Shown here piece after piece: positions 1-64,000 of a stretch of 64,000 nt of DNA. Under the pieces are notes generated by a model. The model was not told the DNA's origin. It searched no databases and saw nothing but the letters and a program-made list of their open reading frames with translations. A program made the translations under genes and the position numbers. Positions within the stretch are counted from its first letter, which is position 1. Each line of letters begins with the position of its first letter. The stretch spans positions 1 to 64,000 of the forward strand of contig JAGBLN010000042.1 of NCBI GenBank assembly GCA_017635395.1. The letters are read 5' to 3'. Source of the stretch: Lachnospiraceae bacterium. Lineage in GTDB: Bacteria > Bacillota > Clostridia > Lachnospirales > Lachnospiraceae.

Positions 1-28
1 ATTATATACGGGGACTACAATGCTTATT

Positions 29-856
29 TCACACATCTGCCTTTACCGCCTCGTATCTGTCATTAAACCAGCCACGGCTTTGGGAATAATACCCCTGTCC
101 GAGTATTTCCTTAAAAAGATCCCTTAACATGTTGAAAACAACAACTGCCATGATAAGCAGGCCGGGAAACATCACACGCTTCATGCCGTTCATCTTTCTG
201 GATGCATCAAACTCTTTCTCTCTCAGCAGTATGTTACTGTTGCTTATTCCCCCAAGCTTGAAAACACAAAACGGCATTTCCAGTTCCTTAAACCTATCCG
301 CATCCGATAAATATATTTTCAAAAAAAGATCAAAATCTGCAGCAATCTTATACCTGCTGTCAAACGAATACTTCCTGACAGCCTTAGTCCTTGTAATCGA
401 TGCCTGATGACAGATAGGATTAGTGTTCCTAAGCCTTTCAACAGACTCAGCCCTCAGCAGCTTGTACATTCCCTTTTCAAGCATAACTGCATCGCCATAC
501 AGTACGTCATACCGATCCGAAATCTCCGCAGAAAGATTTTTAAGCACATTTCTATCAAATAGAGCATCCCCAGCGTTTATGAATATGATCCACTCACCTG
601 CCGCATGGCCGGCAGCCTTATTCATTGCGTCATATAATCCCTCATCCTTTTCAGAGACCATATCGAATGAAATATTTTTTTCCCTAAAACGCGCCCTGTA
701 TCTTTCTGCAATATCAATTGTAGAATCATCCGATCCTCCGTCCATTATCAGATACTCATAGTCAGTAAAATCCTGATCAAGAACAGAGTTTATCGTATAC
801 TCAATATCTTTTTCCGCATTGAGGCATACGGTGATCACAGATATCAGAATACTCAT
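29..856 (-). CDS. family 2 glycosyltransferase
   Basis: 275 residues. The N-terminus has the GT-A fold opening SVITVCLNAEKDIEYTINSV and the segment YEYLIMDGGSDDST, both typical of family 2 transferases, followed by SEKDEGLYDAMNK and IFINAGD, the usual acceptor-side and DXD-equivalent region of the WcaA/colanic-acid-like subgroup. A hydrophobic stretch near residues 225-245 may anchor the C-terminus to the membrane. It probably transfers a nucleotide-activated sugar to an envelope polysaccharide or glycolipid; donor and acceptor cannot be read. Its ATG overlaps the stop of the upstream histidine kinase by 4 bases, so the two are probably translationally coupled and the two-component system may control it. 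Bases 1-28 after the stop hold nothing recognisable. Confidence 0.88.
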   Translation of the reverse strand: MSILISVITVCLNAEKDIEYTINSVLDQDFTDYEYLIMDGGSDDSTIDIAERYRARFREKNISFDMVSEKDEGLYDAMNKAAGHAAGEWIIFINAGDALFDRNVLKNLSAEISDRYDVLYGDAVMLEKGMYKLLRAESVERLRNTNPICHQASITRTKAVRKYSFDSRYKIAADFDLFLKIYLSDADRFKELEMPFCVFKLGGISNSNILLREKEFDASRKMNGMKRVMFPGLLIMAVVVFNMLRDLFKEILGQGYYSQSRGWFNDRYEAVKADV

Positions 857-2055
857 ACCTTCTTCACCAGCAGTTCAACTACAAATCCGTTATCGTTGTA
901 ATATTCAAAACCGCCGCCCTGTTTTTCCATGTATCTTTTTACAAGGTACATTCCAAGGCCGTATCCGTTTTTATCCTTTGAGTTTGAGCCTCTGTAGTAC
1001 TTCTCAACTAATAGTGGCAGTTCTTCCTCTGGAACGCCCTTCCCTTTGTCCCTGATTATTATCTTGACAAACCTGTCCTTCTTTCCCTCTGCATTAACAG
1101 TGATTTCAGTCTCTTTAAAAGAAACATGAATATCCGTCCCTGCATACTTGTAGGAGTTGCCTATCACATTGTCGATTACCTGCTCCATCCTGAGCTTGTC
1201 CATGTATACCAGGCATCCGGGAATGTGGCCGTCTATAATGATCTTGCCGTATTCCTTGAGATTCATAATGAATCCCTCTATTTCAGCGGAAGAATACTCA
1301 TCAATAGACATGCTGACTTCCTTCATGTCATCAATGGTGGCATGAAGTACATTCTGCACCAGCTCACTTATGGTGTCAGCCTTCTTGGTGATATAGCCCA
1401 CCTTCTCCTCAAGGTTTTCGATTTCAGCATACCTTGCCGCCAGTTCTGCGGAAATACTATCTTCATTCCCGCCGTCAGATTCTGCTTTAAGTTTCTCTAT
1501 TTCAGCCTTCTTCCTGGATATCTGCACCTCCAGGACCTCGCAGGTAGCCTGTATGGTTGCTACAGGAGTCTTCAGGTCATGGCTTAATTCCGCCACCAGC
1601 TGTTTCTTTGCGTTCTCCGCCTCTATCTCCCGCCGCTTCGACGCCCGCAGTTCCTCACGCATGATGTCAAAGCCCTCGGAAAATTCCACAAAACTGTTGT
1701 TCCTTTTCATCGGAAGGGGCACATCAAGATTCCCCTTCGCGATCTCTTCAGCAAATTTCTGCAGCTCCATTATCGGCTTCAGGTCCTTAAAGTAAATGAC
1801 CAGAAGCAGGACATACCCTGCCAGCATCATCAGTGCCCAGATGTATACCGTAAATATGAAGGTCTGCTCCTTGTACATATCCACGGAGTTATTCATCTGA
1901 TCCCAGATCTGCTTGTATATCTTTAGCTCTTCATCCGTGTATGACTCCGGTATCCTCTGGGCGAAGCGAAGGCTCTTGTGCAGACCGCAGATGATAAGCA
2001 GCACAACCGTCATAAACAAAGTATAAAAGAGCGCGATCTTCTTTAACCCTTTCAT
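853..2055 (-). CDS. sensor histidine kinase (HAMP-HisKA-HATPase)
   Basis: 400 residues. Two membrane segments (about 7-25 and 66-88) flank a short extracytoplasmic loop of some 40 residues. They are followed by a HAMP-like linker, an H-box ELSHDLKTPV (phospho-acceptor His near residue 158), an N-box with DNVIGNSYKYA, and G-boxes RDKGKGVP and NGYGLGMYLV. The dimerisation region carries a charged insertion of about 40 residues (around 180-222), which is longer than usual. The small outer loop suggests an intramembrane or partner-sensing kinase rather than a large ligand-binding sensor. The gene overlaps the response regulator upstream and the glycosyltransferase downstream by 4 bases each, making a three-gene unit. 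The signal is unknown. Confidence 0.93.
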   Translation of the reverse strand: MKGLKKIALFYTLFMTVVLLIICGLHKSLRFAQRIPESYTDEELKIYKQIWDQMNNSVDMYKEQTFIFTVYIWALMMLAGYVLLLVIYFKDLKPIMELQKFAEEIAKGNLDVPLPMKRNNSFVEFSEGFDIMREELRASKRREIEAENAKKQLVAELSHDLKTPVATIQATCEVLEVQISRKKAEIEKLKAESDGGNEDSISAELAARYAEIENLEEKVGYITKKADTISELVQNVLHATIDDMKEVSMSIDEYSSAEIEGFIMNLKEYGKIIIDGHIPGCLVYMDKLRMEQVIDNVIGNSYKYAGTDIHVSFKETEITVNAEGKKDRFVKIIIRDKGKGVPEEELPLLVEKYYRGSNSKDKNGYGLGMYLVKRYMEKQGGGFEYYNDNGFVVELLVKKV

Positions 2056-2816
2056 TCAGAAGGCTCCTCCAGTATGTATCCGGTTCCCCAGATAGTCTTT
2101 ATGATCTTGGGATCATTAGGATCCTCTTCCAGCTTTTCCCTGAGTTTCCTGATATGAACATTGAGCGTTCCGTCAGAATAGAAAGTATCACCCCATACTT
2201 CCTCGAAAAGGGCATCCTTCGTAACTATTGTATTCTTATGGGAGTAAAGACATTTTAAGAGAGCAAATTCTTTTGCCTTCAGGCTGATGTGCCTTCCATC
2301 CACCACCACCGACATAGTGGCATCCTCTATGGTAAATCTTTTTCCTGATGCGCCGGCTGCGTCAACCGTACTGTCTCCGCCTGCCGCAGGAACATCCTGT
2401 CCACCAGTACCGGAAACACTGCCGTCCCCGCCGGCCGAGATCTTCTTAAGTTCTTCGATTTTCTTTAGGTTGATCTTTACCTTTGCCAAAAGCACAGCTA
2501 AGCTGTAAGGTTTCTTGATATAGTCGTCACCGCCTATACTGAGAGCGATCAGTACATCGTCATCGCTCTGCCTGGCACTGATGAAAAGTATGGGGAGCTT
2601 ATACTTCTCCCTTACAGTCTTGCACACATCAAAACCAGAGCCGTCACCTAAATTGATGTCCAGCAGTATCAGGTCAGCCTCATTTTTATCAAGGAATTCA
2701 TAACACGAAGAGACGCTGTCAACATACTGCGTCTTTATGTCAAACATCTCGAAATACTCTGCCGTCATCTTGGCAAGCTCTATTTCGTCATCCACGATCA
2801 GACAGTTATAATGCAT
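2052..2816 (-). CDS. OmpR/PhoB-family response regulator
   Basis: 254 residues. The receiver domain opens YNCLIVDDE, has the phosphorylatable Asp in LILLDINLGDGSGF and the Lys in DDYIKKPYS. A winged-helix domain (about 165-252) carries the family landmarks TLNVHIRKLREKLEEDP and IWGTGYIL. The linker between them is unusually long and rich in Gly, Ala and Ser (about residues 128-163). A GGAGGGGG ribosome binding site lies a few bases before the ATG, inside the 3' end of the HD-GYP remnant. It forms an operon with the overlapping histidine kinase and is the expected phosphorylation partner. Confidence 0.94.
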   Translation of the reverse strand: MHYNCLIVDDEIELAKMTAEYFEMFDIKTQYVDSVSSCYEFLDKNEADLILLDINLGDGSGFDVCKTVREKYKLPILFISARQSDDDVLIALSIGGDDYIKKPYSLAVLLAKVKINLKKIEELKKISAGGDGSVSGTGGQDVPAAGGDSTVDAAGASGKRFTIEDATMSVVVDGRHISLKAKEFALLKCLYSHKNTIVTKDALFEEVWGDTFYSDGTLNVHIRKLREKLEEDPNDPKIIKTIWGTGYILEEPSE

Positions 2817-3184
2817 ATATCCCCCTCCGGACTACATCATGCAGCAGTGCCGCATAGTATATGAAGTCGCATTCTTCAGCATTCTTTCCTGCAAGCTCAG
2901 CTATCTTCCTGGAATATTCTGCCACCCTTGCGGAATGACCGTGAGTATATCTGTCCTTTGCATCTATGGCATTGACTAAGGCCGTTGCAGTCTGTTCGAA
3001 AAGCCGCCACACCACCAAGTGAAGCTGTATCTTTATATGACGCAGCCACCCCCACGCTGCCGTTCTCTGAAACATCCGAAACCGTCCCGCCGACATTCTC
3101 ACAGCCTGTCATTACAGCCATGAGCATTACAGCCGATAATGCAGAAATCATGCACTTCTTAAAAATCTTTTTCTCTAAATTCAT
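2806..3184 (-). pseudogene. frameshifted and truncated HD-GYP lipoprotein remnant
   Basis: Reading leftward from ATG 3184 (an alternative in-frame ATG is at 3202), the product starts with a signal peptide and a lipobox MAVMTGC, then a short linker ending SLGGVA. Near 2999-3004 the frame breaks. One base further on, the other frame continues with an HD-GYP domain: LFEQTATALVNAIDAKDRYT, then HGHSARVAEYSRKIAELAG and ALLHDV. Restoring one base would join them as ...GVAALFEQ.... The HD-GYP domain then stops straight after LLHDV, before the GYP half, where the sequence runs into the ribosome binding site of the response regulator. The ancestor was probably a surface-anchored HD-GYP-domain lipoprotein; both the frameshift and the missing C-terminus argue it is dead. 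Confidence 0.75.
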
Positions 3185-3290
3185 TGTCCTTAATATTTTC
3201 ATTATTGATTCACACGGACTGTTCTGCGCTAAGCGCCCCCACAATCCTGCCCACATTCGGACTCCCGCAGGGCTTACGACATACAGAATA

Positions 3291-3296
3291 TATTAT
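3291..3296 (-). promoter_or_regulatory. candidate -10 element for the 3.2-0 kb unit
   Basis: A perfect TATAAT on the minus strand lies about 105 bases upstream of the lipoprotein remnant, in the 150-base gap after the giant kinase-like gene. No good -35 box is visible at 16-18 bases, so this is a weak call. It could drive the two-component/glycosyltransferase unit. Confidence 0.3.
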
Positions 3297-3355
3297 ACCC
3301 TAATCGGGCCCAATATTCACCTGATACTGCAAAAAACAATACGGGCCTTTGCATC

Positions 3356-6300
3356 CTATTTCTGCAGATCTTCCACTTTGCTTATGTTTCCCCTCAGTGG
3401 ATTATGCCTCATGATTTCTTCGCGTTCATATTCATAGCGGGCGTTCCTGCCAAAATTCTGATCATCCCACCTTTTCGGGTCATGACGCTTCTTTTTTTCT
3501 GCCGCAAATGCCTGTTCAAATTCATTATCGGAAGCATATTTGGCATACTCCTTCACTCCGTAAATATAATTCCTGTTATCTATGGACAGGTAGGTTTTGC
3601 CGGGATCAACCGCCAGTTCGTTGATGTCCTTGAACTTCTTATAATCATCCTGCTTCAGGAAGAACTTACACTGCGGTTCCTCTGTCCAGCCCATGAGTTT
3701 ATAGAAGATTTCAGCCTTCTTCTTGGCCTCATCGATCTGCGCCAGCATTTCTTTTGCTCTTGCCTTGTTCATCAGTATCTTACGCTCATTGAAATCAAGT
3801 GCCTTAAGCTTGAGATTCAGAAGGTCAACGGTATCATCACTCGCCAGTTTCTTAAGTCCCTCGTATGCATCCTCATCATAATGAAGATAGGTCGGAAGGG
3901 TTATATCACCGCTGCCATCTTTATCCTGCAGTTCCTTAATGAGGGCATCCTTAGGCTTTGCCACCTCATATCTGCCCTCAAGCTGTAAGAATTTCTCAAT
4001 AACAACAGGATCCTCCTTATACGCATTTGTAAAGAAATATATGAACTGCTGTATCCATAAATCAATCTGGCCGTAGTTAGGCGACAGGGCAGCATCCATA
4101 TGGGTTGAAACATAGCGGAAATCATAGGTGTTATACAGCTTGTTAAGTTCATAGACATGTTCACACAGTTTTTCCTTTTCTTCTTTTGTATACTGTGTCT
4201 TAAAGTGCGTATAATACCATGGTACCTTTCTTATGTCCGGATACTTTTCTTTATATTCTGCAGTCAGCCTGTTTTTCTCTGCTTTATCCTCCTGACTGTC
4301 ACCCCTTATGACAATTTTTCGGATATCACTTATGACAGTGCCCAGCTTAGATGAAACTTCATCCAGGGCTTCACCGGTCACTTCATAAGGTTCCCCGGCC
4401 TTTTCCTGCGGCATCATCTGACCTGGGCGGCCCATAATCTCATTGAATTTTGTCAATTCTTTATCATCCGAAGGAATCCTGAATACTTTTCCATAAGTTT
4501 TATTCCTTTTCACATCATAATCATCAGCGGGCGGAACAATCTTTAGCTTCTCATCCGCCAGTTCCCAATGCTTTAAGAACGGATAGCATAGGCTCATGTC
4601 ATCCCCCATCTTTACCTTCTTGGTATCACTTATATACCGTGGGTGACGCATATGGGGCAGCTCTGCATTCTTTACAATGTCCGGCAGCATTTTAAAGCGT
4701 TCATACTTGAGGTATTTAAAGAAAGCGCTGTCTTTCTTTATCTTGGTAGTCATAGGCGGAAGGAAGCCCTGGAAGTCAAGTGAACCGTCCTTCTCATTTA
4801 CCTTAAAGGTATCCTTAAGCTCTTCCTCAGCAAATGACATATCCTGGTCATATGACATGATATTTTTGATCAGGATCCTTCCGTTCGTTTCCTCATACTC
4901 GCACTTGAGGTTACGGCCATGACGGTCCACCTGACGAGTCACCGTATCAAGTGCCTGAAGCCTCATAAGCTGTCTTATGGCATCCGGCGTATAATCTATT
5001 TTCTTTCTGCCCGCATTCTTGAGCACTGTCAGGAATTCAGCACCCTTCGCAGCCTCTGTCACAGTACAGAAATCCTCAACAGTATTGCCGTCACGATCCG
5101 TAAACCTGACTATCCTGATATCCGAAGCCGTAACAACATCCGTAAGGCCTGTTATCTCTGCAATCCTGTATACGCCGGAATTATTTGCGGCAGACTGTTC
5201 TCTTTCATCCCCTTTTCCACGGTCACGCATCTGTCCGAAAAGCTCTACTTCCTTGCCAAGCATCACGCAGAAGATTTTTTCCAGACCATGTTCAGTATCG
5301 GCCTGATGAGCCGCGGTCAATGCCCTGATGATATCGGCATCCTTGTTATCATCAAGATCCTCCTTGAGCTTTTCCAGCATCCACTGAAGGGCATCCTTCT
5401 TTTCCAGTTTTACTTCTGCATTACCCTGACCCTCACCGGCAGCTGCCTTTTCGCCCTGAATCCTTACAATCATTACAGCAATGTCATGCAAAGGATGCTC
5501 TGCTGACTTGGAAATCTCGGTCCAGTCAGTATCAGCGTTATTGACAGCGTAATCTATCGCGGTATTGTATGCCTGAAGTTCATTGAACATCCTGTCGAAG
5601 TCATGACGGAAGATGTTGGTTATGGTCTTATCCACCTTAGACTTGTCAGCCATAGACGCTTTGTCTCTTTTTTTCTTAAGTTCACCAAGGAAATCAAGAG
5701 CAAGCTGATAATCAGGATCTTCCATACCGGCCTTGCTAAGCCTGTGCTCCACCTTCTCTTTAATCTTCGGATCAGTAGCCCCGTTGCGTTCCCTGCTGGT
5801 CTTAAGCTGACTGATACGCCTATCCAGGAATCCATTGATGTCCGCACTTATGAGGGGAAGATTCCTCTTAAGGTAATATTCTTTATCCTGGCCATTTTCC
5901 TTGATCTTTACATAGTAAACATCAGTAGAGTTACCCTCATTCTGCCATTGGGCTTCACCAAGAACAACAGAAGACCTGAAATACGTTGAAAGCTCTCTTG
6001 GACTTTTATCCTTATTCTTCTCTACGGAATTCTCCGTAAGGGACTCAAACTTGATAGCCTCCACAAGATTGTCATACTTAGGCTTTTCTTCCTCAAGCAT
6101 ATTAATCATTTGCATGACTTTCTGCTTTCTCCTGATGCCATGACGCTTCCTTGCCTTACCCTCACGATCCTTTTTATCCACATAATTTACGCAGGCACTG
6201 TGGGCCTCATCAAATGCGGTATCCAGCTCCTCCTTGAGCTTAGCAGTATCAAAAGTTTTCCGCTGGCCCTCCATTTTGATATATCTTTCCATCTTGAGGT

Positions 6301-6661
6301 CAAGAAAGTTATTCAAGAAGTTGACACTTTTCTTGACTCTCATCATTTCAGGCGAATCCGTAAATCTGAACCATACTGTATCCTTGCATAACCTTGCACT
6401 TGCAACATGGAACCTATCCGTCTCGGTAGCCCTTCTCTCAGAAAAGGTTGCCCCCTCGCTCAGCTGTGTATTAAGCCTGGTCTGCAGCGTAGTTGTCCGG
6501 GTCCGGAGCTCGTTCTTTGACATTCTCTCCTTGTCATCGAACATATCCATATTATCAACACGCATGCCGAATTCATGGCTAACCCCGCCGCCGAGATCAA
6601 GCCTTGTCTTCCGAACCTGCTCCTGCTGTTTCTGCTGCTGTTTATTCTCTGCGAAATCCAT
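3356..6661 (-). CDS. giant protein with atypical PI3/4-kinase/HipA-like catalytic signature
   Basis: 1101 residues from ATG 6661, chosen because AAAGGG sits 6 bases upstream; the longer frame to 6685 lacks a site. No signal peptide or membrane segment is visible. A candidate N-lobe near residues 230-275 (SSVVLGEAQW, later KEYYLKRN with a possible ATP-binding Lys) is followed by SGVYRIAEITGLTDVV. A catalytic-loop-like RQVDRHGRN lies near 577-585, and IMSYDQDMSF near 601-611. The DRHxxN plus DxD pair is the hallmark of PI3/PI4-kinase, actin-fragmin-kinase and HipA-type folds. The flanks are charged, helical and unrecognised. It may phosphorylate a protein or lipid, or act as an intracellular effector. 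The neighbouring GNAT is in the same direction 62 bases upstream. Confidence 0.6.
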   Translation of the reverse strand: MDFAENKQQQKQQEQVRKTRLDLGGGVSHEFGMRVDNMDMFDDKERMSKNELRTRTTTLQTRLNTQLSEGATFSERRATETDRFHVASARLCKDTVWFRFTDSPEMMRVKKSVNFLNNFLDLKMERYIKMEGQRKTFDTAKLKEELDTAFDEAHSACVNYVDKKDREGKARKRHGIRRKQKVMQMINMLEEEKPKYDNLVEAIKFESLTENSVEKNKDKSPRELSTYFRSSVVLGEAQWQNEGNSTDVYYVKIKENGQDKEYYLKRNLPLISADINGFLDRRISQLKTSRERNGATDPKIKEKVEHRLSKAGMEDPDYQLALDFLGELKKKRDKASMADKSKVDKTITNIFRHDFDRMFNELQAYNTAIDYAVNNADTDWTEISKSAEHPLHDIAVMIVRIQGEKAAAGEGQGNAEVKLEKKDALQWMLEKLKEDLDDNKDADIIRALTAAHQADTEHGLEKIFCVMLGKEVELFGQMRDRGKGDEREQSAANNSGVYRIAEITGLTDVVTASDIRIVRFTDRDGNTVEDFCTVTEAAKGAEFLTVLKNAGRKKIDYTPDAIRQLMRLQALDTVTRQVDRHGRNLKCEYEETNGRILIKNIMSYDQDMSFAEEELKDTFKVNEKDGSLDFQGFLPPMTTKIKKDSAFFKYLKYERFKMLPDIVKNAELPHMRHPRYISDTKKVKMGDDMSLCYPFLKHWELADEKLKIVPPADDYDVKRNKTYGKVFRIPSDDKELTKFNEIMGRPGQMMPQEKAGEPYEVTGEALDEVSSKLGTVISDIRKIVIRGDSQEDKAEKNRLTAEYKEKYPDIRKVPWYYTHFKTQYTKEEKEKLCEHVYELNKLYNTYDFRYVSTHMDAALSPNYGQIDLWIQQFIYFFTNAYKEDPVVIEKFLQLEGRYEVAKPKDALIKELQDKDGSGDITLPTYLHYDEDAYEGLKKLASDDTVDLLNLKLKALDFNERKILMNKARAKEMLAQIDEAKKKAEIFYKLMGWTEEPQCKFFLKQDDYKKFKDINELAVDPGKTYLSIDNRNYIYGVKEYAKYASDNEFEQAFAAEKKKRHDPKRWDDQNFGRNARYEYEREEIMRHNPLRGNISKVEDLQK

Positions 6662-6723
6662 ATTATCCCTTTCCGCCGCAATCATCGGCTACGCATTACG
6701 ATCCAAGCTTTATCGGATTATGC

Positions 6724-7692
6724 TTAGTCGCCTATGCCCACTCCGCTGAAATACTCTATATCTATAACTTCTGCCACTTTTGGAATGGCTTCCAAAGCCT
6801 CAGTCCTCTTCTTTTCCTGCTCCAGCCACTCTTCATATGCCTTTTCCTCAATTGCATCCAGATTGATAGGAGCCTTCATAATATCATGCTCCAAAGGTTC
6901 GGACTTAGCAAGTATGCTCCTTGCCATTCCCTGCCATTTCTCGTTGTCGAACCTGGCATAAATATAAGCGTCCTTTCCGCTCTGCTTAACTATCCTGTCA
7001 GCCGCATATACCATCATAGTCGGCAGGCAGACAGGATTGTTTGTCTCTGAATGGTAATCAACAGGTATGTATATGCCGCCTATGTTCTTTACAATAAGCG
7101 ATGCGGCAACCTTGCCGTTTTCCGTATAAACACAGCTTACTTCATTGTCTATGAACGGTATGCTGTCTTCACCGATCCGCTCGCTTGCCACATTCAGCCT
7201 TGACTTGAGCGCAAAATCAGGCTGGTTCGAAATTGAAGAAACGGCTGAAGTATCTTTAACCAAAGCCGCAATCTTAACGGTAATTTCCTCAGGGGTTACC
7301 AGCCACTCGTTTTCGCTGCGGCCGGCAATACCAAAGCCAAGGGACAGGAAATAATCCATCGGGTCACCGGCAGTGTTATGTGCTTCGGTCCTGCGCACCA
7401 TAGCCGTTATATGGATCAATGAATTTTCCTCTGCAAGTGTAAAGGCATAATCTACCAGTTCTTCGCCATAGCCAAGGCTGCGCTTGTCTTCAGCCACATA
7501 GAGCCAGTTTATTACCAGTTCCTTCCCATTTTTCGATACTATCATAACTGCGACCGGAACAGCCTTCTTACCATTGGTCTCATAGCCGCCTACCGTGATA
7601 TAATCAGGCTCGTACATCATATGCACGAAATCAGCCGGCACCAAATCTAAATAGTGTTCCCTGTTTTCACCGGTAACCAATATCTTATCCAT
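6724..7692 (-). CDS. GNAT-family N-acetyltransferase with C-terminal extension
   Basis: 322 residues from ATG 7692, which follows AGAAAGGGGAG; the upstream in-frame extension has no better signal. The N-terminal half has a GNAT core: VAVMIVSKNGKELVINWLYV (beta strands), then DKRSLGYGEELVDYAFTLA, corresponding to the acetyl-CoA-binding Q/RxxGxG/A loop and helix, and FLSLGFGIAGR. A second half (about 165-290) has a similar strand pattern (CVYTENGKVAASLIVKNIGG) and may be a degenerate second GNAT fold. The C-terminus is charged and helical. Substrate unknown. It is followed at 62 bases by the atypical kinase gene. Confidence 0.75.
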   Translation of the reverse strand: MDKILVTGENREHYLDLVPADFVHMMYEPDYITVGGYETNGKKAVPVAVMIVSKNGKELVINWLYVAEDKRSLGYGEELVDYAFTLAEENSLIHITAMVRRTEAHNTAGDPMDYFLSLGFGIAGRSENEWLVTPEEITVKIAALVKDTSAVSSISNQPDFALKSRLNVASERIGEDSIPFIDNEVSCVYTENGKVAASLIVKNIGGIYIPVDYHSETNNPVCLPTMMVYAADRIVKQSGKDAYIYARFDNEKWQGMARSILAKSEPLEHDIMKAPINLDAIEEKAYEEWLEQEKKRTEALEAIPKVAEVIDIEYFSGVGIGD

Positions 7693-7787
7693 TGCTCCCC
7701 TTTCTGCCGCAGTTTTATGCAGCTTACCCAATTAATGAATCAATACGATGATCATAGTACAAATTCTCCGGACAGTTACTGTAATTT

Positions 7788-7907
7788 TTACATTACAGTT
7801 TCTACAGTTTCCACGGTTCCTTCCGCGGGTGCTGCATAATTGCATGTCACCAGGCAAATGCCGGTGATAGTTAATACACAGATTATTGCAATTATAGTCT
7901 TTTTCAT
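7788..7907 (-). CDS. 39-residue lipoprotein-like peptide
   Basis: Short ORF with a good ribosome binding site (GAGAAGG, ATG at 7907). The product starts MKKTIIAIICVLTITG, a hydrophobic signal segment, then ICLVTC, which could be a lipobox or just a Cys-containing anchor, and ends with a Thr/Glu/Val-rich tail. It is too short for a functional guess; it may be a small membrane-associated peptide or a decayed lipoprotein. A small inverted repeat (ACTGTAA/TTACAGT, about 7778-7799) overlaps its stop. Apart from this ORF and a terminator, I see nothing in the roughly 440 bases between the GNAT gene and 8138. Confidence 0.5.
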   Translation of the reverse strand: MKKTIIAIICVLTITGICLVTCNYAAPAEGTVETVETVM

Positions 7908-8085
7908 AATTCCTTCTCCCTTGTTCCGGCTGTCATAGTCCTTTACGTCAGTTCCCATGTATCTTACAGAACCTATTCTATCCCCCCCAGCGTACCCAAA
8001 ACCAAACTATCCGACCATATTTTTGAAAAATTAATAAAAAGTACCAACAAAGAAAATGTTTACATAAATTTTAGGCTAAAAACAC

Positions 8086-8119
8086 AAAAATCCCCCGCCG
8101 GATACTGGCCGGCAGGGGA
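8086..8119 (-). terminator. intrinsic terminator after the 64-residue ORF
   Basis: On the minus strand CCCCTGCCGG and CCGGCGGGGG form a 10-base stem around a 7-base loop, followed by ATTTTTG. It sits 20 bases past the stop of the small gene at 8138. Confidence 0.85.
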
Positions 8120-8137
8120 GCATGTCCTTTAATTAAG

Positions 8138-8332
8138 TTATTTCTTGTCTTCTTTGTCGTTTTTGCCCTTCTCTTCAGTATTCTTTTTCGCCTCTGGCTT
8201 ATCGTCCTTCTTTACAGCCCTAGCCTCAGATTCCACATCTCCCAGGTCAGAATCCTGCTTCATGGCATCTTCATCAAGCCATTTCATGAGTTCTGCGTCA
8301 ATTTCTCCGAAAACTGCATTTTCCTTTGCCAT
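8138..8332 (-). CDS. 64-residue charged hypothetical protein
   Basis: The product starts MAKENAVFGEIDAELMKWLD and ends in a Lys/Glu/Asp-rich low-complexity tail. AAAGGAG lies 8 bases before ATG 8332 and a strong terminator follows the stop, so it is a complete single-gene unit. I do not recognise a family. There is no signal peptide or membrane segment; the charged tail suggests a disordered segment. Two TATAAT-like sequences upstream (about 8365-8425) could be its promoter, but neither has a clear -35 box. Confidence 0.6.
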   Translation of the reverse strand: MAKENAVFGEIDAELMKWLDEDAMKQDSDLGDVESEARAVKKDDKPEAKKNTEEKGKNDKEDKK

Positions 8333-8456
8333 AACGGTCTCCTTTTAATTAAATATGGATCTGTACGCTATCATCCATTATATATGATACCACTTTCCCA
8401 CATTTCACGCTGTATTATACTATCCCTGCGTTCCTAAACCCTACCATAAAGCATAG

Positions 8457-8484
8457 AAAAAGGCACCCTATAAGGCGCCTTTTC
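8457..8484 (-). terminator. intrinsic terminator of the ABC export operon
   Basis: Minus-strand hairpin AAAAGGCGCC/GGTGCCTTTT (one G-U pair) around a short loop, ending in a T run. It lies 33 bases after the last permease stop. Confidence 0.8.
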
Positions 8485-8517
8485 ACAGTATGTATAAACT
8501 CCCCGCTCACAACTGAT

Positions 8518-10917
8518 TTACTCTTCCGTTATCATTTCCACAGGAATAAGCTTCTTAACCCTTAATCCTTCCACGCCGGCAGTAATGACCGCTATTACCA
8601 GGATTCCGGCGACAGTGAGTATCACCCAGAAGGGCGAAAGGCCGATCACCAGATTATTCAACTCAAACATAGCAAACATGCCGCATATGAAAGCCTTTCC
8701 GATATCTTTTGCCGCAAGGCCGCCTACAACAGCTCCTAAGACAATAGCAGGCATATTTGAAAGCATTATCTGGAGCATCAGCCCGCCAGTGGTCTGTCCC
8801 AGCGCCTTGCTGACACCCATGTTTTTCCACTCCCTGCTGATCTTTGCGCGGATGACTAAGGATTCCACAAAGACAACCACAAAGACCGTGATCAGCACTA
8901 TGATGATACAGAGTGCCCTCATGGACAATACCACTGAATCCACTGTTCCGCTTACAAAGCCCTGCATGTCTATGACTTCCATGTCATAGCCTTCTTCATC
9001 AGCCATCTCATAAAGGTCCCTTTCAAGCTGCTGGTATAATACGCCTTCCTTTGCATATACATAGTACATAGGATAGACTTCACCGCCCGGAATGATTTTC
9101 TTAAGTCCGTCGAGCGTCATATTCATGCTGCGTCCCATATTCTGTATAGACTGGTTTATCCCTACTACTATGTAATCAGCCTCATCTTTGTCATACTTTA
9201 TCGAAACAACATCCCCCACCTTGAGATCCAGGTCCTTTGCCACGCCGGAAGTCACCATCACCTCATTGTCGGTTTCAGGCATCCTGCCCTCCACTGTATT
9301 GGTAGCTGTGGTATATTTCATATCATCATAGGCTGTAGTATAGATCCTCTGGTCCAGATCCCCTGATGTCACTAAAAGCTCATAGCCGGTGTATGCCAAA
9401 ACAGATTCGACGCTGTCTACATCCCTCATATCATCTGCCAGGCCTTCGTAATCGCCGATGCCTTTTTTTTCCTGTACTGCAGCCGTTCCGACTTCCACGC
9501 TCATTATGGACATTATCTTGCCCGGATCAACTCCGAAATTCTCATACATACAGAAACCTATCAGCGTGGAAACGGCAAGCAGACATATGATAAAAGACAT
9601 GAGCAGGTTTTTCCTGATGCCGCCAAAGGTATCCTTAAGTGCCAGTACAACGGGCACAGGAAGTGCCGTTTTCTCAAATGGAAAGAAATTCCGCTTGAAA
9701 TTGTGCGTACTTACGCCGCCACGAAGTGCATCAAGTACGCTGACCTTATTGTAAGCTCCGCTGACTATCATTGAAACAGCAGCTATCAGGAATGTCATTC
9801 CGAGCAGTATATATGCTGCCGCAGCCAGATCAGCAGGCTGATTCCAGCTAAGTCCCAGCACTATACTGATGATATTTCCGAATCCCGTGAAAGTCACTGC
9901 ACCTATTGCTATGCCCAAGGCACTGCCCACAAGAGCCACTGAGCTTATCTGAATGGTAAGTGCCAGTCTGAGCTCAGCCACCGTATATCCGCAAGCCTCC
10001 AGGATACCCGTATTCTTCATGTTTTTCCTTATGAAGTTCCTGATGCTGAAGGAAATGATAACCAGTGCAATAACCAGTATCAGCACTGCAAATATAAGTA
10101 CCGTAGCTATTACGACAAGTGGAAGGAATTCCGATCCGCCTTTCATGGAATCCCAGTTTAATATCGTATAGTCAGAATTCTGCTTTTCATCATCCGGATA
10201 CTTCTCCAGCTCATCCTTGTAAGCATCCTCTATCTCTTTTTCCAGATCCACCGTTGGGATCGAGCCCTCTGCTATCTGGCCCTTATGTACATAGGTCCAT
10301 ACTATCATCGCCTTAGGATGCTCGTCCTTAAGTTCATCCATCAGCTCCCTTGTCATGACCACGCTATAGACGGAAATGTTCATTGTGGAACTGAAATAGG
10401 GATCCTCTAAATATCCGGCCACATTGAGATCATACACATCATCCCCTACTTTAAGCTGCAGGGTATCCCCAACGGCATAGCTGCTTGACATATTGTAAGG
10501 AACAAGTATGTCATCACGCCCTAAATAAGCCACCGGCTTGCTTATATTCATGATAGTCTTTTCTTCATCAAAGCTCTCCACAAAGAAATTGAATGAATTA
10601 AAGCTTCTTTCGCCCTTCCTTCTGTATCCGGCAACCATCTGCATCATAGGCGTCATTTCATATTCGACTATGTGCTCATTCTCCTCAAACACCTTTTGTG
10701 CTGATTTTTTTTCTGCATCGGAACCCATGGTATAAAGCAGTATGTGTGCACCGTTTATTTCCTCGAATTTATCATCCATTATCTTATCTATTCCGCTAAT
10801 AGCAGATGCGCAGTCAAAGATCATCAACCCTGATATCAGTGTCAGCAGAAGAAAGGTGAGCATGTCACCCTTCTGCCTCTTCATATTGTTTTTTGCTATT
10901 ACAAATAACTTAAACAT
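8518..10917 (-). CDS. ABC transporter permease, two FtsX domains (copy 2)
   Basis: 799 residues. It opens MFKLFVIAKNNMKRQKGDML with a first membrane segment, then an extracytoplasmic MacB-PCD-like domain and three membrane helices (about 265-390), including the FtsX-type segment KNTGILEACGYTVAELRLAL. A second half repeats this layout with REWKNMGVSKALGQTTGGLM. The C-terminus RVKKLIPVEMITEE is almost identical to that of the upstream permease, so the two arose by tandem duplication and probably form a heterodimer. With the ATPase and the adaptor upstream it makes a MacAB-like pump acting on periplasm-facing or membrane substrates; the cargo (peptide, lipid or drug) is not indicated. Confidence 0.9.
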   Translation of the reverse strand: MFKLFVIAKNNMKRQKGDMLTFLLLTLISGLMIFDCASAISGIDKIMDDKFEEINGAHILLYTMGSDAEKKSAQKVFEENEHIVEYEMTPMMQMVAGYRRKGERSFNSFNFFVESFDEEKTIMNISKPVAYLGRDDILVPYNMSSSYAVGDTLQLKVGDDVYDLNVAGYLEDPYFSSTMNISVYSVVMTRELMDELKDEHPKAMIVWTYVHKGQIAEGSIPTVDLEKEIEDAYKDELEKYPDDEKQNSDYTILNWDSMKGGSEFLPLVVIATVLIFAVLILVIALVIISFSIRNFIRKNMKNTGILEACGYTVAELRLALTIQISSVALVGSALGIAIGAVTFTGFGNIISIVLGLSWNQPADLAAAAYILLGMTFLIAAVSMIVSGAYNKVSVLDALRGGVSTHNFKRNFFPFEKTALPVPVVLALKDTFGGIRKNLLMSFIICLLAVSTLIGFCMYENFGVDPGKIMSIMSVEVGTAAVQEKKGIGDYEGLADDMRDVDSVESVLAYTGYELLVTSGDLDQRIYTTAYDDMKYTTATNTVEGRMPETDNEVMVTSGVAKDLDLKVGDVVSIKYDKDEADYIVVGINQSIQNMGRSMNMTLDGLKKIIPGGEVYPMYYVYAKEGVLYQQLERDLYEMADEEGYDMEVIDMQGFVSGTVDSVVLSMRALCIIIVLITVFVVVFVESLVIRAKISREWKNMGVSKALGQTTGGLMLQIMLSNMPAIVLGAVVGGLAAKDIGKAFICGMFAMFELNNLVIGLSPFWVILTVAGILVIAVITAGVEGLRVKKLIPVEMITEE

Positions 10918-10950
10918 TTTCTTAATCCCCTGCGTTTACTTATCCGATCT

Positions 10951-13353
10951 TTATTCTTCAGTGATCATTTCTACAGGGATAAGCCTTCTTACCCTCAGGC
11001 CCTCAATTCCGGCAGTACCGGCAGCTACCAGCACAATCCCCACCAGCGTTACTACAGTCCATCCCGGCGATAAATAGAAGGACATGTTTCTCATTTCAAA
11101 AAGAGAAAACATTGCTGTCATTGTGGTCTGCCCTACCTTTGCCGAAACAAGAGTTCCCAAGACTGCCCCCAGAAATATGGTCGGTATATTAGAAAGCATC
11201 AGCTGCAGTATCAATCCGCCAGTTGTCTGACCGAGTGCCTTGCTGACACCCATATTTTTCCACTCCCTGCTGATCTTTGCCCTGACTATAAGTGATTCCA
11301 CAAAAGCCACAACAAATACCGTTATGACCACTATCAGGACCGAAATAAGCTTCATTACCAGGAACACGCTGCTTATGGTATCAATGATAAGACTTTCAAA
11401 GTCAATAACCGAAAAGTCATATCCCATGTCATCGGCCACTGTGTAGATATTTCTTGATAAGGTCTCATATGTCATTCCGTCCTTTGCATAAACATAGTAA
11501 TAAGGTGAAATAGCACCGGCAGGCAGCACTTTCTCTGCGCCTTCCATTGTAAGTGAGATACCGCGTCCCATATTCTGAAGCTGCTGGTTTATTCCTACCA
11601 CAAGAAAGTCTATCTCATCATCACCGTTCTTTATGCTTACCACATCCCCGATACCGATTCCCAGATCCTTAGATATACCAGTGGTTATAAGTATCTCATT
11701 GTCAGTTTCCGGCACCCTGCCCTCTGTAAGGGATAAATACTCCAGCTTTCTTAAGTCATCATATATGGATGCTGTCACTGCACGCTCAGCATCGCCTGAT
11801 TTAAGCGTCATTGCGACCATGTACATTGCCACTACCTTTTCCACGCCTTCAGCCTCACTTAAGACCGCTTCTGCTTCCTCATAATCTCCGTTTCCCACAT
11901 CCTCCACATACGCATCTGCCACTTCCATGGCAAAGATCCTGAAGAACCTGTCAGAATCGGTACCGAAGCTTTCATACAGGCCAAAACCCACATTTGTGGA
12001 AATATCTAAGAACATGATCATCAGTGCAATGATAAGGCTTCCGCCCAGGGCGCCAAAGGTATCCTTCAGTGCAAATACAACCGGTACAGGAAGATTTGTT
12101 TTCTCAAATGAGAAAAGATTCTTTTTGAAATTATGGGTATTTATTCCTCCTCTCAAGGCATCAAGCACGCTCACTTTGTTATATTCAGAGCTTGCGGTAC
12201 GCGCAACCACCGCAACTATAAGCAGTGTCCCCAGAACCGTAGATAATGCAGCTGTAATATCAACAGGCTGGTTCCAGTAAAGTCCCAGCACTATGCTTAT
12301 AAGCTCCCCGAAAGTGCCGAAGGTAGTGATTCCCAGCACCACACCGCATATGCTTCCCAGCAGTGAAATGAAAGTCATCTGAAAGACGAGTGCCCATCTC
12401 AGCTCATTGACCGTATACCCACTGGCTTCAAGGATTCCGGTGTTTTTCATATTCTTCCTGATAAAATTCCGAATGCTGAATGTTATGATCACCACAGCGA
12501 TCGCCAGCACTAAAAGCGAGAAAACAAATACTATGGCAATAAAGATAAGCGGTGCAAAGGATGAGCCCTCCCTCATCGAATTCCAGTCAGTCTCCAGCCA
12601 GAAATCTCCGGCCTTCTCGTCATCATACTTTTTTGCTTCTGCCGTGAAATCCTTGCAGACGTCGTCACCTAATTCCGCCAAGCCATAAGATGCATTCAGA
12701 GTCTTCTCATCTGCATGGATCTTAAAAAAGTATCCTTCCGAAACATAATTCGGATGTTCATCATGAAGATCACTCAGCATCTCCCTGTCCATGATTACGC
12801 TGTAGATTGTTATACATATAGTAGAACACATGAAAGGATTTTCCGTATATCCCACCACCCTCATATCATATATGTCATCATCCATCTTGAGCTGCAGCGT
12901 ATCACCTATGGCAAACATGCTCTTCATGTTATAAGGAAGGATTATCTCGTTCCTTCCCAGATGGCTTACCGGCCTCTTCATGGAAAGGAATTCAGTCTCC
13001 TCATCAAAGGCTTCAGCATAAAATTCATATGTGCTGAATTCCCTTGTCCCCTTCTTCCTGTATTTTGTAGTCAATACAGTAACCGGCGTCTTTTCGTATT
13101 TATCGATATGCTCGTTATCCTGAAAAGTCTTTTCTGCAGCCTTTACGGTTGCATCATTGTCCGGGCAGGTAAAGATAATATGGCATCCGTTTACCGCTTC
13201 ATAGCAGTCATCCATCACCCTGCCTGTTCCCAGGCCGGCAGCAACGCAGTCAAAGATCAGAAATCCTGATATAAATGTCAGGACAAAGAAGGTGAGCATA
13301 TCCCCGCGCTGCTTCTTCATATTATTTTTTGCGATAACGAACAACCTGTACAC
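10951..13353 (-). CDS. ABC transporter permease, two FtsX domains (copy 1)
   Basis: 800 residues from a GTG at 13353. This start is chosen because AAGGTGG lies 6 bases upstream and VYRLFVIAKNNMKKQRGDML aligns with the paralogue's N-terminus; the longer frame to 13389 adds 12 unsupported residues. The layout matches the downstream paralogue: one N-terminal helix, a large outer domain, three helices with KNTGILEASGYTVNELRWAL, then a second FtsX half with REWKNMGVSKALGQTTGGLI and the tail VRRLIPVEMITEE. The gap to copy 2 is 33 bases. The outer domains have diverged more than the membrane parts, as expected for a heterodimeric transporter. Confidence 0.9.
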   Translation of the reverse strand: MYRLFVIAKNNMKKQRGDMLTFFVLTFISGFLIFDCVAAGLGTGRVMDDCYEAVNGCHIIFTCPDNDATVKAAEKTFQDNEHIDKYEKTPVTVLTTKYRKKGTREFSTYEFYAEAFDEETEFLSMKRPVSHLGRNEIILPYNMKSMFAIGDTLQLKMDDDIYDMRVVGYTENPFMCSTICITIYSVIMDREMLSDLHDEHPNYVSEGYFFKIHADEKTLNASYGLAELGDDVCKDFTAEAKKYDDEKAGDFWLETDWNSMREGSSFAPLIFIAIVFVFSLLVLAIAVVIITFSIRNFIRKNMKNTGILEASGYTVNELRWALVFQMTFISLLGSICGVVLGITTFGTFGELISIVLGLYWNQPVDITAALSTVLGTLLIVAVVARTASSEYNKVSVLDALRGGINTHNFKKNLFSFEKTNLPVPVVFALKDTFGALGGSLIIALMIMFLDISTNVGFGLYESFGTDSDRFFRIFAMEVADAYVEDVGNGDYEEAEAVLSEAEGVEKVVAMYMVAMTLKSGDAERAVTASIYDDLRKLEYLSLTEGRVPETDNEILITTGISKDLGIGIGDVVSIKNGDDEIDFLVVGINQQLQNMGRGISLTMEGAEKVLPAGAISPYYYVYAKDGMTYETLSRNIYTVADDMGYDFSVIDFESLIIDTISSVFLVMKLISVLIVVITVFVVAFVESLIVRAKISREWKNMGVSKALGQTTGGLILQLMLSNIPTIFLGAVLGTLVSAKVGQTTMTAMFSLFEMRNMSFYLSPGWTVVTLVGIVLVAAGTAGIEGLRVRRLIPVEMITEE

Positions 13354-13389
13354 TTTCAACCACCTTAGCTTTCCAATAGCTTGACTCAC

Positions 13390-14217
13390 TTACCATCCTT
13401 GCTTCTGCAAGAACTCTTTCAGTTTCCTGTGTCTCTCTACTGCCTGATCCTTATAAGGATTCTCATCATCCTTGTAGCCACCCACATACGGTCCTAGGTC
13501 ACACTCATCCGATATGATTCCGTCGGAAAGATATATGATGCGGTGTCCGCGCTCCGCAGCACTTACGGTATGAGTTACCATCACTATGCTCTGACCTTCA
13601 TTGTTCAGATCCGAAAGGATATCCAGAACGTTTATAGTATTCTGTGAGTTAAGAGCTCCGGTAGGCTCATCGGCAAAAAGTACTTCCGGTCTATTGATGA
13701 CGCCCCTTACCACAGCCACTCTCTGCTGCATACCGCCGGAGAGCTGAGTAGGAAACTTGCGCGAATCTGACTCGCTTATCTCCACTCTTGAAAATAAATC
13801 CCTTGCCCTGGCCGCAAGTTCCTTGCGGTTCTTTGATCTCAGCAGACCGCATACCATTACATTGTCCATTGCACTCATAGAGTCATTCAGGTAATTCTGC
13901 TGAAAAACAAAGCCTGCATGGTTTCTTCTGAAAAGAGCCAGCTTGTCATTTGAGAATCTTGAAATCTCAATCCCGCCATCCCTGCTCTTAAAAGCCTTAT
14001 CCTCCACATAGTATGTAACTGTTCCCAATGACGGCCTGTCCATTCCTGACAGTGCATAAAGCAGAGTACTCTTTCCGGATCCGGAATTACCCATTATTAC
14101 GGTGAAATCCCCTTTGTAAATATCCAGGTTCAGGTTCTTCAGTACATGCTGCTGCACGGATTCATTTGAGAATGTTTTTGACAGGTCCTTTGCACTGAGT
14201 ATGATCTTCTTATCCAT
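13390..14217 (-). CDS. ABC transporter ATP-binding protein (MacB/LolD type)
   Basis: 275 residues. Walker A GNSGSGKST near residue 42, Q-loop in VFQQNYLNDSM, signature LSGGMQQRV, Walker B VLFADEPTGAL and the H-loop VTHTVSAAERGH are all intact. The insert between the Walker A helix and the Q-loop (TYYVEDKAFKSRDGG) is a little longer than in typical LolD. It energises the two FtsX permeases downstream (36-base gap). The C-terminus has an extra charged segment of about 35 residues. GAAAGAGGA precedes the ATG. Confidence 0.95.
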   Translation of the reverse strand: MDKKIILSAKDLSKTFSNESVQQHVLKNLNLDIYKGDFTVIMGNSGSGKSTLLYALSGMDRPSLGTVTYYVEDKAFKSRDGGIEISRFSNDKLALFRRNHAGFVFQQNYLNDSMSAMDNVMVCGLLRSKNRKELAARARDLFSRVEISESDSRKFPTQLSGGMQQRVAVVRGVINRPEVLFADEPTGALNSQNTINVLDILSDLNNEGQSIVMVTHTVSAAERGHRIIYLSDGIISDECDLGPYVGGYKDDENPYKDQAVERHRKLKEFLQKQGW

Positions 14218-14258
14218 AGTTCCTCTTTCTGCTGCCTTTAGCGATTACGCATATTATT

Positions 14259-15809
14259 TTACTGTGTGATAGTTACAGTCTGTCCGATCAGATCCCAGTA
14301 GGTTGCCGCATCAACCAGCACATGGTCGCCTGAGTGAAGAGATGTACTCTCTACTGAAGTATCACGCTTTCCCTTGTAGTTGACGGTCACTTCCTTCTTT
14401 TCAACAGTTCCGCTCTCTGTATCGGATGAGATGGTCAGCACATATTTCTTTCCATCCGTATCAGTATATACGGCTTCGTTAGGAACTGCCAGTCCTTCAG
14501 GCTGTTCATAAGCTATGAATGATGCCTTTCCGTTCATTCCGATGCGTACATTTTCATCCGGCTCCTCTAAACGGATAGTTACATTAAACTCTGCATCTTT
14601 TCCTGAAGTATCTGTTTCGCCATCTGCAGTCTTCTCGGTATACGCTGCCACCCTCTCTACAGTGCCTGTATAATCTTCTGAATTTTCAGCCTTGGTTGAT
14701 ACAGATACAGCCATGCCCTCTGATACGCTGTTTATCTCCTTCTCGGAAACCTTTGCAGTAAAGATCAGGTCGCTGGTATCCTCTATTACGAAAAGCACGC
14801 CTGTTGATTCCTCTCCTACATTTACATTTACGGCTGTAACCATTCCGGAGCACTCAGCAACCACCTGCGCATCAAGAAGTTTATCCTGAAGCTGTGCAAG
14901 CTCCAGCTCTTCTACCGTCATATCCCCATTTATCATAGCCTGGTTGATTGCAGCCTGGCTTAGCGCCTTTGCATTTTCAAGAGATTTTACCGCTGCCGTA
15001 TATGCGGTCTGTGCAATGATGTAATTGTAGTTTGCATCCTCCGCAGCCTTCGCATAGTCAGCAAGCTTTATATCGCTCTGACGCAGGAGATAGTCCCTGC
15101 TCTCTACAGCCTGCACATAAGCAAGGCTTGCGCTGTCCACCGCATCTTCGGCCTCTTCCTTTTCAAGCTTTGAAATACCGTGGGTGTCATCAAGTTCATA
15201 CTGCCATGACTTAGCCTGCTGAAGTGAATTTGCTGCCCTTGCAACGGTCTGGTCTGCGGAAGCAAGCGAGGGATCCATTCCCATGCTTAATGTCTCTTTG
15301 TAATCTTCATAGGTCTTCTGCGCATTCTCATATACTTCCCTTGCCGTTTCCATCTTTGCCATTGCTTCCACAAGATTTATGTCCATTCCGCTGGCAAGAC
15401 TTTCATTATAGATATTGTACTGTGTTCTTGCCGTGGATACGCTTGTGGATGCCTTCTTTTCCGACAGCTCTATGCTGGCCTGCTTTACTGCTATCTGGTC
15501 TTCAAGTGTCTTTGTATCCAGTACGCAGAGCAGCGTGCCCTCGGTTACATAGTCACCTTCCTTTATCAGGACATCTTCTATCGGAAGAGAAAGGGTTGAA
15601 TACACATAATGGGGATCTGCACACTCTACCGTTCCTTCAGCAGTGAACTTTTCAGTATAGTCCCCAGTAGTAACGGTTGTTATCATTCCCCGGCTTATTC
15701 CCTCGCCTTTCCCACATCCTGTCAATACAGATGCCGTAATCATCACGCCTGTCATAAATATAGCCGGTACGGATCTTCTCATCATCTTTTTCATTACATC
15801 CTTTTTCAT
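14259..15809 (-). CDS. lipoprotein efflux adaptor (HlyD/MacA-like)
   Basis: 516 residues. A signal peptide ends in a lipobox SVLTGC near residue 32. Next come a biotinyl-lipoyl-like barrel half (VLIKEGDYVTEGTLLCVLDT), a long alpha-helical hairpin (about 95-290, rich in Ala, Glu and Lys with heptad character), the second lipoyl half (SGMVTAVNVNVGEEST) and beta-barrel and membrane-proximal domains (KVSEKEINSVSEGMAVSVST; GMNGKASFIAYE). It is the membrane-anchored adaptor of the MacAB-like operon and its first gene. AAGGAGAGG precedes the ATG; a second in-frame ATG lies five codons in. Confidence 0.92.
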   Translation of the reverse strand: MKKDVMKKMMRRSVPAIFMTGVMITASVLTGCGKGEGISRGMITTVTTGDYTEKFTAEGTVECADPHYVYSTLSLPIEDVLIKEGDYVTEGTLLCVLDTKTLEDQIAVKQASIELSEKKASTSVSTARTQYNIYNESLASGMDINLVEAMAKMETAREVYENAQKTYEDYKETLSMGMDPSLASADQTVARAANSLQQAKSWQYELDDTHGISKLEKEEAEDAVDSASLAYVQAVESRDYLLRQSDIKLADYAKAAEDANYNYIIAQTAYTAAVKSLENAKALSQAAINQAMINGDMTVEELELAQLQDKLLDAQVVAECSGMVTAVNVNVGEESTGVLFVIEDTSDLIFTAKVSEKEINSVSEGMAVSVSTKAENSEDYTGTVERVAAYTEKTADGETDTSGKDAEFNVTIRLEEPDENVRIGMNGKASFIAYEQPEGLAVPNEAVYTDTDGKKYVLTISSDTESGTVEKKEVTVNYKGKRDTSVESTSLHSGDHVLVDAATYWDLIGQTVTITQ

Positions 15810-15830
15810 TGTCCCTCTCCTTATTTACCT

Positions 15831-15891
15831 GAAAAAAAGACTTTCACATCTCGACACTGTTAATATACAACAGTTGTCCCGTGAAAGTCTT
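15831..15891 (-). terminator. long nested hairpin: terminator or leader attenuator
   Basis: An 11-base perfect inverted repeat (AAGACTTTCAC at 15837-15847 and GTGAAAGTCTT at 15881-15891) is followed on the minus strand by a run of T residues, so it should terminate the signalling operon ending at 15932. Inside the loop lies a second inverted repeat, ACTGTT (15856-15861) and AACAGT (15869-15874), which looks like a regulator half-site pair. Because it lies just 22 bases before the adaptor gene it could also act as an attenuator for the ABC operon. Confidence 0.6.
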
Positions 15892-15931
15892 AACCTGTTT
15901 CTTCTATAATTCTTAAATATTTCTTAATTTA

Positions 15932-18040
15932 TTAATTAAAGAATGTGTGTTCCCTTGCCCTCTTAACCACGCTGTTCATATTCATTGTACCGTATGTGCA
16001 GTACACGCCGCCAACCGAAGCATTTATCTCCTTTTCTGACAAAAGTTTCCCTGCCCTGGATACATCAGAATCAAAGAAGGACTCGTCAGTCTCAAATCCG
16101 AAGGCTGCAAATTCTCCGCCTCCCAGGCGGTAAACATTTTCATTACCGAATACTTCCACAAGACAGCTTGCAGTATCCGCCAGAACACGGTCCCCTGCTT
16201 CATAACCCTGGTTATTGCTGATTTCCGTAAAATCCTTTATCCCGCAGGAGACATAGCCGAAAGACGATGACTTATCAAGGCCATCATCAATAAACTCCTT
16301 ATATGCCCTTCTGTTCTGCACTCCTGAACGGGGATCATTGTAGTTATAGTATTTTTGATGCTTCTGTTCTTCCCTCTGTGCTATAAGCTGTGTAACAAAG
16401 TATGTCAGCAGTGAAATAACTTCTGATGCAGAATCCTGGTCGGCCTCGGGAATATCCAGCAGTACCAGGAATCCCGTAAGCCTTCCGCTGTTTTCAAGAG
16501 GTCCTCCCACCAGGCTTTTTATGCCGCTGGACTTAAGCAGGTTATATAGTGCAGGATGCACAGACCTAAATTCTTCCGTGTCACGGATTATCAGCTTTTT
16601 ATCATTGCCAAGATACGACTTGTACAGTTCATCCAGAAAACCTTCGTAAGGCAGATAAAGAATGTCAGTTCCATCCGATGACAAGTCTTCTCTGTACCAC
16701 TCATACGACCCCCTAAAGCGGCCGCTGCCGTGTTCCTCAAAGATACATACCCTGGAGGCCTTTAATTCTTTTCCCATATAGCCAAGCATTAACCTGATGC
16801 ACTCCTCCGGCGATTCCGGTGCCAGCGCATACTGAAGTGTCCTATTGACGATACGGTCCCTCTCAATGCTTGCCCTATCCTTGCTCCACCATCCTGAAAA
16901 AACATAAAGCGCATATACCACAAAGAACACTATGCCGCATCTTGTGAGATCCCCATTGGTGTCGCTACGGCTCTGTCTTAGAGCAAATATCATGATATCT
17001 GACACTATGCAAATCCCCAGACCTGCAAAGCCTATATAAAACTTCCTAAGGTAAATCACAAGTCCGTTAGACCGGCAGTAAATCACATTATCTATGACAA
17101 TAACAAAAGAAAGTGCTATGAGCAGCGCTGCCATTATGTATATCATCACCTGGAAGGATTTTGTCATATCTCCCCCGCCGATATACCTTGATGCAATCAG
17201 TACTGCCAGTTCAGCAAAAGCCAGCCAGAATGCAATATGCTTGTACAGATCCCGCTTGGTGGCAGTAAGGGACACAAGAAAACAGATAAATGAATACTGC
17301 GCAAGAAATACCAGCGTCCTGCCTATATAGCGCCATAGATATAAATACCCTGTATACAGCTGTGGCACATTTGAGTCTGCTAAAAGCCATGTCCCCATCA
17401 CCATGCAAAGGCACCCCAATGCCAGCAGGTTAAACGGCATATTCTCCTTGTCCGGAACGCCCAGATAAACCAGCACCATGAAAAATCCAAGAAGCATGAT
17501 CATAATGGATACGAAAGCCGACACGAAGCCAGCACGGAGTTTTCCATGAAGATAATCCTCTGCAGGGCATATCCAAGCTTCCCTTAATTTCCCGGAAACT
17601 GAATTTTCATAAAGAGGGCTTAGCTCCAGCCTTATATACTTTCCGGCATCAGACGCACAAAGTCCCACCACATGATAGGCATTCCCGTAACCTCTGCCTG
17701 TAAGATTTTCCTCCCCCGAAAAAGAATAAATAACCTCATCGTCAATCCTAACATTTACGCATACATTCCTTGACGAAAAGCAGAAACAGTCCCCGTCTCC
17801 TAAATCATCCGGAAGCCTTTTCCTAAGCTCATTGCCATTCAGCTTTTTAGTGCTTGCATCGTCCAGCCGCCAGGTAGTGCCGTTGGATGCAGACCATCCA
17901 TCAGAGAACGACCGCATGTTCTTCCCTGTATCCGGCGAAAAAGCCTCCGTCGAAAACAGCGAATACAATACCACCGCAATAAAGATGAATGTGATGCCGA
18001 AACCGTATATTCTTCTGACAGACTTTGATTCCTTCCGCAA
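15932..18040 (-). CDS. 7TM-GAF protein with degenerate GGDEF domain
   Basis: 702 residues from a TTG at 18040, placed 7 bases after GGGAGAG. One N-terminal helix, an extracytoplasmic beta-rich domain (about 35-165, 7TMR-DISM-like), seven membrane helices (about 170-390), a GAF-like domain (about 405-555) and a C-terminal GGDEF-fold domain. The signature motif reads RLGGGEF, so the metal-binding Asp of GGDEF is Gly. The region equivalent to the substrate motif (GIKDFTEISNNQGYEAGD) also differs from the usual DLD(N/H)FKxxND. It is probably not a diguanylate cyclase and may bind nucleotide or act as a protein-interaction output. Last gene of a four-gene signalling operon; a strong hairpin follows. 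Confidence 0.8.
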   Translation of the reverse strand: MRKESKSVRRIYGFGITFIFIAVVLYSLFSTEAFSPDTGKNMRSFSDGWSASNGTTWRLDDASTKKLNGNELRKRLPDDLGDGDCFCFSSRNVCVNVRIDDEVIYSFSGEENLTGRGYGNAYHVVGLCASDAGKYIRLELSPLYENSVSGKLREAWICPAEDYLHGKLRAGFVSAFVSIMIMLLGFFMVLVYLGVPDKENMPFNLLALGCLCMVMGTWLLADSNVPQLYTGYLYLWRYIGRTLVFLAQYSFICFLVSLTATKRDLYKHIAFWLAFAELAVLIASRYIGGGDMTKSFQVMIYIMAALLIALSFVIVIDNVIYCRSNGLVIYLRKFYIGFAGLGICIVSDIMIFALRQSRSDTNGDLTRCGIVFFVVYALYVFSGWWSKDRASIERDRIVNRTLQYALAPESPEECIRLMLGYMGKELKASRVCIFEEHGSGRFRGSYEWYREDLSSDGTDILYLPYEGFLDELYKSYLGNDKKLIIRDTEEFRSVHPALYNLLKSSGIKSLVGGPLENSGRLTGFLVLLDIPEADQDSASEVISLLTYFVTQLIAQREEQKHQKYYNYNDPRSGVQNRRAYKEFIDDGLDKSSSFGYVSCGIKDFTEISNNQGYEAGDRVLADTASCLVEVFGNENVYRLGGGEFAAFGFETDESFFDSDVSRAGKLLSEKEINASVGGVYCTYGTMNMNSVVKRAREHTFFN

Positions 18041-18044
18041 AATA

Positions 18045-18803
18045 TCACTCTCCCAGATAATCCTTAAGTATCTTTAACAGTCCGTCCCTGTTAGTAGACT
18101 TTAATACATAGCCCTGGGGGCCAAGGCTTATGATCTTGCTAAAGTTTTCCCTATTGCCTGCCCCTGTAAGGAAGATTACCGGAATGGATTCAGTCTCAGC
18201 CCTGTTTTTCAGTATCTCAAAGACCTCTGATCCATCAAGCCCCGGCATGCAGTAATCAAGCAGTACGAGATCCACCCTGTTATTCTCAAGAAAACTTACA
18301 GCCTGCATTCCATCCGTAACCATCGTCATGCGGTAGTCCTTTTTCAGCCACTCACACACAGTAGTCGCATATAGTGGATCGTCATCAACAACCAGTATCC
18401 TCTTAAGGGTTTTCAAATGATCACTGTTTTTGATCTCTTTTTCTATCTCTTTCAGAAGCTTTGCCATTTCAACCGGACGGGTAACATACGGAAAACTCTT
18501 AATATTCGGAACAGCCTTTAAGAAACCGTCCATATTCCCTTCATCAGCTATAACTATCAGATTCTTCTGCGCCGATTTCAGTTCACTGCTGACCAGCAAA
18601 AGCCTTCTGGCAGCATCCTTCTCCGTAAAGACTTCTTCCGGAAGATATACGATAAAAACATCCGTCGTATCTATCGCCCTCTTAACGGCCTCCGGATCGT
18701 CAGCCATTCTTGTAACTTCAAATCCCCTCTCCTGCAAATCCTTTTCAATAGTCCTCTCCACAACGCTCATACTGTATGTGATGACCACAACACTTTTACC
18801 CAT
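18045..18803 (-). CDS. response regulator with two receiver-like domains, no output domain
   Basis: 252 residues. The C-terminal receiver (about 135-250) is canonical: RILVVDDDP, acceptor Asp in LVLLDYCMPGLDG, VIFLTGAGN and the Lys in GYVLKSTN. The N-terminal domain (about 1-125) has a receiver-like alternation of strands and helices but lacks the acceptor Asp (VFIVYLPEEVF), so it is a pseudo-receiver. There is no DNA-binding or enzymatic output, so this is a phosphate shuttle or protein-interaction module, in line with the HPt domain of the kinase encoded 5 bases upstream. It lies 4 bases before the degenerate GGDEF gene. Confidence 0.9.
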   Translation of the reverse strand: MGKSVVVITYSMSVVERTIEKDLQERGFEVTRMADDPEAVKRAIDTTDVFIVYLPEEVFTEKDAARRLLLVSSELKSAQKNLIVIADEGNMDGFLKAVPNIKSFPYVTRPVEMAKLLKEIEKEIKNSDHLKTLKRILVVDDDPLYATTVCEWLKKDYRMTMVTDGMQAVSFLENNRVDLVLLDYCMPGLDGSEVFEILKNRAETESIPVIFLTGAGNRENFSKIISLGPQGYVLKSTNRDGLLKILKDYLGE

Positions 18804-18808
18804 ATCGT

Positions 18809-21800
18809 CTAAACTTCTCCTCCGTTATCAAGCATCTTAAGCATAGCCGCATAGTCCTTTGAATCGAAAAATGCACGCAAGCGTTTTATCTTTTCAGCAG
18901 CCTCAGGCCGGGGATCATACTCGTCAATCTCCCGAAAAGTCTGCTCTATAAGTTCATCATCCTTCTGTTCTGCGCCTTCACGCAATGTTTCATACACACA
19001 CTCGATAAGAAAACTGTCAAACTGTTCATTGGTTTCGTCATCACCATCATCATCTGATTCTGATTCCACAGCTGTCATATCGTCATCACCATCTGCAAAA
19101 ATAGTAGCAAGCGGAGTTCGAAAAGCCCTGAATTCCTTCATCACTGCAGGATGGTGTGACTTAACATAATCAACATCCCCATCCTTGCTGGCAGTTTCAA
19201 GTGCCTGGGCATCATCAGCCAGTTCATCGGCCCCCACAAGCCTTGCCGAACTCTTTAGGGCATGGACTTTTATGGTATAGTTATCCCATTCGCCGTTTTC
19301 GTAATATCTGTCAAGTTCCTCACTCTTTTCATCTATGGACTCGTAAAAGGCCTCCATGACAGTATAATATATTTCCTCATCCCCGCTGTACTCAAGGCCA
19401 TGTTCATAGTTTATGCCGTGAATCCGCTCGTACCAAGGCGTGTCAGCCGTGTTCTCACTTATCGGGCTTTTCTCTATTGCGCCATCTTCAGCACTGGCTT
19501 CATCCGTCACGGCATCAGTTTCATGCTCTGCCGTCTCTGTCTCATTCAGTTCATTTTCATGTTTTTCAGCAGTATCCTTACGTGATATTTCCGGCTCATA
19601 TTCGTCTGTTGTGACAGGCGATACCGTCTCCTGTTCTTTCGTATCCGAATCATCGTCCATTTCTGCACTCTCTGTTATGAACATATTGCCTATATCATTG
19701 CCGAATCTTTCTGCTGATATATAATTAAATGCCAGTGCTCCTTCTCCGCTCTTTATTATCATGGTAGCTGAAGCTTTCTGGAATATTATATTCTTGAAAT
19801 TGCAATGCCTGCATATCTGCGCCTTCATCTTCTCTACCTCATCTGCAGAGAGACCTGAATAGGCAACTATCAGTACATCCGTATTAGGATGCGCAAACCT
19901 GGGAAACGCATAGGAGATATACTTTTTATAACATGCCTCCTGTTCTCCCATGGTAATTCGTCCCATAACAAAGTGTCCGTTCCGGATCCTTATCACAGTT
20001 CTGAGGTTCAAAATCCTGATTACATTATAAATGCTCTTGTCAAAAAAGCTTTTTCCGCGCTTAAAGTATGCACCGTCAGTTATCAGGCTGTAATACATCT
20101 TGTCCCTGACTGACTCCAGCTCATCTATTATCTTCTCAGGGCTCTTTCCCTGAGCACTCATGCGCTGCGCCATCAGGACTATCATTCCTAAGCATCCGGA
20201 GATATTTTTAGAATCAAAAACCCTTACATTGCCATAGGCCTTTGCCGCTTCCATAGCCCTGGCATATTCATCACTTAACTCTGATGAAATAGTAATATAG
20301 ATTAGATTGTGCGCCTTCTTAAGCTCCTGGCCGAAAAACTTTTCAAATTCCTCGACAGTTGGCGGTTCTGAATCAAATCTTACTCCTGACTGCATATAGC
20401 GGACCATTTCATCCACTCCCGCCTCCGGTCCGTCATAGAAAGTCCCACCTTCAGAATGAATAGTGTACGGAATGGTATCTATCTGCTGTGCGGAAAGCAC
20501 TGCTGCCGGCAGGTCGCATGTTGTATTAGTCGATATAAGCAAAGGGATCTTGCGGCTGTACGTTCCGGTAGCATTGAGCTGCATCTTGACAAAATCCTTG
20601 TTTCCGGTTCTGATAACTTTGGAGGCCGGAAGATGAGTCATCACCACTTCCTCCAGCTGCCTTCCGGTAACAGGCTTTATCAGATATCCGTCAAAGCCGC
20701 TCCTGCTATACAGTTCACGGTTCTCGCTTCCTGCATTTGCCGTAAGTACGATTATGGGAACATGGTTATTCAGGCCGTCATACTGCTTCCTTATATGCTG
20801 CGTGCATTCGATACCGTCCATGCCGGGCATAAGATGATCCATCAGTATCATGTCATAGCGCACTGCCTGTGTCATGGTAAGTGCCTGTTCGCCGCTTGTT
20901 GCAGTATCCACCTGTATCTCCGTGGAAACTATGAGCTTCTTTTCAACTTCCAGGTTCATGGTATTGTCATCCACGATCAGAAGCTTGGCCTCAGGTGCTC
21001 TGAAATCAGGCTTGTATTTTCCATTGGCAGCTCCACCGCTTATACTGCTTATATTGACATCACCTATAACCTCTTTCCTTGCTATTATCTGCCACAGGGT
21101 CACCGTAAATGTTGATCCCTGAGTATAAACACTGTTTACAGTGATCTTTCCGTCCATAAGTTCCACTAACTGCTTTACTATAGACAGACCCAAACCGGTG
21201 CCTTCGATATTTATGTTCTTTTCCTCATCCACACGTTGAAATGCATCAAATAGATAAGGCAGTACATCCTGCTTGATACCCATACCGGTATCAATGACCG
21301 AAAACATCAAGAGTATCTGGTCATCCTTAACATCTTCCTTTTCTATACGAAGAGTGACACTGCCCTCGCTGGTATATTTCACCGCATTGTTAAGGAGGTT
21401 TACGAGTATCTGCTTTATCCTCACCTCATCACCGAAAAGCTCCGTGGGGATGGACGGATCCACCTCCAGCTTTACCTCCAGCCCCTTCTGCTCAGCCCTG
21501 AGCCAGATCATATTGACGATTTCCGAAAGAAGCGCAGAAACACTGTAGTTTACAGGCACTATATCCATCTTGCCAGCTTCGATCTTTGAGAAATCAAGAA
21601 TATCGTTTATGAGTGCCAAAAGCATCCGGCCTGCACCCTGGATATTCCCGGCATCACGCTTTATCTCGTCCGTAGCTTCTTCCTGACGGAGTATGATTTC
21701 ATTAAGTCCTAAAATAGAATTGATAGGAGTCCTTATCTCATGGCTCATATTTGAGAAGAAACGGTTCTGGGAGCGGTTTAATTCCTCAACCTTCCTGGTT

Positions 21801-22378
21801 TCTTCCCTTGCCCTTTTATTTTCCTGTATGTACAGAAGATTCTGAAACCAGGTCATGACAAAGCATACAAGTCCAACCTCGATTACGCCTAACAGCAGGT
21901 CCATATAGAAAATTTCCCTGGAATGGGGGTAGATCAGTTCCGGAAATGTATAGCCAATATAAAACAGTATAATGATGATCACAGTAAGCACCGCAATAAA
22001 TACCAGACGCCACATACCGGTAACCACAAGACCTATATAAAGATAACTGAAGATCAGCCAGGGAATATCTCCACCCTCAAGGCCACCGCCGAAAATAAAT
22101 ATTACCGGCAAAATAACAAAGATCAGTCCGGCGGAGATAAGGCGCGACATAAGCGGCACCTTTTTTGTCTTTATGGCAATGACCGTTGCCACAGGAACCA
22201 TAACGGTAGTAACCGTCAGAAGTATTATCTCAATAATGTTCTCACCGTATATCAAGTCACCTATAAGAGCAACTACGGCAACAACAACAGCCACTAAGGT
22301 CAACAGTATAAAGACCTTTTCGCTGAATTCCCTGGAGGGGTCATTAAGCAGTTTTTTCAGGCGTTCACTCAGTCTCAT
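18809..22378 (-). CDS. hybrid histidine kinase with DegV lipid-binding and HPt domains
   Basis: 1189 residues. About six membrane helices (21-185) with only short loops; HisKA with SHEIRTPIN (His 213); HATPase with NLLNNAVKYT and GTGLGLSIV; a receiver with Asp 514 in ILMDHLMPGMDG and Lys 568. A DegV/EDD domain then spans about 610-885 (LLISTNTTCDLP, YITISSELSDEYARAMEAA, VRVFDSKNISGCLGM, KASATMIIKSGEGALAFNYI). An acidic linker leads to an HPt domain with His 1039 in KVHALKSSARLVGA. DegV proteins bind fatty acids, so the kinase may sense or respond to a lipid in the cytoplasm. It overlaps the upstream hybrid kinase by 4 bases. The C-terminal 100 residues are acidic and helical. Confidence 0.92.
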   Translation of the reverse strand: MRLSERLKKLLNDPSREFSEKVFILLTLVAVVVAVVALIGDLIYGENIIEIILLTVTTVMVPVATVIAIKTKKVPLMSRLISAGLIFVILPVIFIFGGGLEGGDIPWLIFSYLYIGLVVTGMWRLVFIAVLTVIIIILFYIGYTFPELIYPHSREIFYMDLLLGVIEVGLVCFVMTWFQNLLYIQENKRAREETRKVEELNRSQNRFFSNMSHEIRTPINSILGLNEIILRQEEATDEIKRDAGNIQGAGRMLLALINDILDFSKIEAGKMDIVPVNYSVSALLSEIVNMIWLRAEQKGLEVKLEVDPSIPTELFGDEVRIKQILVNLLNNAVKYTSEGSVTLRIEKEDVKDDQILLMFSVIDTGMGIKQDVLPYLFDAFQRVDEEKNINIEGTGLGLSIVKQLVELMDGKITVNSVYTQGSTFTVTLWQIIARKEVIGDVNISSISGGAANGKYKPDFRAPEAKLLIVDDNTMNLEVEKKLIVSTEIQVDTATSGEQALTMTQAVRYDMILMDHLMPGMDGIECTQHIRKQYDGLNNHVPIIVLTANAGSENRELYSRSGFDGYLIKPVTGRQLEEVVMTHLPASKVIRTGNKDFVKMQLNATGTYSRKIPLLISTNTTCDLPAAVLSAQQIDTIPYTIHSEGGTFYDGPEAGVDEMVRYMQSGVRFDSEPPTVEEFEKFFGQELKKAHNLIYITISSELSDEYARAMEAAKAYGNVRVFDSKNISGCLGMIVLMAQRMSAQGKSPEKIIDELESVRDKMYYSLITDGAYFKRGKSFFDKSIYNVIRILNLRTVIRIRNGHFVMGRITMGEQEACYKKYISYAFPRFAHPNTDVLIVAYSGLSADEVEKMKAQICRHCNFKNIIFQKASATMIIKSGEGALAFNYISAERFGNDIGNMFITESAEMDDDSDTKEQETVSPVTTDEYEPEISRKDTAEKHENELNETETAEHETDAVTDEASAEDGAIEKSPISENTADTPWYERIHGINYEHGLEYSGDEEIYYTVMEAFYESIDEKSEELDRYYENGEWDNYTIKVHALKSSARLVGADELADDAQALETASKDGDVDYVKSHHPAVMKEFRAFRTPLATIFADGDDDMTAVESESDDDGDDETNEQFDSFLIECVYETLREGAEQKDDELIEQTFREIDEYDPRPEAAEKIKRLRAFFDSKDYAAMLKMLDNGGEV

Positions 22379-24438
22379 ACGCCAGCCCCCTTCCTGCCGT
22401 TCCTACTGGGAAGAACCTTGCTGACCGTCCTTTCGAACTCGTTGATATGTATGGGCTTACTGATAAACTCATCAAAGCCTTCACGCAAAAACATCTCCCT
22501 GGCACCGCTTATTGCATTGGCGGTAAGAGCTATTATCCTAAGCACCCTTCCCTGATCTGAAGCCACTTCCTTTAAGTGCTTCATTGCCTCCACACCATCC
22601 ATTTCCGGCATCATATGATCCATGAAGACTATGTCATATTCATTCTTTCTGTATTTCTCTATGGCTTCCTTGCCGCTGGCTGCAGTATCTATGTACATCC
22701 TATATTCCTTGAAAATACCGGTGGCCACCACAAGGTTCATGGGTTCGTCATCCACTACCAATGCCCTTATACCCTCGAGGACAGGGCGTCTTTCATCTTC
22801 GAGTCCCGGCATAAGTGATCCGCCAATGTCACCGTTCAGGACCTTGACTACGGGACATCCGTACAAAGGTTTCGGCATAACTATGACCCCGCTTCCGGCA
22901 TTAACCTTAAAACCATCTTTTGCTGACACTGCCACAGTAAATCCTTTTACTACAAGGTCATCAAAATAATCCGGGGCAGCCAAATATTCTTCCTGTCCCA
23001 TAAATATATGGGTAATGTCACTGCGCTGGGTAAGCCTGTCAAGTTCAGCACGATCAGGCGCAGAATAAAGATTCATTCTGAGCCCCGAAGCCATGGAAGC
23101 TGCCATCATCCTATAGAAATCCCTTACCTTAGGCGTATCATACTTTTCAGGCATGACATGGAAGGCTATGCTGGTATATTCCTCCCTGTCTACGCTTAGG
23201 CATGGCGACGGATCTATTACAGACTGTGCAATACTTACACGGACAGTAGTTCCCTCCCCCTTCCTGCTCTCGATATTTACGAAACCGTTCATCTTACGTA
23301 CAAAACCGTATACAATGGAAAGACCTAAGCCTATTCCGCCGGTATTCCGGTTTCGTTTGGTATTTGCCTGATATATGCCCTGTGAAATCTTCTCAATATC
23401 AGACCGCCCCATGCCCTTTCCGGTATCCGTCACTTCAATGACGAGATTGACGCCATAGGATCTTTTTATCGATGAAACTTTAAGATATACGCCGCCATGG
23501 TCGGTAAACTTAATCGCATTATCAAGAAGATGCAGTATCACGCGGCTTATCTTTCCTGCATCGCCTCGCATCATGGCAGGCACGCTAGGATCTAAGTCCA
23601 CGATAAGATCAATATTTTTATCCGGCTTAACCACCTGATAATTAGATATGATATCGTTCAAAAGCGATGTGATCATATACTTTTCTTCTTCCAGTATCAC
23701 ATCGCCCCGCTGTATCTCACTGTAGTCCTGAATATCCTCTATCTGGCCAGAGAGTCTGAGTCCCGCATCCCTTATTGAAACCACATCGTCCCTGTCTTCT
23801 TTCTTGAGGATCAGGCTGGACATTCCGTTTATAACATTGACAGGTGTACGCAGCTCATGGGAAATGTTGACAAGGAAATCCTCTGTCTCTTCCTTTGAAG
23901 CCTGCTGTTCCTTATACATTACCTCCAGCTCGTCCCTGTCCTTGCGGTTGTTCTTAAGAGCATCATTTAATCCCTTGTATACACCGATAGCAACCACACA
24001 ATGGAATATTATCCTGAAGACGGTAAGCGAGTCTGCCTCACTCCCGTCGATCATAAACATCATAACAGTCTGTATGATCATCAATACAAAGAATTCACCA
24101 AGAAGCAAGGCCAGAAACTCCCTGCGCCTTACCATTGAAAAAGTAGCCATAAGCAATGTGAATACGGCAATGATGTCAAAAAAGCTGGTACTGTGAACAC
24201 CATGATAAAAGGCAACCAGCATGGAATAAATCAGAAAATAATTCTCTCTGGATGTCCATGTGCCGATCTGTGCCACATGCAGCACCCATAAGGCTATGAG
24301 TCCTCCAAGGATCAGCGGCGGCACCCAGAATTCCCATCCCAATGATATGTTTACCAAAGCAGTCAGTACGCCTGCCACGGTTAAGATTATCGCAACGGAA
24401 TTATGTATTCTTGCATTTTGTAATGATCTGTCGTTCAA
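22375..24438 (-). CDS. hybrid histidine kinase (6TM-HisKA-HATPase-REC)
   Basis: 687 residues from a TTG at 24438; AGGAAGG lies about 10 bases upstream and no better in-frame start is near. Roughly six membrane helices (12-157) without a large outer domain, HisKA with NISHELRTPVN (His 194), HATPase with HLLDNAIKFTD and GGIGLGLSIV, a divergent region (about 420-550) that may be a pseudo-receiver without an acceptor Asp, and a canonical receiver with FMDHMMPEMDG and a Lys in FISKPIH. It is the first gene of a four-gene phosphorelay operon and overlaps the DegV-containing kinase by 4 bases; the two may heterodimerise or share the downstream HPt. Confidence 0.9.
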   Translation of the reverse strand: MNDRSLQNARIHNSVAIILTVAGVLTALVNISLGWEFWVPPLILGGLIALWVLHVAQIGTWTSRENYFLIYSMLVAFYHGVHSTSFFDIIAVFTLLMATFSMVRRREFLALLLGEFFVLMIIQTVMMFMIDGSEADSLTVFRIIFHCVVAIGVYKGLNDALKNNRKDRDELEVMYKEQQASKEETEDFLVNISHELRTPVNVINGMSSLILKKEDRDDVVSIRDAGLRLSGQIEDIQDYSEIQRGDVILEEEKYMITSLLNDIISNYQVVKPDKNIDLIVDLDPSVPAMMRGDAGKISRVILHLLDNAIKFTDHGGVYLKVSSIKRSYGVNLVIEVTDTGKGMGRSDIEKISQGIYQANTKRNRNTGGIGLGLSIVYGFVRKMNGFVNIESRKGEGTTVRVSIAQSVIDPSPCLSVDREEYTSIAFHVMPEKYDTPKVRDFYRMMAASMASGLRMNLYSAPDRAELDRLTQRSDITHIFMGQEEYLAAPDYFDDLVVKGFTVAVSAKDGFKVNAGSGVIVMPKPLYGCPVVKVLNGDIGGSLMPGLEDERRPVLEGIRALVVDDEPMNLVVATGIFKEYRMYIDTAASGKEAIEKYRKNEYDIVFMDHMMPEMDGVEAMKHLKEVASDQGRVLRIIALTANAISGAREMFLREGFDEFISKPIHINEFERTVSKVLPSRNGRKGAGV

Positions 24439-24494
24439 TGTCTTGTCTTCCTTCCTGTACAGTGTCCGTTATCATCGGCAGATCCCGGGGGAAA

Positions 24495-27400
24495 TCACTC
24501 CCCGCCTTCAGCCTTAATTTTGTCTATGATCTCATCAATCTCCACCGGTCTGGAATAGTAATAGCCCTGGAAGCTCTGTACATTATAATTTATGAGAACT
24601 TCCCGCATTGCGGCATTTTCTATTCCCTCTACGCAGATCTTTGTGCCAAAGGATTCTGCCAGACTTGAGAAACTGTCAACCAATGCCTGTTCCTTTCTGT
24701 CTCTGTCCACGTGAAGAACAAAGCTCCTGTCAATCTTTATGATATCAAATGTGATATCCTTCAGAAGACCTACCGAAGCAAATCCCGTACCAAAATCATC
24801 AAGTGCTACTTTGATCCCTTTTCCTCTGAGATTAACTACAACATTCTTTAAAAGCTCCATATCCAGAAGTCTGCAACGCTCCGTTATCTCCAGACAGATA
24901 TTTTCGTTTGGCACACCGGTCTCTTTGATGATCGAAAAAACAGTGTCCAGAAAATCCGCCCTCTCAAGCTGGGAATATGAAAGGTTCACATTGACCGTAA
25001 AGTCCGGCCTGTACTCAAGTATAGGCTTTGCGGCAAGAAGTGCTTCCTTAAGTATCCATTTCCCAAGCTCCGGGAAAAGAGGATCATTTTCCAGAATCGG
25101 AATAAACAGATCCGGCGGCACCACCTTGCCGTCTTCGTCCTTCCAGCGAAGCAGTGCTTCCATTCCTTTTATATATTCGTTATCCGCATCCACAACAGGC
25201 TGGTACAGCAGATAAAAGCCCTTGCAACCACGGCTTATGGACGCCCTGATGGAATGGATCTTTTCGATCCGGACTCTGTCCTCTTCGTTCATAGCGTTCT
25301 GGAATTCTATCAGATCGCCCTGACGCTGGTATTTTGACTCATTATATGCATACTGAAGGCATGAGTAGATAGTCTTTTCGTCAATGGAAAAATGATCGAT
25401 GGAAATGGCACCGGCATTAAGCTCCAACACCACCGACCTGCCTTCCACCTCAAAGCCCCTGCGGCAGAAACTCCGCATCTCTTCGTATCTTACGCGCATC
25501 TCAGAAACTGAAATAACATTTGTCATAACAACAAATCTCGTTCCGTCCAGACGGTAAAGGCTACCGCGGTTCCCCAGCCTTTCAAAGAAGATCCTTCCCA
25601 GCTTCTGCAGAACGCTGTTACCGAAATCATAGCCGTAAATTTCATTTATATCAGAGAACCTCCTGATACCGATCATGAAAAGCCTTGTATCGATACCCTG
25701 GCTCATATTTCTGCGAAGATCATCAAAAAAGCCGTTCTGATTACGAAGTCCGGTCAAGGAATCCATATTGCCCTGCATTCCGTGGTTCCTGATAACTCCC
25801 GCGAAATAAGTGGGTATTCCCTGCTGGTTTCTCATTACCAGGCCCCTGCAGGTGCAGACATCATATTTTCCGCTGGGGCGCCTTGCCCTGTACTGCATAT
25901 CATGGGCTTCCGAGCTGCCTGTAAAAACAGCATTTATTCCTTCGGCATATGCCGCCCTGTCATCGGGGTGTATCTTTTCCTCCCAGATGGCACCGGCATT
26001 GTACATATATTCCGAAGGAAGCTCAAAGGTATCTACCGCCGTCTTTGACCATCTGGAATAGTCATATTTCATATCGCAGATAAAAACGTAGCTTCCCTCT
26101 GCCACAACAGAAAAAGCATCAAACAGGGAATCAAGCATTGCTTTATGAAGAGCATCGATCTCACTTTGGGAATCTGACTCCGAATTTACCGTCTGATCAT
26201 CCTCCCCTTTCAGTTCGCGCTTATTCAGGTACATCATATTATCAGCCCTGTCAAAGACATCCGTCACCTTCTCATCTTTTGAGGGATCGAATACAGCCAT
26301 ACCGACAGCCGCCACCGGGCCATCTCCCGTCGCCTTATTCTCACATATCTGTTTCTTAATCTTGTCAAAAAGGGCAATCCTTCTGCGGCAGTCTGACTTT
26401 CTCAGATAGACAACAAATTCATCACCGCCGATCCTGTATACATAGCTATGTGGAAATGTATCTGACAGCAGCTGACATAACGACTTGATATATTCATCAC
26501 CGGCCTTATGCCCCATTGAATCATTTACCAGCTTCAGATTATTCAGATCACAGACTACAAGGCATATTTCCGGTTCAAGACCATTATCGATTTTTTCCTG
26601 CAGTTCCTCTTCCAGTCTGCCATATGCATTTTTGTTATTTGCACCTGTCAGTTCATCCCTGGTCGCTCTTTCATTGGCAGAATTGATGGCATTGACACGC
26701 GCTCTCTCCCTGGCCACCTCTTCATCTATATTGATAACACCTATAACAATATGATTACGGTCGCTTACCTGTGCGATAGTCATCCGGGTATTCTGTATCT
26801 TCCCCTCGACCACCAGACGGTAATCCACGCTGTATGATTTTTTTCCGGCGATCAGTGAAAGGAGATTATTCTTTTCCACTATATTCCTCATCCTGAACCG
26901 GTCCTGAGGAAAAATGAGCATCTCTATATCCGCTATCGAATCCTCAAAGAAATCACCCGACTTTTCCTTTATATCCAGACTGCCCGTTTCCGGATCATCC
27001 CTGAATTCGGAATACTTCCCGCTGTCAGGATCCACATAGTAGATTACATCATATTTCGCTGCCAGGCTTTCTACTATCTGGTTATAGATATCTCTCTCTG
27101 TTTCTGTCCGGTCAGCCAGCTTTCTCTCACGTATCCGCTCTTCCACATTCTGCACCCCCAGAACAAAAAACTCCTCCCCGTCATGGGAATCGCGGTTTAT
27201 ACGAAGCTGATGATAGACAAGCTTTCCATCAACATTAATCCTATATACAACAGCCAATCCTTTTCCGACCTCAAGTTCACTCAGCAGTTTTTCCTTCTGA
27301 AGGTCTTCTTTAAAGATATGAAGGTCCTCAGCACAAGCATGTGCCTCGGAATATTCCGACATGAAACAAAAGAAATCATCCCCGCTCTTTTTTACCTCAA

Positions 27401-27530
27401 GGGATTTTGAATCCGGGGAAACAAAAAAGCAGACGTATTCATCCGTTTCAATATCAACGTAATAAACGCTGATAAAATCCGGTAATAATACCTCTGCTAT
27501 TCTACGTAAACATTGTCTGCTATCGATCAT
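24495..27530 (-). CDS. PAS-GGDEF-PAS-GGDEF*-EAL cyclic-di-GMP enzyme
   Basis: 1011 residues, no membrane segment. Two N-terminal PAS-like repeats (about 10-130 and 155-270) share the pattern YYVDxxxxxY. A canonical GGDEF domain follows (DELTGANN, DLNNLKLVNDSMGHKAGD, motif at 368-372), then a PAS domain (about 480-585), a second GGDEF fold with the motif degraded to DGTRF (662-666), and an EAL domain (EALLRW at 791, LEITER, DDFGTGFAS, IIKIDRSF, VEGIEN) with catalytic residues present. It can be expected both to make and to degrade cyclic-di-GMP. GGAGG lies 6 bases before the ATG, and it has its own promoter. Confidence 0.93.
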   Translation of the reverse strand: MIDSRQCLRRIAEVLLPDFISVYYVDIETDEYVCFFVSPDSKSLEVKKSGDDFFCFMSEYSEAHACAEDLHIFKEDLQKEKLLSELEVGKGLAVVYRINVDGKLVYHQLRINRDSHDGEEFFVLGVQNVEERIRERKLADRTETERDIYNQIVESLAAKYDVIYYVDPDSGKYSEFRDDPETGSLDIKEKSGDFFEDSIADIEMLIFPQDRFRMRNIVEKNNLLSLIAGKKSYSVDYRLVVEGKIQNTRMTIAQVSDRNHIVIGVINIDEEVARERARVNAINSANERATRDELTGANNKNAYGRLEEELQEKIDNGLEPEICLVVCDLNNLKLVNDSMGHKAGDEYIKSLCQLLSDTFPHSYVYRIGGDEFVVYLRKSDCRRRIALFDKIKKQICENKATGDGPVAAVGMAVFDPSKDEKVTDVFDRADNMMYLNKRELKGEDDQTVNSESDSQSEIDALHKAMLDSLFDAFSVVAEGSYVFICDMKYDYSRWSKTAVDTFELPSEYMYNAGAIWEEKIHPDDRAAYAEGINAVFTGSSEAHDMQYRARRPSGKYDVCTCRGLVMRNQQGIPTYFAGVIRNHGMQGNMDSLTGLRNQNGFFDDLRRNMSQGIDTRLFMIGIRRFSDINEIYGYDFGNSVLQKLGRIFFERLGNRGSLYRLDGTRFVVMTNVISVSEMRVRYEEMRSFCRRGFEVEGRSVVLELNAGAISIDHFSIDEKTIYSCLQYAYNESKYQRQGDLIEFQNAMNEEDRVRIEKIHSIRASISRGCKGFYLLYQPVVDADNEYIKGMEALLRWKDEDGKVVPPDLFIPILENDPLFPELGKWILKEALLAAKPILEYRPDFTVNVNLSYSQLERADFLDTVFSIIKETGVPNENICLEITERCRLLDMELLKNVVVNLRGKGIKVALDDFGTGFASVGLLKDITFDIIKIDRSFVLHVDRDRKEQALVDSFSSLAESFGTKICVEGIENAAMREVLINYNVQSFQGYYYSRPVEIDEIIDKIKAEGGE

Positions 27531-27566
27531 ATACTATCCTCCCCTCAGGAAAATACAATCTATAAC

Positions 27567-27595
27567 ATTATACGATATTTTTACTAAAAAGTCAC
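27567..27595 (-). promoter_or_regulatory. sigma-A-type promoter of the GGDEF/EAL gene
   Basis: Minus-strand GTGACT (27595-27590), 17-base spacer, TATAAT (27572-27567), about 37 bases before the start codon. The -35 box abuts the stop of the CotH gene upstream, so the gene is transcribed separately. Confidence 0.6.
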
Positions 27596-27596
27596 A

Positions 27597-29405
27597 TCAC
27601 AGCTCATCCTGAATAGGCCATATATATGCCGGCCTGTCATCCATAAAATCCTCAAATGCATCTATCTCATCCAATGCCCCTTCTGTACTTCCGAGGTCCG
27701 GATAACGGGCAAAAAACTGGTCATAAAGCGGCTCGTATTCATCAGCGTACCGGTCGATATAATCGTCCACATATTCCTCGGTAAATACATCCAGCGAGTA
27801 ATCCCACAGGCACTGCTTATAGTCAGCCTTGAATTCTTCATTGGTCATAAGCAGTGCAAAAATCCTCACTGCCGGATTATCTGTGTCAGTATTGAGAAGC
27901 TCCTTTTTTTCAATCATATTTTCGCCGGGATTAAGGGCACAGCGGTCCAGATCCTGCAGTACGAAACGCCAGCGGCCGTCACCGTAACCATCATCCGTAA
28001 CGGTCTTGCTGCGCCACAGGGACCAGTTAGTTGCCGGCCAGTCCTGGTTATCCAGCCAGACCTCTAGAGCAAAATACTGCATTACATTCTCCGGGTCCAC
28101 TACCTCGCAGAACGTCTCATAATCACCCTTGTCACTAAGGTCATCAAACCCGTCCATGAAAGCATTCAGCTCATCGATGTAATACATTTCATCATAGCCT
28201 TCCGGCACCTCTCCTTCGTCCAGCCTGCAGTCTCCGGTTCCGTAGGATTTATACAGTACTGCGTCATCCTTTGCGAGCCCGCACACATCCTCGAAGTACT
28301 TTTCAGTATAGTCTTCCGTCAGGATATACAGCCCCCAGTATTCTCCGTTCAGATATACGATGCAGGGCCTGGTCTGCTGGGTCGGAAGTCCGCTGGCCTC
28401 TGCCGACATGTCCTGCAGCATAGCGTCACCGAATTTTGCCTGCTCCGTAAATCCTTCCGAGCACCCGCTTCTTAACACCAAGTGCTTGAAGGAATCAGCC
28501 TTATATTCCTCACCAAAGAAGGGATAATTAAATTTCTTTGTTCCATATTCTTCCCTTGCATAGAGCCTGAAACTCTTCTGCAGCATTGCCCGGGAATAGT
28601 TGCCCTGTATCCTTATGCCGCAGTCCTGGGAAAGAAGTTCCTTCACATAACCGTTGGCCGACACCGAAAGCGCATCCATGCGTACTGTACGTTCCCATTC
28701 GCGTCCTTTTCCTCTGTAGTTTGCATCAGCCCAGGGAAGGCTTATGCTGTCATCGTCTTCCAGCAGTTCCTGTGCCAGCTTATCGTCAAAAGCCTTTCCG
28801 GCCACATATATTCCGGTTTCGTAATCAAAGAAATCATTATAGTCTGCCTGAATGCTTATGACTATCATGTCCCTGTCAGACGCTAAGCAGCTGTCCGTAA
28901 GCCCCTCAATATGCATTGTCATATTTCCGGCAAAATACACAGCGCTGACCTCGTCAGACCATGTACCGCCGATCTTCCTGAAGGCTGCCCTTACGACAGT
29001 GCATTTGTCCACGTCACTATCCTTCGGAACAGTCACATCACCTGTCACCTTATCGTCCCCTTCCTTTACCTTGCCCAGACAGGGAGAAATAAGCAGCGGG
29101 TCGATTGCAGAGAGAACATTAGGATCCTTGCTCCTGTCCTTTATTTCTATAGGTTCTTTTTTCTTATACTTTACTGCCGTTTCAGATGTTCTGGGATCAC
29201 TGCCGTCTGTGGTATACCAGATGCTTCCCCAGAAAGACTCGTCCGTAAGGGCAATAGTAGTCCCCTCAGCATAAGCACCGGAAGACGCAGAAAACACAGG
29301 CGCCGGCGGCAGCTCGCCTTCGTCACCGCAGGCAGTGAAAGCCACAGGAATAATAAGGGCCATACACATAACAGCTATATACATTATCTTCTTTTTAAAT
29401 TTCAT
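27597..29405 (-). CDS. CotH-family kinase lipoprotein
   Basis: 602 residues. Signal peptide with lipobox VAFTAC (Cys 26). A chitobiase-type beta domain (about 35-165) carries the landmark WYTTDGSDPRTSETAVKY. The CotH kinase domain follows (about 175-600): CGIRIQGNYSRAMLQKSFRL, LRSGCSEG, CIVYLNGEYWGLYILTEDY, VWLDNQDWPATNWSLWR and the metal-binding-type DLD in FVLQDLDRC. CotH proteins are atypical kinases that phosphorylate surface proteins in spore formers. Here the lipoprotein anchor puts the kinase outside the cell. It is 20 bases downstream of the YidC-transferase-sulfatase fusion and pairs with the second CotH gene at 33.5 kb. GAGGAG lies 6 bases before the ATG. Confidence 0.9.
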   Translation of the reverse strand: MKFKKKIMYIAVMCMALIIPVAFTACGDEGELPPAPVFSASSGAYAEGTTIALTDESFWGSIWYTTDGSDPRTSETAVKYKKKEPIEIKDRSKDPNVLSAIDPLLISPCLGKVKEGDDKVTGDVTVPKDSDVDKCTVVRAAFRKIGGTWSDEVSAVYFAGNMTMHIEGLTDSCLASDRDMIVISIQADYNDFFDYETGIYVAGKAFDDKLAQELLEDDDSISLPWADANYRGKGREWERTVRMDALSVSANGYVKELLSQDCGIRIQGNYSRAMLQKSFRLYAREEYGTKKFNYPFFGEEYKADSFKHLVLRSGCSEGFTEQAKFGDAMLQDMSAEASGLPTQQTRPCIVYLNGEYWGLYILTEDYTEKYFEDVCGLAKDDAVLYKSYGTGDCRLDEGEVPEGYDEMYYIDELNAFMDGFDDLSDKGDYETFCEVVDPENVMQYFALEVWLDNQDWPATNWSLWRSKTVTDDGYGDGRWRFVLQDLDRCALNPGENMIEKKELLNTDTDNPAVRIFALLMTNEEFKADYKQCLWDYSLDVFTEEYVDDYIDRYADEYEPLYDQFFARYPDLGSTEGALDEIDAFEDFMDDRPAYIWPIQDEL

Positions 29406-29425
29406 GCTATGCTCCTCAGATCATA

Positions 29426-32400
29426 CTAATCCCAGTCCTCAGTGGCCTGGATCCTCGTAAGTTCATTGTTTACCACCATCTCCCTCAGTGTATCACGGTT
29501 TCCGTCATAGGTGTATACATCGAAACCTGCATGGGGATATGCCGAGCTCCTCACTCTGCTTTCACCGGGGACATGATCGAAAATGGATGTACCGAAAGAA
29601 CTGTAGTCCTCGCCAATCACGCTCAGTACGGTAGGAATAAAGTCCTCACTGCTTATGGGCGCAGCATTAACTGTCATGCTGTCCTGGGTCTGGCCGGCCG
29701 GCTTGATCAGGTAGATAGGCTGCAGGTCAAGGGAGTCGATGTACTGGCCATGGTCGGCTGTTATTATTATGGTTGCATCATCATATACGCCAAGTTCTTT
29801 TAGCTGTTCAAAATACTCTGCCAGTATTATATTCAGTCCCTGCTGAACCTGTTCTATGCTTACGCTGTCGTCTTCCACATGGTTTACATGCTCGTCTATT
29901 GTAAGGGGATTATGAATGCCGTTTAAGTGTGTAATGATCAGTGCATTCTGCATGCCTTCATCGATATGCAGGCCATTCTCCATAAGGATATCATAATAGT
30001 CGCCATTATCCGATGTACATGTATCCGTTCCCTCAAAGGTCACCAGGCCGTCAAAGTAAAAACTCTGTACTTCAAGCTTAGGCTTGGCAACATAAGGAGC
30101 ATATTTTAACAGGCTGGTCTTTGTCATAAGTTTGAACATCCTGTCGTAATGGATAACATATGCAACATCATCAAGCTCTGTTATATTATCCACGCTTCCA
30201 AGTAGTACGGAAGGATCCCTGTACACCGCGCGCCCCGAGCCCGTATAGAGATTGTAGGTGTAGCCGTGCTTATGCAAAAGCTCGTAAAATTCACCTGACC
30301 TTCCGTTTTCCCAGGCCTGCTCCTTGTAGTCATTGGCAGTCAGGCTGCAGTCCGGATCCACCAGAGTAAGCATATAAGGTATGGACGGGAAAGTGTAATT
30401 GTACTTGCTGTTGGCATTATTATAATATGTGAAGTCCTTAAATATCTGCTCCGTTTCAGGATGGGCCTCCACCAGATTGTCAAAAGCTCCGTTACTGTAT
30501 CTGTCAATGATCAGGAGTATGACATTGTCTCCATGCGCAAGCGCAAACTCGTCTTCGCCGGAAAGTGCATACATTTTGTCACGGGTAACAGTATACGGAT
30601 TTGTAAACAGGAGGCTGCAGACTGCCACCAGCTGAACCGCTATAAGGAACAGGCTGACGCCTCCGAACAGCTTATCCCTTTTTTTTCTGAGGAAAAATGA
30701 CAGCACGCATATTCCGGCTATCACCGCTATCCATACAATGGTATTGACGATGGTATACCCCCGAAACAGGCTCCAGTCCATCTTGCTTCCGTCAGTCTTT
30801 ATAAGCTGCTTATTCAAAAACATATTCTGTGCATAGCACATTATGCTTACCGCAAAAATAAGCGTATTTAAGACAGTGCGGATCTTTTCAGGGAACAGTG
30901 CAATGACCGCTGCGCCTGCTGCCACACCCAATAGCGATACTGCCAAAAACATCCAGAAGAAATCCTTAGTTCCGAAAAACAGCTCGCTCACATTGCCGGC
31001 ATATATTTCAAGCGGTCCCAGTATGCCTATCATCATTGCCGGAAACAGCAGCAGGATAGCAGGAAGGGCCAGCCGCCCCGGATATCCCTTTATAAAGCCC
31101 TCTTTTGACCGTTCTTCGGATATGCTTCCTGATGATCCGTTATCTTCATTTACTCCGCTGTCTATGACTACGGACTCGTTCTCGTAACGCTTCTCTGTTT
31201 CCAGGAGACTGCGAAGTATATATCTCGTTCCTACTTCCGCACTTTTCCCCACATTATAGAGATACTTATCCCTTACATTACGCAGGGATTCCTTAGAATA
31301 AACTTCCTCAGTCAGAAGCCTGTTTACCCTGTCAGCTATTTCGTCCAGCTTATCAGGAGCCACGGAAATACCCACCTGGTCCCTTGCCTCTATATCAAAG
31401 GGAATCACGTCGATCTCCTTGTAATCGGGATTCATGATCTTCATGGGAGTATTTATGAAAAGCACAGGCTTTAAGGTGGTAAATGCATATTCGTAAGCTA
31501 TGCCCGACCAGTCCGTTATCAGCACATCCGCATAAAACACAGTCTTATTTGATGAGAAATCCAGCTGGAACTCAATACATGGATTCTCTTCATACTTCTT
31601 TGAAAGGTAATTAAGTTTATCTTCAAAATGACGTACATACTGGGGATGAGGACGGACGATCACATGATAATCCCCGCCACCCAGACGGTCCAGAACTTCC
31701 TCTATGCACAGATCCATGATGTTGTCTGTCTGCCAGGAAGGTGCGATAAGTATATCAGGCTTACGATCCGGGCGTGTCTCATCAATTTTATCTTCACCAT
31801 GCGACTCTCCGTAAGCAGCTATCATATTATCGATCAGTGCATAACCGTACTTGACCAGCTTTTTTTTAGGAAGGCCATATGCCTTTTCCATTGCACGCAT
31901 TTCCATGGCCATGCGCTCATTCGTAACAAAAACCGTATCAAAGGCATCCAGCGCATGCTTACGCAAAGTCAGATTTGCACTGGCCACAGCGTGATCCATA
32001 TAGATATACTCTGTATCATCACGTACCATAGAACGCTTTATATGGTATTTCTGCAGATCGGGAGTGGTCAGCACCACCACATCCGCATCCATTTTCATCA
32101 TAAGCACGATCAGCTTATTCTCACCGATGTAGTACACCCTGAATCGTTCATCAGCAAGTTTAAATACATCATCATCAGGATCGCTTGTGATGTAATGTAT
32201 CACCACATCAGAGCCTTCAAGGATTCCCTCTACGACATCCTTAAAATATTTATAGAATCCGTTCTTTTCAGAATAAAACACGACCTGCTTTCCCTCATAC
32301 TCAAGGAAACGCTTATAGTCCGCCTTTTCTTTTTCTATGACTTCCTTTGGCCGCTTATTGTCCTTTTCACTGACCATGACCTGCATATCCGCAAGCTCCC

Positions 32401-33100
32401 TGCGGCTTTCGGACAGCGCCTCATAGTCAATATACTTCTTGGGATCAATAAAGAAATTAAGCAGATACATCTGCACTATGGACAGGAGGTTGCTGACTAC
32501 CCAATAGAGGCCCATTCCCGAAGGAACAAAAGCCCCCAGGTAAAGAGACAGCCCCACGCTTAAGATAAGGGTGATCCACTGGTTTGCCTTGCTCTGCTCT
32601 GACTGAAGGACATTGGAACGGTTCTGGGTAAAGCACATAAGCCAGGCTGATGCCGCTGCGATAACCGGCACACAAAGATATATACCACCGGTCTCATAGG
32701 GGATCCTGCCCAGATCCAGGCCGCAGAAAAACATATCAAGAGCCGGATCCTTAAGATATCCCGCAGGCTGCCTTATTACATCCGCCACGCCCATCAGGAT
32801 TATAAGCTGAGCCACCACCGGCACGATATCAAGCATGGGGTGGTAGTTATTCTTTTTATAAAGGGCGTACTGCTCCTCGGAGATCATGTCCTTGTTTCCG
32901 AAGCACCTTACCTTGATGCGATTAAGCTCCGGATACATCTGCACCATCTTGATGCTGTTTTTCTGCACCAGAACAGAAATCGGCAAAAGAATTACCTTTG
33001 TGACAAGAGTAAAGAGAATAATAGTCGGGCCGTAAAAAGGAAGCATCCGATAGCACAGATACATACACCACCCGAAAAATTGTCCTACAGCGCCCATCAT
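29426..33100 (-). CDS. YidC-like / CDP-glycerol transferase-like / sulfatase fusion protein
   Basis: 1224 residues with three recognisable parts. Residues 1-225 are a YidC/Oxa1-type membrane domain (FYGPTIILFTLVTKVILLP, YPELNRIK, PVVAQLIILMGV, PSGMGLYWVVSNLLSIVQ), lacking a signal peptide; Lys 35 sits where many family members have the groove Arg. Residues about 268-640 match the CDP-glycerol glycerophosphotransferase/TagB-F fold (YIYMDHAVASANLT, YGYALIDNM, ILIAPSWQTDN, IVRPHPQY, LITDWSGIAYEYAF). Several helices (about 678-835) lead to an alkaline-phosphatase-superfamily sulfatase-like domain (NVILLIIDRYSNGA, YTFPSIPYML, IIITADHGQY). This looks like a one-chain machine for making or modifying a surface polymer, perhaps glycerol-phosphate based. 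It overlaps the small membrane-protein gene by 4 bases. Confidence 0.88.
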   Translation of the reverse strand: MMGAVGQFFGWCMYLCYRMLPFYGPTIILFTLVTKVILLPISVLVQKNSIKMVQMYPELNRIKVRCFGNKDMISEEQYALYKKNNYHPMLDIVPVVAQLIILMGVADVIRQPAGYLKDPALDMFFCGLDLGRIPYETGGIYLCVPVIAAASAWLMCFTQNRSNVLQSEQSKANQWITLILSVGLSLYLGAFVPSGMGLYWVVSNLLSIVQMYLLNFFIDPKKYIDYEALSESRRELADMQVMVSEKDNKRPKEVIEKEKADYKRFLEYEGKQVVFYSEKNGFYKYFKDVVEGILEGSDVVIHYITSDPDDDVFKLADERFRVYYIGENKLIVLMMKMDADVVVLTTPDLQKYHIKRSMVRDDTEYIYMDHAVASANLTLRKHALDAFDTVFVTNERMAMEMRAMEKAYGLPKKKLVKYGYALIDNMIAAYGESHGEDKIDETRPDRKPDILIAPSWQTDNIMDLCIEEVLDRLGGGDYHVIVRPHPQYVRHFEDKLNYLSKKYEENPCIEFQLDFSSNKTVFYADVLITDWSGIAYEYAFTTLKPVLFINTPMKIMNPDYKEIDVIPFDIEARDQVGISVAPDKLDEIADRVNRLLTEEVYSKESLRNVRDKYLYNVGKSAEVGTRYILRSLLETEKRYENESVVIDSGVNEDNGSSGSISEERSKEGFIKGYPGRLALPAILLLFPAMMIGILGPLEIYAGNVSELFFGTKDFFWMFLAVSLLGVAAGAAVIALFPEKIRTVLNTLIFAVSIMCYAQNMFLNKQLIKTDGSKMDWSLFRGYTIVNTIVWIAVIAGICVLSFFLRKKRDKLFGGVSLFLIAVQLVAVCSLLFTNPYTVTRDKMYALSGEDEFALAHGDNVILLIIDRYSNGAFDNLVEAHPETEQIFKDFTYYNNANSKYNYTFPSIPYMLTLVDPDCSLTANDYKEQAWENGRSGEFYELLHKHGYTYNLYTGSGRAVYRDPSVLLGSVDNITELDDVAYVIHYDRMFKLMTKTSLLKYAPYVAKPKLEVQSFYFDGLVTFEGTDTCTSDNGDYYDILMENGLHIDEGMQNALIITHLNGIHNPLTIDEHVNHVEDDSVSIEQVQQGLNIILAEYFEQLKELGVYDDATIIITADHGQYIDSLDLQPIYLIKPAGQTQDSMTVNAAPISSEDFIPTVLSVIGEDYSSFGTSIFDHVPGESRVRSSAYPHAGFDVYTYDGNRDTLREMVVNNELTRIQATEDWD

Positions 33101-33408
33101 GGATAAAGATCCCCGTCTGACGGTCCGTCCTCAAGCAGCTTTGTCAGGTGTATTTTCCGGCGGTTTTTCCTGCCCTTCCCTTTGTTGAAGAAACTTCCAA
33201 TCTTATGGCGGAAAACTGTAAACATGGCTCCGGCAGCGATTGCTACTGCTGCCACGGCCTGTATCATATATGTTACTGCACTGGGATCAATATATGCATT
33301 GGCGTAACATGTGAAAACAAAAAAAAAGCAGACAAAGAAATACGTACTGCCGGCCAGATAGAAAATTACATCCTTTATTTTGCCATGCCCTGTCTTTTTA
33401 TAATCCAT
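33097..33408 (-). CDS. small membrane protein partner of the YidC fusion
   Basis: 103 residues with two membrane helices (about 13-35 and 45-65), the second within YIDPSAVTYMIQAVAAVAIA, and a strongly basic cytoplasmic tail (FFNKGKGRKNRRKIHLTK). I have the impression that short proteins with YIDPS...TY.IQ.V.G recur beside sulfatase and polymer genes in Clostridia, but I cannot verify this. Its stop overlaps the start of the fusion gene (ATGA), indicating tight co-expression. No clear ribosome binding site precedes its ATG, so its own start signal is weak. Confidence 0.75.
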   Translation of the reverse strand: MDYKKTGHGKIKDVIFYLAGSTYFFVCFFFVFTCYANAYIDPSAVTYMIQAVAAVAIAAGAMFTVFRHKIGSFFNKGKGRKNRRKIHLTKLLEDGPSDGDLYP

Positions 33409-33432
33409 AACAATCTAAAACATTTTCCTAAT

Positions 33433-33449
33433 GCGCCGATTTCCGGCGC
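33433..33449 (-). terminator. GC-rich hairpin after the second CotH gene
   Basis: GCGCCG, five-base loop, CGGCGC. The following T run is poor, so termination is uncertain; it may instead be a leader structure for the small membrane-protein gene. Confidence 0.35.
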
Positions 33450-33478
33450 CATCAGGATCGTTCATTCATATACCCATC

Positions 33479-35416
33479 CTACAGTTCATCCTGCATTGGC
33501 CAGATATACACCGGCCTGTCAGACATGAACTGCCTGAGCTTTGCAAAATGTTCCCTTGCCATATCAACACTTCCCTCCGAAGGATAACGCTGATAGTGCT
33601 GCTCCAGCAGGTCATCACACATAAGATGCTCATATTTGGAGAAATATGTATCCACATTTTCCTCACTGAAAGTATCCGCAGACAGATCGAGCAGCTTTTC
33701 CTTGTACCTCTGCTTGAACCCTTCGTTAGTCATCAGATAAGCAAATACCCTGACAGCTATGTAGGGAGTATCCTTTGCCAACAGGCCTTCCTCTCGCTGT
33801 GTAAATGAATCCTTTATGGTATTCCTGCCTGCCTCTCCGTCAAAGCTGCCACACTGGTCAAGATCATTTAAAGCCATACGCCATCTGGTATCACCGTAAC
33901 TGTCATTTTCTTTTTCTATGGTACGCCACATGATCCAGTTACCGTCCGGCCAGTCCACATTATTGAGCCATACTTCCGCCGCAAAGTAATCCAGGAATGA
34001 ATCCGGATCCACCAGCTTGCAGAATTCCTCATAGTCAGAGTCATCCTCAAGACTGTCAACAGTCTCAAAGAAATGCATCAGATCCCTGTAGTAATACAGC
34101 TGGTCGGTGATATTCTCAGGCAGTCTTCCGCTGTCCAGCGTAGGGTCATCACCGTCTATCATCTTGTATACCACCACATTGTCCTTCTTGAGTCCATGCA
34201 ATTCTTCAAAATACTGGGTATTATAATCAGCAGTAAGCATATATACTCCCCAGTACTCACCGTTCAGGTAGATCACGCAGGGACAGGCTTTCTGGAAATC
34301 CGTATCGATCTTGCCACTGTCAGAGAGCATTTCCTGGAGCATGGCATCCTCACACTTTGCCATGTACGCAGGACCATTAAAGCACGAACGGAGTATCATA
34401 GTATCAAAGCAGTCAACACTTTCACCTTTGTCATTCTTTAACTCATCACCCCAGTAAGGGAAATTGAAATCAGCCGTGCCATAGTCCATGCGGGCATACA
34501 GACGGAAACTCTTCTGCAGTAAAGACCTGCTGGCATGCCCCTGAATCCTAAGTCCGCAGTTCTGGTTAGTAACTTCAGTTATTTTTCCGTCTGCAGAACA
34601 TGAAAGTATATTGAGCGCAGCGCGTTTCTCCCACTCTATGCCGCGCATGTTATAGTTAGCCGGCGTCCAAGGGTCAACATGCGCAAGCACTTCTTCCTGT
34701 GAAAGGCCATTATCCTCAAAAACCTTCACAGCCGAGTCATACTGCACTCCTTTTACATATATGCCAGTATGATGGTCAAAAAGGTCATTTTCATCCATCT
34801 GAATATTTACGATATAGAAATTCCAGCCGTCAGCAGCGCTCTGTACCGCACCTGCCACATGACCGGAAACATCGCCAATGAAATAGCAGGCCTGGTTTTC
34901 ATTAAACACCTCACCCTTATCCGTAACACAGACCGCCCTTATGGCAAAGCATTTATCAACATCGTCATTTCCAGGAAGTTCAGCGGTATTAACAAAACTG
35001 CCATCGGCAACAGCCATATGGTCTATGGTGATCAGAGCGGGATCAATTACGGACAGCTTATTTTCTGTCCCCCTCATATCCTTTACGGTAAGCGGTGCGT
35101 CATAAAGTATCCTGGTAGAACTGACTGCCGGATCACTGCCGTCCGTTGTGTAGTATATGCTCACCCCGGCCGCATTGCTTATGACATCCGGATTCATGCT
35201 CAGCTCAAGCTCGAATTCATTGTCATAAAAGCCTGAAGGTTCAGAAAAGACCACGCTCTTGTCCGCAAGAAGTTCAGCCTTGGTGCGGCCGTTTATATCC
35301 TTTAAGGGGTCAGCAACTCCGCCTTCACAGGCAGTAAGGAAAAAAGCAAGCATGAGAACCATGACGCCTATGCCTTTTATGAAATTGTGGGCATTACTTT
35401 TTTTAAGCATTAACAT
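33479..35416 (-). CDS. CotH-family kinase lipoprotein (second copy)
   Basis: 645 residues. Signal peptide with lipobox FFLTAC (Cys 30), a chitobiase-type beta domain (about 50-180) with IYYTTDGSDPAVSSTRILYD, and the CotH kinase domain (about 195-640): CGLRIQGHASRSLLQKSFRL, LRSCFNGPA, CVIYLNGEYWGVYMLTADYN, VWLNNVDWPDGNWIMWR and the catalytic-type DLD in MALNDLDQCGSF. It is clearly paralogous to the copy at 27.6 kb, and both end in ...RPAYIWPIQDEL-like sequences. AAGGAAG lies 5 bases before ATG 35416. The two copies bracket the YidC fusion, suggesting that they act on the same surface structure or on each other. Confidence 0.9.
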   Translation of the reverse strand: MLMLKKSNAHNFIKGIGVMVLMLAFFLTACEGGVADPLKDINGRTKAELLADKSVVFSEPSGFYDNEFELELSMNPDVISNAAGVSIYYTTDGSDPAVSSTRILYDAPLTVKDMRGTENKLSVIDPALITIDHMAVADGSFVNTAELPGNDDVDKCFAIRAVCVTDKGEVFNENQACYFIGDVSGHVAGAVQSAADGWNFYIVNIQMDENDLFDHHTGIYVKGVQYDSAVKVFEDNGLSQEEVLAHVDPWTPANYNMRGIEWEKRAALNILSCSADGKITEVTNQNCGLRIQGHASRSLLQKSFRLYARMDYGTADFNFPYWGDELKNDKGESVDCFDTMILRSCFNGPAYMAKCEDAMLQEMLSDSGKIDTDFQKACPCVIYLNGEYWGVYMLTADYNTQYFEELHGLKKDNVVVYKMIDGDDPTLDSGRLPENITDQLYYYRDLMHFFETVDSLEDDSDYEEFCKLVDPDSFLDYFAAEVWLNNVDWPDGNWIMWRTIEKENDSYGDTRWRMALNDLDQCGSFDGEAGRNTIKDSFTQREEGLLAKDTPYIAVRVFAYLMTNEGFKQRYKEKLLDLSADTFSEENVDTYFSKYEHLMCDDLLEQHYQRYPSEGSVDMAREHFAKLRQFMSDRPVYIWPMQDEL

Positions 35417-35476
35417 TGGTCTTCCTTAAACAGATATGCGCATCCGTACTCTTGCTACCCTCGACGGCTTATCGCA

Positions 35477-35511
35477 TAAAAAAGTCACAGCGTCCCGAGG
35501 GCCGCCGTGAC
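35477..35511 (-). terminator. intrinsic terminator of guaB
   Basis: Minus-strand GTCACGGCG/CGCTGTGAC stem (one G-U pair), 9-base loop, then six T residues. It lies 15 bases after the guaB stop. Confidence 0.88.
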
Positions 35512-35525
35512 TGATAAATCATTAC

Positions 35526-37521
<1,996 letters not shown>

Positions 37522-37522
<1 letters not shown>

Positions 37523-39122
37523 TATTTTCTGTCCCACTTATCTGATAGTGAATTGATCTGGTCGGCAAACTTCGCCATATCCTTATTCGAAAGTCCCTCG
37601 TTTTTATAAATAACAGCCATAAGCCTCTGGCCCGCTGCAATAAGCCTTGCAAATACCTCGGAGATACGTGCAGCCTTCTTCTTGACGGGAATAGGCTTGC
37701 CTTCATAGATGAACTCGCCGGTTATCATATTGAAGACCGTACCGCTGTAAGGTGCATATGCATCATACCCGTACTCGCTCTTTAAGCACTCCGTGAAAAG
37801 CTTGGCTGAGTCATCATCGCCATGCACCACGAATACTTTCTGGGGCTTTTCACCGATATTCTGAAGCCACTCAAGAAGGCCGTTCTTGTCAGCGTGTCCG
37901 CTCATTCCGGCAAGAGTCCTTACATCAGCCCTGACCTCGATTTCTTCACCAAAGAGCTTAACTTCTTTTTTACCGTCTACAAGGATGCGTCCCAAAGTAC
38001 CCACAGCCTGGTATCCTACGAAAAGGATTGTACTCTCAGGCCTCCACAGGTTGTGCTTCAGATGGTGCCTGATACGGCCCGCATCACACATTCCCGATGC
38101 GGAAAGAATGACCTTGGGTTCATTCTCGAAGTTGATCATCTTTGACTCTTCACTGGTGATGCTCAAATGAAGGTTCGTAAAAGTGATCGGATTTATTCCC
38201 TTGTGAACAAGCTCAAGAGCTTCATCCGAGAAGCAGTTCTCTATGTTTCTATGGAAAACCTCCGTAGCTTCAACCGCCAGCGGACTGTCCACATATACCG
38301 GGAAATCCGGAAACTCCGGAACAAGCTTTCTTTCCTTTATCTCACGTATGTAATAAAGCAGCTCCTGGGTACGTCCTACCGCAAAGGAAGGAATTACCAC
38401 ATTACCGCCCTTGAAAGGGTTTCGGAAATAATAGCTGCAAGCTCTCCCACATAGTCAGGCTTCTCTGTATTATGAAGCCTTGCGCCGTATGTGGATTCCA
38501 TGATGACATAGTCAGCTCCTTCCACATACTGGGGATCCCTTATAAGGGTACTCTTCTTATTTCCTATATCGCCGGAAAATACTAACTTCTTGGTAACTCC
38601 GGATTCAGTGATCCATATCTCAATACTTGCTGAGCCAAGCAAATGTCCCACATCAGTGAAGCGGAACTTTATGCCGTCACAGAGCTCTTCTATCTCATCA
38701 TAGGGGAAAGGCACCAGATGCCTGATGGCACCGTCTGCATCCTCCATGGTATAAAGCGGTTCCAATACAGAATTATTTGCAGATCTCTGTGCCTTCCTGT
38801 TACGCCACTCAGCTTCCTGCATCTGTATGTGTGCAGAATCCCTGAGCATTATGCTGCACAGATCTGCTGTTGCCTCCGTAGCCATTATCTGGCCCCTGAA
38901 ACCTCTTGCATAGATCAAAGGCAAAAGTCCCGAGTGGTCGATATGAGCGTGGGAAAGCAGCACATAGTCGATCAAGCCTTCCTCAAAGGGCAGCTCCGCG
39001 TTCTCAAACACGTTCGTGCCCTGCTCCATACCACAGTCCAGAAGTATCTTCTTGCCGCAGGCCTCCAGTACATGGCAACTGCCGGTAACCTCATGATCCG
39101 CTCCGATAAATGTAAGCTTCAT
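37522..39122 (-). pseudogene. frameshifted MBL-fold beta-CASP hydrolase
   Basis: Two consecutive frames make one protein of about 535 residues. The first (from ATG 39122, CGGAGGG site) has the metallo-beta-lactamase core: FIGADHEVTGSCHVLE, LSHAHIDHSG, SGDIGNKK, then ends ETLSRAVMW and a stop at 38394. The second continues NVVIPSFAVGRTQELLYYIR, the beta-CASP domain, then SASGMCDAGRIRHHL, GMSGHADKNGL and VVHGDDDSA, ending at 37522. Adding one base in TTTCAAGGGCGG (near 38408-38416) restores ETLSKGGNVVIPS. Members of this group are RNA-processing or RNA-degrading nucleases (CPSF/RNase J relatives). Everything else is intact, so this is either a recent mutation, a sequencing error in a short run, or a split gene. 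Confidence 0.85.
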
Positions 39123-39183
39123 AACCGTAACCCTCCGTTTTCATACAAGGCGCATCCACGCCCGCCGTCTCAACTTACTATCA

Positions 39184-40077
39184 TCAGCATATTATGGTGA
39201 TCGCGCCCTCCCTTATGGAAAACTTATTCACCCTGGAACCCTTCTCATATTCGCCGTCCAGTGACCAGTCCGGCATATCCTTACATGCGATCTTTACATT
39301 TTTTACTTTTATCATACTTACGAGTCCTGTGGAGAAGTCACGCTCCACAAGAGCCCTCCTGATGGAATCCAGCTCCAGTATGTCGTCAGGATTCATTATC
39401 ATCAGAAGCTCAAAATAGCCGTCTGAAAGATCGACAGAACTCTCCTCGAAATTCATCATGCCGCCCAGAGAATATGTATTGCACAGCGAAACCAGTGAAT
39501 ACACGCCTTCATACTGAACACCGTCAGCCTCTATGGTCATCTCCATAGGCGAAAACTCGCTTAAGTCCTTGATCCCCCCCATAACATATGCAAAATGCCC
39601 CAGCAGATTCTTTACAGCCTGAGGAGTCTCATATGACGTCTTGGAAAAAAGCCCGGTAGTAGCTGTATAGACAAAGCCCCTTCCGTTGAAAACCCCTGTA
39701 TCTATTTTGCGTTCCTTACCTGTCATGATGCGGTGCGCCGCCTCATCCGGCTCTTCCGGAAGACCCAGGCTTGACGCAAAATCGTTGGTCGAGCCAGCCG
39801 GTATATAGCCTATGGGCTTTTCCCAGCCTATGCCGATGCAGCCCTCTATGACTTCATTCAAGGTTCCGTCACCGCCCATGCAGACAATAAGCGAAATATC
39901 ATCACGGGCATGTTTTTTCACCAGTTCCGTGCCGTCACCGCTTTTCTCAGTGAAAAGGATCACGGTCTCATAGCCGTAATCAGAGAACATGATCACTATC
40001 TCGCTGAGCCTGTTCTCCTTACGCTTTATGCCGGCATTTGGATTTATTATAAAAAGTAGTCGCTTGTAGGTTTCCAT
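39184..40077 (-). CDS. diacylglycerol kinase family lipid kinase
   Basis: 297 residues from ATG 40077. Landmarks: LLFIINPNAGIKRKENRL at the N-terminus, CMGGDGTLNEVIEGCIG (nucleotide-binding GGDGT), YIPAGSTNDFASSLGLP, and a second domain with FKTxxGYFELLMIMNP-like strands (DLSDGYFELLMIMNPDD). The family (DgkB/YegS/BmrU) phosphorylates diacylglycerol or related lipids in lipid recycling. There is no ribosome binding site before the ATG; an extended -10 promoter lies so close that the transcript would carry only about 3 leader bases. A TTG at 40098 with GGGGGA upstream is an alternative start but would lie within the promoter. Confidence 0.9.
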   Translation of the reverse strand: METYKRLLFIINPNAGIKRKENRLSEIVIMFSDYGYETVILFTEKSGDGTELVKKHARDDISLIVCMGGDGTLNEVIEGCIGIGWEKPIGYIPAGSTNDFASSLGLPEEPDEAAHRIMTGKERKIDTGVFNGRGFVYTATTGLFSKTSYETPQAVKNLLGHFAYVMGGIKDLSEFSPMEMTIEADGVQYEGVYSLVSLCNTYSLGGMMNFEESSVDLSDGYFELLMIMNPDDILELDSIRRALVERDFSTGLVSMIKVKNVKIACKDMPDWSLDGEYEKGSRVNKFSIREGAITIIC

Positions 40078-40086
40078 AATGTATAT

Positions 40087-40095
40087 ATTATAGCA
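40087..40095 (-). promoter_or_regulatory. extended -10 promoter giving a near-leaderless mRNA
   Basis: Minus-strand TGCTATAAT ends 9 bases before the ATG at 40077. Initiation seven bases downstream (about 40080) would leave three untranslated bases. It follows directly on the T tract of the htpG terminator. No convincing -35 box is visible, as is usual for extended -10 promoters. Confidence 0.6.
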
Positions 40096-40096
40096 C

Positions 40097-40130
40097 AAAA
40101 AATCCCCCGCCGAATACTTTCAGCGAGGGA
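40097..40130 (-). terminator. intrinsic terminator of htpG
   Basis: Minus-strand TCCCTCGCTG and CGGCGGGGGA form a stem with two G-U pairs around an 8-base loop, followed by six T residues; 15 bases after the htpG stop. Confidence 0.88.
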
Positions 40131-40144
40131 TTTACGTTCAATAT

Positions 40145-42244
40145 TTATGCCAGCAGGGACAGAAGCTTGTTGGACCTTGCAACGAACTTGGTCATTGCAT
40201 CGGGATCCAGGGGCTCGTTCTGGAGACGGGCAAGATCGTAGAGCTGCTCGAAGAGAAGCTGTGAGTTCTCGCTGTCCTGATCTGCCAGTATCTTCTGGAC
40301 AAGCTTATTTGATGTATTCAGGATAAGGGTCTGGCCTTCCTTCGGGAAGCCGCCCATATCGAGACCGTTTGACGCATACATCTTCATCATATCCTGCATA
40401 CGCCTTGACTCCTCGGAAACCGTAAGGAGCGAAGAAATATCCTTATTCTTGAGCTTGTCAGCCTTTACAGTGATGTTGTCCTTCTTGATAGTCTTCTTGA
40501 AGATCTTCTCAAGGATCTTGGTCTGTTCAGCCAGTTCCTCCTCTACCTTGCCGGACTTCTTAGCAGTCAGGTCATCGGTGATCTCAGCATCTATGCGCAG
40601 GAAGTGGATGTTCTCGTTTTTCCTCTCAAGCTGCTGCATGAAAGGCTGGTCGATATTGTCCTTGAGCACGACAGCAGTCTTTTTTGCCTTCCGGAACATA
40701 TTCACATACTGGCTCTGCTGCTGCATGTCGGTTACGTAGAATATCTTCTTTTCCCTAGGCTCTTCAGCTTCAGCCTCATCATCCGGTGACTTCTTCTCGT
40801 CATCGCTTACGATCTCAGCCTCTACCTTGTTGCCGTCTTCATCAACAGCATTCTCTTCGGACTCACCGTCCTCTGTATCGATAGGCTTAACCTCAAGGCA
40901 CTCAGGCAGTGTCATGTACTTGCTGTCAATGTCCTTAAAGAGGATGTAGTCAGTCATCTTCTCGCAGAACTTGTCATCCTTTAAGCAGCCATACTTGATG
41001 AAGGGGCTGATATCATCCCAGTACTTCTCGTACTCTTCACGCTCTGTCTTGCACATTCCGGCAAGCTTGTCAGCAACCTTCTTGGAAATGTACTCGGAAA
41101 TCTTCTTTACGAAACCGTCATTCTGCAGTGCTGATCTGGAAACGTTAAGAGGAAGATCCGGACAGTCGATAACGCCCTTTAAGAGCATCAGATACTCAGG
41201 AATAACTTCCTTGATGTTGTCTGCTATGAACACCTGATTGTTGTAAAGCTTTATCACGCCCTCAATGGACTCAAATTCCATATTGATGCGGGGGAAGTAA
41301 AGTATACCCTTTAAGTTAAAGGGATAGTCCATGTTCAGATGTATCCAGAAAAGCGGCTCCTTATAATCGTGGAATACCTTTCTGTAGAAGTCCAGATACT
41401 CGTCCTTTGTGCACTCATTGGGATGCTTTGCCCAGAGAGGTGTGGTATCATTCAGGGCTACAGGGCGCTTCTTTATCTTAAGCTTGTCCTCGCTCTTTTC
41501 CTTGCTGGTGTCTTCATTTCCATCAGCATCTTTAGGATATGTGCCGGGGATTTCTTCCAGTACCTCGTCTGTATCAAGCTTCTCAGAAACCTTGATGGTC
41601 TCGGTCAGCTCCTCGCCTTCTTTTGTAAGGAATATCTCATAAGGCATGAAGGAGCAGTACTTCTTCAGTACGTCCTCAGCCTCATACTTATTACAGTACT
41701 TGGTGCAGTCCTCGGATACATGAAGGGTGATCTCAGTTCCCACTTCTGTCCTGCTGCCCTCTGTCATCTCATAATCGGTACCGCCGTTGCAGCTCCAGTG
41801 AACAGGCTTCTCGCCCTCACGGTATGAAAGGGTATCGATCTCAACTTCCTCGGCTACCATGAATGCGGAATAGAATCCCAGACCGAAATGGCCGATAATC
41901 TGATCCTCATTAGCTTTATCCTTATACTTCTCAATGAAATCCGTTGCTCCGGAAAATGCGATCTGGTTGATATACTCCTCAACTTCCTTCTCGCTCATAC
42001 CGAGACCGTTATCAATAACCTTGATGGTCTTGTTCTCAGGGCTTACGATGACCTCGATCTTACCCTTGTAGCCGTCAGGAAGGCTGTACTCTCCCATCAT
42101 ATCCAGCTTTTTTAATTTTGTGATGGCGTCAGAGCCGTTGCTGACCAGCTCCCTGTAAAAGATATCCTGATCAGAATACATCCATTTTTTAATGATCGGG
42201 AAAATATTCTCGCTGCTGATTGATAAGCTTCCCTTACTTGCCAT
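40145..42244 (-). CDS. htpG: HtpG, Hsp90-family chaperone
   Basis: 699 residues from ATG 42244 (MASKGSLSISSENIFPIIKK), chosen because the family begins there and AAAGG lies about 12 bases upstream; the frame to 42334 adds 30 residues of leader-like sequence. GHKL ATPase motifs: RELVSNGSDAITKLK, VIDNGLGMSEKEV, FGLGFYSAFMVA, GTEITLH. The middle domain has PLWAKHP and RINMEFESIEGVIKLYNNQVF. There is an acidic Glu/Asp-rich insertion around residues 475-520 (EDGESEENAVDEDGNKVEAE), longer than in typical bacterial HtpG. Expression should be heat-inducible via HrcA because a perfect CIRCE and a sigma-A promoter lie upstream. Confidence 0.96.
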   Translation of the reverse strand: MASKGSLSISSENIFPIIKKWMYSDQDIFYRELVSNGSDAITKLKKLDMMGEYSLPDGYKGKIEVIVSPENKTIKVIDNGLGMSEKEVEEYINQIAFSGATDFIEKYKDKANEDQIIGHFGLGFYSAFMVAEEVEIDTLSYREGEKPVHWSCNGGTDYEMTEGSRTEVGTEITLHVSEDCTKYCNKYEAEDVLKKYCSFMPYEIFLTKEGEELTETIKVSEKLDTDEVLEEIPGTYPKDADGNEDTSKEKSEDKLKIKKRPVALNDTTPLWAKHPNECTKDEYLDFYRKVFHDYKEPLFWIHLNMDYPFNLKGILYFPRINMEFESIEGVIKLYNNQVFIADNIKEVIPEYLMLLKGVIDCPDLPLNVSRSALQNDGFVKKISEYISKKVADKLAGMCKTEREEYEKYWDDISPFIKYGCLKDDKFCEKMTDYILFKDIDSKYMTLPECLEVKPIDTEDGESEENAVDEDGNKVEAEIVSDDEKKSPDDEAEAEEPREKKIFYVTDMQQQSQYVNMFRKAKKTAVVLKDNIDQPFMQQLERKNENIHFLRIDAEITDDLTAKKSGKVEEELAEQTKILEKIFKKTIKKDNITVKADKLKNKDISSLLTVSEESRRMQDMMKMYASNGLDMGGFPKEGQTLILNTSNKLVQKILADQDSENSQLLFEQLYDLARLQNEPLDPDAMTKFVARSNKLLSLLA

Positions 42245-42358
42245 TTTGATACACATCCTTTCTTTTATATGATTCTTTATAAATGCTTTTCTGTCTGCGA
42301 TCCGTACCGGTTCTCCACTGCTCATCCCGGACATACGAACCGCTTTTTCATAATAAAG

Positions 42359-42387
42359 AGTTTAAGACCGGCAACGAAAAAAGTCAA
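42359..42387 (-). promoter_or_regulatory. sigma-A promoter of htpG
   Basis: Minus-strand TTGACT (42387-42382), 17-base spacer, TAAACT (42364-42359). Starts about 110 bases before the htpG ATG and lies just downstream of the CIRCE element. Confidence 0.75.
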
Positions 42388-42394
42388 GAGAAAA

Positions 42395-42421
42395 TTAGCA
42401 CTCATTTTTATTGAGTGCTAA
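42395..42421. promoter_or_regulatory. CIRCE element (HrcA operator)
   Basis: Perfect TTAGCACTC-N9-GAGTGCTAA, matching the HrcA consensus in every base. It abuts the htpG -35 box, so HrcA should block this promoter under non-stress conditions. Confidence 0.97.
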
Positions 42422-42474
42422 CAAATCATTTAAAACCACTCCCTCCTGATCCTGAGCTCCGTTGTACCAACACA

Positions 42475-42542
42475 ATTCCACTCACACTCGGCTGCGGTGG
42501 AATGATTTGCTAAAATATGCTATAGTAAGCCAAGGCTTACTA
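42475..42542 (+). promoter_or_regulatory. promoter/operator region of the plus-strand GGDEF gene
   Basis: An extended -10 TGCTATAGT (42518-42526) is followed by a perfect 9-base palindrome TAGTAAGCC-AA-GGCTTACTA (42523-42542), which overlaps the -10 end and the expected start site, a classic repressor position. A further inverted repeat ATTCCAC/GTGGAAT (42475-42481, 42497-42503) lies just upstream. No regulator can be named. The remainder of the gap between htpG and this gene holds only the CIRCE and htpG promoter. Confidence 0.45.
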
Positions 42543-42626
42543 CATTACCGTTATGCGTATGCGTACATATCATACATATTACACAAATTATCAGAGAAAT
42601 ATAAAAATAGTACCGGAGATATTATT

Positions 42627-44048
42627 ATGGAAATGACAGTAGAGTTGTTTGACAGCATAATAAACACATCGCAGGACTGCGTATTCTGGAAGGATAATGA
42701 ACGCAGGTTTCTAGGTGTAAACCAGGCTTTTCTGGATTTCTACGGTTTTGAATCAGCAGATATCCTCATTGGAAAAACCGACGAAGATATGGGATGGCAT
42801 TCAGATCCTGAGCCTTTTAAACACGATGAACTTCTTGTCCTCTCCGGCAGAAGCACCTATAAAGTCCAGGGAAAATGTTTTATCCGCGGTGAAGAAAGGG
42901 ATATCATTGCATCCAAACGTCCTCTGTATGAAGGAGACAAAATAGTAGGACTTGTGGGCAGTTTCGTGGATATCACGGATGTGCTGCGCAGGAAAAACGG
43001 TGCGGACAGTTCCCAAGTCGTATATACGAGAGAGAGACTCCGTAAGTTCAGTTTCTTTGACCACCTCATTGATGAGATCAGCCTGGATGAAATCCTGGAT
43101 CCGCTGACTGGGGTCCTGTCACGCGCCTACTCCATGAAATTCGTCAGAGCGCTCATCGCTGATAAGACACCCTTTACTTTTACGATACTGGACCTGGATA
43201 ATTTCAAATTCATCAATGACAGCTATGGCCACAGTGCAGGCGACACAGTATTAAAAACAGTTACAATGGAGCTGGCTGATTTTGCTGACGGCTTCGGACT
43301 GGTCGGGCGTTTCGGCGGAGACGAACTGTTGCTTATCGACCTTAAGAATACCGATCCGGATTCAAAAATCAATTTCTTTGAAAAACTGTATACCAACTCC
43401 TCTGCACTGCGGATCAAAGTCCGCTTCGACAACGGTTCCTCTCTCATCACGGGAACTTCCGGATGTGCTACATTCCCCAATGATTCCGACAACTTTACGG
43501 ATCTGTTCGGAATCGTCGACAAAATGCTCTATCTTGGGAAAAGCCGTGGACGTAACTGCTATACTATCTATGACGAATCCGAACACAAAAATGTAGAGAT
43601 TTCCAAAATTGCAAAACATGGTGTTTTTTCTTCCATGCACAGGCTAAGGCTCGACACGGAAAATGCTGTGGGTTTTGAGAATAAAATGAAAACCGTAATG
43701 CCCCTGTTAGCAGATATACTGCAGGTACGTGACATGTACTATGTCCTTGAAAACAGAAGAATGAAAGCTGTCAACGACATTTCTTTCAACGGAGATGCCG
43801 GCGATATCGCACAGCTTATGACCGGAGACATCTTCTCCGAGAATACACTTGAACGTGTCGAGAAGGATTCCCCCATATTCTATGATACGCTTCAGAAGAA
43901 CGGTTTTGAATCTGCAATGGTAGTCAGGATCAGAAAGTCAGACATCGTATACGGCTATCTCATCTGCGCCGTGGAAAGAAGCAACCGCATATGGCAGGAA
44001 AACGAATGTGCCATACTCTACTATCTGGCCGGATTGCTGTCGGAGTAA
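42627..44048 (+). CDS. PAS-GGDEF diguanylate cyclase
   Basis: 473 residues from ATG 42627, six bases after CGGAGAT; the upstream frame to 42462 crosses the promoter and is rejected. An N-terminal PAS domain (about 5-120) opens LFDSIINTSQDCVFWKDNER and ends VGSFVDITD. The GGDEF domain (about 150-320) has DPLTGVLSR, DLDNFKFINDSYGHSAGD and the signature GGDEL, a tolerated variant, so cyclase activity is likely. A C-terminal GAF-like domain (about 345-470) may sense a small ligand. No membrane segment. It is the only long gene on the plus strand and is transcribed divergently from htpG. Confidence 0.9.
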   Translation: MEMTVELFDSIINTSQDCVFWKDNERRFLGVNQAFLDFYGFESADILIGKTDEDMGWHSDPEPFKHDELLVLSGRSTYKVQGKCFIRGEERDIIASKRPLYEGDKIVGLVGSFVDITDVLRRKNGADSSQVVYTRERLRKFSFFDHLIDEISLDEILDPLTGVLSRAYSMKFVRALIADKTPFTFTILDLDNFKFINDSYGHSAGDTVLKTVTMELADFADGFGLVGRFGGDELLLIDLKNTDPDSKINFFEKLYTNSSALRIKVRFDNGSSLITGTSGCATFPNDSDNFTDLFGIVDKMLYLGKSRGRNCYTIYDESEHKNVEISKIAKHGVFSSMHRLRLDTENAVGFENKMKTVMPLLADILQVRDMYYVLENRRMKAVNDISFNGDAGDIAQLMTGDIFSENTLERVEKDSPIFYDTLQKNGFESAMVVRIRKSDIVYGYLICAVERSNRIWQENECAILYYLAGLLSE

Positions 44049-44102
44049 GGCGGCTGATTTCTTCAGTAGATATTCCATATTTTTGGTTTATCAGAATGTA
44101 TT

Positions 44103-44261
44103 TTATAAATCTTCTTCCCCGCTCTCTGCGCAGACAGCCACCGTAATTCCGAATGTATAATCCTTATCCCTGATAGTTCTTGCCACATCCTTCTTCTGCA
44201 GAATATATCCGGACTCTTTTCTGCATTTTATGCAAAACTCTCTCCTGCATGTTTCTGCCAT
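44103..44261 (-). pseudogene. N-terminal remnant of a YgiT-type zinc-finger (PanA-like) antitoxin
   Basis: 52 codons from ATG 44261. The product has CIKCRKESGYILQKKDVART, then IRDKDYTFGITVAVCAES, then a stop. This matches the opening of antitoxins that combine a YgiT-like zinc finger with a SocA/Panacea domain (CxxCRK...Y.LQKK...TIRDKEYTF.ITAA.C.ECG). The last Cys of the second CxxC is Ser here, and the HTH and Panacea parts are missing, so it is a degenerate fragment. It begins 6 bases after the stop of the glycine-zipper gene and lies at the edge of the accessory island. The strip 44049-44102 holds nothing else. Confidence 0.55.
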
Positions 44262-44267
44262 AATTTG

Positions 44268-46634
44268 TCACGTACCAAGCCCTTCTTCAAAAGAACTCTT
44301 GAACTTATTCATGCTTTTCATTGCAATCTTCATCGCATGTGCTGACTCATCCATATTCTTTATCTCGGCCTTCAATTTTTTCTTTTCTTCTTTGGGCACA
44401 ACATTTTCACGCAGCTTAAGTTCTACAGCTTTCTTTTCTAATTTGGCTATGTTTTCCACATACTTCTCGTATACATAATCAGAATATTCTATGTCATGTT
44501 CATCATTCAAAAAGATTTCATACATCGATACCATGAGTTTTGCTGACTGAAGTATAGTAGCCTTCTTTCCCATGACCCCGACAGCACTTACCGTGGCACC
44601 TGCACCTGCACCAACACCGATTCCATTCAGGGCTCCGCCACCAACAATAGCCATTGTCCCACCTGCCATTCCCATACCTCCAACTGCAATCGCCCCGCCG
44701 CCAAGATATGCAAGACATGCACTTGTAAGTGCGGCACCGCTAAGTCCTGCAAATTGCGTTCCAACCAGCGCAACTGCAATTGCCGGTGCAAACATTCCGG
44801 CAGTTGCGACTGTCGCAACTGCAATTACAGCCGTAACCGCAAATCCCGTTAATGTTGATTTTAATACCTCATTCAGCTCTCTCACTACCCTATTGTATGT
44901 TTTCCGCAGCCTTGCAACATAACCGGCACTGCAAAATCTGTATGATAATTCCGTATCCAGAAAAGTATCACCTGCATCTTTTTTATATCCAACCATAGGA
45001 TTACTAAGCGGCTGATATTTTTTACTAGGAACATCGTTGCCTTTCTTGTCCTTTTCAAGACTAAGAGCATAGTAAGGCTCAAATAACATTGCCTCCAGAA
45101 GAACTAACCTGAACCAGGTTCCGTCCGGCTGCTTTGAAGCAATCAGTTTAATCAGTTCATCCTGCTCATACCAGTGAAGCTTTACACTATTATCATTGAC
45201 AAAGCTTGAAAAGCCCATTTCCATATAGCTTTTCCACTCTTTTACCCACTCAAGTTTCAGTTGCTTTGCCGCTTTGCCACTTCCAAGTGAACCGGTATTC
45301 CGTATATCATTCAGAGTCTTCAGAAGTTCTACATTATAAAGAATTTCCGTCTGCTCGACTGTGAGGCCGAATTTCTCAACTCTGTCTGTATCCCCCAGCT
45401 TGTCGTATATTTTTCTATCAGCGTCAGTATATGTATTCCTTTGTATCTCCTCATACATAGCCTTTATCTGCTTAACATTACGGAGTTTTAAGTAATTTAC
45501 GACCTCGCTACCAAGTGCAACAGTAAACCGTCCTACGCCCACATAATTTACCGAAATGAAATACTTCTCAGTAATAACAGCCTCTGTTAAATCTATGGCC
45601 GTAAATACACCAGTGGATACTAACAGCATTCTTGAAACCGTCTGATTATTAAAGGGAACTATACTCTTCCAATTAATGCTTCCCATTTCAGCCAGCGACT
45701 TAACCCTGTTCTGCCGCATCAGCGCACAGAAACGGCGGACAAAATAAAATGTCCTCACAACACATTCATTTGCGATTACGGGAAGTGCCTGTCTTCCAAG
45801 CTCTGCCACTGCACCAAGCTCACCACGAAAATCCATTTTAAGCTCTGTACCTTTTATAAGCTTTCCTGCTTTATCCCGTTTTGCAAACAATGTCCCATTA
45901 AATATTTTCGAAATGAATACTGACAGATTTTCATCATTTACGGAAATATCTCTTATAAACGGAATTGATGATACTTCTTTAGCCATAGATAATACCGGTC
46001 CCGGTATGCCGGTTCCCCCACTTAGTCCGGCTGAGCCGCTTGACCCTGCCACATCACTTACTAAATGGAAAAACCATATTACAGTACCTCTAAAAATTTT
46101 ATCAGGTATATTTTTCCCGATAAAAATTTTACTTTTCTCCGGAACAGGAACAGCGATAAACCTTCCTGATGTATCAGTTCCATACGATAAACCGGTGAAC
46201 TGTGTCAAAAGCGAAAAAATCAATCCTGCAACGGTGGGGTGATGTGCGAAATCCCTCAAATGATGCTGAAGTCCGCCTCCGAAATCCGGTGTATTTCCAT
46301 CAGCCGGAATCGGGAACCTGGATTCAAGAAACTTTACCGCACCACCAATATCATTGCTCCTGCCGCCTAACAGTTTTGAAATGCTTATCACAAATTTTTC
46401 CACTTGGGAACTTGAACATGATCTTCCCCTCGCAAGGTTAAGTTCACCGACCCACAGAATGTCCAATATGCCACTGATAATCCCCGCGGCAGTTGCGACA
46501 AAATAGTCTATCCTGTCTGCCTGACTCGATAATAACTCTATTTCTTTATCGAGTTCAAATACCGTTTTTTCAATTTCAGCTGATGCAGCATGTCTGCCGT
46601 CAAGCAGCTCCACAGATATTTCATTTTTTGCCAT
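44268..46634 (-). CDS. HerA-system protein with glycine-zipper membrane region
   Basis: 788 residues. The N-terminal part (1-240) has DRIDYFVATAAGIISGILDI and a striking motif FGGGLQHHLRDFAHHPTVAG followed by LIFSLLTQFTG; a later stretch is IWFFHLVSDVAGSSGSAG. Residues about 595-682 are an almost continuous Gly/Ala/Val-rich hydrophobic segment (VIAVATVATAGMFAPAIAVA ... AVGGMGMAGGTMAIVGGGAL) resembling glycine-zipper pore formers. A charged, coiled-coil C-terminus follows (about 725-788). I do not recognise a named family. As the last full gene of the four-gene HerA operon it is a candidate membrane-acting effector. GGAGA lies about 10 bases before the ATG. Confidence 0.6.
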   Translation of the reverse strand: MAKNEISVELLDGRHAASAEIEKTVFELDKEIELLSSQADRIDYFVATAAGIISGILDILWVGELNLARGRSCSSSQVEKFVISISKLLGGRSNDIGGAVKFLESRFPIPADGNTPDFGGGLQHHLRDFAHHPTVAGLIFSLLTQFTGLSYGTDTSGRFIAVPVPEKSKIFIGKNIPDKIFRGTVIWFFHLVSDVAGSSGSAGLSGGTGIPGPVLSMAKEVSSIPFIRDISVNDENLSVFISKIFNGTLFAKRDKAGKLIKGTELKMDFRGELGAVAELGRQALPVIANECVVRTFYFVRRFCALMRQNRVKSLAEMGSINWKSIVPFNNQTVSRMLLVSTGVFTAIDLTEAVITEKYFISVNYVGVGRFTVALGSEVVNYLKLRNVKQIKAMYEEIQRNTYTDADRKIYDKLGDTDRVEKFGLTVEQTEILYNVELLKTLNDIRNTGSLGSGKAAKQLKLEWVKEWKSYMEMGFSSFVNDNSVKLHWYEQDELIKLIASKQPDGTWFRLVLLEAMLFEPYYALSLEKDKKGNDVPSKKYQPLSNPMVGYKKDAGDTFLDTELSYRFCSAGYVARLRKTYNRVVRELNEVLKSTLTGFAVTAVIAVATVATAGMFAPAIAVALVGTQFAGLSGAALTSACLAYLGGGAIAVGGMGMAGGTMAIVGGGALNGIGVGAGAGATVSAVGVMGKKATILQSAKLMVSMYEIFLNDEHDIEYSDYVYEKYVENIAKLEKKAVELKLRENVVPKEEKKKLKAEIKNMDESAHAMKIAMKSMNKFKSSFEEGLGT

Positions 46635-46713
46635 CCAAATATTTCTCCAAATTTTATCCAGCTACCTGTTCAAATAAAATCAATGCGTTTCTCCCATCTA
46701 TGCCGGCAAATAA

Positions 46714-47550
46714 TCAATCATCAAAAATAATTTCATCCGGAAGTTCAAGTTCTGCGTTGAATTCCACTATAGAAGATTTCATCTTTTCTGCTGCCTCGTC
46801 TCCTCCAAGTTCAGCCGCCTTGTTAATGGCGTTGCTAGCCATATCCTTCATGCTGTCCTTAAGCTGTTCAATTTCATCCGAATGTTCTTCAAGTATCACA
46901 CCGCCGACATCTACTAATGTTCTATAAGCACCAACTGCAATAGTATATCCTACAGTCTCCCCCACCGCAGGAGCACCTTTTAAAACGCCATCGGTAAGCA
47001 GTTCAGCCGCAAGCCCCACTCCAAATCCTTCCAATCTGCCCAAAGTACCTGCTAAGTTTTCTCCAAGATCATAAGCCATTTCATTAAGACCAATCTCACC
47101 TTTGCCATACGCAACAACGAGATCGCAGGAAGAGATGCCAAATTCTACTAGCTTCTCAGGAATATCACATCCAAGATCTGTAAGAGATCCCAGTAATTTT
47201 TCAGCAGATGCTGTTAATATAGCTCCTACCTCATTAGAAATGAAACCTGTCCCGTCCTGATTTTTTGCTTTGATATCTCCAATTGCCTGATCGATTGTTT
47301 TTTCCCCTTCAAAGCAATCAATTATTCCTTCAACAGTGGATGTTGCAGCAGCTATAGCCGATGAAACGTCAAAGTTTTCAATATCTGCTTCAGGTGATTT
47401 AAGTATCAGTTCTTCTGATTCATCAAAATCAGTATCAAGCTTTTCTTCTTGATCATCAAAATCAAATTTGATTTCCCCTATTTCATTTGATTCTGCCATC
47501 TCATTCAGTTCTTCTGCTGATCCCAGCTCATTATTAAATCCGTTATGCAT
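46714..47550 (-). CDS. acidic HerA-system protein of unknown function
   Basis: 278 residues from ATG 47550, six bases after GGAGGTG; the site overlaps the last codons of the HerA gene (8-base overlap). The N-terminal 60 residues are very acidic (FDFDDQEEKLDTDFDESEEL), the middle is helical and Gly/Ala-rich (GLAAELLTDGVLKGAPAVGE; TVGYTIAVGAYRTLVDVGG), and the end is acidic again (ELELPDEIIFDD). There is no signal peptide. The amphipathic, glycine-rich middle could insert in or associate with a membrane, or it may be a regulator or immunity partner of the glycine-zipper protein encoded 79 bases on. Not recognised. Confidence 0.6.
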   Translation of the reverse strand: MHNGFNNELGSAEELNEMAESNEIGEIKFDFDDQEEKLDTDFDESEELILKSPEADIENFDVSSAIAAATSTVEGIIDCFEGEKTIDQAIGDIKAKNQDGTGFISNEVGAILTASAEKLLGSLTDLGCDIPEKLVEFGISSCDLVVAYGKGEIGLNEMAYDLGENLAGTLGRLEGFGVGLAAELLTDGVLKGAPAVGETVGYTIAVGAYRTLVDVGGVILEEHSDEIEQLKDSMKDMASNAINKAAELGGDEAAEKMKSSIVEFNAELELPDEIIFDD

Positions 47551-50446
47551 TTTGTTCACCTCCGTTTTTTATTGCATTACAAATTTTCTCAATCCTTCTT
47601 TTCCCTATACGGCCTACTTTTTTCTCTACAAAACTCCTTAACCTGCTCTCGCTCATTTCTTCATCTATTCCTAGTATTCCTCTTAACAGATGTCTTGTAC
47701 GATTGTCGTTGCTTATATTCTTTTCTTTATTAGCCTCATATTCCCTTATTATTTCCTCTATCTGGACTCTCGCCTCCGAATGTATATTTAAAACATCCAA
47801 AGCTTCCTCTATCTGCCATTTATGCACAGGAATAGAATCCGGCCTAATCAGTGCTCTGGCAATATTATGCCTTGCTCTTTGCTGCTCTTCTTTTTTCCCA
47901 CGATAGATATTCTCATACGAAACATCTTCGTTAACCTCAGCCTTATTTATCATCGTCAAGACAGGATTCAGCCAGTCATTCTGATAAACTACTGCAACGC
48001 CCTTTTGCAGTCTTGATATTTCATTTATCTGATATTCAGTAAGACCCATTGATCTTCCGACAGCATCCCTGTCGTGTGCTTCAGGTGTCCTTAATACTAT
48101 CTTCGTATTGGTATTTTTGATAGCCGAAATATCAACAGACGAAGGAGACTGGTCAACAATAACAAAACCTTCACCATATGTACGGATTTCAGCGATAGTC
48201 TGAGTAAGCATTTCTACAGATTTGCTTATTAATTCAGATTCTCTTCCGCCGGAAGTATTCTTAAGCAGATTATGTGCCTCCTCTAAAACTGTCACATGCT
48301 TAAGTTTACTGTTATTCGATTTCTTCTGATGCATCCTGTATTCATTGAGAGTATATACTACAAGTCCCATTATCAAAGCCTTGGTCTCTGCAGATTTAAC
48401 CCTGCTTATGTCCAGAATACAGTTCTCATCGAAGATTTTTTTGTATGGTGTCTGGCCTGATGAAAATATCATCTCATTAAGGCCAACAGTAAGTGACTTT
48501 ACCCTTGTAGTAAGTGCCCCGCGATAATTTGACTGTACATCTTTAGAATATCCTGAATGTTCAATCAGTTGATTAAGCTTGTCTACCAGTATCCTGAAAT
48601 CCGGAAATTTTTCCCTGCCGGATTTCTCGTTTCGTGAAGCTGTAAGATCCCAGCCTACGGACTTGTATGATTCCAGTATAGCTTCTTTCAAAAATGCTGA
48701 CATTGCGTCATACATCGGCCAGCATACGCTGAAAATCTCCACAAGACCATCAACATGCTCCAGCACATGTATAGTATTTGGAAAAGCAAATGGATTTATG
48801 TGGATAAGCTCAGCGACATCCGGATTGGTAGAAAAAACATTTACATCGTTTTTTGTTCCAAATACATCCTTGTACTCACCCTTTGCAGGTTCAACGACAA
48901 GAAATGGAATCCTATCCTGATACAGTTCATTAAGCATCTGGTAAACAGCATTACTCTTGCCGGACCCCGTAGACCCTGTAATGAATGTATGCATAGTCAG
49001 GCTCTTATTTTCCAATTCAACTGTTTTTTCAGTAGTACGCCCAAGGTCAAAAACCTTCCCCAAAGTCATTCTATCCTCAGGTGATTTGGCTAGTTCACGA
49101 TTCGATAATGATACTTCCTTGCCGAATTCAGCATGCTCAATAACAGGAAGGCCAGGGACTGATGACCGGGGAAATCCCAGATGAAGTCCTAACTCTTTTC
49201 CGCTTATCATAGTGGTAGCATCAGTACCTATATTAGTGTTATTTCCATATCGAAATCTTGGATGCATAAATCTTGACAGGTAATATGTCAGTTCCAAATA
49301 ATCCCCACTATCCCCATCAACATCATTTCTCCATGAATTTATAGCTGATAATTCACGGCCTGTATCCTCTCCGCTCATTAAAGAGCGATAATTGCTGGCC
49401 GCAATTTCGGATGTTGACATGTCATTAGAGGCGAAATACCCTGCCACTTTCCACATCCCATAACTATCAAATTCCGTTGTTCTTTTTAATGCACTATCAA
49501 TCTGTTCCATCAGATCGCTTACTCTTTTATTCTCATAAGTTGATGATTTCTGCGAGGTATTGGATGCCGAAACTGCCTCCCCCGGCACGAGCGATGCTAC
49601 AAATCCACCAAGCATCCCTACCACCGGCACTCCTGCCTTTTGTGATATTGTTGCTACAGTTTCACCGATTTTGGCTGCCTTCTGCTTTCCGCTCATTTCC
49701 GCAAAAGATTTATCGCCGCTGCTACCCTTTACTTTGCTAGAAGAAATCTGAATACGCTGAAGCGGTGAAAGCTTAGTATACAAGCCTTGATAGATATTCC
49801 TAACAGATTGTATTTCCTGTGCTGATTGATGCTCCGCTATTACTAGGCCTATGTATTCACGTCCCTGCATGGCGAGAATCAGTTTCTCTATTCCCTGTAC
49901 AAACTGTTCATCGCTACGTATATAAACTTGTTTATCACTTCCGGCAACACTTACTGCTGCAACATTGTTCCTTTTTTTAATTTTCTTTGACAGCGCTATA
50001 ATTCCTTTTCTGTCAGTTTTTTCCACCAATATTCCTGGGAAATTACCCACAAGTGTATTATTCAAGGTATCGCCTAATGTAACCGTTGATCTTTTTCTTT
50101 CCTCGTCTTTTTCATTATTCCTAACGCCAATATAAAAACTAACCTTTTCGCCATCAGAATCAATAACTATAAACACCGAGGAGGAATACGCTGACATTGT
50201 GTTAAAAACTGTTGTAAGCTTATCCGCTATCGGTTCTCCTTTGCGGTATACCATTTCATTTACCTTATAAAGGCGAATATTATCAACTACATCTTCCGTT
50301 AAATCTATCCGATTATCTACTGGTAAAACCTGTGCATCACTAAGCCACGCAAGATATTCTTTTCTGACATATTCCTCTACTAAACTCAGAAAGATTTCTG
50401 AAGTATCCTCAGTATCCGTATTTTCTTTCTTCAATATATCTCTCAT
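47543..50446 (-). CDS. HerA/FtsK-like ATPase (DUF87 type)
   Basis: 967 residues. The C-terminal half is a HerA-type motor: Walker A GSTGSGKSNAVYQML (491-505), VVEPAKGEYKDVFG, Walker B VTVLEEAHNLL (about 718-728), and the sensor/arginine region IVDQSPSSVDISAIKNTNTK then IVLRTPEAHDRDAVG. The N-terminal half (1-460) is unrelated to bacterial DNA-processing HerA and has a short hydrophobic Gly-rich stretch VVGMLGGFVASLVPGE (about 275-290). HerA-family hexamers pump DNA or protein and are the motors of several anti-phage and conjugation systems. Position between a coiled-coil gene and two glycine-rich proteins points to a defence or conflict role. Confidence 0.85.
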   Translation of the reverse strand: MRDILKKENTDTEDTSEIFLSLVEEYVRKEYLAWLSDAQVLPVDNRIDLTEDVVDNIRLYKVNEMVYRKGEPIADKLTTVFNTMSAYSSSVFIVIDSDGEKVSFYIGVRNNEKDEERKRSTVTLGDTLNNTLVGNFPGILVEKTDRKGIIALSKKIKKRNNVAAVSVAGSDKQVYIRSDEQFVQGIEKLILAMQGREYIGLVIAEHQSAQEIQSVRNIYQGLYTKLSPLQRIQISSSKVKGSSGDKSFAEMSGKQKAAKIGETVATISQKAGVPVVGMLGGFVASLVPGEAVSASNTSQKSSTYENKRVSDLMEQIDSALKRTTEFDSYGMWKVAGYFASNDMSTSEIAASNYRSLMSGEDTGRELSAINSWRNDVDGDSGDYLELTYYLSRFMHPRFRYGNNTNIGTDATTMISGKELGLHLGFPRSSVPGLPVIEHAEFGKEVSLSNRELAKSPEDRMTLGKVFDLGRTTEKTVELENKSLTMHTFITGSTGSGKSNAVYQMLNELYQDRIPFLVVEPAKGEYKDVFGTKNDVNVFSTNPDVAELIHINPFAFPNTIHVLEHVDGLVEIFSVCWPMYDAMSAFLKEAILESYKSVGWDLTASRNEKSGREKFPDFRILVDKLNQLIEHSGYSKDVQSNYRGALTTRVKSLTVGLNEMIFSSGQTPYKKIFDENCILDISRVKSAETKALIMGLVVYTLNEYRMHQKKSNNSKLKHVTVLEEAHNLLKNTSGGRESELISKSVEMLTQTIAEIRTYGEGFVIVDQSPSSVDISAIKNTNTKIVLRTPEAHDRDAVGRSMGLTEYQINEISRLQKGVAVVYQNDWLNPVLTMINKAEVNEDVSYENIYRGKKEEQQRARHNIARALIRPDSIPVHKWQIEEALDVLNIHSEARVQIEEIIREYEANKEKNISNDNRTRHLLRGILGIDEEMSESRLRSFVEKKVGRIGKRRIEKICNAIKNGGEQNA

Positions 50447-50450
50447 ACAA

Positions 50451-52088
50451 TTAATCCCTCTCTATATGTCTCAGATTATCTTTTATATATTCAAGCCAAT
50501 CGCTCTGGTTTCGGATTCTGCGTGCATCATCAGACAGCTGCTGTGACACATCCTTTTTTCTATCCGTTTCCATAGTGATACACTCCCTAAGATGTTCGCT
50601 ATATGCATCGGCCAGCTTTTTTTCATAGTTTAACAAGTTTTCAAAATAATCATTTAAAGTCTTTTCTGCCAGCTCTTCTATAAGCCCATATACATAATCC
50701 CGCCATTTCTGCAGATAATATGCTTCCTCACAGACTATTTCAGACTTTTCTTCACTGCTACTCAGAATTTTCCCTATTACATTTCCCTTCGCCTGTACAT
50801 ATTTTTTTTCTTTCATCTCCATAAGCGACTCTGAAAATGAAGGAACCATGGCTACTTTAATTTTTATATCATCGGTTATTACCGGTCTGAAGCTATCACG
50901 GCAGTCCAGCTTCCAGTACCATGATTCGTACCGCGACCTCAACTCACTTTTAGTCTGGTCAAATACGATTTCTATTTCGTTTATAAATTTCGCATACTGC
51001 CTTTTTACATCTTTTTCAAAATTTCCTGAAAATAACAACGCATATTCTTCCGAATTGATTTTTGTCGTTTTTTTGTTCCATTCATTGACGAAAACTAACA
51101 AAGCTTTTTTCTTTTTTTCACATGCCTGAGGAATAACAATATTATCCCTATTTTCAAACTGCTCGCTAACATTCTTTAATTCGCAGATGTCTCCATCAAG
51201 TTCGTCTATTTTAATCTGGATTTCTTTATTTGACGAAGAAGCCTCATCTTTCTTTTTATCCAAATCCTCTGATACCCTTTTTACTTCCCGCCTTAATACA
51301 TCCAGCATCTCTTTTATGTAATTTGAGTAGGGATAAAGCTGCATATAGCATTTCACACTTGGATCAAAAACATTTGAAACAATCTGCGGATTCTTTATTC
51401 CAATATCTGCTATTGTTCTCTTTAACCTATTGTGTGAATCCTGATCTATTGACGCATCTATCAAAAAGAACATCTGTGTTTCATCAACATCATCACGCTT
51501 TTCCAACTCCATAATTATTTCTGTAATCTTGTCATAAATGTCTGCTGTAATGTTAATAACAATAGGCGTATCTGAAAGGCTGGTTGTCTTCAGTTCCTCC
51601 AAATCATCTATGTGTTCTATAACAATATCCTCCGGAACATCTGACATTTCCAGCATTCTTCCGTTTATCAGTTTTAGCGGATATTTTTCCTCAATCAGTT
51701 CCCTATTATCACGATTAAAATTATCCCAATTGAAAATTTCATTAGAAGAAAACTGAAAGTCTTTCAGCACCTCATCCAATTTTTCTTTTTTATCGGTTCG
51801 ATTATTAAGCGTATTCTTTAGATTAAGACGAACTGACTTGTCGCTCACGCCGGCATTTTGGAAAACGCATTTCAACTGATTAAAATCCATTTCCGTTCCT
51901 GAAAAATCCAGATCAAAATCGTACCCATTCATCTCATCATAAAAGATTTCGGGAACTTCATTAACCCATTCCCGCAATGGTCGATTTAAATATTTTTCCA
52001 CTCTGCTATTTATTCGTGGGGCATTTCCATTAAACCAGATTTCTGTTTTTAACAAGTATGGATTATATTTCATTTCCACCTTAACCAT
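50451..52088 (-). CDS. coiled-coil HerA-system protein
   Basis: 545 residues, first gene of the HerA operon, 4 bases before the ATPase gene. TTTTGGAGGTG precedes the ATG. The N-terminal third is globular and acidic (EVPEIFYDEMNGYDFDLDFS); a middle alpha/beta stretch (VVINITADIYDKITEIIMEL) leads to a long charged coiled coil (about 260-330) and further helical segments to the end (YFENLLNYEKKLADAYSEHL). No catalytic motif is evident. It could be a sensor or scaffold. The whole operon looks more A+T-rich than its neighbours, consistent with acquisition by transfer. Not recognised. Confidence 0.6.
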   Translation of the reverse strand: MVKVEMKYNPYLLKTEIWFNGNAPRINSRVEKYLNRPLREWVNEVPEIFYDEMNGYDFDLDFSGTEMDFNQLKCVFQNAGVSDKSVRLNLKNTLNNRTDKKEKLDEVLKDFQFSSNEIFNWDNFNRDNRELIEEKYPLKLINGRMLEMSDVPEDIVIEHIDDLEELKTTSLSDTPIVINITADIYDKITEIIMELEKRDDVDETQMFFLIDASIDQDSHNRLKRTIADIGIKNPQIVSNVFDPSVKCYMQLYPYSNYIKEMLDVLRREVKRVSEDLDKKKDEASSSNKEIQIKIDELDGDICELKNVSEQFENRDNIVIPQACEKKKKALLVFVNEWNKKTTKINSEEYALLFSGNFEKDVKRQYAKFINEIEIVFDQTKSELRSRYESWYWKLDCRDSFRPVITDDIKIKVAMVPSFSESLMEMKEKKYVQAKGNVIGKILSSSEEKSEIVCEEAYYLQKWRDYVYGLIEELAEKTLNDYFENLLNYEKKLADAYSEHLRECITMETDRKKDVSQQLSDDARRIRNQSDWLEYIKDNLRHIERD

Positions 52089-52110
52089 TGCTCACCTCCA
52101 AAACAAAGCT

Positions 52111-52116
52111 ATTATA
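52111..52116 (-). promoter_or_regulatory. candidate -10 of the HerA operon
   Basis: Minus-strand TATAAT about 23 bases before the first start codon. The -35 region is not convincing, so the call is tentative. A small hairpin CCACC/GGTGG (52148-52162) lies upstream. Confidence 0.3.
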
Positions 52117-52204
52117 GATTTTATCCCATTAACGCATTTTCCATCCCCACCATTTTGGTGGTAGTCTGAAGTTCCCTGTATTGCGTTTTCATATAATTTC
52201 ACAC

Positions 52205-52236
52205 AAAAAAGTGCACAGCTTCCCCGTGCACTTTTA
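52205..52236 (-). terminator. intrinsic terminator, possibly bidirectional
   Basis: AAAAAAGTGCAC and GTGCACTTTT around a 9-base loop; T runs are present in both directions. No gene of the island ends here, so it must terminate an untranslated RNA or traffic from the TA region. Confidence 0.75.
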
Positions 52237-52335
52237 AGTAGTCATATAAATTCTATGTAATGTATGTACGAGCGTAATATTAATTATCATCGCTGCCAAC
52301 ACAAAATCCTATTATCCGTAACCCCTATAACCTAC
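52205..52335 (-). ncRNA. candidate small RNA upstream of the HerA operon
   Basis: An extended -10 TGGTATAAT (minus strand, -10 at 52347-52342) followed about 100-130 bases later by the strong terminator at 52205-52236 would define an RNA of about 130 bases. The only ORF inside is 16 codons without a ribosome binding site. There is no recognisable RNA family. Confidence 0.3.
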
Positions 52336-52412
52336 AGCGATATTATACCACATTTACCATCCCCGGTACCGACTTTAGTTCATAAAACTAATTCCGTCCA
52401 TGTCTACACCAC

Positions 52413-52440
52413 TTGACATTTGAATTTCATTCTCTATAAA
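52413..52440 (+). promoter_or_regulatory. sigma-A promoter toward the holin-like toxin
   Basis: TTGACA (52413-52418), 16-base spacer, TATAAA (52435-52440). It would produce a toxin mRNA with a leader of about 150 bases, typical of type I toxins. Confidence 0.6.
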
Positions 52441-52484
52441 AAAAAATAAAAGCTGTACAATCATCGTTTGTAAATTAGGCTTTC

Positions 52485-52513
52485 AACGAACAATCAATCA
52501 GATGTTCGTTTTT
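52485..52513 (+). terminator. attenuator-like hairpin in the toxin leader
   Basis: AACGAACA/TGTTCGTT perfect 8-base stem, 10-base loop, followed by five T residues. It could terminate a short RNA of about 67 bases from the promoter at 52413, or fold the toxin leader. Confidence 0.5.
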
Positions 52514-52598
52514 CCAAAATCCATAATGTATTTATCCGGCAGTCAATGGGGTGGTTGCATTCACCGACCTGAGCTTGAAAGGAAGGTGGTGTCTATGT

Positions 52599-52688
52599 AT
52601 GTATATAACAGTTTCGGATCTTATTGAATTCGTCATAATGTTGTGTGCAGTAATTACACTGGTTATTGTTTGCATAAAGCGCAAATAA
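52599..52688 (+). CDS. holin-like type I toxin peptide
   Basis: 29 residues: a short polar start MYITVSDLIEF, one hydrophobic helix VIMLCAVITLVIV and a basic end CIKRK. This is the size and layout of the putative holin-like toxins of Firmicutes (Hol_Tox/TxpA-BsrG type), which insert into the cell membrane. AAGGAAGGTGG is the ribosome binding site, with 9-10 bases to the ATG at 52599; the ATG four bases earlier opens only a 10-codon frame. The stop runs directly into a strong terminator. A minus-strand promoter just beyond the terminator provides the antisense RNA expected for a type I antitoxin. Confidence 0.7.
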   Translation: MYITVSDLIEFVIMLCAVITLVIVCIKRK

Positions 52689-52728
52689 AAACGGCCACTC
52701 AGACTTAGGCGAGTCAGTTGCCGTTTTT
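52687..52728. terminator. bidirectional terminator of toxin and antisense RNA
   Basis: AAAAACGGC and GCCGTTTTT flank an inner imperfect hairpin (ACTC/GAGT). Both strands have T runs after the stem, so it can end both the toxin mRNA and the opposing antisense RNA. Confidence 0.8.
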
Positions 52729-52783
52729 ATACGCTATTAATCGCCAGGTCGGAAGGGTACCGCCTTCCTATTGGCTGCTTGAT
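52690..52783 (-). ncRNA. predicted antisense antitoxin RNA
   Basis: Starts about 7 bases after a near-perfect promoter on the minus strand and would read toward the toxin gene, ending at the shared terminator or inside the toxin ORF (about 95 bases or more). It contains a GGAAGG/CCTTCC hairpin (52751-52768). This matches the 3'-overlapping antisense arrangement of TxpA/RatA-type pairs. Confidence 0.5.
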
Positions 52784-52789
52784 AAGTGC

Positions 52790-52817
52790 ATTATAACAAA
52801 CTATTTTGATTTGTCAA
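52790..52817 (-). promoter_or_regulatory. strong consensus promoter of the antisense RNA
   Basis: Minus-strand TTGACA (52817-52812), 16-base spacer, TATAAT (52795-52790) with an upstream TG (extended -10). It is the best sigma-A match in the window and no minus-strand ORF follows it, so it should drive an untranslated RNA. Confidence 0.75.
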
Positions 52818-52894
52818 ATTACCCTATTTGTCTTTTTCTCACAACCAGTTTCAAAAACAAGGGCATCAAGTTTACATCACCATATTTTTTAATA

Positions 52895-53212
52895 TTAAAT
52901 ACCCGCATTCTTTCTAACAGCCTTAGAATTAAGTTTCCTCTTATAAACATCCATATCAATATCTACTAGCGTTACTATGCTTTTACCGGCATCTGCAAAT
53001 CTGCCTTTTGCCGGATCAAAATTGGCACTAGCCTTCGGATACTCATTCTCCGCTTTATCATAAAGACTGCAACCAATATAATCCCTTGACATTCTTATAG
53101 CATCAGCCATACCATAACCTTCAGTCATACCATTAAGATCAGGTATCTCCACAAGACAGGTGTTTTTTTCATCATTTGTTTGTGTAATTATTACCGGATA
53201 TACCATTGTCAT
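52895..53212 (-). pseudogene. truncated HicB-type antitoxin, no HicA
   Basis: 105 codons from ATG 53212 (GGGGGAAGG upstream). The product has the HicB partial-RNase-H fold: YPVIITQTNDEKNTCLVEIP, MADAIRMSRDYIGCSLYDK and IVTLVDIDMDVYKRKLNSKA, then VRKN and a stop two residues on. In full-length relatives this position continues into a ribbon-helix-helix DNA-binding segment (VRKNVTIPxWLN...), which is lost here. No hicA ORF lies on either side. The protein may still fold but should not bind DNA; it is listed as a remnant at the island border. It starts 17 bases after the Spx-like gene stop. Confidence 0.65.
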
Positions 53213-53229
53213 ACCTGAACCTTCCCCCC

Positions 53230-53583
53230 TCACCCCAGCACTCCCCGCCAGGCATCTTCCTTGAATCCTGTGAGGACTTTCTTATTGGCCACGAGCAGCG
53301 GTCTTTTTACGAGCATTCCGTCCGATGCAAGGAGCGCAAACATTTCATCTTCGCTCATGGTCGGTAGCTTCTTAGAAAGTTCCAGCTCACGGTACAGCAT
53401 TCCGCTGGTATTGAAGAACTTACGAAGTGGAAGTCCGCTCTGCTTATGGTACTTACGAAGCGTCTTCTCATCTGGGTGGTCTTCCTTTATGTCTATCAGC
53501 TTATACTCTATGCCATTGTCATCAAGCCACTTCAGGGCTTTCTTGCATGTCGTACATTTCGGATAACAGTATACTTTTACCAT
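53230..53583 (-). CDS. ArsC/Spx-family protein
   Basis: 117 residues, thioredoxin-like ArsC fold. The redox motif CTTC lies at the N-terminus (YCYPKCTTCKKALKWLDDNG); the rest matches the YffB/Spx group (YKLIDIKEDHPDEKTLRKYH, GLPLRKFFNTSGMLYRE, LLASDGMLVKRPLLV, VLTGFKEDAW). The Arg in KRPL is conserved in the family. It may be a reductase or a Spx-like RNA polymerase partner; the sequence does not decide. A TATAAT (53632-53627) lies about 45 bases upstream without a clear -35 box. I see nothing else in the 186 bases between it and the radical SAM gene. Confidence 0.85.
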   Translation of the reverse strand: MVKVYCYPKCTTCKKALKWLDDNGIEYKLIDIKEDHPDEKTLRKYHKQSGLPLRKFFNTSGMLYRELELSKKLPTMSEDEMFALLASDGMLVKRPLLVANKKVLTGFKEDAWRGVLG

Positions 53584-53769
53584 AGTTCTTCATTCCCCCT
53601 ATTATTTGCTGGTATCTCATGACACTATTATATTAACCATGTTTCAACTATAAAAAATGTAAAAATTTTCCTACAGCACGAAACTTTTTGTACAGTATTA
53701 CAACGATTCCTAAATCCTTGAACCGAATGCCTGTCCCGACTGAAAACATCTAAAAGCTCTAAACTCAAA

Positions 53770-54846
53770 TCACTCAAACAGCACGCCTTTGAAGCACACC
53801 TTAGGCCTTTCATTTTCATAATCCCAGCTATGATATGCTCCGCCCCTGCACCACTTTGCCTCCGGACAGGATGCACATTTTTCATTGCGATCGGATAAGG
53901 GATTGCGGAATATCTGAAAGCGTTCCTTCCATATCTTCGTAAAACTGTCCTCGTAGATATTGCCCTGTATGGATTTTTCATTATGGGGAATATCCAGGCA
54001 TGCAGTCACATCACCATTAACCAGTATACCAGCCACATATATTCCGGCATTGCAAAGGAAATACCAGTCACGGACTTCCGCCTCATACTTTGTTCCCAGG
54101 AAGTGACAGCACGAATATGTCACCGGGATTCTCTGCTCACGCTTTGCCTTAATGAACTCCATCAGATACCTATTGTCATCAGGTGTCAGCAGCATATTGG
54201 GAACAAGCTCCGCACGGCCTATGGGCTCTATGCCGGTAAGACGCCATTCGTTGATATCAATGTTGTCGAATATCTCAAACAGCTGATCCAGTTCTTTTAT
54301 GTTCTCATGATTAACTACAGTTGTAACCATAGTGGTAAAGCAGTCCTCATCCACCAGGTTCTGTATGCCCTGCATACCAAGTTTATACGCATCCTTTAAG
54401 CCCCTGTATCTGTCATGGGTTTCAGGAATACCGTCGATGCTTAAGGAAATACTGCGCATGCCTGTCTCTTTCAGGCGGCGCGCCACTTCCTTCGTGATCA
54501 GGGTGCCGTTGCTGGTCATTCCCCAAGGAAAACCTAGCTTATGGATATACTCCACAAGCTCAAAAAAGTCAGGGTAAAGCAAAGGCTCACCGCCGGTTAC
54601 GGCGATCAGCAGTTTAGTACCGAAGTTTGCCTTCACTTCATCCAGGATTTCTTTATATTTTTCCAAAGGAAGACCGTCCGGCAGATTGCCGGCACAGCTG
54701 CTGCCACAGTGGAAGCAGTGCTCATTACACTTCAATGTCAGCTCCAGAAAAAGCTGGCGCAGTTCAGGCTCACGGCAAAGTTTCCTCTGATGCTCCGCAA
54801 GCATATCCAGGTTAGCTACTTTTATCTCTTCTCTCGTCATGGCCAT
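53770..54846 (-). CDS. radical SAM/SPASM peptide-modifying enzyme (candidate)
   Basis: 358 residues. The radical SAM cluster motif CNEHCFHC (Cys 40, 44, 47) follows LFLELTLK; the SAM-binding GGEPLLYPDFFELVEYIHKL and SLSIDGIPETHDRYRG are intact. The C-terminal SPASM region has many Cys: YFLCNAGIYVAGILVNGDVT, ACLDIP, KCASCPEAKWCRGGAYHSW and VCF. SPASM proteins mostly modify ribosomal peptides or protein side chains. The start overlaps the stop of the YGPP-repeat gene (TAATG), the strongest form of coupling, so that product is the likely substrate. No transporter or protease gene lies next to it. Confidence 0.85.
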   Translation of the reverse strand: MAMTREEIKVANLDMLAEHQRKLCREPELRQLFLELTLKCNEHCFHCGSSCAGNLPDGLPLEKYKEILDEVKANFGTKLLIAVTGGEPLLYPDFFELVEYIHKLGFPWGMTSNGTLITKEVARRLKETGMRSISLSIDGIPETHDRYRGLKDAYKLGMQGIQNLVDEDCFTTMVTTVVNHENIKELDQLFEIFDNIDINEWRLTGIEPIGRAELVPNMLLTPDDNRYLMEFIKAKREQRIPVTYSCCHFLGTKYEAEVRDWYFLCNAGIYVAGILVNGDVTACLDIPHNEKSIQGNIYEDSFTKIWKERFQIFRNPLSDRNEKCASCPEAKWCRGGAYHSWDYENERPKVCFKGVLFE

Positions 54847-55229
54847 TATTCCACAGGAGGTCCATAGACATCGGCATTCTCATTATTATCGACATCCACT
54901 TCTTCAGGCGGACCGTACAGCGGAGGTTCCTCATTGTCACTCACTGTAGCGAAATCATCCGACACGGTATCGTCCTCACTCTCCTCCATCTCAAAGTCAG
55001 CAGGCGGACCATAAACAGCGGCTGGTTCATTATCATCTATATCAATATCAAAATCCACTGGGGGACCATAGACATCTTCCTGCTGATTGTCTTCTATGCC
55101 AAAATCAGTAGGCGGACCATAAACTGCAGGCACATCTGCACCCTGTCCGCAGGCACTAAAACCTCCGACACTGAAAAGCGTCACGGCTGCCATTCCGAAA
55201 ACGGACGCTTTCTTCTTTGTCATTTTCAT
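54846..55229 (-). CDS. YGPP-repeat lipoprotein-like peptide, probable radical SAM substrate
   Basis: 127 residues from ATG 55229, five bases after GGAGGGG. It has a signal peptide with a lipobox GGFSAC (Cys about 27), then an acidic, Pro-rich region with five copies of [V/L]YGPP at intervals of roughly 16-31 residues (AVYGPPTDF, DVYGPPVDF, AVYGPPADF, LYGPPEEV, DVYGPPVE). The spacers are rich in Asp, Glu and Asn and look disordered. Overlap with a radical SAM/SPASM gene suggests that the Tyr or nearby residues in each repeat are modified, giving a decorated surface-anchored or released peptide. I do not recall a described family with this repeat. Confidence 0.8.
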   Translation of the reverse strand: MKMTKKKASVFGMAAVTLFSVGGFSACGQGADVPAVYGPPTDFGIEDNQQEDVYGPPVDFDIDIDDNEPAAVYGPPADFEMEESEDDTVSDDFATVSDNEEPPLYGPPEEVDVDNNENADVYGPPVE

Positions 55230-55292
55230 AATATCCCCTCCATAACGAACACTTTGTTCTTGCCGCACTTACGTGGCATAACCACCAGCATT

Positions 55293-55322
55293 ATTATAAT
55301 ATATTTACGCTTCAGCCTTCAA
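55293..55322 (-). promoter_or_regulatory. promoter of the YGPP/radical SAM pair
   Basis: Minus-strand TTGAAG (55322-55317), 18-base spacer, TATAAT (55298-55293), about 64 bases before the YGPP start. The -35 box lies within the last codons of the adenylate cyclase gene, so the pair can be expressed on its own. Confidence 0.55.
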
Positions 55323-57243
55323 CTGACTTATTTTCACCTTCAGCCTCGTTCTCAGCATTCTCATTCTCCGGCATGTTCCCGGCCACGCAGTAAAGCGCAC
55401 GGCGCCTTGCCATCTCTTCCGGACCAGGAGCAGGAATATCCTTGTGCACAGCCGTCACGGAATAAACAACAACACCGTTTTTCTTACCCTTCAGAGGGAT
55501 GACGCCGACTTCTTCCACATCCACTCTTTCCTTTACGCGGGCATAGAGCACATCACTTATATATACCTTTCCGGCGCCGGCATTTGCTTCAAGCCTGGCC
55601 GCTGTATTGACAGTATCGCCTATGGCGGTGTAGTCCATACGGAAATCACAGCCTATGTTACCGGTAACGGCAGGTCCGCAGTTTACGCCCACACCAAATC
55701 CGATCTTTCGGCCGAACTGTTCCTCTATCTTCTGGTTCAAGGGTTCGCTTCCCATTGCGATATCCATTGCCGCACAGACACTCTTAAACTCATAGTCATC
55801 CAGGTCGAAGGGTGAATTAAATACTGCCATTGTACAGTCACCCACGAACTTATCCAGGGTACCCAGATTGTCAAACACAGCCTTGGTGGTAAGTGCAAGG
55901 TACTGGTTCAATATGGCCACTACATCCTCAGGGCTTAACGCCTCCGACATGGTAGTGAATCCTCGTATATCAACGAATAGCGCTGATATATCACGGCTCT
56001 CACCGCCGAGACTTACCTTATAAGTTCCTGTCTGCGCAATTTCCTCAATGATCTGAGGCGCCACATACTTGCTAAAAGCCTGCAGGATCCTGGCCTTATT
56101 TTTATATTCCTGAATATACCGTTTAGCCAAGCTATATACATAAAACAGAATGACCACTATCGGGAAATATATGATGCTGATGACTATGCCCTTATTATTA
56201 TGCATCATGACGCCGAACATCACTTCAGCCGCTATCATAAGCACAGCAGCAATTGACGCAATGACCACATGCAGCCTTCTGCATACTAATACTAACAGTG
56301 CAGCTACTATTGCAAAAATGATTGCATAGAGATAGGGATTTCCGTTTACTGAGAAACGGTTCTGCATGAAAGCCTGCAGGATGTTCGCGTGGATCTCCAC
56401 TCCGTACATCTGCTTTGTTCCACCGGTTGGTACATTGAAATTATCCATCATGCCAGGCGCATATGCACCTACCAATACAATACAGTTGGAGAATGCCCTG
56501 GGATCGATTTTTCCCTCCAGCACATCTACCAAAGAAACATACTCATAGTCACCGGGGCGTCCGGAATAATCTATTATGGACCTGCCGTACTGGTCCTTGG
56601 AATAAGCAAGGGGCTCCACATGCTGATTCTCGCAGTATTTCTTATATATCATCCATGGGAAGCTTCTATAAACGGTACCATTATACTCAGTTTCCGTAGT
56701 TATACGGCGCACCGTTCCGTCAGAATCCTGGGAAACATTTGAGTATCCCATATAACACTCATCCGCAAGTTCCTGAAAAGGAAGATAAATATCCTTTACG
56801 GCATGATAGATATTTCCGTTGGGATCACGCAAAGGCATATCGTCATATTTAAACTGACCTACCACAACCACATTGCCGTATTCTCTGGCAGCCTCGGCAA
56901 AAGCCATATCCCCTGCCTCATCCACATGACCGGAAAACTGTATATCGAAACCTATGATATCCGGTTCGTTTTCAGGATCCTCGGTCAGCTTTTTTATCAG
57001 GTCTGCATATATGGAACGGGACCAGGTATTTATGGGGCCGTACTTTTCAAGAGTGTTCTCATCCACACCTATTATCTTAATCTTGCTCGAAACGCCTCGT
57101 GGAGTCTGATACAGTGCATCAGTTGCCAGATAGTCAAGCCTGGAAAAAGCATTTGTTACAGTAAGTATAAAAACAAGTCCTGCTGCCAGAAGCATGAACA
57201 GTATGTCGTATATGACTTCATTTATATTCTTTTTTTCTTTCAT
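55312..57243 (-). CDS. CHASE2 class III adenylate cyclase
   Basis: 643 residues. One N-terminal helix (about 10-30), an extracytoplasmic CHASE2 domain (about 35-290: IKIIGVDENTLEKYG, DIIGFDIQFSG, IVLVGAYAPGMMDNFNVPTG), three membrane helices (about 300-370) and a class III cyclase domain (about 400-600). Catalytic residues are visible: metal Asp in ALFVDIRGFTT and KFVGDCTMAVF, the adenine-selecting Lys in LDKFVGD and Asp-type position in MDYTAIGD, transition-state Asn and Arg in TVNTAARLE. It should make cAMP in response to an external cue. It lies 26 bases downstream of an InlB-repeat gene and near a FecR gene, a pairing often seen with CHASE2 cyclases. Confidence 0.93.
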   Translation of the reverse strand: MKEKKNINEVIYDILFMLLAAGLVFILTVTNAFSRLDYLATDALYQTPRGVSSKIKIIGVDENTLEKYGPINTWSRSIYADLIKKLTEDPENEPDIIGFDIQFSGHVDEAGDMAFAEAAREYGNVVVVGQFKYDDMPLRDPNGNIYHAVKDIYLPFQELADECYMGYSNVSQDSDGTVRRITTETEYNGTVYRSFPWMIYKKYCENQHVEPLAYSKDQYGRSIIDYSGRPGDYEYVSLVDVLEGKIDPRAFSNCIVLVGAYAPGMMDNFNVPTGGTKQMYGVEIHANILQAFMQNRFSVNGNPYLYAIIFAIVAALLVLVCRRLHVVIASIAAVLMIAAEVMFGVMMHNNKGIVISIIYFPIVVILFYVYSLAKRYIQEYKNKARILQAFSKYVAPQIIEEIAQTGTYKVSLGGESRDISALFVDIRGFTTMSEALSPEDVVAILNQYLALTTKAVFDNLGTLDKFVGDCTMAVFNSPFDLDDYEFKSVCAAMDIAMGSEPLNQKIEEQFGRKIGFGVGVNCGPAVTGNIGCDFRMDYTAIGDTVNTAARLEANAGAGKVYISDVLYARVKERVDVEEVGVIPLKGKKNGVVVYSVTAVHKDIPAPGPEEMARRRALYCVAGNMPENENAENEAEGENKSVEG

Positions 57244-57269
57244 TTCAATTTTTCCTGTAACAAAACTCC

Positions 57270-59945
57270 CTATTTTTTAATAAACTTATATTCCTTATTT
57301 TCCTTTACATAGAATTTGTTTCCGCCTGTGTATACAGTATTGTCTACAACACCATCTGCTTCTACCATCCATTCGCTGTCGCCCTCAAAGGAATATGCAA
57401 TATTCGACTTAAGGGTTACCACACGTCCTGTTGGCATTACATTATTGGACATCCACTGTGGTGAAAGTTCTATGGTAAATGTGTAGCTGTTCCCTGCCTT
57501 ATCTGTCGCCACTACAACCCATGACTCAGTATCAGAGCCAGCATCAAGGGTTATTACGCTTTTTCCATTTGAGACCTCATACGGTTCGCCATTCACAGTC
57601 ACCTTTTCAAGATTATCATCTTCCAGCGTGAAGGTAAGATTATCCAAAGTAACCTTTACGGTCCCGCTCGGATTATTTATTCCAAGACTGCTGTCAAACT
57701 TTGCTACTGGAACCTTCGTGTCAACTTTTGCTGAAGGATCAAAATCTACCCCGTCGGTCATCGCTCCGTCATCGCGTTTATAATATAGTTTCTCTATCTT
57801 ATCGTTCCACTTTATGGAATCAGTATATCCAGTGCCAAGCGTGGTGCTTATGAGATACCCCTTCGGAGCCTTTATCTCAACATCAGACTTAAACCATCCG
57901 TCATTGCCTTTCTTGCCATCCAGGTAGGCCTTATCAGAAGGCGCTTCCAGATATACAATCGAAAAGTTCTTGGTCTCGTTTACGGCAAGGTATAATCCCG
58001 ACGCAGGTGCGCTAAACCTTACAGTGTAGTCTCCCGGTGTAATTGGCACTGTTCCTGAATAGGCAGTATCAGGTGCCCCTGCCTTTTTGTATTCAATTTT
58101 CTTTTCCGCAGGCGATAGCGACGATGCGGTAACTTTTAGTTCCGTGCCATAATAGACTTTCGACGGCACCGTTAGGCTAATCTTATCGGTCAGATGATAT
58201 TCAGCAAGCTTGACAGCCTCGGTAACTGCCTTATCCGCTTCACGCTTAAGATAAACAGAACCGCCGGCCGCTTTCACCGCTGTATAAGATATCGACGATA
58301 CAAAACCTTCATCAGCAGAAGACGATATGCTATAGCCTTCCGCAGGGATAACATTCACATCCGTAACTGTCCCTGCACTGTTCTTAACTTCCTGATATGA
58401 ATAAGGATTATCGGGCGCAGCCAGATAAGCGATCTCAAAATCCGAAGTATCTTCCGCTGATGTATAATCATCTGTCTCGTCAAGAGTTACCCTTACCGTA
58501 TATTTTCCGGGTTCCTTAGGCACCTTCTTTGAATACTCTTCGTCCTTGTCATCCTTTTTCTTGTATTCTACCGTTACATCGCCTTCTGAATTTTTTTCTA
58601 TATCATATTTTATCTCAGTGCCTACATAAACAGGCTTCTTTAAATCTATATCAATTGTCCCTTTAGTCTTCTCTGTCCATATAGCATCAAATGTAAGTGG
58701 GCCAGATGTTAGAAAAACATCATACTCATCACCAAGACCATATTTCACGCCTTCCTGCGACTTCCAACCTGTAAGCTTATAACCACCCCGTATAAAATCC
58801 GCTGATTTCAGGAGCGTAAAGCTGCCTTCATCATAGATATCCAGCTTCACAGACTCACTCTCGCTTATGGCTTCCCCTTTTCCACCGTTAGGTCTGTAGG
58901 TTACCAGTATATTAATGGTCGGAAGCTCTTCCCATATTGCATTAAAGTACAAGTCTGTGACATCCGAAGAAAAACCGTAAGAATCACCTAAAGAATATGT
59001 ATCCCCCGCTGAATCCTGCCAGCCTACAAGCCTGTATCCCTCCCGAGTCATTTCTGTTGTATTCCATAGACTAAAACTCCCTGTTTCAGGTGCACTGGCG
59101 GCAAGATCCACAGTCTTTGTCTGTGTCACCACTGATCCGTTACCTCCATTCGGATCATAGTGCACATTTATAGTAACAGAAGACAAGGGTTCCCAAACCG
59201 CATAAAAATCAAATGTCGCAGGGCTGCTAAATCCATAACTATACCCCGGAGCATACTCCATGTCTCCACCGCCGTCTTCTCTCCACTTAACAAGCGTATA
59301 ACCAGTTCTTGAAAAAGTATCTGCAGCGGCTAATTCAAAAGAATCACTTGAACTGTCACTCTCAAACTGGGTCAGTACCGTATCTGTAGTAGTGGTGTTG
59401 CTTCCATCGTTCGAATGATAATTGACTGTAGTTTCATATTCTGCCACATAGACAACGAGAAAAATATATGGCGCAAGATTAGATCCGATTGGGAGCGGTG
59501 CCCGCACTTTTTTTTGGGATTCATACATTTTCCATGATTTTATACGACTTCCACTGGGAACAGTTACAGAAGAGCCACTAACATAATTAACTTCTAATAC
59601 TCTTTTTTCTCCATCGCAAGCATTAATACTAGCTATAGCATTATCTATCGAATCCGTGTTAGTTCCCACCGAATCATATGCATCACTTGCCATTGCCTCA
59701 TGTTCGCAAAAAACGATATATGTTCCGGCCCAAGATTCAGTTAAACTGCCTGTGGGCGGAGTTGCCGTAAGGGTAGCTCCAGGGGTCAGTGTTCCGGAGA
59801 GATAAAGATCGAATTCCGAAGCTGCATATACACTTGTGTGTATGCATAGAAAATTTGTGCCGGACAATAAGCACAGCATAGTAAAAGCAGCCAACAGCAT
59901 GCGCAATATTCTCTTTTTTGAACCATTACCATAACGCATAAGCAA
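57270..59945 (-). CDS. secreted InlB-repeat/Ig-like protein (copy A)
   Basis: 891 residues. The start is ambiguous: TTG 59945 lies 5 bases after AGGAG, ATG 59939 (MRYGNG) 11 bases after it. A signal peptide ends near VYAASE. After a 130-residue N-terminal domain come three InlB B-type repeats (about 180-410), each with YxPNGGxG ... REGYxLxGW ... FxAIW. Then there are several immunoglobulin-like modules with YVGTEIKYD...VEYKKK...PGKYTVRV patterns and a C-terminal module ending YTGGNKFYVKENKEYKFIKK. No LPXTG or membrane anchor is visible. It is likely an extracellular binding protein and precedes the CHASE2 cyclase by 26 bases. Confidence 0.85.
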   Translation of the reverse strand: MLMRYGNGSKKRILRMLLAAFTMLCLLSGTNFLCIHTSVYAASEFDLYLSGTLTPGATLTATPPTGSLTESWAGTYIVFCEHEAMASDAYDSVGTNTDSIDNAIASINACDGEKRVLEVNYVSGSSVTVPSGSRIKSWKMYESQKKVRAPLPIGSNLAPYIFLVVYVAEYETTVNYHSNDGSNTTTTDTVLTQFESDSSSDSFELAAADTFSRTGYTLVKWREDGGGDMEYAPGYSYGFSSPATFDFYAVWEPLSSVTINVHYDPNGGNGSVVTQTKTVDLAASAPETGSFSLWNTTEMTREGYRLVGWQDSAGDTYSLGDSYGFSSDVTDLYFNAIWEELPTINILVTYRPNGGKGEAISESESVKLDIYDEGSFTLLKSADFIRGGYKLTGWKSQEGVKYGLGDEYDVFLTSGPLTFDAIWTEKTKGTIDIDLKKPVYVGTEIKYDIEKNSEGDVTVEYKKKDDKDEEYSKKVPKEPGKYTVRVTLDETDDYTSAEDTSDFEIAYLAAPDNPYSYQEVKNSAGTVTDVNVIPAEGYSISSSADEGFVSSISYTAVKAAGGSVYLKREADKAVTEAVKLAEYHLTDKISLTVPSKVYYGTELKVTASSLSPAEKKIEYKKAGAPDTAYSGTVPITPGDYTVRFSAPASGLYLAVNETKNFSIVYLEAPSDKAYLDGKKGNDGWFKSDVEIKAPKGYLISTTLGTGYTDSIKWNDKIEKLYYKRDDGAMTDGVDFDPSAKVDTKVPVAKFDSSLGINNPSGTVKVTLDNLTFTLEDDNLEKVTVNGEPYEVSNGKSVITLDAGSDTESWVVVATDKAGNSYTFTIELSPQWMSNNVMPTGRVVTLKSNIAYSFEGDSEWMVEADGVVDNTVYTGGNKFYVKENKEYKFIKK

Positions 59946-59976
59946 TTATTCTCCTGCTCAGGACTAACCTTGTATG

Positions 59977-60395
59977 CTACCTGGTGCTGAATTTATATGT
60001 TTTTGCATTTCTTACATAAAAACTGTTTCCGCCCTCATACAGAGTAGAGTCTCCATCCACAGTCCACTGTTTTCCAGGTTCAAAACTATATTCAGTATTG
60101 CTTAGCAGCATTACATCACGGTCTAAAGGCATCACATTGCTTTCCATCCACGCAGAGTAGCATATGAGGTTGAACTATATATAGCGTAATGATGCTCTGT
60201 TAACGGCTCACCGCTGCCTTCTCCAGGATAATACGTAAACGGAACATCCAGTACAGCCGCATAGTCCGTGGCTGACATAGGACGCCATGCATATACGGTA
60301 TAACCGCCCACAGAACTCGGGGTACGAACTTTTCCTCCCGAAGGAGTTACTTCAACATAGTTACTATCGCCAGCGACAATAAATATTTTGTTTTT
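59977..60395 (-). pseudogene. decayed third InlB-repeat/Ig-like paralogue
   Basis: Two overlapping pieces in different frames. The left one (about 60153 down to a stop at 59977) reads AWMESNVMPLDRDVMLLSN ... WTVDGDSTLYEGGNSFYVRN ... YKFS and aligns with the last 60 residues of both neighbouring paralogues. The right one (about 60395-60155) reads KIFIVAGDSNYVEVTPSGGK ... VGGYTVYAWRPMSATDYAAV and matches nothing I know; it ends LRGWKAM at a stop inside the first. Neither has a start. This explains the 530-base gap between the two complete genes, leaving about 80 bases before 60477 without anything visible. Confidence 0.7.
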
Positions 60396-60476
60396 TTCAC
60401 ATTGAATAACATCATATTTTCTTTTGTTAAGATTTCTACATACAAAACTTACCTGTTTTGCATCATTACAGATAAA

Positions 60477-63182
60477 CTATTTCCCCTTCACCGCAACAAA
60501 ACTACATGTTTTATCAGTTTTGACATAAACAGTGACACCCTTTTCATAAACAGTAGCATCCCCGGTTTTATCAGAAAACTTACACTTTGAGCTCAGTGTA
60601 TACGGTTCACCACTTAATAACTGCACATCCATTTCCATTGGTATATCTCCGGACTGTCGCCATGCCGGGGTCAGCACTATTTCCAGGGTATATTCATTAC
60701 CTGCTTCATCCGTAGCAATGACAGTATTCGTCTCCGATAACAGCCCCGGTTTCAGGACCACAGTGCACTCACCATTCGAAACAGTATATGTATTTTTTCC
60801 CACCCGTACCGATTTAAGATGATCATCCTTTATCGTGAATGTCAGTGAATCTGCATAAATACTTACACTCTTCTCCTTGCCGGTTATTCCCAGCGAACTG
60901 TCAAAAACAGCCGTTGGCATCTCTTTATCTATCTTTACATTAAAGGATACTTGTACAGCACCTGTCTTAGCCTTATCGCTTGTCCTCTGGTAGTAGAGTT
61001 CAGTTATCCCTTCATTCCATTTTATGGATTCTCCGAATGTTCCGTCAGCTGACGTGCTTATGAGATACCCTGCAGGTGCCTCCAGCGTCACATCAGACTT
61101 ATACCATGACCCGTTACCCGGTGTACCTTTCAATTTAACTCCAGCCGCCGGAGCTTCCAGATACTCAATTGTAAAATCTGCTGTTTCATCCACAGCTGCA
61201 TAAAAATCCGTTGCAGGTGCAGTAACCCTTACAGTATACTTGTCAGGTTTGGTAGGCATAACTGCGGAATATGTGCCGCCTGCCCCTGCCTTCTTATACG
61301 TAATCGTCTTTTCTGCCGGTGAATGGGATGTGACAGTCACATTATACTGCGTACCATAGTATATCTTCCCTGATGCAGCCGATGCAGGCGTTACTGTTAT
61401 GCTTGGCTTATCAGTTACGGTATATGCCGTCAGCTGTACCTGTTCCGTAATAGCGTCATCATCACGTTTCAGATACACTCCCCCTGCTTTCTTTGCTGCT
61501 GAATAGAGTACACTTGATCCGAATGAAGCATCGGCTGCTCCTGTAAGCCCGATGCTGTAGCCTGATGTCGGCACGACATTCAGATCCGTAACCGTACCCG
61601 CGCTGTCCTTTATCTCCGTATATGTAAACGGTGACGCCGGTGCAGACAGATACTGCAGTTCAAAATCCACCGTATCCTCTGCCGATGTATACTCATCTGT
61701 TTCCTCGAGCGTAGCCCTTACAGTATATGTTCCGGGTTCTGTCGGTACCTTCTTTGTATAGTCGTCATCCTTTGCGCCTTTTTTCTTATATTCAAGCGTA
61801 ACATCTCCATCAGAATTCTTATCAGTGTCATACTTGAATTTCGCGCCCACATATACAGGTTTCTTAACATCTATCTCCACTTTGCCGGCTTTTTTAGCCG
61901 TCCAGACTGCGTCAAAGCTGAGATTTTTGCTTGTTTCATTGTCCGCCAGTGTAAAACTGTAGTTTGCACCCAGGCTATAAGTCTTGCTTCCGTCAGACCA
62001 TCCCGTCAGCGTATACCCGGATTTTTTAAAATCAGCCTTATCAAGCAATGACATCTGGGCAGAATTGTTGCTGGCAGATACGCTCACCGTTTTATTCTGA
62101 ATAACTGCATCACCGTTCCCGCCATTTGGCTTATACTGTACACTGACATCCACTGAAGTCCTTTCCCAGATTGCGTCAAAAACAAGGGTTTCTGAATTGG
62201 CAGAAAAAGTACATTCATCCCCTAAATCATATTCTTCTTTACCATCCGTCTTTTCCGGTTCAGTAATCTTCCATCCTGCCAAAGTATAGCCTTCCCTGGT
62301 AAAATCGGCAGATGACAAAAGATCTATGGTTCCGAAATCCCCGCCGGCATCAGTCTCGAATTCTATGGTTTTATTCACAGCACTGCCGGTACCACCGTTT
62401 GGTCTGTATGTGACAGTTACTGTGGGGATTTCTTCCCACTGTGCCGTAAAACTAACAATATATGGGCCATATAAGTACAAGTCAAAGTTTTCACCCGGAG
62501 CACCTGTCTCATTATCACCAAAGTCAGACTGCCACCCAACAAGTTCATACCCCTCACGCGTAAAAGTATCTGCGTTTCTAAGTGTTATTGAAATAGGTGT
62601 AGTACTATCCTCAAAGACCATCGAAGAAGAATTATCTCGCACAGTATCACCTTCGGCGCCATCCCCGGGCAGATACCATACCCCAACAGAGAACTCGGCA
62701 ACGTAAGCGGCAACATAACAATATCTGTTGTAGTCAGAATCAAATACTTTTTTATTGTCCTTTTGCACCCATGCATCAACACTGTATACACCGGAACCGT
62801 AATTTATCACGGATGGTACCGGTATAAAACATGCAAAAGGATTGTCGACATCATAATCCTGCTCCCCGCGCTCTACTTTCCCATAGTTCCCAAGATTTCC
62901 TATCTGGCTTTTATCACTCACACTGTTCAGTGCCTGCTCTGCTTTTTTTTCGCTATCACAAAATACAACATAGCATCCATCGCACTTAGTTACATCCACG
63001 CTATCAGGAGTATATATAATACTACCGTTTGCAACTACTCTATCAGGAAAACTCACATCAGCTCTCGCCCGCAGAGTTCCTATCCCCTGCACACCTTCCA
63101 TATTAACCAGCAGCCCCACTATCACCAGTGCCGCCAGCAGATTTTTTATAATATTCTTTTTTACCCAGGAAATATTACTCAT
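60477..63182 (-). CDS. secreted InlB-repeat/Ig-like protein (copy B)
   Basis: 901 residues. Signal peptide MSNISWVKKNIIKNLLAALV..., cleavage probably near RARADV. It has the same architecture as copy A: N-terminal domain with CYVVFCDSEKKAEQAL, three InlB B-type repeats (about 175-430; YRPNGGTGSAV, REGYTLAGW, FDAIW), Ig-like modules with YVGAKFKYDTDKNSDGDVTL and PGTYTVRATL, and a C-terminal module ending VYVKTDKTCSFVAVKGK. Long stretches are near-identical in pattern to copy A, indicating duplication. It lies 25 bases downstream of the FecR gene and is likely co-transcribed. Lacks an obvious cell-wall anchor. Confidence 0.85.
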   Translation of the reverse strand: MSNISWVKKNIIKNLLAALVIVGLLVNMEGVQGIGTLRARADVSFPDRVVANGSIIYTPDSVDVTKCDGCYVVFCDSEKKAEQALNSVSDKSQIGNLGNYGKVERGEQDYDVDNPFACFIPVPSVINYGSGVYSVDAWVQKDNKKVFDSDYNRYCYVAAYVAEFSVGVWYLPGDGAEGDTVRDNSSSMVFEDSTTPISITLRNADTFTREGYELVGWQSDFGDNETGAPGENFDLYLYGPYIVSFTAQWEEIPTVTVTYRPNGGTGSAVNKTIEFETDAGGDFGTIDLLSSADFTREGYTLAGWKITEPEKTDGKEEYDLGDECTFSANSETLVFDAIWERTSVDVSVQYKPNGGNGDAVIQNKTVSVSASNNSAQMSLLDKADFKKSGYTLTGWSDGSKTYSLGANYSFTLADNETSKNLSFDAVWTAKKAGKVEIDVKKPVYVGAKFKYDTDKNSDGDVTLEYKKKGAKDDDYTKKVPTEPGTYTVRATLEETDEYTSAEDTVDFELQYLSAPASPFTYTEIKDSAGTVTDLNVVPTSGYSIGLTGAADASFGSSVLYSAAKKAGGVYLKRDDDAITEQVQLTAYTVTDKPSITVTPASAASGKIYYGTQYNVTVTSHSPAEKTITYKKAGAGGTYSAVMPTKPDKYTVRVTAPATDFYAAVDETADFTIEYLEAPAAGVKLKGTPGNGSWYKSDVTLEAPAGYLISTSADGTFGESIKWNEGITELYYQRTSDKAKTGAVQVSFNVKIDKEMPTAVFDSSLGITGKEKSVSIYADSLTFTIKDDHLKSVRVGKNTYTVSNGECTVVLKPGLLSETNTVIATDEAGNEYTLEIVLTPAWRQSGDIPMEMDVQLLSGEPYTLSSKCKFSDKTGDATVYEKGVTVYVKTDKTCSFVAVKGK

Positions 63183-63207
63183 AAGATATTGTGTCCTAAT
63201 ATGTCCT

Positions 63208-64000
63208 TTATTCCGCTACCCAGTTAATCTCCGTATCTTCCTTTATCGGCGTAGTAAACACAAAATCCCAGTGTCCCTTCTCTGTAGGCATCAGCAGGGG
63301 TTCTCCCACCGTATCGCCTTTCTCCACCATTACAGTTCCGAACACCTTCTTGTCATTCACGAATGTTATCTCGAATGGTCCCGGATCCTCAGTAAGTCCT
63401 TTATCTATCGCATCATCACTCACAGACATTTCTTTGTTGGAGTTCTCTCTTATCCAGTTCAGATAGAAGTACGTCTGATTTGAGAAAGTGTCCACATCGA
63501 TATCCTTGACATCACCAACATAGTATACAAAATGCGTGTCACTGTATATCTGGACCCATTTTCCGGCTATAAGCTTCACCTTGTCGTTGGCGGGCGTACC
63601 GTCATCATTCAGCAGGTCAGTCTCTATCTCGCCCTCCAGTGCCTGGGCATCCGTAACGATTTCCCCATTTGCAGAAACTGTTACCTCAACTCTGTAAATC
63701 GTACCCCTTACAGACATGGTAGCATTCTGGGTATTCAGCTCGTAAACCGACTTATCAGACAGCGGCTCGTCTATCTGGTTTATGACAGCCCCCTGCAGAA
63801 GCTGTATGCTTGTTCTTGAATTGGCTGCCGAACCGTCTGCTTCCAGGATTATCGTCGTATTATTCTCCAGGTAGATATACTTATCCTCATCCGCCTTTAT
63901 GATAAGCGTTCCTTCCACAAGGGATATCTGGTCACCGCTCTGAAGAAGCATATTCTCGTAAGGGGTCACCTCGCTGCCGTCATTGTGCACGACGCTGGCC
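63208..64000 (-). CDS. FecR-domain protein with C-terminal InlB repeat (partial)
   Basis: Reads in from beyond the right edge, so the start and N-terminal part are missing; about 263 residues are visible. A FecR domain is clear: MLLQSGDQISLVEGTLIIKA, DKYIYLENNTTIILEADGSA, SIQLLQGAVINQ, VYELNTQNATMSVRGTIYRV and LEGEIETDLLNDDG. The end (about the last 55 visible residues, FEITFVNDKKVFGTVMVEKG) is a single InlB-type repeat. FecR domains are extracytoplasmic sensor or scaffold modules. In this setting it may link the secreted repeat proteins to the CHASE2 adenylate cyclase. Confidence 0.88.
   Translation of the reverse strand, partial: ASVVHNDGSEVTPYENMLLQSGDQISLVEGTLIIKADEDKYIYLENNTTIILEADGSAANSRTSIQLLQGAVINQIDEPLSDKSVYELNTQNATMSVRGTIYRVEVTVSANGEIVTDAQALEGEIETDLLNDDGTPANDKVKLIAGKWVQIYSDTHFVYYVGDVKDIDVDTFSNQTYFYLNWIRENSNKEMSVSDDAIDKGLTEDPGPFEITFVNDKKVFGTVMVEKGDTVGEPLLMPTEKGHWDFVFTTPIKEDTEINWVAE

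Follow-up and report, generated by a model that had tools for sequence, protein, structure and literature searches.

The window, by which we mean the whole 64,000-nucleotide stretch of Lachnospiraceae DNA analysed here, carries on its minus strand a gene for a predicted lipoprotein with five YGPP motifs and a gene for a radical SAM/SPASM enzyme, and these two are a dedicated pair whose pairing is not due to chance. The YGPP motif behaves as a portable tag across unrelated proteins. By analogy with the known spliceases, we give a probability of about 0.55 to the reading that the enzyme would excise tyramine at each YG in a leader-free manner, leaving alpha-keto-beta-amino acids with a loss of 135 Da per site.

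The two genes in the window

The features of the two-gene unit are as follows.

55293..55322, minus strand: promoter-like site TTGAAG-18-TATAAT before the two-gene unit (consensus match only)
55235..55241, minus strand: ribosome-binding site GGAGGGG of the lipoprotein gene (read by eye)
55229..54846, minus strand: YGPP-repeat lipoprotein gene, putative multi-site substrate, 127 aa plus stop (open reading frame)
55152..55229, minus strand: signal peptide, residues 1-26 (sequence; alignment with 10 relatives)
55149..55151, minus strand: lipobox Cys27, predicted lipidation site (sequence)
55110..55121, minus strand: YGPP site 1, VYGPPTDFG (sequence)
55059..55070, minus strand: YGPP site 2, VYGPPVDFD (sequence)
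55002..55013, minus strand: YGPP site 3, VYGPPADFE (sequence)
54906..54917, minus strand: YGPP site 4, LYGPPEEVD (sequence)
54855..54866, minus strand: YGPP site 5, VYGPPVE (sequence)
53770..54846, minus strand: radical SAM/SPASM enzyme, 358 aa, putative modifier of the YG sites (PF04055, PF13186)
54694..54729, minus strand: CxxxCxxCGSxC (C40, C44, C47, C51), radical SAM cluster motif with a fourth Cys (alignment)
53794..54111, minus strand: SPASM region, C246, C265, C283, C324, C327, C333, C351 (alignment)

Translation of the minus-strand frame, which begins with MKMTKKK, has confirmed the 127-residue lipobox protein with five [V/L]YGPP motifs described in the first-pass annotation, and the overlap of its stop with the enzyme start as TAATG is likewise present in the sequence. 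We have preferred the ATG start at 55229 to an upstream GTG at 55268, because GGAGGGG is located at 55241-55235. Matches to the promoter consensus numbered 7, against 3.5 expected in shuffles. For the five sites, the search pattern matched 11 of the 12 bases in each coordinate range and the last base was added by hand.

The lipobox reads GGFSAC, and a Phe at -3 of a lipobox is unusual; those of the relatives read TAGC, LAGC and IGGC, with the Cys three residues earlier than Cys27 in the alignment with 10 relatives. With its lipobox Cys present, as in the relatives, the protein is predicted to be a bacterial lipoprotein, and its tethering at the surface is predicted from the signal peptide. The mature part is acidic and has Val or Leu before each of the five sites (four VYGPP and one LYGPP). 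When its 100 residues were shuffled 100,000 times, one copy of YGPP appeared in 732 shuffles, two copies in 2, and three or more in 0, against the five observed. At the DNA level the five sites exist in four different 11-base versions, two sites being identical. The lipoprotein matched 0 NCBIfam families at E up to 1, and so has no match to a Nif11 or NHLP leader. The genome to which the window belongs, which is 72.6% complete, contains one such enzyme and, on another contig (contig 57), a further short lipoprotein, whose only site, VYGPAP, follows immediately on the lipobox Cys.

The enzyme belongs to the radical SAM/SPASM family on the basis of its CxxxCxxC motif, its SPASM cysteines and its Pfam matches above the cut-off (PF04055, 4.4e-27; PF13186, 1.1e-9). 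The four cysteines of CxxxCxxCGSxC and the seven of the SPASM region are each invariant in 81 of 81 aligned YGPP-type enzymes, namely the window enzyme and those of 80 loci (the best 80 of 111 relatives); 34 of these 81 sequences make up the enzyme profile, A3.

Pairing of the enzyme with tagged proteins

Bacterial genomes yielded 111 relatives of the enzyme when scanned, and the best 80 of these, with identities of 48-99%, were kept; most are filed under Lachnospiraceae or other clostridia, and many come from rumen samples. No relative turned up in two pattern-based scans of viral contigs, and there is a single distant phage record at 28.5% identity; we have accordingly rejected a mobile or phage origin.

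When YGPP frames of at least 40 codons were counted, 63 loci of the best 80 of 111 had one within the fetched flank: in 54 it is located at most 300 bases upstream of the enzyme (45 of these 54 overlapping the enzyme gene or lying within 50 bases of it), in 5 at most 300 bases downstream, and in 4 further away. Of the 17 loci with no such frame in the flank, two (L016 and L039) have YGPP frames of 29 and 20 codons truncated where the contig stops, 11 belong to genomes that encode a YGPP protein at another place, and in three a variant adjoins the enzyme (YGIP in L019, YGSP in L065, reading VYGSP, and YGPG in L062); only for L068, whose enzyme is cut by the contig end, was no YGPP protein or variant found. 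The pairing is present also in the records of three named isolates, AB2028, XPB1003 and YSB2008. Among neighbouring frames of at least 90 codons, no family except the YGPP protein occurs in more than 8 loci of the best 80 of 111, and among small frames of 40-130 codons on the enzyme strand within 2.5 kb, no non-YGPP family occurs in more than 4 of the 80, where the YGPP family occurs in 34. Since no other neighbour family is conserved, there is no dedicated protease, transporter or RRE near the enzyme, and a classical RiPP cluster with a protease or transporter was rejected for the same reason.

We also surveyed 299 genomes of the family, representing 298 genera, and found the enzyme in 18 of them at E 1e-60. 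The lipoprotein profile A1 matched 23 genomes at E 1e-3; the matched protein contains YGPP in 11, and in the other 12 the match corresponds to the signal peptide region, with no YGPP in the stretch read. All the 11 genomes with a profile-found YGPP protein belong to the 18 enzyme genomes (Fisher p 9e-16, where related genomes are partly dependent and the genome of the window is itself counted among the 11), so that 0 of 11 lack the enzyme. Homologues mostly lacking the enzyme, which the first-pass annotation had set as a condition for refutation, are thus not observed. The coupling proposed in the first-pass annotation has thus proved to be a dedicated pairing, in 63 loci of the best 80 of 111 and in 11 of 11 genomes. 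The repeat-unit profile A2 matched 9 genomes at E 1e-3, all among the 18, five of the nine having supplied rows to the profile. Its weak matches (E 0.01 to 0.05) are in nine further genomes, two with the enzyme (G042 and G220) and seven without it (G034, G097, G156, G178, G215, G236 and G251); in four of these seven that were examined (G097, G156, G178 and G215), each YGPP frame is antisense to a longer frame and is taken as chance.

Five of the seven enzyme genomes outside the 11 carry other partners: G220 has a lipoprotein with two YGPAP sites (VYGPAP), G268 a zinc-ribbon protein with IYGPPP, G049 and G112 proteins of the same zinc-ribbon family with IYGPKPE and IYGPMPE, and G286 two small lipoprotein-like proteins with YYGCPNS. 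The enzyme match of G286 has one in-frame TAA, which is the stop of the preceding small gene, and the enzyme frame is open after it. The enzyme frame of G061 lacks CxxxCxxC, and the stretch that was read there shows no YG partner; in G209 there is a partial enzyme frame only, beside a lipoprotein reading LYAPPP. An X-Tyr-Gly partner is therefore found in all 16 enzyme genomes without a frame defect (counting G268, whose enzyme frame runs to the contig end) and is absent from the two defective ones, where the defects could be assembly errors. The zinc-ribbon family occurs in 5 of the 299 genomes, all five with the enzyme (p 4e-7).

The sequence context of the tag was examined in a set of 70 lipoproteins minus one near-duplicate (L003_1), leaving out 8 YGPP frames for which the script gave no start plus lipobox (L015, L041, L059, L060, L061, L064, L077 and L081). 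The residue before Tyr is V, L, A, I or M in 166 of 166 unique YGPP contexts (Val in 145), Asn is at -6 in 137 of 166, the commonest residue six after Tyr is Phe (54 of 163), and acidic residues are common around the site. The consensus is approximately [FY]xP[ED][DE]N-x4-[V/L]-Y-G-P-P-E-x-F, and some sites do not have all of it. Repeated YGPP, which had attracted attention in the window, is the conserved element across the relatives. In the looser partners (VYGPAP, VYGSP, IYGPKP, IYGPMP, YYGCP, CEYGSP, CEYGTP, CYGMP), X-Y-G is the constant part. In the genome of the window, a Walker A motif (L088), AAA-type by eye, reads CLYGPPGTGKT; because of this, YGPP by itself is not diagnostic, and greater specificity lies in the extended motif.

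Lipoproteins that carry the tag include short acidic ones, which hold from one to seven copies each, others containing an M15 peptidase domain, and others again in which a stretch is weakly lipocalin-like (below the Pfam cut-off). Two DUF805 membrane proteins have the tag in their C-terminal tails, and it occurs also in a protein containing an Ig-like domain and, in one genome, in the tail of Lgt, whose gene immediately precedes that of a tagged lipoprotein. Further carriers are zinc-ribbon proteins in which no export signal is visible and a predicted peptide of 47 residues. If the tagged proteins without a lipoprotein signal are substrates, neither this signal nor a RiPP leader would be needed for recognition. 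The export signal, which had at first been viewed as the leader, is thus probably not essential, with DUF805 proteins, zinc-ribbon proteins, the Lgt tail and the 47-residue peptide also tagged, and we have rejected it as a requirement; that it resembles the ordinary lipoprotein signals of the family, as the 12 of 23 A1-matched genomes without YGPP at the match indicate, further undercuts the dedicated-leader reading.

Kinship of the enzyme and chemistry at the YG sites

The best NCBIfam match of the enzyme is TIGR04133, with 280.5 bits against a cut-off of 425, which is 132 bits above the next family; AhbD (148), MftC (137), NirJ2 (137), NirJ1 (121) and TIGR04103 (114.2 against a cut-off of 725, not reached) follow. 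Three genuine TIGR04133 members, from Phocaeicola, Parabacteroides and Treponema in records filed as plasmids, score 451-618 bits and are 33-38% identical to the window enzyme. Two of their neighbours are annotated as radical SAM-associated putative lipoproteins, and all three adjacent lipoproteins score above the TIGR04134 cut-off of 39.8 (44-207 bits) and carry CEYGSPHANF, CEYGTPSADY and CYGMPENYY at or just after the lipobox. TIGR04134 was matched in 0 of 56 genomes of the order of another genome (G018), an order that looks clostridial by its genes and is uninformative on Bacteroidota.

In the first of three trees, whose root serves for drawing only, the YGPP and TIGR04133 enzymes group together (support 89/90), adjoining a branch of TIGR04103, TIGR03913 and their kin (97/97) and apart from MftC; the second tree again groups YGPP and TIGR04133 (94/94), and the third gives no supported order among the YGPP, TIGR04133 and TIGR04103/TIGR03913 branches. 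TIGR04133 forms a separate branch with 100/100 in all three. By these comparisons the window enzyme would be classed as a clostridial relative of the TIGR04133/TIGR04134 "rSAM/lipoprotein" pair, below both cut-offs, and its computed kinship with TIGR04103/TIGR03913 appears more remote than that with TIGR04133. The statement in the first-pass annotation that the system could not be placed has to be revised: the pair adjoins TIGR04133/TIGR04134, and its site matches the X-Tyr-Gly of the spliceases.

PlpX is assigned to IPR026482, which we take to be TIGR04103. A genuine TIGR04103 enzyme in Nostoc (853 bits) adjoins a Nif11 precursor ending in ALYGLPPELF, and this end is close to the VYGPPExF part of our consensus. 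In another genome of the phylum, a TIGR04103-like enzyme (L180, 219 bits) adjoins a peptide with AYGIARP that is NHLP-type by eye; among 299 genomes of the phylum, TIGR04103 gave 1 match at E 1e-60, below the cut-off. According to the published descriptions, PlpX spliceases excise tyramine at X-Tyr-Gly (PMC10533398, PMC10373908, PMC11002830); PlpXY acts on XYG, where each site loses 135.0757 Da, and does not depend on a leader; a ten-residue tag can suffice, and some engineered tags read PLYGLPI (PMC10533398). Splicease precursors are described as carrying several sites (PMC10373908).

We prefer splicing because the partners share X-Tyr-Gly, which is the PlpX site, and the Nostoc precursor end gives it further support. 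So do seven enzyme residues (G48, G105, G129, H144, T176, W201 and E255) that are common to the YGPP enzyme, TIGR04133 and at least 5 of 6 splicease-side rows and are not kept in two MftC rows; leader-free recognition fits the tags on proteins without a lipoprotein signal. Several points weaken the reading: the identity of the window enzyme to the TIGR04103 enzyme (28.5%) is no higher than to MftC (29.5% and 31.9%); the AhbD, MftC, NirJ2 and NirJ1 models outscore TIGR04103 on it; the genuine TIGR04103 row, like a TIGR03913 row, reads CGSRAG without the fourth Cys; and there is no RRE partner near the enzyme, whereas PlpX is reported to work with the RRE partner PlpY (PMC11002830). Pro-Pro after the Gly is also far more conserved than a bare XYG rule demands. 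XYG alone would be insufficient, because engineered tags in FtsZ were mostly not accepted by PlpXY, 2 being accepted in one table of the source (PMC10533398).

The enzyme could instead crosslink each YGPP internally, joining the ring or side chain of Tyr to a carbon of Pro or to another residue nearby. Such a cyclophane or ether, of the kind present in triceptides and daropeptides, would cost 2 Da per repeat, which is the mass shift that the first-pass annotation had named as an example. A repeated aromatic core with conserved neighbours, where the Pro at +3 is nearly as constant as the Gly, would suit such a bond, and TvgB is described as giving -2 Da per repeat on a peptide of repeats (PMC9062424). 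The third residue, however, varies across the partners (P, A, S, T, M, C, I) and some sites read YGPxP, hence there is no fixed partner residue except possibly a Pro, and the relatives in these comparisons whose site is known, PlpX and MftC, act at X-Tyr (PMC10533398, PMC9062424); we regard a crosslink as unlikely. Less probable again is another modification of Tyr or Gly, be it epimerisation, dehydrogenation, hydroxylation or an MftC-like decarboxylation-type chemistry on Val-Tyr: MftC is the third-best family of the enzyme, and its substrate is reported as a C-terminal Tyr with an adjacent Val (PMC9062424), but the sites here are internal without a free carboxylate, and the two MftC rows differ at the seven positions common to the others.

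That the enzyme leaves the YGPP protein unmodified, the two being mere neighbours (the lipoprotein serving, for example, as scaffold or sensor for whatever the enzyme really makes), would agree with the fact that their substrate relation is inferred from the genomes; we consider it improbable, because unlinked YGPP proteins still track the enzyme, the zinc-ribbon family, which is unrelated to the lipoprotein and has the same kind of site, occurs among the 299 genomes in enzyme genomes only, and the two defective enzyme matches lack an intact YG partner within the stretch that was read. An origin of the repeat in low complexity or in assembly might be suspected from the acidic, Pro-rich composition and from the occurrence of YGPP in a Walker A motif and in four antisense frames of enzyme-free genomes, but it is refuted by the shuffles, by the recurrence beside the enzyme and by the isolate records, and can practically be dismissed.

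Under the preferred reading of tyramine excision, for which -135 Da is expected and the -2 Da per repeat would probably be the wrong mass, the two genes would constitute a minimal modification system. With neither a classical leader nor an RRE, the enzyme would recognise a short local tag, of which the lipoprotein has five copies, and the chain, presumably modified before export, would then be exported and anchored as a lipoprotein. The product would be a strand at the cell surface, acidic and probably disordered, that bears as many as five electrophilic ketoamides. A review credits Scott et al. 2022 with the finding that ketoamide products are potent protease inhibitors and that splicing is widespread (PMC10373908). 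With low confidence, we suggest protease inhibition at the cell surface as the most likely function, or else an electrophilic handle; a surface-tethered multi-warhead inhibitor and such a handle are both possible. A wider and more tentative idea is that one radical SAM enzyme per genome might perform leader-free editing of many unrelated YGPP-tagged proteins. The ketoamide beta-amino acids so installed would serve as a mark, regulated or electrophilic, and the outcome would not be a secreted natural product. Its targets would include surface lipoproteins, DUF805 proteins, zinc-ribbon proteins, M15-peptidase lipoproteins and, in one genome, Lgt.

The literature searched contained no paper naming TIGR04133 or TIGR04134 and none with both YGPP and 'radical SAM', and Scott et al. 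2022 may cover part of the subject. By kinship the pair falls within an annotated family, and the chemistry that it would most likely perform has a precedent in the spliceotides; the repeat-bearing clostridial branch, the portable tag, its unrelated carriers and the co-occurrence test are new as far as these searches show. For the 'hypothetical equivalog' radical SAM/lipoprotein pair of NCBI there is now a defined tag and a proposed chemistry concrete enough to be tested. If the reading is true, several cellular proteins in gut and rumen bacteria would be modified by ketoamide protein splicing, and a compact natural tag without leader or RRE would be useful for labelling and inhibitor design.

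Comparison with known systems

The nearest known system is the TIGR04133/TIGR04134 pair of Bacteroidota and Treponema, which resembles ours in that the genes of a SPASM enzyme and a lipoprotein form a pair, in the CxxxCxxCGSxC motif common to both enzymes, and in a lipoprotein gene adjoining the enzyme with YGxP after the lipobox. The window lipoprotein differs in giving no TIGR04134 match: in the three pairs read, a single YGxP precedes a KGKVTD-type domain in each TIGR04134 lipoprotein, whereas in the clostridial set the YGPP sites number from one to seven, most of them within acidic spacers, and non-lipoproteins carry the site too.

PlpXY is similar in its X-Tyr-Gly site, in places YGxP(P), and in the several sites per precursor. 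Unlike PlpXY, our system has no PlpY/RRE neighbour near the enzyme and no Nif11 or NHLP leader in the window lipoprotein, and the partner is a lipoprotein or, in relatives, another protein. The GDL/DUF1843 peptide system (TIGR03913) likewise combines a SPASM enzyme with small partners. XYG is present in 3 of 5 DUF1843 partners of TIGR03913 enzymes in Azospirillum (LYG, PYG and PYG) and in 1 of 3 partners of a related Aureibacter enzyme; the remaining partners read MYMA or YAA, both other Azospirillum ones being MYMA. This system differs in having a single Tyr site near the N-terminus, no Pro-Pro and no export signal. The poly-cyclopropylglycine system TvgAB, as described in PMC9062424, is similar in that a radical SAM enzyme modifies every copy of a short repeat, and it differs in its TVGG motif, in its five-gene cluster with peptidase and transporter genes, and in the formation of a cyclopropane on Val.

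Genes upstream of the pair in the window

Upstream of the YGPP-repeat lipoprotein gene and the overlapping radical SAM/SPASM enzyme gene, the following genes are found.

55312-57243, minus strand: gene for CHASE2 and adenylate/guanylate cyclase domains, a short way upstream of the lipoprotein gene
57270-59945, minus strand: large protein with Listeria-Bacteroides (Flg_new) repeats
60477-63182, minus strand: large protein with Listeria-Bacteroides (Flg_new) repeats

The CHASE2/cyclase gene was absent from the neighbour families common to many loci, when 80 enzyme loci (the best 80 of 111 relatives) were compared. Both Flg_new-repeat proteins have signal-like starts and, judged by eye, resemble each other.

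Further enzyme loci

At one locus (L015:1-6001), the lipoprotein and the enzyme are separated by about 5.7 kb, an interval with kinase-like and response-regulator-like genes (judged by eye) and a zinc-ribbon protein with GMNQMGQM repeats; the spacing is similar in two further loci, L024 and L033. The YGPP-type enzyme at L047:1970-3643 has an open frame of about 557 codons, possibly reflecting a fusion or a lost stop. At L145:4457-6456 (genome G286), an enzyme frame of 526 codons lies between two small lipoprotein-like proteins with the C-terminal ends YYGCPNS..KKLNLxKKKR, the final part being variable, and this arrangement is a divergent version of the lipoprotein/enzyme pair.

One contig (L082) is filed under Alistipes, and this MAG or its label is doubtful, because its enzyme nests among clostridial ones and the genes read in a genome assigned to the same order look clostridial. 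The radical SAM protein of an Agathobacter rectalis plasmid (L175:2995-4149) groups with the TIGR04103-like enzyme L180 and is adjoined by an MFS transporter; YG was absent from the one small neighbour that was read.

Partner proteins other than the lipoprotein

At another locus, a prolipoprotein diacylglyceryl transferase (Lgt; L060:4509-5558; PF01790, E 6e-77) is encoded directly upstream of the YGPP lipoprotein and the enzyme, and carries DEDLSKLNPTVYGPPEMM on its C-terminal tail. The C-terminus of Lgt is cytoplasmic. Zinc-ribbon proteins at five loci (L194, L195, L144, L198 and L199) have YGPP, YGPKP or YGPMP placed between two ribbons, and these double zinc-ribbon proteins look cytosolic. 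The family occurs in 5 of 299 genomes, all five with the enzyme. A further partner was predicted in genome G027.

L196 (contig 51, 42300-43500): predicted 47-residue peptide with one VYGPPEWF

No other partner seen is as classically RiPP-like as this predicted peptide.
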